A stretch of 44,746 bases of DNA, from NCBI GenBank assembly GCA_017472965.1, contig JAFUNR010000052.1, forward strand, positions 1 through 44,746, written 5' to 3'. The first letter of the stretch is position 1; the number at the start of each line of letters is the position of its first letter. Of the stretch, positions 1 through 44,746 are shown in pieces. The position numbers and the translations under genes were made by a program. Source of the stretch: Oscillospiraceae bacterium. Lineage in GTDB: Bacteria > Bacillota > Clostridia > Oscillospirales > Ruminococcaceae. The notes under the pieces are model-generated. The model worked only from the letters and a program-made list of their open reading frames with translations. It made no database searches and was not told where the DNA came from.

Positions 1-2
1 TT

Positions 3-1532
3 GACGGCAAGTGCCCCGACTGCGGCCGCGAGGTGCAGGATGCCGAGGAGGACGCCTACTTCTTCCGTCTGAGCAAGTACGCCGGCCGCGTGCAGGATCT
101 GCTGGAGAACACCGATTTTCTGCAGCCCCGCAGCCGCGTCAACGAGATGGTCAACAACTTCATCAAGCCCGGTCTGGAGGATCTGTGCGTCTCCCGCACC
201 AGCTTCACCTGGGGCGTGCCTGTGGATTTCGATCCGGGTCATGTGGTCTATGTGTGGATCGATGCGCTGTTCAACTATATGACCGCGCTGGGCTTTGAAA
301 ACGACAAGTACGACGATCTGGCCAAATTCTGGCCCGCCGACGTCCACTTTGTGGGCAAGGAGATCGTCCGTTTCCACTCCATCATCTGGCCCGCCATGCT
401 GATGAGTCTGGATCTGCCTCTGCCCAAAAAGGTTTTCGGTCACGGCTGGCTGAATTTCAACGGCGAAAAGATGAGCAAATCCCGCGGCAATGTGGTGGAT
501 CCCTATGTGCTGGCCGAGCGCTTCGGCGTGGATGCGCTGCGCTTCTTCCTGCTGCGCACCTTCCCCTTCGGCTCCGACGGCAACTTCACCAACGAGATGC
601 TGATCTCCACCATCAATGTGGATCTGGCCAACGATCTGGGCAATCTGGTCTCCCGCACCGTCGCTATGGCACAGAAGTATTTTGGTGAGCGCCTGCCCGC
701 CGAACAGCTGGCCAATGAGGAGCTGGATGCCGAGCTGACCGGTATGGTCAGCGGCCTGCGTACCCGTGTGGAGGAGCAGATGGAGCAGTTTGCCTTCCAG
801 AACGCTCTGGCCGAGATCTTCAAGGTCATCTCCCGTGCCAACAAGTATATCGATGAGAACGCCCCGTGGGTGCTGGCCAAGGATCCCGCCAACAACCCGC
901 GTCTGGCCCGCGTGCTGTACAACCTGCTGGAGAGCGTGCGTGTCTGTGCCGGTCTGCTCAGTCCCTTCATGCCCGACACCAGCGCCGAGATCGCCGTGCG
1001 TCTGGGCGGCGCCGCCATGGATTGGGAGTCTCTGGGCGTCTGGGGCGTGCTGCCCGCCGATGTGGCCACCGTCACCGGCCCCGCGCTGTTCCCCCGCATC
1101 GATGTGGAGAAGGAGCTGGCCGCTCTGGAAGAGCTGAGCAAGGCCGCTGCCGCCGAGGCTCTGCCCGCCGTCGAGATCGAGCCCTATGAGAATATCGCCG
1201 TCAGCTTTGACGATTTCTGCAAGTGCGATCTGCGTGTGGTCAAGGTCAAGGACTGCAAGCCTGTCAAGAAGAGCGACAAGCTGCTGTGCTTTACGCTGGA
1301 TGACGGCACCGGTCTGGACCGCCAGATCCTTTCCGGCATCGCCAAGTTCTATAAGCCCGAGGAGCTGGTGGGCAAGACCCTTGCCGCCATCGTCAACCTG
1401 CCCCCGCGCAAGATGATGGGCCAGATGAGCTGCGGTATGCTGCTGTCCGCCGTGCACACCGAAAAGGGCGAGGAGAAGCTGAATCTGGTCATGCTGAACG
1501 ATGCCATCCCCGCCGGCGCCAAGCTGTGCTGA
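3..1532 (+). CDS. metG: Methionyl-tRNA synthetase, 5'-truncated by the window edge
   Basis: Charges tRNA-Met with methionine in the cytoplasm. The frame is open from base 3, so the N-terminal part of the Rossmann fold lies outside the window. The first visible residues contain a zinc-knuckle half (CPDCGR). The class I signature KMSKS (in GEKMSKSRGN) is at about 467-483. It is followed by the anticodon-binding helical domain. From about 1190 there is a C-terminal tRNA-binding (EMAP/Arc1p-like) domain recognisable by FCKCDLRVVKV and PPRKMMGQMS. This is the long bacterial form with an appended dimerising tRNA-binding domain. Two tandem stops (TGATAA) end the gene. tatD follows 80 nt downstream on the same strand, a common metG-tatD pairing in Firmicutes. 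Identification is very secure; only the start is missing. Confidence 0.97.
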   Translation, partial: DGKCPDCGREVQDAEEDAYFFRLSKYAGRVQDLLENTDFLQPRSRVNEMVNNFIKPGLEDLCVSRTSFTWGVPVDFDPGHVVYVWIDALFNYMTALGFENDKYDDLAKFWPADVHFVGKEIVRFHSIIWPAMLMSLDLPLPKKVFGHGWLNFNGEKMSKSRGNVVDPYVLAERFGVDALRFFLLRTFPFGSDGNFTNEMLISTINVDLANDLGNLVSRTVAMAQKYFGERLPAEQLANEELDAELTGMVSGLRTRVEEQMEQFAFQNALAEIFKVISRANKYIDENAPWVLAKDPANNPRLARVLYNLLESVRVCAGLLSPFMPDTSAEIAVRLGGAAMDWESLGVWGVLPADVATVTGPALFPRIDVEKELAALEELSKAAAAEALPAVEIEPYENIAVSFDDFCKCDLRVVKVKDCKPVKKSDKLLCFTLDDGTGLDRQILSGIAKFYKPEELVGKTLAAIVNLPPRKMMGQMSCGMLLSAVHTEKGEEKLNLVMLNDAIPAGAKLC

Positions 1533-1612
1533 TAACGGAATAACAGAGTAAAACGCAAAACGCGGCGCCCCCTGTGCACGGGAGCGCTGCGTTTGATATT
1601 GGAGCAAAAACG

Positions 1613-2380
1613 ATGACTGCAAAAATTTTCGACAGCCACGCCCATTACAATGACGGGCGTTTCGACTCCGACCGGGAGCAGCTGCTGGGTGAGCTGTTCG
1701 CCGGGCCGGTCTCCCATATCCTCAACTGCGGCATCACCTATGCGGATTCGGTGCAATGTCTGGAGCTTGCCCGGCAGTGGCCGGGGATGTACGCCGCCGC
1801 CGGTATCCACCCCGAAAATGTGGAGGAATCCGTGCCGGAGGATCTGCAGCGGCTCAGGGCTCTGTGGGCCGATCCCAGAGTCGTGGCCGTCGGCGAGATC
1901 GGGCTTGACTATCACTGGGACACCCCCCGCGATCTGCAGCACTTTTATTTTGAAGAGCAGCTGAAGCTGGCGAAGGAGCTGGATATGCCGGTGGTCATCC
2001 ATGACCGCGAGGCTCATGCCGACACCATGGAGCTGGTGCGCAGATACCGTCCCCGCGGTGTGATGCACTGTTTTTCCGGCAGCGCCGAAATGGCAAGGGA
2101 GCTGGCGGATATGGGGATGTATGTGGGCTTTACCGGCGTGGTCACCTTTGCAAACGCCCGCCGCCCGCTGGAGGCCGTGGCAGCTGTGCCGCCCCGGCTG
2201 CTTCTGGTGGAGACCGATTGCCCCTATATGGCGCCGGTGCCCAACCGGGGCCGCCGCTGTGACAGCGGCATGATCCAATACACCGCTGCCGCCATGGCCG
2301 CCGTGCACGGCATGAGCGCTGAAGAGATGATCGCACAGACCGCGGAAAACGCGGCAGAGCTGTTCGGTATTACACTGTAA
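1613..2380 (+). CDS. tatD: TatD family metal-dependent hydrolase / deoxyribonuclease
   Basis: A 255-residue TIM-barrel metallohydrolase of the amidohydrolase superfamily; TatD/YcfH proteins are metal-dependent 3'-5' DNases or related hydrolases. Metal-ligand motifs are visible: FDSHAHYND at the N-terminus, GEIGLDYHW with the barrel glutamate, VIHDREAH, MHCFSGS, and the late ETDCPYMAP with the conserved aspartate. I chose the ATG at 1613 (MTAKIFDSHAH) over an in-frame GTG at 1574 because family members begin a few residues before DSHAH and a GGAG lies just upstream. Length is normal for the family. It lies in a metG-tatD pair and was probably co-transcribed with metG. The in vivo substrate cannot be read from the sequence. 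Confidence 0.93.
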   Translation: MTAKIFDSHAHYNDGRFDSDREQLLGELFAGPVSHILNCGITYADSVQCLELARQWPGMYAAAGIHPENVEESVPEDLQRLRALWADPRVVAVGEIGLDYHWDTPRDLQHFYFEEQLKLAKELDMPVVIHDREAHADTMELVRRYRPRGVMHCFSGSAEMARELADMGMYVGFTGVVTFANARRPLEAVAAVPPRLLLVETDCPYMAPVPNRGRRCDSGMIQYTAAAMAAVHGMSAEEMIAQTAENAAELFGITL

Positions 2381-2431
2381 CGGCAAAACGCCCGAAAGGA
2401 TACAACAAGGACTTGCGAAGGAGACATAGCT

Positions 2432-3553
2432 ATGCATGAAGCTACTGCACTGCGGGAACGGCTGGGAGGTTTTCTGAAAGGGATCTGTCATCCCGGGAAG
2501 GAGTATGCACTGCTGAAGGGCGCCGGCTTTGGCTGGGTGCGCCGGGATGTGCCGTATCCCTTTGATGAAAACGGCAGGCCTTCACCGGCCCACCGGCATT
2601 TTCTTGCCGAAACGGAAGCATATGCCAAAAACAGTCTGCGTTGCACTCTGATCACCCCTTACGCTGCCGATTTTATCGCTCACGGCATCGACCCCCGTAC
2701 ACCGGAAGGTCAAAAGCAAACCGAGAAACTTTGTGCCTTTCTTGCGCGGGCGTACCGTCCGTATGCTCCCTGTTGGCAGGCCACCAACGAACAGTTCAAC
2801 CCGCACTTCCGTGCTCCCCTCACCGCCGAAGAAAGCCGGAATTTCATCATCGCCTGCCTGCGTGGTCTGCGGACGGGGGATCCCGATGCCGTCATCGGGC
2901 ACAATTCGGTGCAGGATGCTGGTTTGTGGGATGATTTTGTGCGGGAAATCGATGCCGCCTGCGACTGCGATTACACCGGCCTCGACCTATACAACGGCAG
3001 TTGGACCGACGGTGGCCCCGAAACCTATATTGAAAAAATCCGCCAGGTGTATGAGCTGTGTCAAAAGCCGGTCGTTTTAATGGAATTCGGTTTTGCCTCC
3101 GCCGGAAAAAACGCCAGCCCGGATTTTCACGAGGCATACGATTACATTCACGAAAAAGGCTTCCGTGATCTGGAGGACATCTTCGCTCGCAGCGAAGAAT
3201 ACATCGAAACCCTACCCTGTGAACCTTTGAAGGCGATGGCGCACAGCTGCGCGCCGCAGGATGTGCCGCAGCAGCTATACAACAGCTTCCCCCATGTGAT
3301 GAAAATGTGGTTTGCACCGCAGGTGTTCCCGCATACGGAGGACGGACAGGCGCAGTTTTACGAAGAACTGCTTCCGCTGCTGCTGGATTGCCCGCAGCTT
3401 GCGGGCGCCATTCTCTACTGCTGGCAGGACGCCCCCTACTGCGGCTTTTGCGGCGCTGCCGATTGTCCCTGTGAGACTGCGTGGGGACTGCTGCGAACCG
3501 ACGGCACGCCGAAAAAGGCCTACGACACGGTACGGCGATGCTTCGCTGTGTAA
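2432..3553 (+). CDS. Putative clan GH-A glycoside hydrolase-like protein with a cysteine cluster
   Basis: A 373-residue protein with no signal peptide, so probably cytoplasmic. It has the layout of a clan GH-A (beta/alpha)8 glycosidase. An Asn-Glu pair in QATNEQFNP (N119, E120) is the likely acid/base, and a second glutamate at a strand end in VVLMEFGFA (E218) is the likely nucleophile. Other strand ends (GHNS, GLDLYNGSW) fit the barrel. Near the C-terminus there is an unusual cysteine group at C337, C340, C345 and C347 (CGFCGAADCPC), which could bind a metal or form disulfides. Start ATG follows GAAGGAG at good spacing. It sits alone between tatD and the rimP promoter. The substrate is unknown; the GH-A reading is an inference from motifs and I cannot name the numbered family. 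Confidence 0.62.
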   Translation: MHEATALRERLGGFLKGICHPGKEYALLKGAGFGWVRRDVPYPFDENGRPSPAHRHFLAETEAYAKNSLRCTLITPYAADFIAHGIDPRTPEGQKQTEKLCAFLARAYRPYAPCWQATNEQFNPHFRAPLTAEESRNFIIACLRGLRTGDPDAVIGHNSVQDAGLWDDFVREIDAACDCDYTGLDLYNGSWTDGGPETYIEKIRQVYELCQKPVVLMEFGFASAGKNASPDFHEAYDYIHEKGFRDLEDIFARSEEYIETLPCEPLKAMAHSCAPQDVPQQLYNSFPHVMKMWFAPQVFPHTEDGQAQFYEELLPLLLDCPQLAGAILYCWQDAPYCGFCGAADCPCETAWGLLRTDGTPKKAYDTVRRCFAV

Positions 3554-3640
3554 GAGCGGAGGACAGCTTTTTCCGGTGGCTGACGGCAAATGTACCATTT
3601 TCCGCCGCAAACAGCCGCGGGTAATCGTCATTTTGATCGC

Positions 3641-3669
3641 TTGCATTTTTTGCGCTTCTGTGGTATACT
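3641..3669 (+). promoter_or_regulatory. Sigma-A-type promoter of the rimP-nusA-infB operon
   Basis: TTGCAT at 3641-3646, a 17-nt spacer, and TATACT at 3664-3669, preceded by TGG as an extended -10. It lies 113 nt upstream of rimP and is the only good promoter before the operon. Confidence 0.75.
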
Positions 3670-3697
3670 ATGTTACTGTAAGAATATGCTTGTGAAG

Positions 3698-3731
3698 GAG
3701 AGTGAGCCGCAAGGCTCGCTCTCTTGTCTTT
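3698..3731 (+). promoter_or_regulatory. GNRA-capped leader hairpin before rimP, possible attenuator
   Basis: GAGAGTGAGCC (3698-3708) pairs with GGCTCGCTCTC (3713-3723) around a GCAA tetraloop, with one G-T wobble, and is followed by the U-rich TTGTCTTTG. It starts about 20 nt after the predicted transcription start. The weak U-tract suits a factor-dependent or conditional terminator rather than a strong intrinsic one. Confidence 0.55.
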
Positions 3732-3781
3732 GTAAGGCGCTTTTCACACAGCAGTGAAAGAAACAGGAGAGAAGAAACAAC

Positions 3782-4261
3782 ATGGCAAAATACCAAAAGC
3801 GCAATACCGTGGCAGAGGTGGAAGAGCTTGTCACCCCCACGCTGGAGCAGCTGGGCTTTGCGGTGTGGGATGTCCGCTTTGAGAAGGAAGGCCCCAACTG
3901 GTTCCTGCGCATCCTCATCGACCGCGCCGACGGCAGCACCATGGATACCGATGCCTGCGAGCTGGCTTCCCGCGCGGTGGATCCCATCATCGATGAAGCC
4001 GATCCCATCGAGCAGAGCTATTATCTGGAGGTCGGTTCCCCCGGACTGGGCCGCCGCCTGACCCGTGCCCGCCACTACGAGGCCTGCGAGGGTGAGCGTG
4101 TCAGCGCCCGTTTGATCCATACCGAAAGCGGTGAGCGGGAGCTTTCCGGCATCCTGTGCCGCAGCGGCGAGGGCTGGTGCATCCGCAATGAAGCCGGCGA
4201 GACCCCCATCGTGGAGAGTGAGCTGGCTTTCCTGAAGCTGGATGACGATCTGGATCTGTAA
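3782..4261 (+). CDS. rimP: Ribosome maturation factor RimP
   Basis: A 159-residue factor needed for late 30S subunit maturation. The N-terminal domain carries the family pattern (VEELVTPTLEQLGFAVWDV, then FLRILIDRADG), followed by the conserved LEVGSPGLGRRLT turn. The C-terminal part is a short SH3-like beta domain. The start ATG follows AGGAGAGAAGAAACAAC. It is the first gene of the nusA-infB operon, its standard place in Firmicutes and many other bacteria. A 102-nt gap to nusA contains a GC-rich hairpin. Length and motifs are normal. Confidence 0.96.
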   Translation: MAKYQKRNTVAEVEELVTPTLEQLGFAVWDVRFEKEGPNWFLRILIDRADGSTMDTDACELASRAVDPIIDEADPIEQSYYLEVGSPGLGRRLTRARHYEACEGERVSARLIHTESGERELSGILCRSGEGWCIRNEAGETPIVESELAFLKLDDDLDL

Positions 4262-4320
4262 GGAGTACCGCGGGGCGGCCCGCATATTATAAATCAAGTA
4301 AGAAAAACAGCAATAAGAGA

Positions 4321-4341
4321 GCGGCTGCCCTGCGCAGCCGC
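4321..4341 (+). other. GC-rich hairpin between rimP and nusA
   Basis: GCGGCTGC (4321-4328) pairs with GCAGCCGC (4334-4341) around CCTGC. It ends a few bases before the nusA ribosome-binding site AGGGAGG and has no U-tract, so it is more likely to affect translation or mRNA processing than termination. Confidence 0.4.
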
Positions 4342-4363
4342 ATCAGGGAGGATACTGGAAAAA

Positions 4364-5488
4364 ATGGCTGCAAGAAATAAAATGCCCGAAGAAAATTTCT
4401 TTGACGCGCTGGAGCTGCTCTCCCGCGAGCGCGGCATCCCTGTGGAGGAGCTGAAGGAGCGTATCCGCAAGGCCATCGAAAGCGCCGTCAAGAAGGATTA
4501 CGATGTGGATGAGGAGCATATCCGTGTGGAGATGGATACCGAAAAGGGTAAGTTCGGTGTCGTCATCATCAAGGAGGTCGTGGAGGCCTTCCCCGAGGCC
4601 GACGATGAGGGTCTGGAGCCCGAGCCCGATACCCGTCACCTGATCCTGCTTTCCGATGCCGTCAAGGTCAAAAAGACCGCCAAGGTGGGTCAGATGCTGG
4701 ATATCCCCCTCAAGACCAAAGAGTTCGGCCGCATCGCCGCCCAGACTGCCAAGCATGTCATCCGTCAGGGTCTGCGCGATGCCGAACGCAACCAGATGTA
4801 CACCGAGATGCAGAGCAAATCCCACGAGATCCTGCCCGCCATCGTCAATAATGTGGATGAGAAGCGCGGTCTGGTCAGCCTGAGCATCGGCCGCAACGAG
4901 GCCATCCTGCCCAAGAACGAGCAGGTGCCCGGCGAGGTACTGCTGGAGGGTCAGCGCATCAAGGTCTATGTGGTGGATGTTCTGGCCACCGAGCGCGGCC
5001 CCAAGATCATGATCAGCCGCACCCATCCCGGCCTTGTCAAGCGCATCTTCGAGATGGAGGTGCCCGAAATTTATGACGGCACCGTGGAGGTCAAGGCCAT
5101 CAGCCGCGAGGCCGGCGCCCGCACCAAGATGGCTGTGTGGAGCAAGAATCCCGAGGTGGATCCCGTCGGCGCCTGCATCGGCCCCAAGGGCTCCCGCGTG
5201 GCCACCATTGTGGAGGAACTGAACGGCGAAAAGATCGATATCGTCCGCTACAGCGAGGATCCTGTGGAATTCATCAGCGCCGCCCTGTCTCCTGCCAGCG
5301 TTGTCAAGGTGGAGATCCTGGACAGCGAAAAGAAGAGCTGCCGCGTCACTGTGCCCGATCACCAGCTGTCGCTGGCCATCGGCAACAAGGGTCAGAATGC
5401 CCGTCTTACCGCCCGTCTTACCGGCTATAATATCGATATCCGCCCCGAGAGCGGTTACTACGGCGAAGAGCCGGAAGCCAACGCCTGA
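4364..5488 (+). CDS. nusA: Transcription termination/antitermination factor NusA
   Basis: A 374-residue RNA polymerase-binding factor that controls pausing, termination and antitermination. The domains in order are: NusA N-terminal RNAP-binding domain (about 1-125, with FFDALELLSRERGIPVEEL), S1 domain (about 135-200, SLSIGRNEAILPKNE), and two KH domains (about 230-345, with the GACIGPKGSRV and LAIGNKGQNARL GXXG loops). It lacks the C-terminal acidic repeats of the E. coli protein, as is usual in Firmicutes. Start ATG is at 4364, with AGGGAGG about 10 nt upstream. It is the second gene of the operon, followed by rnpM. Confidence 0.97.
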   Translation: MAARNKMPEENFFDALELLSRERGIPVEELKERIRKAIESAVKKDYDVDEEHIRVEMDTEKGKFGVVIIKEVVEAFPEADDEGLEPEPDTRHLILLSDAVKVKKTAKVGQMLDIPLKTKEFGRIAAQTAKHVIRQGLRDAERNQMYTEMQSKSHEILPAIVNNVDEKRGLVSLSIGRNEAILPKNEQVPGEVLLEGQRIKVYVVDVLATERGPKIMISRTHPGLVKRIFEMEVPEIYDGTVEVKAISREAGARTKMAVWSKNPEVDPVGACIGPKGSRVATIVEELNGEKIDIVRYSEDPVEFISAALSPASVVKVEILDSEKKSCRVTVPDHQLSLAIGNKGQNARLTARLTGYNIDIRPESGYYGEEPEANA

Positions 5489-5541
5489 AGCATCCGGCAG
5501 ACGGATGCCCCCTGTGATACGAAAGGATGGTAGAAAACAGC

Positions 5542-5832
5542 ATGACAGCCAAAAAGATCCCCATGCGCAAATGTCTGGGCTGCATGGAAGGCCGCCCCAA
5601 AAAGGAGCTGGTGCGTGTGGTGCGCCCGGCTGACGGCGGCGCGGTGTGCGTGGATGCCACCGGCAAGAAAAACGGCCGCGGCGCGTATCTGTGCCCCAGC
5701 CGCGACTGTCTGGCAAAGGCCCGCAAGGCCCGCCGGCTGGAGCGTGCGCTGGAGTGCGAGATCTCCGACGAGGTCTATGCCGTCCTGGAGCAGGAAATCG
5801 AGAAAAGGGGGACGGACGATGGAAACGGATAA
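5542..5832 (+). CDS. rnpM: RNase P modulator RnpM (YlxR)
   Basis: A 96-residue nucleic-acid-binding protein of the YlxR family, reported in Bacillus subtilis to modulate RNase P. It shows the family signature RKCLGCMEGRPKKELVRVVR near the N-terminus and the GRGAYLCPSRDCLAKA motif. I prefer the ATG at 5542 (MTAKKIPMRKC) to the in-frame ATG at 5527, because the purine-rich AGGATGG lies about 10 nt before 5542 but touches 5527. It sits between nusA and ylxQ as in most Firmicutes, and its 3' end overlaps ylxQ by 14 nt, suggesting coupled translation. Confidence 0.92.
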   Translation: MTAKKIPMRKCLGCMEGRPKKELVRVVRPADGGAVCVDATGKKNGRGAYLCPSRDCLAKARKARRLERALECEISDEVYAVLEQEIEKRGTDDGNG

Positions 5833-6139
5833 GCTGCTGGGGGCCATTGGCCTGTGCCGCCGCGCCGGCGCCCTGACCGTTGGCTTTGATGCGGTCAAGG
5901 ATGCGGTGCTTTCCGGCAAGGCGCATCTTGTGCTGTATACGCAGGATGCATCCGAAGGCAATGTGCGGCGCATTCAGTGGATGTGCCGCGAGGTGGGCGA
6001 TGCGTGCGATGCCTGCGGGCTGCCCCTGACAAAGAACGATCTGGCCGCGATCCTGCACAAGGCTGTGGGCGTGCTGGCCGTCACCGATGAAAACCTGGCG
6101 GTGCTGTGCCGCACCAAGCTGCCGCATGGCGGGAACTAA
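5819..6139 (+). CDS. ylxQ: L7Ae-family RNA-binding protein YlxQ
   Basis: A 106-residue L7Ae/L30e/Gadd45-fold protein. Relatives bind kink-turn RNA, but the YlxQ branch lacks a well-defined target. The fold is recognised by LLGAIGLCRRAGALTVGFDAV, the AHLVLYTQDAS strand and the late AVGVLAVTDENLA segment. The start is the ATG at 5819, inside the rnpM 3' end, after AAAAGGGGGA. The upstream extension of the open frame overlaps rnpM out of frame and has no support. Position between rnpM and infB is typical of Firmicutes. Confidence 0.9.
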   Translation: METDKLLGAIGLCRRAGALTVGFDAVKDAVLSGKAHLVLYTQDASEGNVRRIQWMCREVGDACDACGLPLTKNDLAAILHKAVGVLAVTDENLAVLCRTKLPHGGN

Positions 6140-6154
6140 GGAGGAATACTGTAT

Positions 6155-8704
6155 ATGGTAGTTAAATATAAACTGAGCGATCTGGCCCGCGATCTGGGCG
6201 TGTCCAATAAGCAGATCATCGATCTGCTGGCCGCCGACGGCTCCGAGCCCAAGAAATCCAGCGTCAATCTGACCGATACCGAGCTGAATCTGGTGTTTGA
6301 GCATTTCACCAGCAGCCGTCAGGTCGCCAACTTCAACGCCTATTTTGCCAGCGCCGAGGAGGCAAAGGCCGAGGCTGCGAAGAAGGCCGCCGAAGAAAAG
6401 GCTGCCGCCGAGGCTGCGAAGAAGGCTGCCGAGGAAAAGGCCGCCGCCGAAGCCGCCCGCAAGGCCGCCGAGGAAAAGGCCGCCGCCGAAGCCGCCCGCA
6501 AGGCTGCTGAGGAAAAGGCCGCTGCCGAGGCCGCCCGTAAGGCCGCTGAGGAAAAGGCTGCTGCCGAAGCCGCCCGCAAGGCCGAGGAGGCCCGCGCCGC
6601 CGCCCGCCGCAACGAGCCGCTCAAGCGCGCCGACGGCACCGTGGTGCAGATGCCCACCAAGGCAAAGGAAGAAAAGAAGTCCGAGCAGCCCGCTGCCCGC
6701 CGCGAGGTGGTGACCCGTACTGTGGATACCCGCACCGTGGATGTCAATCTGGATAAGTTCAACGAGCGTTACGACGATATCGCCCAGTCCCGCGGACAGG
6801 GCGGCGGCAAGCGCAAGAACGATCAGGGCGGCAAGCAGAAGCTGAATAAGAACAACAACAAGTTCGGCAACAAGCCCCAGCAGGGCAATAAGCACCGCGA
6901 GACCGAGGCCGAGCGCCTGCAGCGCATCCAGCTGGAGAAGGCCCGCAAGGCTCAGCTGAAGGTGCAGATCCCCGATGAGATCACCGTCGGTGAGCTGGCC
7001 CAGCGCCTGAAGGTCACCGCCAGCCAGGTCATCAAGAAGCTGATGCCGCTGGGTATCATGGCCGGCATCACCGAGACCATCGATTTCGATACCGCCTCTC
7101 TGGTGGCCGAAGAACTGGGCGCCAAGGTGGAGAAGGAAGTCCATGTCACCATCGAGGAGCGTCTGTTCAACGAGGAGATCGAGGACAGCGCCGAGAACAT
7201 GGAGACCCGTCCCCCCGTTGTGGTCGTCATGGGCCACGTTGACCACGGCAAGACCTCCGTGCTGGATGCCATCCGCAAGACCAATGTCACCAAGGGCGAG
7301 GCAGGCGGCATCACCCAGCACATCGGTGCTTATCAGGTGGAAAAAGACGGCAACGTCATCACCTTCCTGGATACCCCGGGTCACGAGGCCTTCACCGCCA
7401 TGCGTGCCCGCGGTGCAAATATGACCGATATCGCCGTTCTGGTGGTTGCCGCCGATGACGGCATCATGCCCCAGACCGTGGAATCCATCAACCATGCCAA
7501 GGCTGCCGGCGTGCAGCTGATCGTGGCCATCAATAAGATGGATAAGCCCACTGCCAACCCCGACCGTGTCAAGGAGCAGCTCACCAAGTATGAGCTGGTG
7601 CCCGAGGAATGGGGCGGCGATGTCATCTGCGTGCCCGTTTCCGCGCTGACCGGCGCCGGCATCGAGGATCTGCTGGAGTATATCAACCTGACCGCCGAGG
7701 TACAGGAGCTGAAGGCCAACCCCAACCGCCGCGCCAAGGGCGTTGTGGTGGAGGCCCGTCTGGATAAGGGCCGCGGCCCTGTCGCCACTCTGCTGGTGCA
7801 GAACGGTACCCTGAATCAGGGCGATATCATCATCGCCGGCACCGCCGTGGGCCGTGTCCGTGTGATGACCAACGACAAGGGCCGCAGCATCAAGACTGCC
7901 GGTCCCTCCACCCCCGTTGAGATCACCGGTCTGACCGAGGTTCCCATCGGCGGTGACCAGTTCGATGTTGTTGCAGATGAAAAGCTGGCCCGTGAGCTGG
8001 CCGAGCAGCGTGCTGCCGCCGCCAAGGAGGAGCAGTTCCGCCGTTTCCAGAAGGTCACGCTGGATAACCTGTTCAGCCAGATCGCACAGGGCGATGTCAA
8101 GGAGCTGCCCATCGTGGTCAAGGCCGACGTGCAGGGCTCTGCCGAGGCCGTCAAGCAGTCTCTGGAGAAGATCACCAACGAAGAGGTGCGCGTGCGTGTC
8201 ATCCATGCCGGCGTCGGCGCCATCAGCAAGTCCGATGTCACACTGGCCAGCGCCAGCGGCGCCATCATCATTGGCTTCAACGTCCGTCCCGATGCCATCG
8301 CCAAGGCCGAGGCTGCCGAGGCCGAGGTCGAGATGCGTATGTACCGCGTTATCTATGATGCCATCAACGATGTCACCGATGCCATGAAGGGTATGCTTGC
8401 CCCCAAGGTGCGCGAGGTGGAGCTGGGCCATGCCGAGGTGCGCAGCGTCTTCAAGATCAGCAGCGCCGGCACCATCGCGGGCTGCTATGTGCGTGAGGGC
8501 AAGATCACCCGTGCCGCCAAGATCCGTCTGGTGCGTGACGGCATCGTCATCGCAGAGGATGAGATCTCCAGTCTGCGCCGCTTCAAGGACGATGTCAAGG
8601 AAGTGGCCACCGGCTACGAGTGCGGTATCGGTCTGGAAAAGTTTGCCGATATCAAGGAAGGCGATATCTTCGAGGCCTTCATCATGGAAGAATACCGCGA
8701 TTGA
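6155..8704 (+). CDS. infB: Translation initiation factor IF-2
   Basis: An 849-residue GTPase that brings fMet-tRNA to the 30S subunit and promotes subunit joining. An IF2N helical module ([17 protein letters not shown]) opens the protein. It is followed by a long Ala/Glu/Lys/Arg helical repeat tract and a basic, Asn/Gln/Gly-rich linker, then a second IF2N ([17 protein letters not shown]). The G domain starts near residue 355, with GHVDHGKTS (G1), DTPGHEAF (G3) and NKMDKP (G4). The beta-barrel and C-terminal fMet-tRNA-binding domains follow to the end. The start ATG is preceded by AAGGAGG. The repeat tract is low complexity and likely varies in length between strains. Confidence 0.97.
6371..6601 (+). 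repeat. In-frame 39-nt tandem repeat inside infB
   Basis: Five full copies and one partial copy of a 13-codon unit ([13 protein letters not shown], later [13 protein letters not shown]) run from 6371 to about 6601. The copies differ mostly at synonymous positions. The product would be a single charged alpha-helix. Confidence 0.85.
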
Positions 8705-8773
8705 TTTCGCACAGGATGCTTTTTGGCGGATGCTACCGTCCGCCGGAAAACGATATAAAATACAGGAGGGCTT

Positions 8774-9127
8774 ATGCCTCGTAATTCAAAACACGGCCGC
8801 ATGAATGAGGAGATCCGCCGTGAGCTTATCGCCATCATCGGCGAGATGAAGGATCCCCGCCTGACTGCCGGTCTGCTGACTGTCATGCGTGTGGAGGCCG
8901 CGCCGGATCTTTCCAGCGCCAAGGTCTATATCAGCATGATGGGCGAAAAGGAAAACGCTCTGCAGGAGGCGGTCACCGCCCTGCGCAAGGCCGCCGGCCA
9001 TGTGCGCAGCGAGCTTGGCAGGCGTATGCACATCCGCCGCTCCCCCGAACTGTTGTTCGTGGCGGACGACGGCTCTGCTTACGCCATGCATATCAATGAG
9101 ATCATCAAAGGATTGGAAGAGGAATGA
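8774..9127 (+). CDS. rbfA: 30S ribosome-binding factor RbfA
   Basis: A 117-residue KH-like factor that binds the 30S subunit during 16S rRNA 5'-end maturation. Family motifs visible are RMNEEIRRELIAIIGEMKDPRL at the N-terminus, the SSAKVYISMMG strand, ALRKAAGHVRSELGRRMHIRRSPEL, and a C-terminal helix. The start ATG follows CAGGAGGGCTT. Its stop overlaps the start of the DHH phosphoesterase gene by 4 nt (ATGA), so translation is coupled. The position after infB is standard. Confidence 0.96.
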   Translation: MPRNSKHGRMNEEIRRELIAIIGEMKDPRLTAGLLTVMRVEAAPDLSSAKVYISMMGEKENALQEAVTALRKAAGHVRSELGRRMHIRRSPELLFVADDGSAYAMHINEIIKGLEEE

Positions 9128-10113
9128 ATACCGAACTGCTGACCCTGGCACAGGCCGTTGAGCGCCTGTTGGCGGCGGATAAAATTCTGCTGCTGTGTCA
9201 CAAGAATCCCGACGGCGACACCGTCGGCAGCGCCGCTGCACTGCTGCATGCGCTGAGAGCACAGGGGAAGACGGTGGGCCTGGCCTGTTCCGATCCCATC
9301 CCGCCCCGCTATGACCATATGCAGGTCACTGCGTTTGACGGGGAGTTTGAACCGGAGTATATCGTCGCCATCGATGTGGCCAGCCTGCAGCTGTTTGGCG
9401 CGGGCACCGTTGACTGGGCGCAGAAGAGCGATCTGTGCATCGATCACCACGGCTCTCACTCCCGCTATTCCGATGCGCTGGTGCTGGATGACAAAGCCGC
9501 CGCCTGCGCCGAGATCATCTATGAACTGCTGCTGGAGATGGGCGCTGAGATCACCCCGCTCATCGCCGACTGTCTGTACACCGGTATCGCCACCGACACC
9601 GGCTGCTTCAAATTCGCCAACGTGACCCCCGCCACCCACCGCATTGCGGCGGCGCTGATGGAGCACGGCTGTGCGTATACCAAGCTGAATGCCCATCTTT
9701 TCGAGAGCAAGAGCCGCAGCCAGCTGGCTGTGGAGCGCCAGCTGCTCAAAAATATGGAATTCTATTATAAGGGCCGCTGCGCCCTGACCTGGCTGACTCT
9801 GGAGGATATCGAGGCCACCGGTGCAAAGCCTGTGGATCTGGAGAGCACCACCGGCATCGCCCGTGCTATCGAGGGCGTGAAGATCGGTGTCACCATGCGC
9901 CAGCAGCCCTCCGGCAGCTGGAAGATCAGTGTCCGTGCCGCCGAGGGGGTCAATGCCTCCTCCGTTGCCACTGCATTCGGCGGCGGCGGTCATAAGGGCG
10001 CTGCCGGCTGCGAGGTATTCGGCGGTCTGGAAAACGCCAAGCAGGCTCTGCTGGCCGAGGTCGCCCGCCATCTTCCTTCGGAGGATGAGCCCGAGGGCGG
10101 GGAGGCGGACTGA
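9124..10113 (+). CDS. nrnA: DHH-family phosphoesterase, NrnA-like oligoribonuclease/pAp phosphatase
   Basis: A 329-residue DHH/DHHA1 phosphoesterase. NrnA-type enzymes degrade short oligoribonucleotides and dephosphorylate 3'-phosphoadenosine 5'-phosphate. The DHH domain shows HKNPDGDTVGS, IDVAS and the signature DHHGSHSRY. The C-terminal DHHA1 domain contains the glycine-rich FGGGGHKGAAGC substrate motif. Length matches NrnA. It overlaps rbfA by 4 nt and abuts truB, the typical rbfA-nrnA-truB order of Firmicutes. Cyclic dinucleotide intermediates are a possible alternative substrate. Confidence 0.9.
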   Translation: MNTELLTLAQAVERLLAADKILLLCHKNPDGDTVGSAAALLHALRAQGKTVGLACSDPIPPRYDHMQVTAFDGEFEPEYIVAIDVASLQLFGAGTVDWAQKSDLCIDHHGSHSRYSDALVLDDKAAACAEIIYELLLEMGAEITPLIADCLYTGIATDTGCFKFANVTPATHRIAAALMEHGCAYTKLNAHLFESKSRSQLAVERQLLKNMEFYYKGRCALTWLTLEDIEATGAKPVDLESTTGIARAIEGVKIGVTMRQQPSGSWKISVRAAEGVNASSVATAFGGGGHKGAAGCEVFGGLENAKQALLAEVARHLPSEDEPEGGEAD

Positions 10114-10986
10114 GTGAACGGCATCCTGATCGTGGATAAACCCGCCGGCTGGACCAGCTTTGATGTGATCGCCAAGCTGCGGGGCATTCTTGCCACCCGC
10201 AAAATCGGCCACAGCGGTACGCTGGATCCCATGGCTACCGGTGTGCTGCCGGTATTTGTGGGGCCTGCTGCCCGTGCGGTGGATCTGCAGACCGACCACA
10301 CCAAGGAGTATGCGGCAGGTGTGCGCTTCGGTATTGCCACCGATACCGGGGATATCACCGGTGAGGTGCTGCGTACTGCAGAGTGTACGGTGAGCAGAGA
10401 GACACTGCTGGCGGTGCTGCCGCAGTTCCTCGGCGATCAGATGCAGCTGCCGCCCATGTATTCCGCCGTCAAGGTCAACGGACAGCCGCTTTACAAGATG
10501 GCGCGCAAGGGCCAGACGGTGGAGCGCACCCCGCGCCCCATCACCGTTCATGCGCTGGAGCTGCTGGAGCAGACCGGCGAAAACGAATTCCTGCTGCGTA
10601 TCGCCTGCAGCAAGGGCAGCTATGTGCGCGTCCTGCTGGAGGATATCGGTGCAGCACTGGGGGTTCCCGCCGCCATGTGCAGTCTGCGCCGCACCCGCAG
10701 CGGCCGCTATACGCTGCAGGGAGCGCTTTCACTGCAGGAGATCCAGACTGCCAGAGAAAACGGCACGCTGCAAAGCCTGCTGGCCGGTGTGGATACCGTG
10801 TTTGATGCGCTGCCCGCCGTCACGGTGAAGCAGCGCGTCATCGACTGTCTGAAAAACGGCTGTGCCTGCCGGTTTGAGCACGCGGACGGCCGTCTGCGCA
10901 TTTATGATGAGGAAGGCATGTTTTACGGTGTGGCCTGTGTAAAGGAAAATACCCTGCAGGTGGAAAAGCTGTTCATCGAACGCTGA
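10114..10986 (+). CDS. truB: tRNA pseudouridine(55) synthase TruB
   Basis: A 290-residue enzyme that makes pseudouridine 55 in the T-loop of tRNAs. The catalytic aspartate is D38 in SGTLDPMATGVL. The N-terminal GILIVDKPAGWTSFDV, the AVKVNGQPLYKMARKG segment and the CSKGSYVRVLLEDIG motif are all typical. The start is GTG, directly after the nrnA stop (TGAGTG), so expression probably relies on translational coupling. A C-terminal extension of about 60 residues resembles a small PUA-like domain. Followed by ribF after 37 nt. Confidence 0.96.
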   Translation: MNGILIVDKPAGWTSFDVIAKLRGILATRKIGHSGTLDPMATGVLPVFVGPAARAVDLQTDHTKEYAAGVRFGIATDTGDITGEVLRTAECTVSRETLLAVLPQFLGDQMQLPPMYSAVKVNGQPLYKMARKGQTVERTPRPITVHALELLEQTGENEFLLRIACSKGSYVRVLLEDIGAALGVPAAMCSLRRTRSGRYTLQGALSLQEIQTARENGTLQSLLAGVDTVFDALPAVTVKQRVIDCLKNGCACRFEHADGRLRIYDEEGMFYGVACVKENTLQVEKLFIER

Positions 10987-11023
10987 AAGCCTGCGGCAAA
11001 ATAAGCGGAAAGGGGAAGAGCGT

Positions 11024-11914
11024 ATGGGTGAAAAGCGTACCGCAGTGGCACTGGGCTATTTTGACGGCGTGCATCTGGGGCACCGGTGTATCATCGGCGC
11101 CGCCGCACAGTGGGCGGCTCAAAACGGCTGTGAGCCGGCGGTCTTTACCTTTCATTTCGGCGAGCGCCGCACCAAAGCGGCAGATATCCTCACCCTTTCC
11201 GAACGCTGCCGCCGCATCCGCGGCCTTGGGGTGCAGCGGATCCTGTGTGAGGAGTTCGACGCCATCGCCGCGCTGACCCCCGAAGAGTTTGTTCAGCGCA
11301 TCCTGTGTGAAAAGCTGGATGCCGCCGCCGTATTCTGCGGCGAGAATTTCCGTTTCGGTGCAAAGGCGGCGGGGGATACTGCGCTGCTGCGCACGCTGTG
11401 CGCCGCCCGGGATATCCGGGTGTATGTGCTCCCGCTGGAGGAGGTTGACGGTGCGCCTGTCAGCGCCACCCGCATCCGCGCCCTGCTGGAGCAGGGCCGC
11501 GTGGAGGAGGCGAACCTCCTGCTGGGCGAGCCGTATGCCATCGATTTTCCGGTGCAGCACGGCCGCGGTCTGGGCGGCACCATCGGCTGCCCCACCATCA
11601 ACCAGATCTACCCGCCGTATATGCTGCGCCCTGCCGAGGGTGTGTACATCACCGCCGCCGAGCTGGACGGCGTGTGTGTGCCGGCCGCCACCGGTCTGGG
11701 CAGCCGTCCCACCGTGGGCGGACATACCGTTACCTGCGAGAGCTTTCTGTGCCGCTGGCAGGGAGATGCCTACGGCAGCAGTCCGCGGGTCAGCTTTCAC
11801 CGTTATCTGCAGCCGGTACAGAAATTCGCCTCGCTGCAGGAGCTGACCGCCTGCATCAATGCCGCCGCAGAACAAAGCTGCCGTTTTTTCGACAGTAAAG
11901 CAGATGCAGAATAA
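11024..11914 (+). CDS. ribF: Bifunctional riboflavin kinase / FAD synthetase RibF
   Basis: A 296-residue enzyme converting riboflavin to FMN and FMN to FAD. The N-terminal nucleotidyltransferase shows ALGYFDGVHLGHR (HxGH type) and FCGENFRFGAKAAGD, then the PVSATRIRALLEQGRVEEAN motif. The C-terminal riboflavin kinase domain starts near HGRGLGGTIGCPTIN. The start ATG follows AAAGGGGAAGAGCGT. It is the last gene of the nusA-infB operon, closed by an intrinsic terminator 12 nt downstream. No FMN riboswitch was seen before it, consistent with read-through expression from upstream. Confidence 0.95.
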   Translation: MGEKRTAVALGYFDGVHLGHRCIIGAAAQWAAQNGCEPAVFTFHFGERRTKAADILTLSERCRRIRGLGVQRILCEEFDAIAALTPEEFVQRILCEKLDAAAVFCGENFRFGAKAAGDTALLRTLCAARDIRVYVLPLEEVDGAPVSATRIRALLEQGRVEEANLLLGEPYAIDFPVQHGRGLGGTIGCPTINQIYPPYMLRPAEGVYITAAELDGVCVPAATGLGSRPTVGGHTVTCESFLCRWQGDAYGSSPRVSFHRYLQPVQKFASLQELTACINAAAEQSCRFFDSKADAE

Positions 11915-11926
11915 AAGATACATAAG

Positions 11927-11970
11927 ACGCTTTTCCGCGCCCTGTCCGGGGTGCAGGAAAAGCGTTTTTT
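11927..11970 (+). terminator. Intrinsic terminator after ribF
   Basis: ACGCTTTTCC (11927-11936) pairs perfectly with GGAAAAGCGT (11956-11965), followed by TTTTT. It closes the operon that begins at rimP. Confidence 0.85.
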
Positions 11971-12032
11971 GCTGCCGCGGTACGGTCTGTGCGGCTGCTG
12001 CGGAAAAATTCGTCAGGAAACGACAGGAAGCA

Positions 12033-12061
12033 TTGTGTTTTGTGTACAGCTGTGGTATTAT
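12033..12061 (+). promoter_or_regulatory. Promoter of the ZIP transporter gene
   Basis: TTGTGT at 12033-12038, a 17-nt spacer, and TATTAT at 12056-12061 with a TGG extended -10. The leader to the start codon is about 60 nt and shows no obvious metal-responsive operator. Confidence 0.6.
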
Positions 12062-12129
12062 CAGTTTGATACAATTTGTCACACGCATCACCCTGCGGAA
12101 CCCCCGCGGCACAAAGAGGAAACAGCACT

Positions 12130-12969
12130 ATGAATGTCATACAAACACTTATCATCACCACAGCATTGGCCGGCGTGGCCGGCACAGGTCTGGGCGGTCT
12201 GATCGGAGCCCTGCTGCAAAAGAATTCCAACCGTACCGTCAGTCTGCTGCTCAGCTTTGCCGGCGGCGTCATGCTCAGCGTGGTGTGCTTCGATTTGGTT
12301 ACCGAATCCATTGAAACCGGCGTCGGCATCGGCGTTGTGATCGTCTCGGTGGCCTTTGGTGTGGCCGTCACTTTCCTGCTCAATTATCTCATCGACCGCA
12401 AAACCAACCCCGAGGTGCCCCACATCGATTCCAAACATCCGAAAACGGCGGACGATCTGGACGAGCTGATCCACAGCGACCATCTGGAGCAGCATCAGGC
12501 GGGCAACGGCAGCAAGTTCGAACTGTTTGTTGCGGGCATCGTCATGGCCTGCGCCATTGCGCTGCACAATGTGCCGGAGGGCATGACCATCGGTGCATCC
12601 TATGCCAGCAACAACGGGGTCATGGGCAGCGCGGCGCTGGTGCTGGCGGTGCTCATCGGTCTGCACAATATCCCCGAGGGCATGGCGGTGTCGGTGCCGC
12701 TGATCACCGGCGGTATGGGTAAAGCAAAGGCGGTGCTCATCACGGCGGCATCCGGTGTGCCGACCATCGTCGGCGCACTGCTGGGCTACTGGCTGGGCGA
12801 GATCGGTGCGCTGGGGCTGGCACTCAGCCTGGGCTTTGCCAGCGGCGCCATGCTCTATGTGGTGTTCGGCGAGATCCTGCCGCAGGCGATCCTGATGTAC
12901 CACAGCAAGCTGCCCGCATTTTCTGCCATCGCCGGAATTCTGGCGGGTCTGCTGGTGATCTTTGGCTGA
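12130..12969 (+). CDS. ZIP family divalent metal transporter
   Basis: A 279-residue integral membrane protein of the ZIP family, importing zinc or related divalent metals. About eight hydrophobic segments are visible. The metal-conducting helices carry the hallmark HNVPEG (about residues 143-148) and HNIPEG (about 178-183), and a hydrophilic His/Asp-rich cytoplasmic loop (HIDSKHPK, HSDHLEQHQ) lies between transmembrane helices 3 and 4. It resembles the ZupT/GufA branch. I took the ATG at 12130, which follows AGAGGAAACAGCACT, over an upstream in-frame start. It has its own promoter and is flanked by a terminator upstream, so it is probably not part of the ribF operon. Metal specificity cannot be read from sequence. 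Confidence 0.92.
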   Translation: MNVIQTLIITTALAGVAGTGLGGLIGALLQKNSNRTVSLLLSFAGGVMLSVVCFDLVTESIETGVGIGVVIVSVAFGVAVTFLLNYLIDRKTNPEVPHIDSKHPKTADDLDELIHSDHLEQHQAGNGSKFELFVAGIVMACAIALHNVPEGMTIGASYASNNGVMGSAALVLAVLIGLHNIPEGMAVSVPLITGGMGKAKAVLITAASGVPTIVGALLGYWLGEIGALGLALSLGFASGAMLYVVFGEILPQAILMYHSKLPAFSAIAGILAGLLVIFG

Positions 12970-13038
12970 ACGATGGCCTGCCGGAGACCTCCGGCGGCAC
13001 GGCATAAATAAAACTGAACAGAATGGGAGAGAAGGCTT

Positions 13039-14913
13039 ATGAAGTACACCCTTTGCTTCGGCGCAAACACCCTTGAATTTGATTGTACCACCGGATATTT
13101 TTCCGTGCGGCGCGAAGCCGGCGAAAGCACGGCGGAATGGTGCTTTGATGCGGGCGAGACTGTGCTTCGGGACGGTTCGCGCACGCTGCCGCTGACGGCG
13201 GCGCAGCGCTGCACCGTCACCCGCTACGAAAATGTGCTGGCGCAGGAGCTGACTGCCGTGTACGAGGGCTATGTCTGTGCGCCGCAGCTGCGCATCACCC
13301 TGATATTCAGCCTGTTTGAAACATATTTTGATGTCTCCGCTCTGGTGGAGGGGGATGATTACGCACCGGAGGGAGAGCTGATCTTCCCGCCGGCGGTGCG
13401 CTTCGGCCTTGCGCAGGAGGACAGCTACACCCTGCTGCCCAAGATGCAGGGCATGCTGATCCCCGCACGCCATCCGCAGCAGGTGAAAAGCTTTGAGACC
13501 GACTATCTGTTTGACCGCAACGCCTATATGCCTTTTTATGCGTTGGCAAAGGGCAAGGCCGGTCTGCTGGGTATCTGGCATACCCCCTACGATGCCGGCT
13601 ACCGGCTGGAGCATCCCGGCGGCAGCCATACGCGGGTGCAGACCTTCTTCCGCACCAGTCTGGGCCGCATGAACGGCGTGCGTACCGTGCGCTATCAGTT
13701 TGTGGACGATTGCTCGGTGATCGCCTTTGCCAAAGCGTACCGCGCCTATGCCGATCTGCAGGGCCGTGCCAAAACGCTGAAGGAAAAAGCTGCTCTCAAC
13801 CCGGCGGTGCGCCGCCTGTACGGTGCGCCTGTGGTGCACAGCGACCTGCTGACTCAGCTTGCGCCGGGCAGCCGGCACTACATTCCGGGTGACGATGCCA
13901 ACAACATCCGTTTTACCACCTTTGAGCGCCGTGCACAGCAGCTGGAGGAGCTGTACGAAAAAGGTGTGCGGAATGCATACCTGCATTTTGACGGCTGGGT
14001 GCGCATGGGCTACGACAGCCAGCATCCGGATGTTTTCCCGCCCAACGACATCTGCGGCGGCACGGAGGGGATGCGAAAGCTTTCGCAGACGGCGCGGCGG
14101 CTGGGTTATGTGTTCGGCATCCACGATCAGTACCGGGATTTTTATCTGGATGCACCCAGCTATGCGGAACATCTGGCCCAGCACCGGGCGGACGGCACCC
14201 GTTTCGTGGTCAATGCATGGAACGGCGGCGACCAGACCTTCCTGTGCAGCGCCCGTGCCGCTGATTTTGTAAAGCGAAACTTCGATCTGCTGGAGCAGGC
14301 GGATATCGGGGTGGAGGCCGCCTATCTGGATGTGTTCAACATCGTGGAGCTGGATGAGTGCATCCACCCGCTGCACCGTGTTACCCGGGAGCAGTGCGCC
14401 GCCAACCGGCGCGCCGCTATCGAGGAGGTCGCCCGCCGGGGCATCATCGTCAGCTCGGAGGAGGGCGGCGAGGCCATGCTGCCGGTGGTGGCGCTGTGCC
14501 ATCATGTGCCGTTTATGGTCAATGCCGATCCGTTCTTCCCGGATGGAGACAACACCCACTTTGCCCCCGCCGTGCCGCTGATGGCAATGGTCTACCACGA
14601 CTGTATGGTCATGCCGTGGATCGGCATCGGCAGCGCCGGCGGCTGGGGTCTGGCAAAGAACGATACCGGCCTGCACTGGGCCATCCTCACCGGCAGTCCT
14701 GTGTATTATGATATTGAAGAGACGGCGGAGAACATCGAAAAGGGCCGTATCGCACTGGAGCTGCACGCCCGCCTTGCCGAACAGAAGATCGTGGATTTCG
14801 GCTTTGTGGAAGGCGACTGGCGGCACCAGTTCACCGTGTTTGAGGATGGCACCCGCATCACTGTTCAGCTGGACAGCGGCGCGTATACCGTGCAGCTGCC
14901 TGAAAATATGTGA
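13039..14913 (+). CDS. Large glycosidase-like protein (DUF5696 / GH101-like fold, tentative)
   Basis: A 624-residue protein without a signal peptide. The first 240 residues look like a beta-sandwich (repeated strands such as YENVLAQELTAVYEGYV and RITLIFSLFETYFDV). This is followed by a barrel-like region of about 260-560 with glycosidase-type strand ends: YLHFDGWVRMGYD, FGIHDQYRDFY, AAYLDVFN (D431, candidate nucleophile), and IIVSSEEGGE (E474, E475 or E478, candidate acid). This arrangement recalls the DUF5696 / GH101-GH129 superfamily of alpha-N-acetylgalactosaminidases, but I cannot confirm family membership. The start ATG is preceded by GGGAGAGAAGGCTT. The gene lies 69 nt after the ZIP gene, possibly in one transcript. 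The substrate is unknown. Confidence 0.55.
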   Translation: MKYTLCFGANTLEFDCTTGYFSVRREAGESTAEWCFDAGETVLRDGSRTLPLTAAQRCTVTRYENVLAQELTAVYEGYVCAPQLRITLIFSLFETYFDVSALVEGDDYAPEGELIFPPAVRFGLAQEDSYTLLPKMQGMLIPARHPQQVKSFETDYLFDRNAYMPFYALAKGKAGLLGIWHTPYDAGYRLEHPGGSHTRVQTFFRTSLGRMNGVRTVRYQFVDDCSVIAFAKAYRAYADLQGRAKTLKEKAALNPAVRRLYGAPVVHSDLLTQLAPGSRHYIPGDDANNIRFTTFERRAQQLEELYEKGVRNAYLHFDGWVRMGYDSQHPDVFPPNDICGGTEGMRKLSQTARRLGYVFGIHDQYRDFYLDAPSYAEHLAQHRADGTRFVVNAWNGGDQTFLCSARAADFVKRNFDLLEQADIGVEAAYLDVFNIVELDECIHPLHRVTREQCAANRRAAIEEVARRGIIVSSEEGGEAMLPVVALCHHVPFMVNADPFFPDGDNTHFAPAVPLMAMVYHDCMVMPWIGIGSAGGWGLAKNDTGLHWAILTGSPVYYDIEETAENIEKGRIALELHARLAEQKIVDFGFVEGDWRHQFTVFEDGTRITVQLDSGAYTVQLPENM

Positions 14914-15037
14914 CGGAACGGATTTTGGCAAGCGACGGCGGGCAGGGGGAGAAAAAAGGACTGCCGCAGCCGTAAAAACCGCCAAAAAATACCGCTGCAA
15001 ACGGCGATTTTTCCCTGTTTGCACAGGAGAAAAGCTC

Positions 15038-15066
15038 TTTACAACAGCGGGGGATTATGTTATAAT
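15038..15066 (+). promoter_or_regulatory. Strong sigma-A promoter of rpsO
   Basis: TTTACA at 15038-15043, a 17-nt spacer and a consensus TATAAT at 15061-15066. It predicts a leader of about 110 nt before rpsO. Confidence 0.85.
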
Positions 15067-15090
15067 ATCCAATGCTGTACCTTTGCCCTC

Positions 15091-15137
15091 AGCTGTGGGG
15101 GAAAGCCCCGGATGGGGAATTTCACCCGCCCACGGCT
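15091..15137 (+). promoter_or_regulatory. Structured rpsO leader, candidate S15 autoregulatory element
   Basis: AGCTGTGGG (15091-15099) pairs over nine positions with CCCACGGCT (15129-15137). The enclosed G/C-rich segment can form two short inner stems (GG/CC around AAAG; GGG/CCC at about 15114 and 15125), giving a junction of the type S15 recognises in 16S rRNA and in some rpsO leaders. The fold was drawn by eye. Confidence 0.5.
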
Positions 15138-15181
15138 TAGGCTCTGGCGAATCAGCAAAAATAATAATGAGGTGAAAGAAC

Positions 15182-15436
15182 ATGACCAAACAGGAAATCA
15201 TCAAGCAGTTCGCTCTGAGCGAGAATGACACCGGTTCTCCCGAGGTCCAGATCGCTCTGCTGACCGCCCGCATCAACCATCTGAACGAGCATCTGAAGGC
15301 TAACGCTCAGGATCATCACAGCCGTCGTGGCCTGCTGAAGATGGTCGGTAAGCGCCGCAATCTGCTGGCCTACCTGCAGAAGACCGACATCGAGCGCTAC
15401 CGTAAGCTGATCGCTGATCTGGGTCTGCGTAAGTAA
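15182..15436 (+). CDS. rpsO: 30S ribosomal protein S15
   Basis: An 84-residue primary-binding protein of the 30S platform. It binds a three-way junction of 16S rRNA and forms a bridge to the 50S subunit. Diagnostic segments are [22 protein letters not shown], the DHHSRRGLL rRNA-binding motif and KRRNLLAYL. It is a few residues shorter than the usual 88-89. The start ATG is preceded by GAGGTGAAAGAAC. It has its own strong promoter and a structured leader. pnp follows 229 nt downstream, the classical rpsO-pnp pair. Confidence 0.97.
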
Positions 15437-15450
15437 GATAACCCCCGCCA

Positions 15451-15475
15451 GGCAGACGGCACTGCGCCGTCTGCC
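15451..15475 (+). other. Hairpin after rpsO without a U-tract
   Basis: GGCAGACGGC (15451-15460) pairs perfectly with GCCGTCTGCC (15466-15475) around ACTGC. It is followed by TTGTGTGCGTT, a poor U-tract. It may be a leaky terminator or 3'-end stabiliser that lets some transcripts continue into pnp. Confidence 0.5.
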
Positions 15476-15512
15476 TTGTGTGCGTTATCAAGCAACTGCG
15501 CCGGCGTTCCCC

Positions 15513-15537
15513 TGCGAAGGGTCCGGCACCCTTCGCA
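15513..15537 (+). other. Second intergenic hairpin between rpsO and pnp
   Basis: TGCGAAGGGT (15513-15522) pairs perfectly with ACCCTTCGCA (15528-15537) around CCGGC, with no U-tract. It is likely an mRNA processing or stability structure. Confidence 0.5.
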
Positions 15538-15550
15538 TCCCGTCAGAAAC

Positions 15551-15634
15551 CAAAGGGAGGGCGGCACTTTAGCGGTAAATCGAGTTCTTTTTCTCTGAAA
15601 AAGGATTGGATTTATTGCTAAAACCGCCCCCTTG
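15551..15634 (+). promoter_or_regulatory. Long imperfect stem-loop in the pnp leader
   Basis: The arm 15551-15580 pairs with 15610-15634. The pairs include GGGCGG with CCGCCC (15624-15629) and GCGGTAAAT with ATTTATTGC through two G-U pairs. An inner hairpin, CTTTTTC/GAAAAAG, lies at 15587-15603. It ends about 20 nt before the pnp ribosome-binding site AAGGAGG. Such extended duplexes are typical RNase III targets. Confidence 0.6.
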
Positions 15635-15665
15635 TAAAAGAAAAACAAATTAAGGAGGCAAACAA

Positions 15666-17810
15666 ATGACTGCAGAATTCACTTCCCGCAAAGAAAGCTT
15701 TGCAAAATTCCGCACCTTTGAGACCGAGCTGGGCGGCCGCAAGCTGGTTGTCGAGACCGGCAAAATGTGCGCCCTGTCCAACGGCAGCTGTCTGATCCGT
15801 TACGGCGAGACCGCTGTGCTGTGCAACGTCACCATGGCCGAGAAGCCCCGCGAGGGCGTCGATTTCTTCCCCCTGAGCGTGGATTTCGAGGAGAAGCTGT
15901 ACTCCGTCGGCCGCATCCCCGGCAGCTTTATGCGCCGCGAGGGCCGTCCCGGCGAAAAGGCCATCCTGACCAGCCGCGTGGTGGACCGTCCCATCCGTCC
16001 TCTGTTCCCCAAGAATATGCGCAACGATGTGGCCGTCGTGATGACCGTCATGAGCGTTGACCCCGATTGCAGCCCCGAGATCACCGGTATGATCGGTACC
16101 TCTATCGCCATCGCCATCTCCGATATCCCCTGGAACGGCCCCATCGGCGGCGTGTTCATGGGTCTGGTGGACGGTGAGCTGGTGGTCAACCCCACCGCCG
16201 CCCAGCGTGAGGTCAGCGACCTGCAGCTGACTGTTGCCGGCACCGAGGGCAAGGTCGTCATGATCGAGGCCGGCGCCAACGAGGTGGACAACGCCACCAT
16301 GCTGACCGCCATCAAGACCGCCCACGCCGAGATCAAGAACATCATCTCCTTCATCAACGGCATTGTCGCCGAGATCGGCAAGCCCAAGAAGGAATTCATC
16401 GATATGGATCTGGATCATGATCTGTTCGAGGCTGTCAAGGCTGCCCATCTGGACGAGTTCAAGTTCGCCATGGACACCGACGACAAGAATGTGCGCGATG
16501 CCCGCCTGCTGCCCCTGCGCGAGAAGCTGAGCGAGGAGTATCCCGAGATGGATGCCGCCAACATCGAGCTGATCATGTACAAGATGCAGAAGTTCGTTGT
16601 CCGCCGCTGGCTGCTGGATGAGGGCAAGCGTGTGGACGGCCGCGGCATCAACGAGATCCGTCCGCTGGCTGCCGAGGTCGGCATTCTGCCCCGTACCCAC
16701 GGCTCCGGTATGTTTACCCGCGGTCAGACTCAGGTCATGACCGTCGCTACCCTGTCCAACACCCGCGATGCCCAGATCCTCGACGGCATCGATGAGGAAG
16801 AGACCAAGCGCTATATGCACCACTACAACTTCCCGCCCTACTCCGTCGGCGAGGCCCGCGCTCCCCGCAGCCCCGGCCGCCGCGAGATCGGTCACGGCGC
16901 TCTGGCCGAGCGTGCTCTGGTGCCCGTGCTGCCCACCGAAGAGGAGTTCCCCTACACCATCCGTCTGGTGTCCGAGGTCCTGAGCTCCAACGGCTCCACC
17001 TCCATGGGTTCCACCTGCGGCTCCACTCTGGCTCTGATGGATGCCGGCGTGCCCATCAAGGCCCCCGTTGCCGGTATCTCCTGCGGTCTGATCACCGAGG
17101 ATGAGCGCTGGATGACCATGCTGGATATTCAGGGCGTGGAGGATTTCCACGGCGATATGGACTTCAAGGTCTGCGGTACCAAGAAGGGCATTACCGCCAT
17201 CCAGATGGATATCAAGATCGACGGTCTGACCTACGACATCATCGAGGAAGCCTTCGACAAGTGCTACAAGGCCCGCTGCTACATCCTGGACGAGATCATG
17301 CTGGCTGCCATCCCCGCGCCCCGCGCCGAGCTGAGCAAGTATGCTCCCAAGATGCAGACCCTGCGTATCCCCGTTGACAAGATCAGCGAGGTCATCGGCA
17401 AGGGCGGCAAGACCATCCAGAAGATCTGCGCCGACTGCAACGCCAAGATCGATATCGAAGAGGATGGCCGCATCTTCCTGTCCGCCATCGACAAGGACGA
17501 TCTGAACCGCGCCATCTATATCATCCGCACCATCGTCGAGGATCCCGAGGTGGGCGCTCTGTACAAGGGCCGTGTCACCCGTCTGATGAATTTCGGCGCT
17601 TTCGTTGAGATCGCCCCCGGCAAGGAGGGTCTGGTCCATATCTCCCGTCTGGATAAGCACCGCGTGGAGAAGGTGGAGGATGTCATCGCCGTCGGCGACG
17701 AGGTGATCGTCAAGGTCATCGAGATCGACGGTCAGGGCCGTATCAACCTGTCCCGCAAGGATGCTCTGGCCGATATGGAGGCCAAGGCTGCCCGCGACGC
17801 CCAGAAGTAA
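15666..17810 (+). CDS. pnp: Polyribonucleotide nucleotidyltransferase (PNPase)
   Basis: A 714-residue phosphorolytic 3'-5' exoribonuclease that also adds 3' tails; trimeric and central to mRNA decay. The domains in order are: first RNase PH domain (about 10-140), an all-helical linker (about 240-320), second RNase PH domain (about 325-540, with GRREIGHGALAERAL and SNGSTSMGSTCGSTLALMDAG), KH domain (IPVDKISEVIGKGGKTIQKI, about 560-620) and S1 domain (YKGRVTRLMNFGAFVEIAPGKEGLVHIS, about 635-705). Full family length. The start follows AAGGAGGCAAACAA. It lies downstream of rpsO with structured leader RNA and is closed by a strong terminator. Confidence 0.98.
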   Translation: MTAEFTSRKESFAKFRTFETELGGRKLVVETGKMCALSNGSCLIRYGETAVLCNVTMAEKPREGVDFFPLSVDFEEKLYSVGRIPGSFMRREGRPGEKAILTSRVVDRPIRPLFPKNMRNDVAVVMTVMSVDPDCSPEITGMIGTSIAIAISDIPWNGPIGGVFMGLVDGELVVNPTAAQREVSDLQLTVAGTEGKVVMIEAGANEVDNATMLTAIKTAHAEIKNIISFINGIVAEIGKPKKEFIDMDLDHDLFEAVKAAHLDEFKFAMDTDDKNVRDARLLPLREKLSEEYPEMDAANIELIMYKMQKFVVRRWLLDEGKRVDGRGINEIRPLAAEVGILPRTHGSGMFTRGQTQVMTVATLSNTRDAQILDGIDEEETKRYMHHYNFPPYSVGEARAPRSPGRREIGHGALAERALVPVLPTEEEFPYTIRLVSEVLSSNGSTSMGSTCGSTLALMDAGVPIKAPVAGISCGLITEDERWMTMLDIQGVEDFHGDMDFKVCGTKKGITAIQMDIKIDGLTYDIIEEAFDKCYKARCYILDEIMLAAIPAPRAELSKYAPKMQTLRIPVDKISEVIGKGGKTIQKICADCNAKIDIEEDGRIFLSAIDKDDLNRAIYIIRTIVEDPEVGALYKGRVTRLMNFGAFVEIAPGKEGLVHISRLDKHRVEKVEDVIAVGDEVIVKVIEIDGQGRINLSRKDALADMEAKAARDAQK

Positions 17811-17821
17811 TTCCGTTTTTC

Positions 17822-17857
17822 AAAAGCCCGCTGTGTATTTGCGCAGCGGGCTTTTTT
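17822..17857 (+). terminator. Intrinsic terminator after pnp
   Basis: AAAAGCCCGCTG (17822-17833) pairs with CAGCGGGCTTTT (from 17844), followed by further T residues to 17857. It is 11 nt after the pnp stop. Confidence 0.9.
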
Positions 17858-17951
17858 CTGTACGGAAACAAAACTCTCCCGCTGCGGTATCAAAAGAGCA
17901 AGATTGTCCCGCTGGTTTGCAAGATACTGCATTCTGCGACACTGTTTTGAA

Positions 17952-17960
17952 TGGTATAAT
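17952..17960 (+). promoter_or_regulatory. Extended -10 promoter of the M55 peptidase gene
   Basis: TGGTATAAT with no recognisable -35 hexamer at 17-nt spacing. It lies about 45 nt before the start codon. Confidence 0.5.
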
Positions 17961-18006
17961 GATAAATAAGACAGTATGGCAGCACAATGCGGGGAGGATG
18001 CTTGTT

Positions 18007-18771
18007 ATGAAGATTTTTATCTGTACCGATGCGGAGGGGATCTCCTGTCTGGATAAAAAGGAACTGATCACGGAAAACACCGTGGAGATGCGCACCCGTC
18101 TGATGGCAGATGTGAATGCAGCCATCCGCGGCGCATTTGACGGCGGCGCGGATGCAGTGGAGGTGGTCGACGGCCACGGCGGCGGGAATAATTTTCTGCC
18201 CGGGGAACTGGATCTCCGCGCGGTGCAGCTGCCGGGCTCGGCACTGACAAAGCTGGATGCGGATGCGGTGTTCATGGTGGGCACCCATGCCATGTCCGGC
18301 ACGCCGAATGCTTTTTATGACCATACCCAAAGCAGCGAAACCTGGCATGATTATTATCTCAATGGCCGGCGCGGCGGCGAGATGCTGCAGATGGCCGCAT
18401 GGGCGGGGGCATACGGTGTGCCGCTGGTGATGGTCAGCGGCGATCATGCCGCCTGTGCCGAGGCACGGGAATTTTTCGGTAATATCCGCACTGCCTGCGT
18501 GAAATACGGCATCGACCACTGCAATGCCGAATGCCTGCCCGCGGAAGAAGCGGAGCGGCTCATCTATCAGGCTGCAAGAGATGCCATTGCCCTCATTCCA
18601 AAGATTCGTCCCTGCCGCATCAATCTTCCGGCAGAGATCGTGGTGGAATTCAACCGCACCGATCACTGCAGCGCCGTGCTGGCGGCAAATCCCGGACTGG
18701 AGCAGCTGGACGGCCGCACCCTGCGCAGGGTGAGCCGCACGGTCACGGCATATACCGATGTGCTGCTGTGA
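18007..18771 (+). CDS. M55 family D-aminopeptidase (DppA-like)
   Basis: A 254-residue zinc aminopeptidase of family M55. The Bacillus DppA prototype releases D-amino acids from peptides such as D-Ala-D-Ala. The metal-binding signature CTDAEGI opens the protein (D and E ligands), followed by VEVVDGHGGG, FMVGTHAM, and VMVSGDHA, all characteristic. I chose the ATG at 18007 because GGGGAGG lies 9 nt upstream; the ATG at 17998 abuts that site. Length is slightly under the usual 270. It stands before the nagB-nagA cluster but has its own promoter. Together they suggest recycling or scavenging of peptidoglycan-like material, which is inference. Confidence 0.88.
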   Translation: MKIFICTDAEGISCLDKKELITENTVEMRTRLMADVNAAIRGAFDGGADAVEVVDGHGGGNNFLPGELDLRAVQLPGSALTKLDADAVFMVGTHAMSGTPNAFYDHTQSSETWHDYYLNGRRGGEMLQMAAWAGAYGVPLVMVSGDHAACAEAREFFGNIRTACVKYGIDHCNAECLPAEEAERLIYQAARDAIALIPKIRPCRINLPAEIVVEFNRTDHCSAVLAANPGLEQLDGRTLRRVSRTVTAYTDVLL

Positions 18772-18819
18772 TGCAGCGGATAATAATTTGAAAAATCTGC
18801 ATCCCTTTTGTCAAAAGTA

Positions 18820-18828
18820 TGCTATAAT
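18820..18828 (+). promoter_or_regulatory. Extended -10 promoter of the nag cluster
   Basis: TGCTATAAT with a weak -35 region, about 70 nt before the first Gfo/Idh/MocA gene. It is the likely promoter for the five-gene cluster to 23910. Confidence 0.55.
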
Positions 18829-18896
18829 GCCTTATAAGAGCAGAAAGTTCTGCCGGCATGGAGCGATGCCGGCGAAAGGATAAAGGAGATATGACC

Positions 18897-19781
18897 ATGA
18901 AACAGTTCCGCATTGGTATCATCGGCACGGAAAACTCCCACGCTTACTCGTTTTCCAGCTATTTCAACAAGCCGGATGCAACCGGCAATTACCGCTATCC
19001 GGATTGCCATGTCACGCTGGTGTACGGCCACTATCCCGAGGAGAGTGAAAAGGTGGTGCGCGAATTCGGCGCGGATGCCGTGGCCGAAAGCATTGAGCAG
19101 ATGGTTGCAAATGTGGATGCCGTCATGGTCACCGCCCGCGACGGCAAATTCCACTATGAGTTTGTAAAGCCGTTCCTTGAGGCCGGCATCCCCGCTTTTG
19201 TGGATAAGCCCTTCACGGTGGATGAGGCAGAGGCGGTCGCCCTTGTCGAGCTGGCTAAGAAAAACAATGTGCCGCTCACCGGCGGCTCCATGCTCAAGTT
19301 CTCGCCGACAATTGCACAGCTGAAGGAAAAGGCTGCGCAGCTGGGTGAAGAACTGGTCAGCGGCAGTCTGTCCGCCCCGCTGAATATGGACAACCCCTAC
19401 AGCGGCTTCTTCTTCTACTCCTCCCACCTGTGCGAGATGACGCTGGAGGTGTTCGGTTACAGGCCAAAGAGCGTGTATGCCACGCGCCACAACGGCGGCA
19501 GTGTCTGCGCCATTGTCAACTATGACGGCTTCAGTGTCACCAATCACTATAACGACGGCGCATATCTGTATGCCGGCAGCGTATTCGGCAAAAAGGAGCA
19601 GCTGGTCAGCGAGGTCGTGCTGGACGGCTGCGGCGAAGCGGAATGCGATGCCTTTGTGGAGATGCTGCGCACCGGCAAAATGGCGCACAGCTATGAGGAA
19701 CTCTGTGCACCGGTGTTCTATCTGAATGCGGTGAAGGAATCGTACGAAAGCGGTAAGCCGGTGGAGATCCGCTGGCCCTGA
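18897..19781 (+). CDS. Gfo/Idh/MocA family oxidoreductase (first of two)
   Basis: A 294-residue NAD(P)-dependent sugar oxidoreductase. The N-terminal Rossmann fold reads FRIGIIGTENSHAYSF, with further family features in VDAVMVTARDGKFHYEFVKPFLEAG and the catalytic lysine motif FVDKPF (usually EKP). The C-terminal part is an alpha/beta domain that binds substrate. I chose the ATG at 18897, eight nt after AAAGGAG; the ATG at 18891 is too close to that site. It is the first gene of the cluster and ends 18 nt before nagB. Shorter than most family members (330-380). The substrate is not readable from sequence; an amino sugar or its oxidised form is a guess from context. Confidence 0.8.
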   Translation: MKQFRIGIIGTENSHAYSFSSYFNKPDATGNYRYPDCHVTLVYGHYPEESEKVVREFGADAVAESIEQMVANVDAVMVTARDGKFHYEFVKPFLEAGIPAFVDKPFTVDEAEAVALVELAKKNNVPLTGGSMLKFSPTIAQLKEKAAQLGEELVSGSLSAPLNMDNPYSGFFFYSSHLCEMTLEVFGYRPKSVYATRHNGGSVCAIVNYDGFSVTNHYNDGAYLYAGSVFGKKEQLVSEVVLDGCGEAECDAFVEMLRTGKMAHSYEELCAPVFYLNAVKESYESGKPVEIRWP

Positions 19782-19799
19782 TGCGAGGAGGAAACTGCC

Positions 19800-20561
19800 A
19801 TGAAAGTGATGATGAAGGATGCTCTGCGGGTGGAGCTGCACGATTCCCGCGCCGAAATGGGTCTGGCAGCCGGCAATGCCGCTGCGGCAAAGATCCGCGA
19901 GCTGCTGGCAAAGCAGGATCATGTGAATATCATTTTTGCCGCTGCACCCTCCCAGAACGAAATGCTGGAAGCGCTCATCGCCGCACCCGGTATCGACTGG
20001 CAGCGGGTAAATGCCTTCCATATGGATGAATATGTGGGGCTGCCCGCCGGTGCGCCGCAGGCCTTCGGCAACTTTTTGCGGGAGCATATCTTTGACCGTC
20101 TGCCCTTCGGGCGGGTGGAGTACATCGACGGTCACACACAGGACGGCGCTGCGGAATGTGCCCGCTATGCCGCACTGCTGCAGGAATATCCCACGGATAT
20201 CGTGCTGATGGGCATCGGTGAAAACGGCCACATCGCCTTCAACGATCCCCATGTAGCGTTTTTTGACGATCCCGAGGTCATCAAGCTGGTGGAGCTGGAT
20301 AATGTCTGCCGGCAGCAGCAGGTCAACGACGGCTGCTTTGCCGCGCTGGCGGATGTGCCCACCCATGCCTATACCCTCACCATTCCCACGCTGGTGCGCG
20401 CACCGTGGCTGTTCTGTACCGTGCCCGCCCCCACCAAGGCCGAGGCGGTGAAGAACACCGTGCTGGAGCCGGTGACCGAGCGCTGCCCCGCCAGTATTCT
20501 GCGCACCCGCGAGAACGCGGTGCTGTTCTGCGATCCTGACAGCGGGAGATATCTGGTATGA
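19800..20561 (+). CDS. nagB: Glucosamine-6-phosphate deaminase
   Basis: A 253-residue enzyme that isomerises and deaminates glucosamine-6-phosphate to fructose-6-phosphate and ammonia, feeding amino sugars into glycolysis. Family signatures are AFHMDEYVGL (ring-opening aspartate region), the characteristic GIGENGHIAFNDP, and the late PTKAEAVKNTVLEPVTERCPAS. The start ATG follows GAGGAGGAAACTGCC. It overlaps nagA by 4 nt (ATGA), so the two are translationally coupled. A few family members act on related sugar phosphates (for example galactosamine-6-phosphate), so exact specificity is not certain. Confidence 0.92.
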   Translation: MKVMMKDALRVELHDSRAEMGLAAGNAAAAKIRELLAKQDHVNIIFAAAPSQNEMLEALIAAPGIDWQRVNAFHMDEYVGLPAGAPQAFGNFLREHIFDRLPFGRVEYIDGHTQDGAAECARYAALLQEYPTDIVLMGIGENGHIAFNDPHVAFFDDPEVIKLVELDNVCRQQQVNDGCFAALADVPTHAYTLTIPTLVRAPWLFCTVPAPTKAEAVKNTVLEPVTERCPASILRTRENAVLFCDPDSGRYLV

Positions 20562-21721
20562 TCACACGCATCAGAAACGCCCGGCTGATCCTGCCGGAGG
20601 GGATCGAAGAGAAAAAATATCTGTATTTTGCGGACGGCGCCATCACCGCGGTGACGGCAGAGGAGCTTCCTTTTGATGAAGAGATCGATGCTGCGGGCCT
20701 GTATGCTGCCCCCGGCTTTATCGATCTGCATGTGCACGGCGGCGGCGGTGCGGATTTCACCGAGGATGACGAGGAGGATATCCTGCACGCCATCGACCAC
20801 CACGCCTACCATGGTACCACCACCATTTATCCCTCTACAGTTGCCGCCAGCTGCGATACGCTGCGCGGAGCGCTGCGCCGGCTGCGCAATGCCATCGGCA
20901 GCGGCCGTGCACTGGCCAATGTGCCGGGCGTGCATCTGGAAGGGCCGTATTTTTCACCGGCGCAGTGCGGCGCACAGAATACGGACTTTATCACACCGCC
21001 CGTGCCGCAGGATTACGAAAGCCTGCTGCAGGAATACGGCGATGTGATCAAACGCTGGAGCTTTGCCCCCGAGCTGCCCGGCTCGCGGGAATTCCTGAAG
21101 GCTGTCCATGCAAAGGGCGTGGTGACCTCCATGGGACACACCAATGCCAAATACGAGGATGTACTGATGGCGGTGGAGGAGGGCTGCACCCTTATCACCC
21201 ATTTTTACTCCTGCATTTCCACCATCACCCGTGAAAAAGGCTACCGTAAGCTGGGCGTGATGGAATGCGGTTACCTGATGGACGAGCTGGATGTGGAGGC
21301 CATCGCCGACGGCTGCCATATTCCGGCAGAGCTGTTCCGCCTGCTTTACAAGATCAAGGGCAGGGAGCACATCTGCCTTGTCACCGATGCGCTGCGCTGC
21401 TGCGGCAACGAGGGGGAGCGTTCCTCCACCGGCGGCGTGGCCTGCATCATCAAGAACGGCGTGGCGGTGCTGCCGGATGAAAGCGCCTTTGCGGGCAGCA
21501 TTGCCACCACCGACCGGCTGGTGCGCTTCTGTGTGGAAAAGGTGGGCATCCCTCTGACCGAAGCGGTGCAGATGGCCACAGCCAATCCCGCCCGTGTGAT
21601 GGGCCTTGCCGCCAAAGGAAAACTGGCTGCCGGCTGCGATGCCGACCTTGTGCTGTTTGATGAGGACATCAATGTAAAACGCGTAGTCGTGATGGGCAAA
21701 ACCATCCGGGAGGAAGTATGA
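20558..21721 (+). CDS. nagA: N-acetylglucosamine-6-phosphate deacetylase
   Basis: A 387-residue amidohydrolase that removes acetate from N-acetylglucosamine-6-phosphate. Visible motifs are PGFIDLHVHGGGG (N-terminal metal site), GVHLEGPYFSPAQCGAQ (metal-binding glutamate), TSMGHTNA, ITHFYSCIS, and LVTDALRCCG with the catalytic aspartate. Overlaps of 4 nt with nagB upstream and with the next oxidoreductase downstream show a tightly packed operon. Length normal. The N-acetylgalactosamine-6-phosphate deacetylase branch (AgaA) looks similar, so the sugar isomer is inferred. Confidence 0.93.
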   Translation: MITRIRNARLILPEGIEEKKYLYFADGAITAVTAEELPFDEEIDAAGLYAAPGFIDLHVHGGGGADFTEDDEEDILHAIDHHAYHGTTTIYPSTVAASCDTLRGALRRLRNAIGSGRALANVPGVHLEGPYFSPAQCGAQNTDFITPPVPQDYESLLQEYGDVIKRWSFAPELPGSREFLKAVHAKGVVTSMGHTNAKYEDVLMAVEEGCTLITHFYSCISTITREKGYRKLGVMECGYLMDELDVEAIADGCHIPAELFRLLYKIKGREHICLVTDALRCCGNEGERSSTGGVACIIKNGVAVLPDESAFAGSIATTDRLVRFCVEKVGIPLTEAVQMATANPARVMGLAAKGKLAAGCDADLVLFDEDINVKRVVVMGKTIREEV

Positions 21722-22701
21722 ATATCGCATTTGCCGGGCTGCGTCACAGCCATATCTTTGTGCTGCACGGTATGGCGCAGCAGCATCCGGAGTTTCAGGT
21801 GCTCGGCGCGTGGGAGCCGGATGAAGCCGCCCGCGCCGCTGCCGAAGCACAGGGTGTAAACTGTCGGTATGCCGCACTGGAAGAACTGCTGGCCGACCCT
21901 GCAGTGGAGGCCGTAGCGCTGGGCGGCTGCTTTGCCGAGCGCGGCGCGGTGGCCGTGGCTGCACTCAAAGCCGGCAAGCATGTCATTGCCGATAAACCTC
22001 TTTGCACCTGTATGGAGGAGCTGGATGCCATTGAGCGGCTGGCAAAGCAGAACGGCAGGACTGTCAGCTGTATGTTCACACTGCGCTTTGAGCCTTTGGT
22101 GTGTGCGGTGCGGCAGCTTGTCCAAAGCGGCGGTCTGGGCCGGATCACCAATGTTTCCTTCGGCGGGCAGCATCCGCTGCAGCTGGGCCGCCGGGCCGCA
22201 TGGTATTTTGAACCGGGCAAGCACGGCGGACTTTTCAATGATATTGCCATCCACGGCATCGATGCGCTGGATTATGCCTTCGGGCTGCAGCCGGTGCAGA
22301 TCAATGCCGCCCGCAGCTGGAATATGTATGCGGCGGATACGCCCCATTTTCAGGATTGCGGCCAGTTTATGCTCACGGCGCAAAACGGTGCGGGCGTGCT
22401 GGGCGATGTTTCCTATGCCATTCCCGACGGCGTGGAGTTTGCGCTGCCGTATTACTGGCAGTTTTTTGTCTGGGGCACCGGCGGTATGGTCGAGTTTTCG
22501 CTGGGCAGCGGGCGTGCTCTCTATTATAAAAAAGGGGAAAAAGAGCCGGTCACACTGCCGCTTGTACAGCCGGCTGCCGATTACCTCACCGATTTTCTGC
22601 GGGTCGTAAACGGAGAGACGGATGCGATCCTTCCCATGAAGGCTGTGATCGCCTCCACCCGCGCCACCCTGCTGCTGCAGCAGAAAGCGGATAACAGCTG
22701 A
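21718..22701 (+). CDS. Gfo/Idh/MocA family oxidoreductase (second of two)
   Basis: A 327-residue NAD(P)-dependent oxidoreductase. The N-terminal nucleotide-binding fold starts NIAFAGLRHSHIFVLHG. The lysine motif is GKHVIADKPLCT. The substrate domain includes FGGQHPLQLGRR and the conserved NDIAIHGIDALDYAFG helix with a putative catalytic histidine. Overlap of 4 nt with nagA ties it to amino-sugar use. It is divergent from the first Gfo/Idh protein of the same cluster, suggesting two distinct oxidation/reduction steps (as in oxidation-elimination type glycoside cleavage) or two substrates. Specific reaction unknown. Confidence 0.82.
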   Translation: MNIAFAGLRHSHIFVLHGMAQQHPEFQVLGAWEPDEAARAAAEAQGVNCRYAALEELLADPAVEAVALGGCFAERGAVAVAALKAGKHVIADKPLCTCMEELDAIERLAKQNGRTVSCMFTLRFEPLVCAVRQLVQSGGLGRITNVSFGGQHPLQLGRRAAWYFEPGKHGGLFNDIAIHGIDALDYAFGLQPVQINAARSWNMYAADTPHFQDCGQFMLTAQNGAGVLGDVSYAIPDGVEFALPYYWQFFVWGTGGMVEFSLGSGRALYYKKGEKEPVTLPLVQPAADYLTDFLRVVNGETDAILPMKAVIASTRATLLLQQKADNS

Positions 22702-22737
22702 CAGAAAAGCGGCAATGTGCGATGAAATGCGAGGAAA

Positions 22738-23910
22738 ATGATGGAAAATAATTTTGTGACGGCGGATATGATCCGGTTTGAGCAGTACACTCTGCTGGAG
22801 AAGCTGCCGGATCCATTTATCGCAAAGAATGGGCAGCGCCTTACCGACCCTGCCGCATGGGCTGACCGCCGGTGCGAGATCGCCGATACCGCCTGCACGC
22901 TGCTTTACGGCGTGCGTCCGCCGGAACCGGAGTTTCTGGAAGTGGAGCCGATCTGCGACTATTACTACAGCCGGACAAAGGTCTACCGCATCACCACCGG
23001 CACGCGTGAGAGACCGCTGAGCTTTCGGCTGAAGCTGCTTATACCGGAGAACACAGAGGGAAAATGGCCGGTGATCATCGACGGCGACGATTGCTTCCGG
23101 CCGCAGGAAGGGTATTATGAGGCTGCTCTTTCCCGCGGCATCGGCTGGGCACTGTTTGACCGCACCGAGTTTGCCCATGATGTGCAAAGCGAACAGCGTG
23201 GCTGCGGCGCGCTTTATGAAACCTATCCCGAACTGGACTGCGGTGCGCTTTCCTGCTGGGCATGGGGCTATTCCCGCGCAGCGGATGCACTGCAAAAGCT
23301 GGATCTGCCCATCGATCTCGACTGGATCGCCATCACCGGTCATTCCCGCGGGGGAAAAACCACTCTGCTGGCAGGCGCGATGGATGAGCGTTTCCGGGTG
23401 GTCAATCCCAATGAATCGGGCGCGGGCGGCTGCGGCTGTTACCGGGTGCAGATCCGTGGGGTGTATAATAACGAGGTCGAGGGCCGCAACGAAGTTCTGC
23501 GCGATTCCATGGAAGCTTTCCCCTACTGGTACGGCAAGGCGGCTGCCGCCTATGTGGATCGGGAGAATGAGCTGCCCTTTGATCTGCACTTTATCAAGGC
23601 GATGGTCGCGCCGCGGACACTGTTTGTCTCGGAGGCGGCAGGCGATCTGTGGGCCAATCCTCCGGGCTCGTGGCAGACCACCATGGCTGCGAAGGAGGTC
23701 TACCGTTTCCTGAACGCAGAAGAAAATCTTTTCTGGTATTACCGCCCGGGGTATCACGCGCATCTTGCCTGCGATGCACAGATGCTGGTCAATGTGATCC
23801 TGCATCAGAAAAACGGCGAGCCGCTGGATGAGCGGATGTTCCGTGTACCCTTTGCCGAGCCGGTGCCTGCTTTTGACTGGCGCTGCCCCGGGACCGGTAC
23901 GAAGCCCTGA
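22738..23910 (+). CDS. Alpha/beta hydrolase of CE15 (glucuronoyl esterase) type
   Basis: A 390-residue alpha/beta hydrolase. The nucleophile elbow GHSRGGK (S203) and the following NESGAGG (about 225-231, with a candidate acidic residue E226) match carbohydrate esterase family 15, where the usual elbow is GCSRxGK. A late histidine is present in RPGYHAHLACD. There is no signal peptide, whereas characterised CE15 enzymes that cut lignin-glucuronate esters are secreted; an intracellular esterase acting on imported uronate esters is more likely here. It starts 36 nt after the second oxidoreductase and ends at a strong terminator, so it is the last gene of the nag cluster. Confidence 0.72.
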   Translation: MMENNFVTADMIRFEQYTLLEKLPDPFIAKNGQRLTDPAAWADRRCEIADTACTLLYGVRPPEPEFLEVEPICDYYYSRTKVYRITTGTRERPLSFRLKLLIPENTEGKWPVIIDGDDCFRPQEGYYEAALSRGIGWALFDRTEFAHDVQSEQRGCGALYETYPELDCGALSCWAWGYSRAADALQKLDLPIDLDWIAITGHSRGGKTTLLAGAMDERFRVVNPNESGAGGCGCYRVQIRGVYNNEVEGRNEVLRDSMEAFPYWYGKAAAAYVDRENELPFDLHFIKAMVAPRTLFVSEAAGDLWANPPGSWQTTMAAKEVYRFLNAEENLFWYYRPGYHAHLACDAQMLVNVILHQKNGEPLDERMFRVPFAEPVPAFDWRCPGTGTKP

Positions 23911-23952
23911 TGCAAAAAAACCTGCTGCGCATCGTGCAGCAGGTTTTTTTGC
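23911..23952. terminator. Strong bidirectional terminator
   Basis: An 18-bp perfect stem (23911-23928 with 23935-23952) has A-rich 5' and T-rich 3' sides, so it works on both strands. It ends the nag cluster (+) and can also serve the acetyltransferase gene (-). Confidence 0.9.
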
Positions 23953-24028
23953 ATATTTGAAGAAATCGCGGAAACTGTGTGTACAGACAGGTGATTGATG
24001 TTTTTTGTGAGCAGCTGCATTGCTGGAT

Positions 24029-24787
24029 TTATTTGCGATTGAAATCCTTCCAGACGGATACCACTGCATCAAACAGCTTTTTGGCATCGCACACCATGAC
24101 CGTGGCATCACCGAGCCGACCGTATTGCACTGCACCGGCGGCTTCAATCGCCGGCAGATAACGTTCAAAACCGGACGAACCACCCCGGGCGTTGCGTGCC
24201 TCGCGCAATACGGCGCTGCCGTTGTAATCGATCACAGTCACCGGATAGGGCGGGTTGCAGTTTCCACCTTCCATATATTCATCTACCGCATGGATCAGGG
24301 TGTTGTTTGTCATACCCACACCGATAAGCAGAATCTTTGCCCCTGCTTTGCATAGCTTGCGGTAACAGCCATTTTCCGGCATGGGCGAAACGGCGAAAGC
24401 ATCATCTGCGGTGTATTCGTATGCCTTGCTGCCGAAAGCCACCACGGAATGGTCCGGATGCAGCGAGCGCACCACCGTTGTGTCGCCTGCATCATAGGCG
24501 CGGTTGGCATACTGCACGGCGACCTGCGGCACAGCACCGATGCACGGCTGGGTGTGGCGCACATCGTAGACAGGGGCTTCGCGAATGTTGGAATAGGTGT
24601 GGGACGGAATCAGCAGCAGTCCGTCATGCACAGCAGCGCGCAGAGCGTCGATTACTACCTCCGCACCGGTTTTTTCTGAGGTGTCCAGTTTACCCACTGC
24701 CTTGAGCGAGATATGGATGGTCACGGTATCGGTGCTGCGGATCCCCATCTCCCACAGCTGCGCAAGCAACTGCTTTTCCGTATACAT
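24029..24787 (-). CDS. AAC(3)-family N-acetyltransferase
   Basis: A 252-residue acetyl-CoA-dependent acetyltransferase of the Antibiotic_NAT family (AAC(3)/YokD). Motifs are TIHISLKAVG (equivalent of the HSSL stretch), LLIPSHTYSN, and the signature HPDHSVVAFG with conserved histidines. I chose the start MYTEKQ because GGGAG lies 7 nt upstream. Chromosomal members of this family often act on substrates other than aminoglycosides, and no resistance-gene mobile context is seen, so resistance should not be assumed. It is convergent with the nag cluster. Confidence 0.82.
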   Translation of the reverse strand: MYTEKQLLAQLWEMGIRSTDTVTIHISLKAVGKLDTSEKTGAEVVIDALRAAVHDGLLLIPSHTYSNIREAPVYDVRHTQPCIGAVPQVAVQYANRAYDAGDTTVVRSLHPDHSVVAFGSKAYEYTADDAFAVSPMPENGCYRKLCKAGAKILLIGVGMTNNTLIHAVDEYMEGGNCNPPYPVTVIDYNGSAVLREARNARGGSSGFERYLPAIEAAGAVQYGRLGDATVMVCDAKKLFDAVVSVWKDFNRK

Positions 24788-24911
24788 AGAAAGCTCCCTT
24801 TTGTTAAACCGGCCGTTTCCGGTTGCACAACCCATTCGCGCATTTCGGTCAGACGGTAGTCTCCGGATGCGTTTTTTGATTCAGATTTTTGCGATCCCTG
24901 CAAAAATGCGA

Positions 24912-25799
24912 TCAATCCACGCGCTCGTCGCCCCAGAAGAACAGGGCAACGGTGCCGGGACCGGTGTGACTGCCGATGGTGGTGCCGATGTTGTTGATCA
25001 GTACCTTGCCGTTCAGCTTGGGGAAAGCATCCTCCACCGCTTTGGCGACCGCCAGTGCATCGGCAGGGCAGGCGGAATGGCAGATGTAGCATTTGCCGTT
25101 GTAGACGATACCGTTTTCGGCGTGCTCCAGCATTTTATCCACAATGGCCTTGATCACGGCGGGTTTGCCGCGCAGCTTGTGGCGGGGCACCAGCTTGCCG
25201 TTGTTATCCATGTTCAGCAGCGGGCAGATCTTCAGCACGGTGCCGAACCAGCCGCTGGCCTTGGAGATCCGTCCGCCCTTGACGTAGAAGGTCAGATCGG
25301 TGGAGAAGAACCAGTGATGCAGCTTCAGGCGGTTGGCCTCGGCCCATGCGGCAAGCTCATCGATGCCCATGCCGGCATCGCGCAGATCGGCCAGCTTATC
25401 CATCAGCAGGCCGTAGCCGCTGGCGGCAGCCAGCGAGTCGATGACGATCAGCTTGCGCTCGGGGTATTTCTCGCGCAGCTCCTCCGCGGCGATGCAGGCA
25501 GAGTTGTAAGAGCCGGAAAGCCCGCTGGAAAGGCAAACGTGCAGAATGTCTTTGCCCTCCTCCAGGAATGAGGTGAAATACTCAACATATTCGCTCATGC
25601 TCACCTGTGCAGTCTTGGTTTCTGCGCCGGCGGTCATGGCGGCATAGAAATCGTCTGCCGCCATGGAAACCCCCAGATCGTCGGCGTAGGAAACGCCGTC
25701 CAGCATATAATGGAAGCAGACATAGTGCAGATCCCGCGCCTTCATATGCTCGGCGGAAAGATCGGCGGTAGAGCAGCAGCTCAGAATGTAATCAGCCAT
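24912..25799 (-). CDS. DegV family fatty-acid-binding protein
   Basis: A 295-residue protein of the DegV/FakB family, which holds a fatty acid between two domains. FakB members present it to the kinase FakA. Typical features are ILSCCSTADLS at the N-terminus, the SMSEYVEYF segment, LHVCLSSGLSGSYNSA, IDSLAAASG, and the C-terminal NNIGTTIGSHTGPGTVALFF with the conserved GSHxGPG. Length normal. It is transcribed divergently from the amidohydrolase gene with its own promoter. Whether this copy works with FakA cannot be told from this window. Confidence 0.93.
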   Translation of the reverse strand: MADYILSCCSTADLSAEHMKARDLHYVCFHYMLDGVSYADDLGVSMAADDFYAAMTAGAETKTAQVSMSEYVEYFTSFLEEGKDILHVCLSSGLSGSYNSACIAAEELREKYPERKLIVIDSLAAASGYGLLMDKLADLRDAGMGIDELAAWAEANRLKLHHWFFSTDLTFYVKGGRISKASGWFGTVLKICPLLNMDNNGKLVPRHKLRGKPAVIKAIVDKMLEHAENGIVYNGKCYICHSACPADALAVAKAVEDAFPKLNGKVLINNIGTTIGSHTGPGTVALFFWGDERVD

Positions 25800-25862
25800 A
25801 ATAACAGCCCTTTCTCGATAAGATTTTTAAAAACCGCTGTTCGCGTATCGTTAACCATTATT

Positions 25863-25891
25863 ATTTTACAACAAAAATTTAACGAACGCAA
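25863..25891 (-). promoter_or_regulatory. Promoter of the degV gene
   Basis: On the minus strand, TTGCGT (25886-25891), a 17-nt spacer and TAAAAT (25863-25868). Confidence 0.6.
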
Positions 25892-25924
25892 GGGGCAACA
25901 GTACATTTGTGCACATTTCATACA

Positions 25925-25953
25925 TTTACAAATGCGTGTAAACATGATATGAT
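25925..25953 (+). promoter_or_regulatory. Promoter of the amidohydrolase-barnase operon
   Basis: TTTACA (25925-25930), a 17-nt spacer and TATGAT (25948-25953). It is divergent from the degV promoter, with about 35 nt between the two -35 boxes. Confidence 0.65.
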
Positions 25954-25991
25954 AGAAAATAACAAATAATTTGACAGGGAGGAAACTCAAA

Positions 25992-27143
25992 ATGATCCTG
26001 ATTCGCAACGGCATGGTGCACGATGCCATCTGCCCCGAAGCCAAAAACGCAGATATTCTGATCGATGATAACGGCAAGATCGCCGCTATCGGTACCGGAC
26101 TTGCCGCTGATGGCGCCGAGGTGATCGATGCTGCCGGCCGCCACATCTATCCCGGCTTTGTCGAGGCACACTGCCATATGGGTATGCGTGGTTACGGCAT
26201 CGGCTTTGAAGGCAACGATACCAATGAGATGACCGATATCCTCACCCCGCAGCTGCGCGCCATCGACGCTCTGAACCCCATGGATCCCGCCTTTGAGCAC
26301 GCGCTGCGCGCCGGCGTCACCACCATCTGCACCGGCCCGGGCTCTGCCAACGTGCTGGGCGGTCAGTTTGCCGTCATCAAGACTGTGGGCCACCGTGTGG
26401 ACGATATGCTGCTGGATCCCTACGCCGCCATGAAGTGTGCCTTCGGTGAAAACCCCAAGCGCTGCTACAAGGATAAGAATAACGCCTCCCGTATGGCCAC
26501 CGCCGCCAAGCTGCGCGAGACGCTGGCCAAGGCGAAGGAGTACGATGCCAAGAAGAAGGCCGCCGAGGATGAGAGCAAGCTGCCCGCGCTGGATTTCAAG
26601 CTGGAGGCTCTGCTGCCCGTGCTGCACGGGGAGGTGCCTCTGAAGGCGCACGCCCATCAGGCCAACGATATCTTCACCGCCATCCGCATCGCCAAGGAAT
26701 TCGGCGTGAAGATCACGCTGGAGCATGTGACCGAGGGTCACCTGATCGCCGAAGAGCTGGCCGCCGAAAATCTGCCGCTGGCCGTGGGTCCCTCTCTGAC
26801 CCATGCCACCAAGTTTGAGCTGCAGAACAAGACCTTTGCCACCCCCGGCATTCTGGATGCCGCCGGCTGCCATGTTTCCATCATCACCGATTCGTCTGTC
26901 ATCCCGCAGGAATACCTGCCTCTGTGCGCCGCACTGGCCGTCAAATCCGGCATGGATGAATTCCACGCTCTGCAGGCCATCACCATCCGTCCCGCCGAGC
27001 ACATCGGTGTCGCCGACCGCGTTGGCTCCATCGAGGTGGGCAAGGATGCCGACCTGCTGATCATGACCGGCGTGTGGAATGCTGTGGACAGCTACCCCGC
27101 CAAGGTTCTGGTGGATGGCAAGGTGGTCGTGGATGCTGAATAA
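25992..27143 (+). CDS. Amidohydrolase (imidazolonepropionase-like)
   Basis: A 383-residue metal-dependent amidohydrolase. Metal ligands are visible in GFVEAHCHMG (HxH), KAHAHQAND, LEHVTEGHL and SIITDSSV (late aspartate), and there is an N-terminal beta-sandwich strand set closing with the C-terminal GKDADLLIM. I chose the ATG at 25992, which follows GGGAGGAAACTCAAA. The closest general type is the imidazolonepropionase-related family found widely in Clostridia; actual substrate unknown. It lies 26 nt before the barnase-like gene, so the two are probably co-transcribed. Confidence 0.85.
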   Translation: MILIRNGMVHDAICPEAKNADILIDDNGKIAAIGTGLAADGAEVIDAAGRHIYPGFVEAHCHMGMRGYGIGFEGNDTNEMTDILTPQLRAIDALNPMDPAFEHALRAGVTTICTGPGSANVLGGQFAVIKTVGHRVDDMLLDPYAAMKCAFGENPKRCYKDKNNASRMATAAKLRETLAKAKEYDAKKKAAEDESKLPALDFKLEALLPVLHGEVPLKAHAHQANDIFTAIRIAKEFGVKITLEHVTEGHLIAEELAAENLPLAVGPSLTHATKFELQNKTFATPGILDAAGCHVSIITDSSVIPQEYLPLCAALAVKSGMDEFHALQAITIRPAEHIGVADRVGSIEVGKDADLLIMTGVWNAVDSYPAKVLVDGKVVVDAE

Positions 27144-27169
27144 GCCGTTCCACTGTGAAAGGGGCTTTT

Positions 27170-27757
27170 ATGAAGCTGAAACTGAGTAAGCGCACGCGGC
27201 TGCTCCTTGCGCTGCTGCTGATCCTTGCGGTGGCAGCATACAGTCTCTGGGGACAGGATGCCGCACCCGCGCCGGAGGTACAGGAGCTGCCAGCCGCAGC
27301 GGAAAGCGTGCAGCCGCAGCCGCAGACGGAGCCGGCGGATGAGACTGCCGGCGCACCCACCGACGAAAGCAGCATCACCGGTGTGCCGCCCGATACGCAG
27401 ACTCCGGATGAGCGGGGCAGCTATACATCGAAAGAGGATGTGGCGCTGTATCTGTATCTGTACGGACGCCTGCCGGATAATTTCATGACCAAGACCGAAG
27501 CCCGTGCGCTGGGCTGGGAGGGCGGCTCTCTGGAGCCCTATGCCCCCGGCATGTGCATCGGCGGCGACCGCTTCGGCAATTACGAGGGCCTGCTGCCGGA
27601 AAAGGACGGCCGCAGCTACACAGAATGCGATATTGATACGCTGGGGGAGGATTCCCGCGGGCCGAAGCGCATCGTTTTTTCCAATGACGGCCTGATCTTT
27701 TATACAGATGACCATTATGAAAGCTTTGAGCTTTTGTATGGGGAGGAGGACGCATGA
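27170..27757 (+). CDS. Secreted or membrane-anchored barnase-family ribonuclease
   Basis: A 195-residue protein with a basic N-terminus and one hydrophobic segment (about residues 11-27), serving as signal peptide or anchor, then a Pro/Glu/Thr-rich linker to about residue 83, then a barnase-type guanyl-preferring RNase domain. Barnase residues can be matched: K27 to K108 (TKTEARALGW), E73 to E152 (YTECDI), R87 to R167 (KRIVF), and H102 to H182 (DDHYESF). The substrate-binding R59 is replaced by Y138 in GGDRFGNYEG. The start ATG at 27170 is preceded by AAAGGGG. Its stop overlaps the barstar gene by 4 nt (ATGA), so inhibitor and enzyme are made together. Likely a secreted toxin or nutrient-scavenging RNase. 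Confidence 0.93.
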   Translation: MKLKLSKRTRLLLALLLILAVAAYSLWGQDAAPAPEVQELPAAAESVQPQPQTEPADETAGAPTDESSITGVPPDTQTPDERGSYTSKEDVALYLYLYGRLPDNFMTKTEARALGWEGGSLEPYAPGMCIGGDRFGNYEGLLPEKDGRSYTECDIDTLGEDSRGPKRIVFSNDGLIFYTDDHYESFELLYGEEDA

Positions 27758-29664
27758 GACAGGCGATCCTTGACGGCCGGCTGATCCGGACACGTTCACA
27801 GGTACATACGACCCTGGCGCAGCAGCTGGAGCTGCCCGCATGGTACGGCGGCAATCTGGATGCGCTGCACGACTGTTTGACGGCGGCAAGGGAGGAGACC
27901 ACCCTTGTGCTTGCCCATCCCGAGCTGCTGGAACAAAATCTGGGAAGCTGGCTGAACGCTCTGCGGCGGATGCTGCGGGAGGCCTGCAGCGATAATCCCC
28001 GGCTGCACATAAAGGAAACGCCCCGCGCCGATGCAGGCTTTGTGATGCGCTGTGCGCTGGTGGGCAATCCGGTGCGGCATGATATTCCCTTTGATACGGC
28101 GGCACTGCGGCGGCTGAAGACTCTGGGCTTCAACACGGTGCAGCTGAATATTGCATGGGGCTGCCGCCCGGGGGATGAGCCGCTGAATCTGGAGGATATC
28201 CTTTCCCCCACCGATACGCCGGATGAGCGGCAGCGCCGCTGGTTTGACGAGATCGCCCGCCGTGCCGCGCTGGTCCATGCCGCAGGTATGCGTGCCATCT
28301 TCCATTTCGGCGCCCCGCGTCTGACCGGCAGACTGTATCAGATCCTCGGTGACGATGTCGCTCTTACACAGGATACCGAGGAAAATGCACCCCAGAAAGA
28401 AAGTGTCATTCAAAAATATGAATACCTGATCACGCTGCTTGCCCGCCGCATTCCGCAGGTGGATGATATTCTTGTCTATACCTTTGATCAGGAGGCGTGG
28501 GTCGGCAGTGAGTTCGGCAGCGGTGAGCTGGCTGCCGGTGTGCCGCTGCACAAGCGGCTGCCCCTTTTTCTGCAGCGCCTTGCCGCCCGCTGGGCGGCGG
28601 AGCGCCCCGATGGCCGGCTGTGGTGGGAGCCGTGGGAGATCTCTGCCGGCACGATCTATACAATCCTGCCCGAGCTGCCCCGTGAAAATTTCGGTCTGAT
28701 GCTGCACAGCAACATCGCCGAGGTACAGAAAGCCAATCCTGCCGACCGTTGGCTGCGCAACACCTCTCTTTTGGCCGGTGAGCTGGGTATCCCCATTTGC
28801 GGAGAGGTGTTCCTCTCCGGTGCAAACGAAGAGGTGGAGCCGCTGCAGCACGCCTTTGCGCCTGCGCTGGTATGGGAACAGATCCACCGTCTGCAGGAGC
28901 TGGAGCTGTACGGCATCAAGGAGTATTTCGGCACCCGTCCCGATATGCCTGCCGAGCTGGATCTTACCATGGCGGGTATCTGCTTTACCGATCCATCTTT
29001 GGGTGAAGGCGAGGCGCTGGCCGCACTGGCCGCCCGCTGGCCCAGGGTGAGTGCGCTGCCTGCGGCAATGCATGCCGCTCACAAGGCGCTGGCGCTGTTC
29101 CCGTGGGATCTTACCTGGCGCTGGCGGGTGATCTGCGGTCAGCACACCGCATGGCACCCCTATACGGCATGGTGGGCCCCCGGCGAGGTCGCCCCCAGCC
29201 CCAGCTGGCGCAGCACCCGCCGTGCGGTTTATATGATGACATCAGATGAGGAGTCTCATCACCCGTGGCTCATCGAGGATATCAGCCTGCGCTGCCGCGC
29301 CGCAGCACAGGCCATGCGGCAGGCTGCGGAGGAATACACCCGCTGTGCCGGTCAGTGTGCGGAGGAAGCCGATGCGCAGACCTTCGCCGCAGCGGGGCAG
29401 GATTTCACCCGTTTTGCCGCCGTGGCAATGGATCAGGCGCTGCACGCCGAGCAGACGCTGTGCGCACAGCATATCCGCCGCTTTGCCGATCAGGGCTGCG
29501 TGCCCGCGCACATCATTGAGCGAATGAACGCTGCGCTGGCCGCCGATGTGGAAAACCAGCGTATCACCTGTGCTGTGGCGCCGGATGCCGTCAGCCATGC
29601 CGACGAAGCGCTGGCAGCTTTCACCGCTGATCCGGTGGGCTGGTGCCGCAAAAACTATCTGTAA
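27754..29664 (+). CDS. Barstar inhibitor fused to a TIM-barrel glycosidase-like protein
   Basis: A 636-residue fusion. Residues 1-88 are a full-length barstar: N-terminal strand, YGGNLDALHDCL (D36 and D40 match the barnase-contacting D35 and D39; W38 is replaced by H39), E76 in LREACSD, and final strand RLHIKE. Its role is to bind and block the adjacent barnase-like RNase in the cytoplasm. From about residue 98 a second protein begins, with barrel-like strand ends (FNTVQLNIAWG, RAIFHFGAPR, DILVYTFDQEAW, LWWEPWEIS, IPICGEVFLSG) and a helical C-terminus (about 500-636). The barrel resembles clan GH-A-like glycosidases, but I cannot name the family. No stop separates the halves; an in-frame ATG at 28045 with weak upstream GCAGG could start the second part alone. 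Terminates in a bidirectional hairpin. Confidence 0.85.
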   Translation: MRQAILDGRLIRTRSQVHTTLAQQLELPAWYGGNLDALHDCLTAAREETTLVLAHPELLEQNLGSWLNALRRMLREACSDNPRLHIKETPRADAGFVMRCALVGNPVRHDIPFDTAALRRLKTLGFNTVQLNIAWGCRPGDEPLNLEDILSPTDTPDERQRRWFDEIARRAALVHAAGMRAIFHFGAPRLTGRLYQILGDDVALTQDTEENAPQKESVIQKYEYLITLLARRIPQVDDILVYTFDQEAWVGSEFGSGELAAGVPLHKRLPLFLQRLAARWAAERPDGRLWWEPWEISAGTIYTILPELPRENFGLMLHSNIAEVQKANPADRWLRNTSLLAGELGIPICGEVFLSGANEEVEPLQHAFAPALVWEQIHRLQELELYGIKEYFGTRPDMPAELDLTMAGICFTDPSLGEGEALAALAARWPRVSALPAAMHAAHKALALFPWDLTWRWRVICGQHTAWHPYTAWWAPGEVAPSPSWRSTRRAVYMMTSDEESHHPWLIEDISLRCRAAAQAMRQAAEEYTRCAGQCAEEADAQTFAAAGQDFTRFAAVAMDQALHAEQTLCAQHIRRFADQGCVPAHIIERMNAALAADVENQRITCAVAPDAVSHADEALAAFTADPVGWCRKNYL

Positions 29665-29720
29665 AGTGCGGCTGTCCGGAGTGGGAAATGCACGGAAAGG
29701 ATACGGTTTGGTCATACACA

Positions 29721-29762
29721 ATCCGCGATCCGGTGCACAGCCCGGAACCATCCGCGATCCGG
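29721..29762. repeat. Short direct repeat in the intergenic region
   Basis: ATCCGCGATCCGG occurs at 29721-29733 and again at 29750-29762, a 29-nt period. No function is apparent. Confidence 0.6.
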
Positions 29763-29832
29763 CACAGACCGTTGAAGTGTAAGTCACTGGCAAGCCATTA
29801 CAAATAATTTGCTTTGTCACAGAAGAAGCGTA

Positions 29833-29874
29833 TCAAAAAAGCCTTCGGAGATCTGCATCCGAAGGCTTTTTTGA
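29833..29874. terminator. Bidirectional terminator between convergent genes
   Basis: A 17-bp stem (29833-29849 with 29858-29874), TCAAAAAAGCCTTCGGA, loop, and complement, with A/T runs on both outer sides. It serves the barstar fusion (+) and the GTPase-NYN fusion (-). Confidence 0.9.
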
Positions 29875-29902
29875 CGGTAAATTTCTGATAAGCAAGGGCT
29901 GC

Positions 29903-32503
29903 TCAGCGGCTCAGCAGCTCGCGGATGGCCTTTTCGGCGGCATCCACTTCCTCGCGGAAGGCGGATGCAGATACCCGCAGTGCGCCGTGGCCCAGAATGA
30001 TCAGCTGTTCCAGCGCATCGCTGGTGGCCACGCGTACCCGGTGGTTTTTTCCAAGCTGGTGAGTGGCCTTTTCAATGTACATATCGGCGGTTTCGGCCTC
30101 TTTTGTGTATACCACATGGATGCCGTGGTATTCCTCCACCTCGCCGGGGTTCCCTTTGACGCGGTAGGCATCAAACACCAGGATCAGCTCGCCGCCGTGC
30201 CAGCCACGGTAGTTGCACAGAATGTCCATCAGCCGTCCGCGGGCGGCATCCAGATCCTCCTGCGCCAGCGCGTGCAGATCGTCCCATGCAAACAGGATGT
30301 TATAACCGTCCACCAGTGTGTACTCGGTGCCGCCGGCGGCGGGGGCGGTGCGCTCCCGCTGCAGCGCTTCCCCTGTGGGACGGAACAGCTGTTCTGCGCC
30401 GCGGCGGCGGATGGGCCCGTAGGTTCGTTCGAAAATGGCCAGCAGCTCCTTGTCCTCCTCCAGTGTGCCGCGATAGCGAACGGCAGAGCCTTCGGTGCGG
30501 GGTGCAGCGGTGCGGGCAGCGGCGGTTTCAATGGGTGCGGCGGCGCGTTTGCCCCAGCCGGTGTCAATGTGCTGGTAGTGGCGCACCTCGTTCCATTTGA
30601 CCAGAAAGCCTGCGCCGTGGGCACAGAAGACGGAATCCGCCGGATTTTCCGTATCCGCATCGGGGGAGTAGTTTGCCGCAGCGATGACCTCGGCTGCGTT
30701 GTGGCAGGGGCGGTAGCTGTCCGGTGTGCAGGCAAGCGTACCGCGGCCGCGGGTGTAGCTGAGCACTTCGGTGGTATAATCCCGCAGACAGGCTACGGGG
30801 GCACGCCCTGTGAGCATCACGGTTTCACCCAGCGTCTGCGGCTGGCCGTATTCGGCGTGGCGGCGTTCCAGATCGGTGATGGCGCGACCGATGTTTTCGG
30901 CGGGGATCTCCAGCCGGAAGGCATACCACGGCTCCAGCAGCTGACAGCTTGTGCTGCGCAGGCCGTGGCGTACGGCACGGTAAGTGGATTGCCGGAAGTC
31001 GCCGCCCTCGGTGTGTTTGGGATGAGCACGGCCTGCCAGCAGCGTGATCTTCATATCGGTGATGGGTGCACCGGTCAATACGCCGGGATGCTGCTTTTCC
31101 TCCAGATGGGTCAGGATCAGCCGCTGCCAGTTCAATTCCAGCTCATCGGTGTGACAGGCGCTGGCAAAACGCAGACCGCTGCCCGGCTCGCCCGGCTCCA
31201 GCAGCAGGTGTACCTCGGCATAATGGCGCAGAGGTTCATAGTGGCCGATGCCCTCGACGGGTTGGGTGATGGTCTCGCGGTACAGAATGCTGCCCTCGCC
31301 AAACTGCACCCGCAGCCCCAGCTGCGCCAGCCGGTGGGTCAGCACCTGCAGCTGAACCTCGCCCATCAGCTGCACCTGAATTTCGGCATTGCGCTCGTCC
31401 CAACGCACATGCAGCTGGGGATCCTCCTGCTCCAGCCGGCGCAGAATGCCCAGCGCGGTGTGGGGATCCACCTCGTCCAGCAGTGCCATGCGGAAGGTGA
31501 GCACCGGCTCCAGTACCGGCGGCAGCGCATCCGCACCTGCGCCAAGCCCCTGTCCGGGCCGTGTGTGGGAAAGCCCCGTCACGGCGCAGACACTGCCCGC
31601 AGGTACCTCGTCCACCGCCTGATATTTTGCGCCGGAATAAAGCCGCAGCGCGGTGACCTTTTCCTCCCACGGGCCGTCGGCATCCTCGCCGGAAAGCAGG
31701 GTGCGGGCTTTCAGACTGCCGCCGGTGATCTTCATGAAGGTCAGCCGTGCGCCGGAATCATCGTTGGTCACCTTGTATACCCGTGCGGCAAATTCACTGC
31801 CGCAGACGGGCGCAGGGCACCAGCGTTCCAGCGTATCCAGCAGGGCATCCACACCCTCGCATTTCAATGCACTGCCGAACAGGCAGGGGAATACCCGCCG
31901 CTGCGCGATGGCGGCGGTGAGAGCCGTATCCAGTGCGGGGGAATCTTCCTCGCCGTCCAGCACCAGCTCCATCAGCTTTTCGTCGCAGACGGCCAGCTCC
32001 TCCAGTGCTTCTGCCGTCAGGCGGCCGTCCTGCATTTCCAGCGTGGTGCAGCCGGCGGAAAGCCGCTTTTGCAGTGACTTCAGCACGCGGGTGCGGTCGG
32101 CCCCCGCCAGATCCATCTTGTTGATGAAAAGAAAGGTGGGGATGCGGTAGCGCTCCAGCAGCCGCCACAGGGTCTCGGTGTGGCTCTGTACACCGTCGGT
32201 GCCGCTGATGACCAGTATGGCCGCATCCAGCACCTGCAGAGTGCGCTCCATCTCGGCAGAAAAGTCCACATGACCGGGGGTGTCCATCAGGGTGATCTCC
32301 GCACCGCGGCAGCGCAGCCGTGCCTGCTTGGAAAAGATGGTGATGCCGCGCTGCTTTTCCAGCGCATCGGTATCCAGAAAGGCATCGCCGTGATCCACCC
32401 GACCCAGCTTGCGGATCTCGCCGGCACGGTACAGAAGAGCCTCGGACAAGGTGGTCTTGCCCGAGTCCACGTGTGCCAGTATGCCAATGACCAGTCGTTT
32501 CAT
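29903..32503 (-). CDS. EF-G/Tet(M)-like translational GTPase fused to a NYN (YacP/Rae1-type) nuclease domain
   Basis: An 866-residue protein. Residues 1 to about 640 follow the Tet(M)/ribosome-protection layout: G1 AHVDSGKTT (10-18), G2 RGITIF, G3 DTPGH (74-78), G4 NKMD (128-131), then EF-G-like domains II-V including the domain IV region EGGDFRQSTYRAVRHG. A linker rich in Ala/Arg follows. From about 728 to 866 is a NYN/PIN-fold domain: VDGYNILFAW (D732), LVFDAYRVKG (D778), ETADMYIEK (D807), TSDALEQ (D829). That domain matches YacP, called Rae1 in Bacillus, a ribosome-dependent mRNA endonuclease. The start ATG follows AAAGGAACCGCAC. Naming it a tetracycline-resistance gene from the N-terminus alone would be unsafe; its activity is undetermined. 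Confidence 0.88.
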   Translation of the reverse strand: MKRLVIGILAHVDSGKTTLSEALLYRAGEIRKLGRVDHGDAFLDTDALEKQRGITIFSKQARLRCRGAEITLMDTPGHVDFSAEMERTLQVLDAAILVISGTDGVQSHTETLWRLLERYRIPTFLFINKMDLAGADRTRVLKSLQKRLSAGCTTLEMQDGRLTAEALEELAVCDEKLMELVLDGEEDSPALDTALTAAIAQRRVFPCLFGSALKCEGVDALLDTLERWCPAPVCGSEFAARVYKVTNDDSGARLTFMKITGGSLKARTLLSGEDADGPWEEKVTALRLYSGAKYQAVDEVPAGSVCAVTGLSHTRPGQGLGAGADALPPVLEPVLTFRMALLDEVDPHTALGILRRLEQEDPQLHVRWDERNAEIQVQLMGEVQLQVLTHRLAQLGLRVQFGEGSILYRETITQPVEGIGHYEPLRHYAEVHLLLEPGEPGSGLRFASACHTDELELNWQRLILTHLEEKQHPGVLTGAPITDMKITLLAGRAHPKHTEGGDFRQSTYRAVRHGLRSTSCQLLEPWYAFRLEIPAENIGRAITDLERRHAEYGQPQTLGETVMLTGRAPVACLRDYTTEVLSYTRGRGTLACTPDSYRPCHNAAEVIAAANYSPDADTENPADSVFCAHGAGFLVKWNEVRHYQHIDTGWGKRAAAPIETAAARTAAPRTEGSAVRYRGTLEEDKELLAIFERTYGPIRRRGAEQLFRPTGEALQRERTAPAAGGTEYTLVDGYNILFAWDDLHALAQEDLDAARGRLMDILCNYRGWHGGELILVFDAYRVKGNPGEVEEYHGIHVVYTKEAETADMYIEKATHQLGKNHRVRVATSDALEQLIILGHGALRVSASAFREEVDAAEKAIRELLSR

Positions 32504-32542
32504 GTGCGGTTCCTTTCCGTGTAAAACAATTCATATTATATC

Positions 32543-32571
32543 AGTATACCAGATTTTCTTCTGCGCGTAAA
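32543..32571 (-). promoter_or_regulatory. Promoter of the GTPase-NYN gene
   Basis: On the minus strand, TTTACG (32566-32571), a 17-nt spacer and TATACT (32543-32548) with TGG extended -10. A TATAAT lies just downstream (32535-32540) as an alternative. Confidence 0.6.
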
Positions 32572-32591
32572 CGGCTGCGGGAAAAACTGCA

Positions 32592-32630
32592 GCAAAAACG
32601 CCCGCTGTCCGCATTGGCAGACGGCGGGCG
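32592..32630 (-). terminator. Terminator after the PH-domain gene
   Basis: Read on the minus strand, CGCCCGCCGTC pairs with GACAGCGGGCG (plus positions 32599-32609 and 32620-32630) with one mismatch, followed by TTTTT. Confidence 0.8.
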
Positions 32631-32650
32631 TGTATTTTGCGAAGGGAACC

Positions 32651-33055
32651 TTATTCGCCGTGGATGTCGTCACCGTCAAGGGAGTCGTCATCTGTCATGA
32701 ATTCCCGGCTGCTGACCCGTTTTTCAGCGCGTTCGGCCTCGATCATATCCGAGAGCATATTCTTTGTGACGGCGGCCTTGCGGATGTGCAGAATGTCAAA
32801 TTCCGGTGTGGAACGGTCGGCGGCGCAGCAGTGGATGGTACCCAGACCGAACAGTCTCTCCCAGAAGCTGCGGCGCAGTGTCACATCCATGATGCGGTAA
32901 AGGCGGATCTCCTCCTCCCGCAGGTTGAATATGCCGGTCTGGATGAACAGCTTTTCTTTGGTCAGGGTATACCTGGTGAAGCTCCAGGGCAGACCGAAGA
33001 TGATCCGCTTGCGGTCGCTCCAGACGATGGGGGAGTTGTAAACATTGTTTTTCAT
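32651..33055 (-). CDS. Bacterial PH-domain protein (YdbT/bPH2-like)
   Basis: A 134-residue protein. The recognisable core is FTRYTLTKEKLFIQTGIFNLREEEIRLYRIMDV-like (read in two halves), the bPH2 pattern of a strand pair followed by a conserved Arg-rich strand and the WERLFGLGTI helix/strand. It has no clear membrane segment, unlike many YdbS/YdbT proteins. An acidic tail (DDDSLDGDD) ends it. I chose the start MKNNVYNSP with AAAGGATGTGCTGTCC upstream. It follows trmL by 34 nt on the same strand, so both probably share a transcript. Function unknown. Confidence 0.72.
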   Translation of the reverse strand: MKNNVYNSPIVWSDRKRIIFGLPWSFTRYTLTKEKLFIQTGIFNLREEEIRLYRIMDVTLRRSFWERLFGLGTIHCCAADRSTPEFDILHIRKAAVTKNMLSDMIEAERAEKRVSSREFMTDDDSLDGDDIHGE

Positions 33056-33089
33056 GGACAGCACATCCTTTCCGGTATCGTTATTTTGC

Positions 33090-33584
33090 TTAATCCTTCC
33101 ATTCGTAACCGCGCAGGCGGCCTTCATCCACCAGACCGGTAAAATCACCCTGCCGCAGCGCTTCGTATACCGCCACAGCCACCGTGTTGGAAAGATTCAG
33201 GCTGCGTGCATCTGCGATCATGGGCAGCCGCACACAGGCAGAGCGATTTTCCGCCAGCAGTGCTTCGGGCAGGCCCTTGTCCTCGCGGCCAAAGACCAGA
33301 AAGCTGCCGTCCGGATACTGCACATCCGTGTAGCGATTGGGTGCCTTGGTGGTGAAATAGAAATACGGACCCTCGGTACGGGCAAAAAAATCAGCCAGTC
33401 CCTCATAATAGGTGATGCTCAACAGATGCCAGTAATCCAGCCCCGCCCGTTTGAGTTGACTGTCGGTGGGGGTGAAGCCCATCGGCTTTACAAGATGCAG
33501 ATGAGCGCCGGTGGCGGCGCAGGTGCGGGCAATATTTCCGGTGTTCTGAGGAATCTGCGGTTCGACAAGCACGATATTCAGCAT
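33090..33584 (-). CDS. trmL: tRNA (cytidine(34)-2'-O)-methyltransferase TrmL
   Basis: A 164-residue SPOUT-class methyltransferase that 2'-O-methylates the wobble nucleotide of certain leucine tRNAs, using S-adenosylmethionine. The full family pattern is visible: MLNIVLVEPQIPQNTGNIARTCA at the start (read in segments of motif 1), LVKPMGF, the FGREDKGLPE knot motif, and the final RSLNLSNTVAVAVYEALRQ. Start MLNIVL is chosen over a longer upstream open frame because the family begins there and an AAAGG lies upstream. Length normal. It is divergent from the small YtxH-like gene. Confidence 0.95.
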   Translation of the reverse strand: MLNIVLVEPQIPQNTGNIARTCAATGAHLHLVKPMGFTPTDSQLKRAGLDYWHLLSITYYEGLADFFARTEGPYFYFTTKAPNRYTDVQYPDGSFLVFGREDKGLPEALLAENRSACVRLPMIADARSLNLSNTVAVAVYEALRQGDFTGLVDEGRLRGYEWKD

Positions 33585-33693
33585 GGGAGAAAAGACCTTT
33601 CTGCGGATACATATCTGCGGCGTGTGCTGCGCATACTGAAAACGCAGAACGCCTGCGGGCACTGCGGCATTCAGGATAAAGGAGGATTTACTG

Positions 33694-33870
33694 ATGGGAC
33701 AGGACAGAAGTACCGGCGATGTGGTGCTGGGGGTGCTGGCCGGCGCGGCAGTGGGCATGATCGCTGCCTACGCCCTGAGCGGTGATTCCGTGCTGCTGCG
33801 GCACAACCTGCGCAAAATGGAGCGCGGCGCCGAGCGCACCATCCACCGGATGGAGAAGTATATGCGCTGA
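33694..33870 (+). CDS. 58-residue YtxH-like membrane protein
   Basis: A small protein: MGQDRSTGDVVLGVLAGAAV, then a hydrophobic stretch to about residue 28, then a basic amphipathic helix with R, K, H and M residues (HNLRKMERGAERTIHRMEKY). A strong ribosome-binding site, AAAGGAGG, lies 7 nt upstream. The one membrane helix rich in Gly/Ala followed by a charged helix is the layout of the YtxH/gas-vesicle-like stress proteins. The gene is divergent from trmL. It is easily missed by length filters. The similarity is by layout only. Confidence 0.7.
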   Translation: MGQDRSTGDVVLGVLAGAAVGMIAAYALSGDSVLLRHNLRKMERGAERTIHRMEKYMR

Positions 33871-33916
33871 ATATGCGCGAAGCTTTATCGGCGCAGCCGC
33901 TGCCGTATGGCGGCGC

Positions 33917-33960
33917 GCTTCGCTCTCCCCCGGTACACGGAAAGTGAAGCGGGGGTGTTT
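33917..33960 (+). terminator. Possible terminator after the small YtxH-like gene
   Basis: CGCTTCGCT (33917-33925) can pair with AGTGAAGCG (33943-33951), or alternatively CCCCCG (33927-33932) with CGGGGG (33950-33955), then TGTTTTA. The two folds exclude each other and the U-tract is short. Confidence 0.35.
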
Positions 33961-34018
33961 TACATTATTATATGCAGAGAGTGTGCAGAGACGGATAGCC
34001 GGATCCCGGCAGCCCGCC

Positions 34019-34726
34019 TCAGAAACGGATCGCGGTTTCCAGCGCCACGGTGATCATATCGTTCAGGCTGCGTTCGCGGGCGGCGGCATCGATCTCCTCG
34101 CCGGTGACAAGGCTGTCACTGACACTGCAGATGGCCAGTGCCCGGCAGCCGTGTTTGGCGGCATGGGTGTAAAGCGCGGCGGCTTCCATCTCCACCCCCA
34201 GAACACCGTACTTGGCCCAGTTGTCCGCGCCGGGCACATCCGTTTCGCCGTAGAACATATCACTGGATTTGATCAGGCCGGTGAAGGAGCGGATGCCTTT
34301 TTCGGCGGCGATGTCATAGGCGGTGCGCAGCAGATCGAAATCCGCAATGGGAGCGTAGGTGCCGGGGAAAAGATAATTCAAAAAGCCGTTGTCGGTGCAG
34401 GCGCCCTGTGCAAGGATCAGATCACGCAGACCGATATCGGCGCGTAGACTGCCGCAGGTACCCACGCGGATCAGCGTTTTCACACCGTATTCTGCCATCA
34501 GCTCCTCTACGTAAATGCTGATGGAGGGGATACCCATACCGGTGCCCATCACTGCCACGGGAATACCTTTATAGGTGCCGGAAAATCCCAGCATACCGCG
34601 GACACTGTTGAACTGGACAGGCTCGTCCATAAAGTTTTCGGCGATGTATTTGGCGCGCAGAGGATCACCGGGCAGCAGAATACGGGGGGCGATGCTGCCG
34701 GCGGGGGCGTTGATATGAGTACTCAT
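34019..34726 (-). CDS. deoD: Purine nucleoside phosphorylase DeoD
   Basis: A 235-residue phosphorolytic enzyme cleaving purine nucleosides to base and ribose-1-phosphate; hexameric family. Motifs: [15 protein letters not shown] with the phosphate-binding arginine, [28 protein letters not shown], and the substrate motif [10 protein letters not shown], then SVSDSL with the catalytic aspartate. Length normal. The start is preceded by AAAGGATGGATCGACT. It has a divergent neighbour, the isomerase-like gene, and its own promoter. Confidence 0.96.
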
Positions 34727-34783
34727 AGTCGATCCATCCTTTCTCTTTTCGCAAAAAGGCCAAAACCTTTGCTCTTCCTTTTC

Positions 34784-34812
34784 AGTATAGCAAATCTGCA
34801 GGCGTTTGTGAA
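34784..34812 (-). promoter_or_regulatory. Promoter of deoD
   Basis: On the minus strand, TTCACA (34807-34812), a 17-nt spacer and TATACT (34784-34789) with TGC extended -10. Confidence 0.7.
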
Positions 34813-34935
34813 TGGCTTTACCGGTATTTTTTGTGAAGTTTTGCCGCAGGATACGGCATCGGGGTTTTCAAACATAGTATTTTGTGCTATGCTAGTCCAA
34901 AAGAAACGGTTTTACACCGAAAGGAGAAACGGGTT

Positions 34936-35715
34936 ATGAAGATCAGCGTATGTCTGGATGCCCTGTGTCCGAAGCTGGATGCCCCGCAGGCGGTACGGCT
35001 GCTGGCGGCAAAGGGCGTAAAGTGTGTGGAATTCTGGGGCTGGAAGCATCGGGATCTGCCTGCGCTTGCCGCCGCGTGCAAGGAAACAGGTGTTGCGGTG
35101 GCAGGTATCTGCACCACCTGCTTTGAGCTGACCCGACCGGAAAAGCGTCAGGAATTTCTGGACGGTGTGCGGGAGAGCATCGCAGCCGCAAAAAGCATCG
35201 GCTGCAAAATGCTCATCACGCAGGGAGGCGCGGATACCGGTGCACCCCGCGCCGAACAGGCAGCCAGCATTCTGGCGGGTCTGCGTGCAGCTGCGCCTTT
35301 GCTGGAAGACGCGGGCGTGACGCTGGCGCTGGAGCCGCTCAACCGCCGGGTGGACCACAGGGATGCTTATCTGGAAAGCTCGCAGGAGGCCTTTGCGCTG
35401 GTGCACGCCGTAAACAGCCCCTGTGTCAAGGTGCTGTTCGATATCTACCATCAGCAGGTCAGCGAGGGGGATATTCTGGGCCGGCTTCTGCCGGAGCTGG
35501 ATGCCGTGTGCCATCTGCACGCTGCCGCCGTACCCGGCCGCGCTGCGCTGCTGGGCGGTGAACTGGATTACCCTGTGCTGCTGGCGCGGATCGCCGCCGC
35601 CGGTTACAGGGGCTGTGTCGGACTGGAATATTTCCCCAACCAGTTCACGCAGGAGGGGCTTGCTGCGGATCTTGAGGAAGTGCTGCACGCACTGCGCGGT
35701 GTTGGCCTTGAATAA
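34936..35715 (+). CDS. Hydroxypyruvate isomerase-like sugar isomerase
   Basis: A 259-residue TIM-barrel protein of the xylose-isomerase-like (AP endonuclease 2) superfamily. Metal-ligand and active-site glutamates are in LALEPLN and GLEYFP, and the VLFDIYHQQVSEGDI segment is close to that of hydroxypyruvate isomerase Hyi, which interconverts hydroxypyruvate and tartronate semialdehyde. I chose the ATG at 34936, after AAGGAGAAACGGGTT, over an earlier in-frame TTG. Genes for partner enzymes of glyoxylate metabolism are not in the window, so a different sugar substrate is possible. Followed at once by the M3-type peptidase. Confidence 0.78.
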   Translation: MKISVCLDALCPKLDAPQAVRLLAAKGVKCVEFWGWKHRDLPALAAACKETGVAVAGICTTCFELTRPEKRQEFLDGVRESIAAAKSIGCKMLITQGGADTGAPRAEQAASILAGLRAAAPLLEDAGVTLALEPLNRRVDHRDAYLESSQEAFALVHAVNSPCVKVLFDIYHQQVSEGDILGRLLPELDAVCHLHAAAVPGRAALLGGELDYPVLLARIAAAGYRGCVGLEYFPNQFTQEGLAADLEEVLHALRGVGLE

Positions 35716-35719
35716 TAAA

Positions 35720-37486
35720 GTGTATAAAGAGAGGAAAGCTGCAAAAACGCACCTCTTTGCAAACGCATCTGCGGCAAAAAAATGTTTTGCGCAGCGGATA
35801 AAGCAGCTTCTGGCGCTTGCGCTATGTTTTGCACTTGCGCTCGGCTGTATCGGCTGCGGGCGGCAGCCGGCACAGGAATTTTTGCCGCAGAGTACCCCGG
35901 CACAGAGTATTCCGGAGCAGAATTCTCCGGAGACGGGCACGCCGGCTGTTACCTATGCACAGGTGCAGGCGAATACCTCTTTTGATGCCGAAGCTTTCCG
36001 CACCCGTCTGGCTGCAGCATCGCTGCTGCTGGAAGCGGAGGATGCCGGACAGGCCGTTATGGATGAGTACCGCACATTGACGCAGCTGTTGAAGGAATGC
36101 CTGACCTGGTATACCCTGTGCGATATTGCCGGCTACACCGATGCGGCGGATACCGCGCTGCAAAGCGCCGCTGCCGATGCCCATGAGATCGCGGTGGAAT
36201 GCACCGATGCCTTCAGCGAATGGCTGGGCAAGCTGGCCCGGTCACAGTACCGGCAGCAGTATATCGATGCGGTGGGTGAGGAAAATGTGCGGATGTATGA
36301 GGATTATCTGCCGCTGACCCGGCTGCAGAAGCAGCTGCTGGACCGGGAGAAAGAGCTGCAGAACGAATACCGCACCCTTGCCGCCGGGCCCTACGCAAGT
36401 TACGCCGAATGTGCACAGGCCGTTGCTCCGCTGTATGTGGAACTGGTGGAGCTGCGCAGCCGTATTGCCGAAAGCTTCGGCTATGAAAACTACGCGGAGT
36501 ACGCCTATGCGGAGACCTACGCCCGCAGCTACACGCCGCAGGATGCGCTGGCGCTGTGTGCGGCGGTGAAGCAGACCCTTGCTCCGCTGTATGTCCAAAG
36601 CCTTCTGGAGGAAAGCCGGAGCGGCTACCATGCCTATGCCGGCAGCAACGAAACGGATGAGCAGACACTGCTTGCTCAGCTGGAGCAGTTCCTTGCGCAG
36701 ATCTCGCCGGAAATGCAGCAAAGTCTGGAGTATATGCTGGCGGCAGGCTCTTACGATATCGCCTACAGCAGCAAGAAGTTCGATGCAGGCTTTACCACGC
36801 TGCTGCACAGCGCCGATATGCCGTTTTTATTCATCCAGCCGGTGCAGGGCAGTCAGTTCCACTCGCTGAATACACTGGTGCATGAGTTTGGCCATTTCCA
36901 CGCCTACCGCACCGATCCGGTGAACGATACGCCGGATGGCTTTGTCTATTCGCGGGATGATATCGATGCCGCGGAGATCCACTCCACTGCGCTGGAGCTG
37001 TTCTTCTGGCAGTATCTGCCCCAGCTGTACGGAAACGGTGCGGCGGCGCTGCAGAAAGAGATGCTCACCGAAACGCTGGGCAATGTGGTGTTCGGCTGCA
37101 TGATGGACGAGTTCCAGCAGCTTGTCTACACCGCACCGGAGCTGCAGCCGCAGGATGTGAGCGATATCTTTTACGGTGTGATGCGGGACTATATGGGGGA
37201 TATTTTCATCGAGGATTACGCCCGTCACTATTGGGCCGAGGTCAATCACAATTTCGATGCGCCGCTTTACTATATCAGCTACGGCGTTTCGGCGCTGGCG
37301 GCGTTCGAGATCTGGGCACAGGCACAGCAGGATCGGGATGCCGCCCTGCAGCAGTATCTTCAGCTGGTATCGCATGGCACCGATGTGGAGCTGCTGCCTC
37401 TGTTGGAGGAATGCGGCCTGCAGAATGTGTTTGAAGGCGCTTATCTGGAGGAACTGGAAACGCAGCTGCGAAGAGCGCTGCAGTGA
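35720..37486 (+). CDS. M3-type (oligoendopeptidase F-like) lipoprotein metallopeptidase
   Basis: A 588-residue zinc peptidase. The N-terminus has a hydrophobic stretch ending in a lipobox (LALALCFALALGC), so it is probably a membrane-anchored lipoprotein, unusual for the normally cytosolic M3 family. The zinc motif HEFGH is at 388-392, with a later EIHSTALELFFW helix for the third ligand. The rest is the long helical M3 scaffold. No ATG lies upstream of the signal; I chose the GTG at 35720, five nt after the isomerase stop, by translational re-initiation. A TTG at 35708 is the alternative. The long open frame upstream of this overlaps the isomerase and is not coding. Confidence 0.78.
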   Translation: MYKERKAAKTHLFANASAAKKCFAQRIKQLLALALCFALALGCIGCGRQPAQEFLPQSTPAQSIPEQNSPETGTPAVTYAQVQANTSFDAEAFRTRLAAASLLLEAEDAGQAVMDEYRTLTQLLKECLTWYTLCDIAGYTDAADTALQSAAADAHEIAVECTDAFSEWLGKLARSQYRQQYIDAVGEENVRMYEDYLPLTRLQKQLLDREKELQNEYRTLAAGPYASYAECAQAVAPLYVELVELRSRIAESFGYENYAEYAYAETYARSYTPQDALALCAAVKQTLAPLYVQSLLEESRSGYHAYAGSNETDEQTLLAQLEQFLAQISPEMQQSLEYMLAAGSYDIAYSSKKFDAGFTTLLHSADMPFLFIQPVQGSQFHSLNTLVHEFGHFHAYRTDPVNDTPDGFVYSRDDIDAAEIHSTALELFFWQYLPQLYGNGAAALQKEMLTETLGNVVFGCMMDEFQQLVYTAPELQPQDVSDIFYGVMRDYMGDIFIEDYARHYWAEVNHNFDAPLYYISYGVSALAAFEIWAQAQQDRDAALQQYLQLVSHGTDVELLPLLEECGLQNVFEGAYLEELETQLRRALQ

Positions 37487-37505
37487 CCGATACCGGGATC
37501 TGTAC

Positions 37506-37540
37506 AAAAAGGCACCGCCGTGCTCAGCGGCGGTGCCTTT
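37506..37540. terminator. Bidirectional terminator
   Basis: GGCACCGCCG (37511-37520) pairs with CGGCGGTGCC (37528-37537), flanked by AAAAA on the left and TTT on the right. It separates the convergent peptidase (+) and AraC regulator (-). The stop of the AraC gene lies inside the right arm. Confidence 0.85.
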
Positions 37541-38807
37541 CTCTATATGCAACAGGGGGAATGCCGACCACCTCCCGGAACACCTGCGTAAAATAACTGC
37601 GGGTGTTGAAGCCAAGTTGCTCCGAAATTTTCTGAATGCTCAGGTCGGTGCTGATCAGCAGCAGACGGGCACGGTCGATTTTGACCTGCTTTATGTAGTC
37701 GTTGATGAATAGACCGGTCTCCTCGCGGAATCGCTGAGACAGATAATACTCTGTGTAGCCCACCAGTGCGGCAAGATCCTTGGCAAGGATCTTTTTGTCC
37801 AGATTCATTTCGATGTAATCGCAGCAGCGCTGAATGTGATAGGAAAGCTTGGGCCGGTTTTTACTCCGGTGTACCCGCTGGACGAAATCGCTGAACATGG
37901 CGGCCTGTACGGCAGCAACTGCTTTTTCGGTGGGGGAATCCTCCATGCGCTGCAGGTAAAGTGATTCCATGGCAAGCGCTTCGTCGATGGGCAGACCGCC
38001 CTCGATGGCGGCGCGGCTGACCAGAGAGATAAATACGGCGTTTTCGGTTTTGACACGGCGCAGCGGTTCACTGCTTTTCAGCTTGGGGGCGCTGTCTGCC
38101 AGCAGCAGCCGGTTATAGGTTTCCTTGTAATTCATATCGCCGGATCGCACAATGTGCAGCAGTGCCTGTTCGGTGCGCAGGTCACGTGCCCGGTCTGCGC
38201 TGGGATCCTCATAAAACAGGGCGGTCTCGCGTATGATCTCATCCTCGGTAAGCTTTGCCTCCAGAAGCCTTTCCCGGGTGGGCGGCGGTTCGGTCTGGGA
38301 TGCGCCGGCTTCCGGCGGCAGCAGGTCGGCTGCGGTCAGCCTTTCGCTGGTCAGGCAGAAATGCATCATCAGCGCGTAGCGGATGGCCACACCGGAGGAG
38401 ATGACCGGCAGCTGGCGTATCGCTTTGAGAAAGCTGCTTTTCCATGTGATGGTCAGGCGGGGGTCATCATACCGGTTCAGTATCTTTTCCACGCTGCGGT
38501 CCGGTGTTTCGTGAAAAAAGACAGGTCCGATCACAAACGAATGCTTCAGCAGATCCTCTGCCCACTCGAAATCCGCAAACCAGCACAGGCCTGTTTCGCC
38601 GGAAAGCAGAATGGGATGAATATCCGTCGGCAGACGGTGCAGCAGATGCTCCTTGCAGCCGAAAACGGTAAAAGCCGTATCCAGCAACTCGGCATCCGGA
38701 CAGTTGGTGTTCACCAGCTGCCCCTGTGCGTCGTATTGCCACAGATACAAATTCCCTTCGCAGCGGATCAGTTCTTTCAGCAAAGCCATGTTCTGCATGG
38801 TATTCAT
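37524..38807 (-). CDS. AraC family transcriptional regulator, paralogue 1
   Basis: A 427-residue regulator. The C-terminal 100 residues are an AraC double helix-turn-helix (IQRCCDYIEMNLDKKILAKD, then YYLSQRFREETGLFINDYIK and the second HTH ending in VVGIPPVAYRERHRR). The long N-terminal region of about 320 residues is not a simple cupin; it begins LYLWQYDAQGQLVNTNCPDA and looks like a PAS-like sensor followed by helices. It is clearly paralogous to the next regulator. The start MNTMQNM is chosen by AGGAGG 7 nt upstream and by agreement with the paralogue. Likely a regulator of the adjacent sugar locus. Confidence 0.92.
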   Translation of the reverse strand: MNTMQNMALLKELIRCEGNLYLWQYDAQGQLVNTNCPDAELLDTAFTVFGCKEHLLHRLPTDIHPILLSGETGLCWFADFEWAEDLLKHSFVIGPVFFHETPDRSVEKILNRYDDPRLTITWKSSFLKAIRQLPVISSGVAIRYALMMHFCLTSERLTAADLLPPEAGASQTEPPPTRERLLEAKLTEDEIIRETALFYEDPSADRARDLRTEQALLHIVRSGDMNYKETYNRLLLADSAPKLKSSEPLRRVKTENAVFISLVSRAAIEGGLPIDEALAMESLYLQRMEDSPTEKAVAAVQAAMFSDFVQRVHRSKNRPKLSYHIQRCCDYIEMNLDKKILAKDLAALVGYTEYYLSQRFREETGLFINDYIKQVKIDRARLLLISTDLSIQKISEQLGFNTRSYFTQVFREVVGIPPVAYRERHRR

Positions 38808-38889
38808 GATCATCCCTCCTTTGAACATCACCGGGTTTGCGAAACTTATTTTATGATAACCGAAACCCTTGCCGCAAATGAATAAAGAT

Positions 38890-38912
38890 TTCGGGTCGGC
38901 TGTCAAAAATTA
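38890..38912. promoter_or_regulatory. Conserved element upstream of AraC paralogue 1
   Basis: 19 of 23 positions match the element at 40584-40606. Core: TTCGGGTC, then GGCTGTCAAAAATTA. On the minus strand it contains TTGACA, which can act as a -35 box. Confidence 0.6.
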
Positions 38913-38954
38913 CGGATGATTTATCTATGGAGGAGATATGTATTTTTCACCTTC

Positions 38955-38963
38955 ATTATAGCA
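38955..38963 (-). promoter_or_regulatory. Possible promoter of AraC paralogue 1
   Basis: TGCTATAAT on the minus strand, an extended -10 box about 150 nt before the start codon. The 415-nt gap 38808-39222 otherwise holds the conserved element at 38890, an inverted repeat at 39119, a duplicated promoter element at 39151, and no credible open frame. Confidence 0.45.
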
Positions 38964-39118
38964 GTTGCAAATGAAAAGGAAAGAAAAAGACAGCACTTGT
39001 TACCAAAATGAAACCTGTACAGTGTCTGAGGGACGAATAAAATACATTATTTGAATCCGCCACGGCGCAAGGGGCATCCATCTGCGGCCGTTGGGAAATC
39101 AAAAATTCGCAAGCAAAA

Positions 39119-39159
39119 GCACAAATTCCGGAAGCTGGTTCAGCTTCCGGAATTTGTGC
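39119..39159 (-). terminator. Perfect 19-bp inverted repeat, terminator of AraC paralogue 2
   Basis: A 19-nt arm (39119-39137, GCACAAATTCCGGAAGCTG) and its complement (39141-39159) are separated by only GTT. On the minus strand it is followed by TTTTGC. Its right arm overlaps the 34-nt promoter element at 39151. Confidence 0.7.
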
Positions 39160-39209
39160 TCTTTTACTGAAATTTTTGTTCTGCTTTTTCGCAATATGAC
39201 GGATATAAT
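39151..39209 (+). promoter_or_regulatory. Duplicated activator-type promoter element, copy A
   Basis: A 34-nt element (39151-39184) matches 28 of 34 positions in 42498-42531. Both copies end in AATTTTTGTTCTGC and both are followed 19 nt later by TATAAT (39204-39209 here). There is no proper -35 box. It points rightwards, into the 3' end of AraC paralogue 2, antisense to it. Confidence 0.6.
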
Positions 39210-39222
39210 GGCGTTGATGCCA

Positions 39223-40521
39223 TCAGACTTTGCAGGAATCGCGGTATTCCACCGGGGTTTTGCCCACGATCTCGCGGAATACCTGCGAAAAATAGCTGCG
39301 GGTGTTGAAGCCCAGCTCTTCCGAAATGCGCTGAATGCTCAGATCGGTGCTGATCAGCAGCAGCTTGGCGCGCTTGATCTTTGCAAGCTTGATGAAGTCG
39401 TTGATGAAAAGGCCGGTCTCCTCGCGGAAGCACTGGGAAAGGTAGTATTCCGTGTAACCCACCAGCTCAGCCAGATCCTTGGCGCGCAGCTTTTTATCCA
39501 GATTCATCTCGATGTAACCGCAGCAGCGCTGGATGTGCGGCGATAGCTTCGGCCGGTTTTTGGCGCGGTGTACCCGCTGCAGAAAATCATCGTACATCAC
39601 CGCACGCACAGCGCTCACATCGGATGGGGTGGTGGCCTCCTCGTTTTTCTGCAGATAGCCGCCTGCCACGGAAAGCGCCTCGTCAACGGGAAGGCCGCCG
39701 TCGATGGCGGCATGGCTGACCAGCCCGATGAAGATGGTGTTGCGTATTTTGGATGCCCGCAGCGGTTCGTCGCAATCCAGAGGCTCTGCTTCAATATCCG
39801 TCAGAAGGCGGTTGAAAGTCTCCTTATAGTTCAGATCACCGGCGCGTACCAGCCGCAGCAGCGCCTGTTCCGTGCGCAACTGGCGTGCCAGGGACCAATC
39901 ATCCTCCGTCAATCCGGCGGTCACCTTGCCGCTGCTGCCCTCCGTCACCAGCTTTCTGTCTGCCAGCAGATCCCTTGTCAGCGGCAGGTCTACCTTTTGC
40001 TTCAGCGGATCCATCAAAGGAACGGCGCGGGGCTGCAGATCGGCAAAGGTCAGTTTTTCTCTGGTCAGACAAAAATGCAGCATCAGCGCATAGCGCCGTG
40101 CGATGTGACCGGGAATTACCGGCAACCCGGCGGTGCATTTCAGAAAATGATCCTTCCATTCGACGGTCAGCCGCGGATCCGTATAGACATTCAGTGCCTT
40201 TTCAATGACTTTTTCCGGCGTTTCACTGAAGAGCAACGGCCCAAAGACAAAGGCACTTTTGATTTTATCTTCCTCCCACTCGAAATCCGCACACCAGACA
40301 AGACCGGTATCGCTGGAAAAAAAGATGGGATGGATATCTGTGATCTTCTGTTCCAGCATCAACGCCTTGCAGCCGAATGCGGAAAAAGCGGTATCCAGAA
40401 GCTCTGCCTCCGGACAGTTGGAAAACAGGATCTCACCTTGACTGTCGTAATGCCACAGGTAAAGGTTGGCGTCAAGACTGATGAGATCCTTCAGCAGTGA
40501 CATGTTTTGGATGATATTCAT
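39223..40521 (-). CDS. AraC family transcriptional regulator, paralogue 2
   Basis: A 432-residue paralogue of the previous regulator. It has the same N-terminal opening (LYLWHYDSQGEILFSNCPEA), the same central region (RALRTEQALLRLVRAGDLNYKETFNRLL-like in segments), and a C-terminal AraC double HTH (IQRCCGYIEMNLDKKLRAKD, FREETGLFINDFIK, second HTH to VGKTPVEYRDSCKV). The start MNIIQNM follows GGAGGGGATCCTAT. Divergent from the GH2-like gene with a 115-nt shared control region that contains the conserved 40584 element. The two regulators likely arose by tandem duplication. Confidence 0.92.
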   Translation of the reverse strand: MNIIQNMSLLKDLISLDANLYLWHYDSQGEILFSNCPEAELLDTAFSAFGCKALMLEQKITDIHPIFFSSDTGLVWCADFEWEEDKIKSAFVFGPLLFSETPEKVIEKALNVYTDPRLTVEWKDHFLKCTAGLPVIPGHIARRYALMLHFCLTREKLTFADLQPRAVPLMDPLKQKVDLPLTRDLLADRKLVTEGSSGKVTAGLTEDDWSLARQLRTEQALLRLVRAGDLNYKETFNRLLTDIEAEPLDCDEPLRASKIRNTIFIGLVSHAAIDGGLPVDEALSVAGGYLQKNEEATTPSDVSAVRAVMYDDFLQRVHRAKNRPKLSPHIQRCCGYIEMNLDKKLRAKDLAELVGYTEYYLSQCFREETGLFINDFIKLAKIKRAKLLLISTDLSIQRISEELGFNTRSYFSQVFREIVGKTPVEYRDSCKV

Positions 40522-40583
40522 ATAGGATCCCCTCCGTTTCAAACAAAGAATATCTCAAATCAAGTATAGATGCAAGCAAAAAA

Positions 40584-40618
40584 TTCGGGTCAGCAATCAA
40601 AAAATAAGGAAATGACCC
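40584..40618. promoter_or_regulatory. Conserved element and inverted repeat in the AraC2 / GH2-like control region
   Basis: Element 40584-40606 matches that upstream of AraC paralogue 1. GGGTCA (40587-40592) and TGACCC (40613-40618) form an inverted repeat with 20 nt between arms. On the minus strand a TATACT (40563-40568) lies 17 nt from GACCCG inside the element, so a regulator here would overlap the -35 of the araC2 promoter. Confidence 0.55.
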
Positions 40619-40636
40619 GCGGAAAAAGGTGATGTT

Positions 40637-42415
40637 ATGCGCAGGATGTTCGAACTGAATGACGGCTGGCGGCGGGTGCCTGCCGCAAAAAGCTTTGCCG
40701 ATGCCGCCGCACGGGTCGAAGCGGACGGCGAGGATGTTTCGCTGCCGCGCATCGGCAGCGGTGCACAGGGCTGCGGCTGGTATCTGCTGCAGCTTTCCGG
40801 GCCGCTGTCAAAGCTGCAGGCCGGAAGCGGCGAATGCATCTGGCTGGAATTTGACGGTGTCGGCCCGGTGGCGGAGGTTTTTGCGGATGGCATCAGTCTG
40901 CTGCGGCACGAGGGCGCAGGCTCCCGCTTTCGGGCGGAGCTGACCGGGTTTATAACAGACGGTGCCTGTCCGCTGCTGGCGGTGGCGGTCAGCGATGATG
41001 CTTTTTATCCCAATAGCCGTGAGTTTCCCGCGTTCAGCGGCTTTGGCGGCGGCGTGCGGCTGCTGGCGCTGCCGCAGGCTCATTTTTCCATGGAGTATAT
41101 GGGCAGTACCGGTATAAAAGTGCAAACGGCATTGCACGAGGACTCTGCCGAGGTCACAGTGGAGCTCTGGGCGCAGGGCCCTGCAAAAAGCGCAGAGGTT
41201 TTTCTGGAGGAAAAAAGCGAACGGGTGCGGTTCCGCGCCGGCTATGCACAGGCGGTTTTCACGCTGCCTTCGCCGCATCTGTGGCAGGGGGTGTGCGACC
41301 CCTATCTGTATACCGTCACTGCCCGGATGGACAGCGGGGACGAGGTCAGCACCCGCTTTGGCATCCGCAGCATGACGCTGGATGCCGGCCGCGGCTTCCT
41401 GCTCAACGGCAAGCCGTATCCGCTGCACGGGCTGTGCTGCCGGCCGGTCGCAGGCAGCGGCACGGCGCTGCATCTGACAGGGCGGCAGGAGCTCCTTGCT
41501 CTGCGCAGCCTTGGCGCCAATGCGCTGCGGCTGCAGTGGCTGCAGTTTTCACAGCAGGTGTACGATATCTGCGATGAGCTGGGACTGGTGGTTTGGACAG
41601 AGATCCCCTTTGCCGAAACACATATTCCCACAGGTTATTATACCATATTCAGTCAGCTGTTGGAACAGATCGTACAGAATGCCTCGCATCCGTGTGTCGC
41701 CTGCTGGGGGATCTCTCACGGGATCGGTACCGCGGCGCTTACCTCGCCGCTGGTGCTGCACGAGCACTGGCTGCTGAATTCGCTGTGCCACACCCGTGAT
41801 GCGGGACGCAGTACGGTCATCAGCCACAGCGCCTGCATACAGGATGAGGATCCGCTGCTGGAGATCGCCGACACCAACTGCTTTGATATCCGCTGTACCG
41901 CGCCCGCCGCACTGCAGCGCGAGCTGGAAAAGCTGGAGCTTTACCACCGGCGCTATCCCGGCAGCAGCGTGGGGGTATCCTGCTACGGCGGTACGCAGCC
42001 GCGGCATCTTCTGCACCTGCACGAAATGATGCTTGCTGCGCAGAAAAAACGGCCGTGGCTGTGGGGGGCTTTTGGCGCGGATGTGCGGCCCTGTGCGGAG
42101 GAGCAGCCGTCTGCCGATGTATTGCAGCGGGATCTGCACGCGCTGTACCGTGCGCACTGGACGGCAGAGCCCATGGTGCATATCTGCGGCGGGGATGTAC
42201 AGCAGTGCCAAACCCCGCAAACGGAGCTGACGGTGTACACCAATCGGCCGGAGGCGGCGCTCTATATGGATGGCCGATTGATCGCGCTGCAGGGCGGCAC
42301 GCCGGTGCTGCATTTTACATTGCAGCTGACAGAAGCGCATACGGTGGAGGTTCGCACCAGCTGCTGCAATGCGGTGTGCAGGCTGGTGTATACAGCGGCC
42401 AGAAGCGCAGGCTGA
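40637..42415 (+). CDS. GH2-family-like protein lacking the catalytic glutamates
   Basis: A 592-residue protein with glycoside hydrolase family 2 architecture: sugar-binding sandwich domain (about 1-150), immunoglobulin-like domain (about 155-245, with HLWQGVCDPYLYTVTARM), and TIM barrel (from about 250, GRGFLLNGKPYPLHGL, GANALRLQWLQFSQQVYDIC, LGLVVWTEIPF). The acid/base Asn-Glu after HPCVACWGIS is replaced by H361-G362, and the nucleophile glutamate of the usual SEYG is C449 (VSCYGG). The usual His/Asp-rich GVNRHED stretch reads GLCCRPVAG. It is therefore probably not an active glycosidase and may be a sensor or binding protein. No signal peptide. Start preceded by AAAAAGGTGATGTT, divergent from AraC paralogue 2. 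Confidence 0.72.
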   Translation: MRRMFELNDGWRRVPAAKSFADAAARVEADGEDVSLPRIGSGAQGCGWYLLQLSGPLSKLQAGSGECIWLEFDGVGPVAEVFADGISLLRHEGAGSRFRAELTGFITDGACPLLAVAVSDDAFYPNSREFPAFSGFGGGVRLLALPQAHFSMEYMGSTGIKVQTALHEDSAEVTVELWAQGPAKSAEVFLEEKSERVRFRAGYAQAVFTLPSPHLWQGVCDPYLYTVTARMDSGDEVSTRFGIRSMTLDAGRGFLLNGKPYPLHGLCCRPVAGSGTALHLTGRQELLALRSLGANALRLQWLQFSQQVYDICDELGLVVWTEIPFAETHIPTGYYTIFSQLLEQIVQNASHPCVACWGISHGIGTAALTSPLVLHEHWLLNSLCHTRDAGRSTVISHSACIQDEDPLLEIADTNCFDIRCTAPAALQRELEKLELYHRRYPGSSVGVSCYGGTQPRHLLHLHEMMLAAQKKRPWLWGAFGADVRPCAEEQPSADVLQRDLHALYRAHWTAEPMVHICGGDVQQCQTPQTELTVYTNRPEAALYMDGRLIALQGGTPVLHFTLQLTEAHTVEVRTSCCNAVCRLVYTAARSAG

Positions 42416-42452
42416 CACAGCGGTATGATAAAAGAGAAGCAAGGATTAAAAA

Positions 42453-42480
42453 TTCCGGAAAAAGAACAGTTTTTCCGGAA
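42453..42480 (-). terminator. Inverted repeat between the GH2-like gene and the ABC locus
   Basis: TTCCGGAAAAA (42453-42463) pairs perfectly with TTTTTCCGGAA (42470-42480). On the minus strand a run TTTTTAATCC follows, as at the 39119 repeat. On the plus strand the U-tract is absent, so any role in ending the GH2-like transcript is uncertain. Confidence 0.45.
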
Positions 42481-42497
42481 CATCTTGCGTGAGCAGT

Positions 42498-42556
42498 AAT
42501 TTGTGATCTTCGACACGAATTTTTGTTCTGCCCTGCGGCGGCGAAACTTGTATAAT
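42498..42556 (+). promoter_or_regulatory. Duplicated activator-type promoter element, copy B, for the ABC locus
   Basis: The 34-nt element 42498-42531 matches the 39151 copy at 28 positions and is followed, at the same 19-nt distance, by TATAAT (42551-42556). No consensus -35, typical of an activator-dependent promoter. Likely promoter of the sugar-binding protein gene. The remaining gap to 42731 holds the structures listed separately and no open frame. Confidence 0.65.
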
Positions 42557-42629
42557 AGCAATGCTGTTAACAGAAATGTTGGCAAAATGCACGAAAGAAA
42601 TGATGGATCGAGTAATTGTTTTGTAGTAT

Positions 42630-42644
42630 ATGGATCGTTTCCAT
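42630..42644. promoter_or_regulatory. Inverted repeat in the ABC leader, possible operator
   Basis: ATGGA (42630-42634) and TCCAT (42640-42644) are separated by TCGTT. ATGGATCG also occurs as a direct repeat at 42603 and 42630. It lies downstream of the promoter, where a repressor could act. Confidence 0.35.
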
Positions 42645-42691
42645 TATTATGGTGAGAACGCTTCTTGCAGAGCGTTTTCATAAATAAAAAC

Positions 42692-42708
42692 GGGACAGAA
42701 GCTGTCCC
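42692..42708 (+). other. 5'-UTR hairpin before the sugar-binding protein gene
   Basis: GGGACAG (42692-42698) pairs with CTGTCCC (42702-42708) around AAG, followed by seven A residues and AAGGAGG. Probably an mRNA-stabilising stem close to the ribosome-binding site. Confidence 0.5.
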
Positions 42709-42731
42709 AAAAAAACAAGGAGGAAAGACCA

Positions 42732-44399
42732 TTGAAATCTCTGAAGAAGATCCTGGCTCTGGTTCTGGCGCTGGTTCTGGCTCTGTCTGTGGTTGCCTGC
42801 GGCAAGCCCGCTGACACCCCCGTCGTTGACGAGCCCGCCACCGAGACCGAGACCCCGAGCACCGAGACTGAAGAAGTCGAGGAAGAAGAACCCTACACCA
42901 TCACCATTTCCGTGTCCGCCGGTACCGGCGTGCAGGAAGGTTGGGACGCTGTTGCCGCCGCTTATGAGGCTCTGCATCCCAATGCGGACATCGTTGTTGA
43001 TCTGAAGCCCGGTGAGGGCTACCCCGACTGGGTCAACACCGTTTCCACCGATATCCAGGCTGACGGCGTGCCCGACATCGTTACTGTCAACACCATTGCT
43101 GACCGTACCGACATGACCATCAACTGGAATGAGTACATGGAGGATGTCAACCCCTATGATCCGCAGGGTCGTGCGTGGAAGGATTGCTTCAACTATGACG
43201 CTCAGTCCAAGTCCGCTGAGGACAACAGCTTTGACAACATCAGTCTGAACTCTGTGCAGGTTATCTGGTTCTACAACAAAGATATGTTTGCCGAGGTCGG
43301 TGTTGAAGCTCCCAAGACCTGGGACGAGATGGTTGAAGTCTGCGAGAAGCTGTACGCCGCCGGCTATCAGCCCATCTCCATCGAAGGCGACTACAAGTCT
43401 TTCTACGAGATGCGTATGGGCTGGCTGTGCCGTAACTACATCGACCAGACCAACCGTTCCGATCTGCTGATCTTCCGTTCTCAGCCCGGTGACTACACCT
43501 ATGATCCGGACAAGGATGACAACTGGGAGATCGACTACGAAGATCCTTACAACGATTACCCCGAGAAGGTTACCCGCAACAATGTCCGTAAGTGGGCTGC
43601 CATCTACGACGGTACCTACTCTGCTAACACTCCCGGCCACAAGGCTATGTGGGACAACTTCTGCAAGGTGTTCCCCAAGTACGCCGGCGAGGATGCCTTC
43701 TACGGCTGCACCGATTGTATGCCCGCTTTCTATCAGGGCAAGGCCGGTATGATCGTGAACACCGGTGGTTTCGCTGTTTCCTTTGCCCGTGATCAGAAGA
43801 AGCTGGCTGCCGGTGAGGCTCTCGGTGAGGGCGAGGATGCCATCGAGGGCGCTCAGCAGTTTGCTCTGGGTACCTTCCCGATGCCCAGCATGACCAACGA
43901 ATCCGGCAAGTGGGGCGCTGATGAGCTGTTCCAGTCTCCCGCCCGTTCCATCGAAGTCGCAACCGGCTTCCTGGGCGCTTTCAATAAGAACGCTGTCCAG
44001 ACCGCCCATGTTGTTGATTTTATGATGTTCTATGTTTCCAGTGTCGGCTATTCCGCTTATGCCAATGCTGCTCTGGAGGCCGGCTGGGCTCCCGATGGCG
44101 CTCCGCTGGTTTATGACTGTACTTACCCTGAGGATATCACCGCTGCTCTGAGCTCCATGGAGTTCATCGGCAACGGCCAGAACGCCGACTTTGCCCGCGG
44201 CCTGTCCGACAACCCCGAATCTACCCGTGCATTCTACGATCTGGCCCTGCAGTGCCTGAAGGGTGAGATCACTACGCAGGAGTATGTAGAGAAGCAGGCT
44301 GCCCAGCATATGCAGTATTTTGAGGCTGCTCTGCCCTCCTCCATCGCTATCTCTGACTTCGCCAACCCCGCCAACGAGCCCGTTGGTCAGGACGGCTGA
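42732..44399 (+). CDS. ABC transporter sugar-binding lipoprotein (extracellular solute-binding family 1)
   Basis: A 555-residue lipoprotein. A signal peptide (KSLKKILALVLALVLALSVV) ends in a lipobox at AC, giving a Cys anchored at the membrane. An acidic Glu/Thr-rich linker follows, then a type 1 extracellular solute-binding fold, with features such as WYNKDMFAEVGVEAPKTWDEM-like strands (visible as FYNKDMFAEVGVEAPKTWDE) and KAGMIVNTGGF. The start is TTG at 42732, eight nt after AAGGAGG; no ATG is available. Codon use favours GCT, TCT and TTC, as in highly expressed genes. It is presumably the first gene of a sugar ABC importer, with permeases further on. The substrate is not readable. Confidence 0.9.
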   Translation: MKSLKKILALVLALVLALSVVACGKPADTPVVDEPATETETPSTETEEVEEEEPYTITISVSAGTGVQEGWDAVAAAYEALHPNADIVVDLKPGEGYPDWVNTVSTDIQADGVPDIVTVNTIADRTDMTINWNEYMEDVNPYDPQGRAWKDCFNYDAQSKSAEDNSFDNISLNSVQVIWFYNKDMFAEVGVEAPKTWDEMVEVCEKLYAAGYQPISIEGDYKSFYEMRMGWLCRNYIDQTNRSDLLIFRSQPGDYTYDPDKDDNWEIDYEDPYNDYPEKVTRNNVRKWAAIYDGTYSANTPGHKAMWDNFCKVFPKYAGEDAFYGCTDCMPAFYQGKAGMIVNTGGFAVSFARDQKKLAAGEALGEGEDAIEGAQQFALGTFPMPSMTNESGKWGADELFQSPARSIEVATGFLGAFNKNAVQTAHVVDFMMFYVSSVGYSAYANAALEAGWAPDGAPLVYDCTYPEDITAALSSMEFIGNGQNADFARGLSDNPESTRAFYDLALQCLKGEITTQEYVEKQAAQHMQYFEAALPSSIAISDFANPANEPVGQDG

Positions 44400-44430
44400 T
44401 TCAGTCTGATTCATTAGTCCCTTAACAATG

Positions 44431-44465
44431 GGGGGGCGGTTCATTTCGGGCCGCCCCCCTTATTG
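44431..44465 (+). terminator. Leaky terminator after the sugar-binding protein gene
   Basis: GGGGGGCGG (44431-44439) pairs with CCGCCCCCC (44451-44459), followed by TTATT. Such partial terminators after the binding-protein gene let it be expressed more than the downstream membrane components. Confidence 0.75.
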
Positions 44466-44520
44466 CTAAAGGAAACCCAATCGTTTTCCTTATCGCTAAA
44501 AAGAAAGGATAACCGGCAAT

Positions 44521-44746
44521 ATGAAAAAGAAACTTTTGCTGGTTTTGGGCATTGTATTCACTGTGCTGTTTGCGGCAGCATTGGCTCTGAATATGTATAT
44601 GTCCGGCAGCAGCGATCTGCTGGGAACCACCGGGATCACCACCGGCCAGCAGAATAACAAGATCGTTTATGACGGCACCAACAATGTGCTGTATCTGGGT
44701 ACCCGTACCGGCTCTCTGTATGCCATTGATAACGCTACCCATGAAA
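44521..44746 (+). CDS. Membrane-anchored beta-propeller protein, 3'-truncated by the window edge
   Basis: The first 75 residues only. A basic start (MKKKLLLVLGIVFTVLFAAA) and a hydrophobic segment to about residue 25 give a signal peptide or membrane anchor. After a Ser/Gly/Thr-rich linker comes NKIVYDGTNNVLYLGTRTG, then SLYAIDNAT, the repeat of a PQQ- or WD40-like beta-propeller blade. It follows the sugar-binding protein gene by 121 nt across a leaky terminator, with AAAGGATAACCGGCAAT before the ATG, so it is probably in the same operon where a permease is normally expected. The rest of the gene is needed to say more. Confidence 0.7.
   Translation, partial: MKKKLLLVLGIVFTVLFAAALALNMYMSGSSDLLGTTGITTGQQNNKIVYDGTNNVLYLGTRTGSLYAIDNATHE

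Follow-up and report, generated by a model that had tools for sequence, protein, structure and literature searches.

A barstar domain read through into a TIM barrel, and repeated fusion of barstars to unrelated enzymes

In the stretch of DNA analysed here (44,746 nucleotides; the window), a barnase-type ribonuclease gene is followed by a single reading frame in which a complete barstar runs without a stop into a large TIM-barrel domain (Table 1). The frame is open, Pfam identifies its barstar half, and a structure model shows its barrel half, which bears out the preliminary description of a barstar in frame with a glycosidase-like barrel. Judged from its sequence, the protein is a variant architecture containing a barstar domain; at 636 residues it does not match the stand-alone size of about 90 residues, a feature that is usual for barstars but does not define their fold. 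The arrangement is repeated in other genomes: 10 of 175 barstar matches in the order carry a long C-terminal partner, and the partners are of seven kinds. We lean, with some reserve, towards reading the window frame as encoding one cytoplasmic protein of two independent domains, the outcome of a recurrent weld of barstar to the next gene after loss of the barstar stop codon.

Table 1. Features at the barnase and barstar-barrel locus of the window
Feature	Position	Strand	Basis
Barnase-type ribonuclease	27170..27757	+	Pfam PF00545, E 4.8e-19; Shine-Dalgarno energies; segments
Barstar-barrel fusion ORF, 636 aa	27754..29664	+	No stop over 636 codons
Barstar domain over residues 1-90, with YGGNLDALHDCL as contact segment	27754..28023	+	Pfam and alignment to PDB barstar
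AAAGGA, perhaps left over from a ribosome site of the barrel gene	28011..28016	+	Congener has AAAGGAG ahead of its ATG
Join, residues 91-97, without linker repeat	28024..28044	+	Translation and structure model
ATG at the position of the congener's start codon, offset by one base from the barrel's frame	28031..28033	+	Its frame ends at TGA 28043-28045
TIM-barrel domain of an uncharacterised family, ending in C-terminal helices; ATG 28045, in frame, is a possible internal start	28045..29661	+	Model, 59 related loci, alignment A2, fold comparison

The barstar domain (PF01337) matches residues 1-79 of the frame with an E value of 1.6e-16, scoring 60.4 bits against a family cut-off of 23.4. Its barnase-contact segment, YGGNLDALHDCL, aligns with YGENLDALWDCL of the PDB barstar, and the contact acids, which we take to be Asp35 and Asp39 in barstar numbering, are conserved in this alignment (NLDALHD in the window, NLDALWD in the PDB barstar). 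The ribonuclease frame is open from GTG 27155, with a better ribosome site at ATG 27170, and the barnase stop overlaps the barstar ATG by 4 nt. The N-terminus of the barnase is hydrophobic, its E, R, and H segments are presumably of the catalytic type, and the protein looks intact. A second barstar of this genome, unfused (G000:C1:101126-101392; L090), directly follows a barnase-domain frame of 97 aa and groups elsewhere in the barstar tree, where support is weak. Elsewhere in the window, the fusion is adjoined at 29903-32503 (-) by a gene for an EF-G-like GTPase with a C-terminal YacP-like NYN domain (PF00009, EFG domains, PF05991), and two adjacent AraC-type regulators with similar N-termini (37524-38906 and 39223-40542, -) lie beside a GH2-like gene (40637-42415).

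Residues 98-636 are modelled as a confident barrel followed by C-terminal helices, with pLDDT mostly above 90 from residue 98 and a first strand at residues 98-103. The barstar part is poorly modelled because the alignment behind the model holds no other barstar, and pLDDT is below 50 over residues 82-92. Pfam gave no family for residues 90-636 at E values up to 1, the sole NCBIfam match to the ORF was far under its cut-off, and a search of solved structures by sequence with the barrel profile returned a single match, at E 0.53. Both halves are coding in the fusion frame, the barstar by its profile match and the barrel by homology to the protein of a congener and by its even codon-position GC. 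Neither observation bears on the join itself; the GC pattern would be the same for a fusion and for two overlapping genes, because the halves keep their own frames in both cases.

The preliminary description had proposed searching families and genomes for the barrel and its junction: relatives of the barrel were found (59 loci in several phyla), and the same junction only in the window. Searches with the whole fusion returned no copy other than the window's in the 61 genomes searched first and in two of the genus. The barrel by itself occurs in 2 of 394 order genomes and 1 of 398 phylum genomes, with the window's own counted in both; neither phages (searched with the whole fusion) nor plasmids (searched with the barrel) gave a match at E 1e-5. 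Barstar and barnase profiles matched at none of the 59 barrel loci in the DNA examined. Weak profile matches among 55 members of the family are to GH35 (2 of 55) and AP_endonuc_2 (9 of 55). One genome (G181, contig C27) has two adjoining stand-alone copies (L012 and L013) near ORFs named by eye as ABC-transporter-permease-like.

The sole congener compared (G001) shows what the barrel gene looks like by itself. There it is a separate 539-aa gene, 67-68% identical to the window barrel in its product (dN 0.25; dS 2.1, which is saturated), adjoining pnp and a GNAT-like gene and preceded by AAAGGAG. The 18 kb read around this locus contains neither barstar nor barnase, and the G001 genome (a draft, 88% complete) gave no match to the barstar profile. 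The residues AGF, the first that align among the barrel proteins, come right after the congener's start codon; in the window they are read through from the barstar, across a join that is free of linker-like repeats, as the preliminary description had observed. The out-of-register ATG 28031 has a ribosome-site energy of -5.5 kcal/mol, with AAAGGA upstream. It seems from this comparison that the old start of the barrel was lost through a small shift that also brought barstar and barrel into one frame. Two once-separate genes with a lost boundary are the likely origin, as had been suspected. The further thought that close relatives might retain two separate genes holds for the barrel in the congener but not for the barstar, which is missing from the barrel's vicinity there, and none of the relatives examined has barstar and barrel adjacent and split by a stop or frameshift.

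The shift rests on one genome and may be evolutionary or assembly-made. It is conceivable, and in our judgement unlikely, that the apparent fusion is artefactual or stems from a recent shift by a single base in this one assembly, so that two overlapping genes only look fused. An assembly error would likewise leave an old ATG at the congener's start position, behind AAAGGA and one base off the barrel's register, and the join is known from one genome only, a single draft assembly (85% complete, 63 contigs). However, the longest homopolymer in 27981-28080 is CCCC, which lowers the odds of a simple sequencing slip; the nine fusions in other genomes provide precedent; and a barstar-QueA fusion found in two genera is hard to explain in this way.

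In a second alternative, the fused frame is real, but translation from an internal start, GTG 28042 or ATG 28045, yields most of the barrel as a protein of its own. Initiation at M98 would leave the domain whole, since strand 1 begins with that residue, and better internal sites are kept in several of the other fusions. A four-codon mini-frame runs from ATG 28031 to TGA 28045 and overlaps ATG 28045 as TGATG (window 28031-28047), a re-initiation-like layout that could permit such a start. Yet the ribosome site of ATG 28045 has an energy of -2.5 kcal/mol, against -11.9 for the barstar ATG, and is no better than internal ATGs in general (n = 75, mean -3.0 kcal/mol, 20% reaching -5). The ATG proposed earlier as a separate start for the barrel thus exists, but it has a weak ribosome site, and we give separate production as the main route a low probability. 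The weak internal start favours a single product, and the ORF is probably expressed as one protein.

Support for a weld comes from a survey of barstars in the order. Profile searches gave 81 matches in 247 family genomes and 108 in 394 order genomes; 14 were shared by hand count, leaving 175 distinct, of which one is a chance match (G388) and one is under the cut-off (G900). All frames of at least 182 aa were read, except G900:C17 (207 aa), as were 80 regions with shorter frames and a few others. Frame lengths were counted over 101 single-barstar frames read from 104 loci. Five of the loci are duplicates, and the tree has 96 distinct sequences. Outside this count are L087, L091, L092, L094, and L097-L099, as well as L140-L142, which have no match to the seven-seed profile. 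The frame extends 0-47 residues beyond the barstar in 91 of the 101 frames and at least 153 residues in the other 10, with no frame between. Besides the barrel of the window, the partners are a radical SAM protein (L081), QueA (L082-L085), an M32 carboxypeptidase (L086), a DIP1984 family protein (L093), a PelX-like pectate lyase (L096), and one of unknown kind that is cut by the contig end (L095). Pfam matches span the whole profile for M32 (2-489 of 489), QueA (1-322 or 2-322 of 322), and DUF6847 (1-141 of 141). A barnase with E, R, and H segments, recognised by eye, is present at all 10 fusion loci; its frame ends at most 60 nt upstream in nine, and 2.2 kb upstream in L084. The N[LA]DAL.D motif is kept in every fused barstar and in 64 of the 91 unfused frames. 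Six fusions (L096, L095, L082, L093, L086, and L081) contain internal ATGs with site energies of -11.6 to -5.8 kcal/mol, so both the fusion and the free enzyme may be made from them; only the sites of L096 and L095 are clearly above baseline.

Several other long frames were considered as C-terminal fusions and rejected. The barstar is at or near the C-terminal end in L087, L088, L092, and L094; it ends the frame in L098-L101, where the opening portion resembles other sequence read in an overlapping frame; and L097 is a chance match within an unrelated 660-aa frame. A sample of the phylum yielded 14 barstar matches in 9 of 239 genomes (the two of the window included), and among these the window's fusion is the only one of its kind. 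Three more long frames from this sample were set aside, one an ordinary barstar with its barnase and two with the barstar in the C-terminal part. Two barstars of genus g75 (L102, 1740-2201, and L181) have cysteine- and acid-rich C-terminal tails of 47 and 32 residues, possibly metal-binding, and in L092 (G065; 2425-3705 and 7448-8266, -) proteins carrying two or three barstar-like repeats are encoded close to barnase-like frames.

The ParE toxin, which is about 90 residues long and commonly encoded second in its operon, served as control in the 247 family genomes. Among the 150 ParE matches listed, none is a fusion and the longest open frame is 162 aa. In the same genomes, 7 of 81 barstars are fused, against 0 of the 150 ParE matches listed (Fisher p 0.0005); with each partner kind counted once, the comparison is 4 of 78 against 0 of the 150 listed (p 0.013). 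As only one control family was compared, the grounds for a general excess of barstar fusions over ordinary gene fusion are slender. On the barstar tree, which has few columns, the fused label requires 7 changes, compared to a mean of 9.7 after shuffling (2 of 500 shuffles as low), and the starred branches force at least three. The AU test does not reject a single clade uniting the fused barstars (p 0.134), although their partners differ.

The QueA fusions are the strongest case. Each of the four genomes (drafts, 97-100% complete) has no QueA other than the one fused to barstar. The codon at the QueA start position is CTG in L083 and CTT in L085; the nearest in-frame start-like codons upstream of the lost start are GTG at 10 codons (L083) and TTG at about 14 (L085), and the dozen codons that follow showed no further start-like codon in either. 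An extended free QueA could, strictly speaking, still be made from this GTG or TTG. The four fusions are 70-76% identical in QueA and 31-54% in the barstar, all four retain NADAL.D, and their barstars form one supported clade (98/93; bootstrap not fully settled) that spans two genera. Upstream of the barstar-QueA operon in L085 lies a gene for a second, degenerate barnase-like protein (3037-4050, -), in which E, R, and H segments are absent by eye and which has no Pfam match at E 1e-4. The DIP1984 loci form a series: barstar and DIP1984 are in different frames in G340 (L145), in one frame but split by a stop and a 7-codon spacer in G397 (L149, from a sister of the fusion), and fused in G334. 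On the sequences compared, this series shows how a weld can arise.

We return to the weld as our preferred account of the window protein. A barnase-barstar pair would sit directly upstream of another gene; once the barstar stop is lost, the immunity domain would become the N-terminus of the next gene's product. The barstar half would block the upstream-encoded barnase in the cytoplasm, the barrel half would be an independent enzyme, probably sugar-cleaving, and the two would act separately, without cross-talk. We suggest that the weld is tolerated because barstar presumably needs no free C-terminus and its partners can presumably bear an N-terminal extension. As barstar works in the cytoplasm, cytoplasmic partners are expected; we take QueA, M32, radical SAM, and DIP1984 to be such and are unsure of the PelX-like lyase. 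The preliminary description had instead raised RNase binding coupled to a carbohydrate-active or sugar-sensing domain. Apart from the join itself, nothing supports direct coupling of this kind to the barrel, and we think it very improbable that barnase binding alters the enzyme half or that the enzyme half controls immunity. The QueA fusions, one barstar clade in two genera, do indicate that such a fusion can persist. The partners, however, are of seven unrelated kinds, the join is modelled with low confidence, and the few neighbours scanned suggest no common pathway; the six unrelated partners besides the barrel point to an opportunistic weld rather than to a special coupling.

Immunity proteins are usually regarded as free-standing genes that are readily gained and lost. 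A benefit of fusion could be a natural antitoxin-enzyme entanglement, arising repeatedly in this order: once the immunity gene is tied to a gene that is useful or present in one copy, such as the sole QueA, losing immunity would mean losing the enzyme too. This would stabilise the exported RNase system, with the barstar-barrel protein as one member of the set. We regard this as a tentative idea, for which the sole-copy QueA is the best support. Overall, the fusion of barstar to unrelated enzymes, with six partner kinds besides the barrel, looks like a recurrent weld. The titles and abstracts of the literature searched, which covered few subscription journals, report no barstar fused to such enzymes, and long barstar fusions may carry the annotation of the enzyme half only. 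If our account is true, the weld, which takes in the sole copy of a tRNA-modifying enzyme, shows how an immunity gene gets locked into a genome.

Among known systems, GH67 alpha-glucuronidase and GH84 O-GlcNAcase have the same barrel fold as the window protein by fold comparison. Identity to them is about 10% and the window protein matches no glycosidase profile at E values up to 1; we rejected filing it under either family, as the likeness is one of fold alone. With its stand-alone relatives the barrel shares the 27 columns that are invariant across the 55 rows of alignment A2. These relatives lack a barstar, and the Bacteroidota copies, unlike the window protein, start with signal-peptide-like stretches (by eye). 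A barstar domain in Pseudomonas CDI is reportedly the subject of one study (PMC4725963). Passages of PMC3482391 treat barnase-barstar as simple gene pairs and Imm-Barstar as immunity genes. Clustered barstars do occur at other loci (for example, G884, G829, and L092), whereas the window has one pair rather than tandem immunity genes behind a large modular toxin. The window locus resembles the simple barnase-barstar pair (PF00545/PF01337), with the RNase gene directly before the barstar, a 4-nt overlap, and a retained contact segment; it differs in that the barstar has no stop of its own and bears a 540-residue enzyme-like domain.
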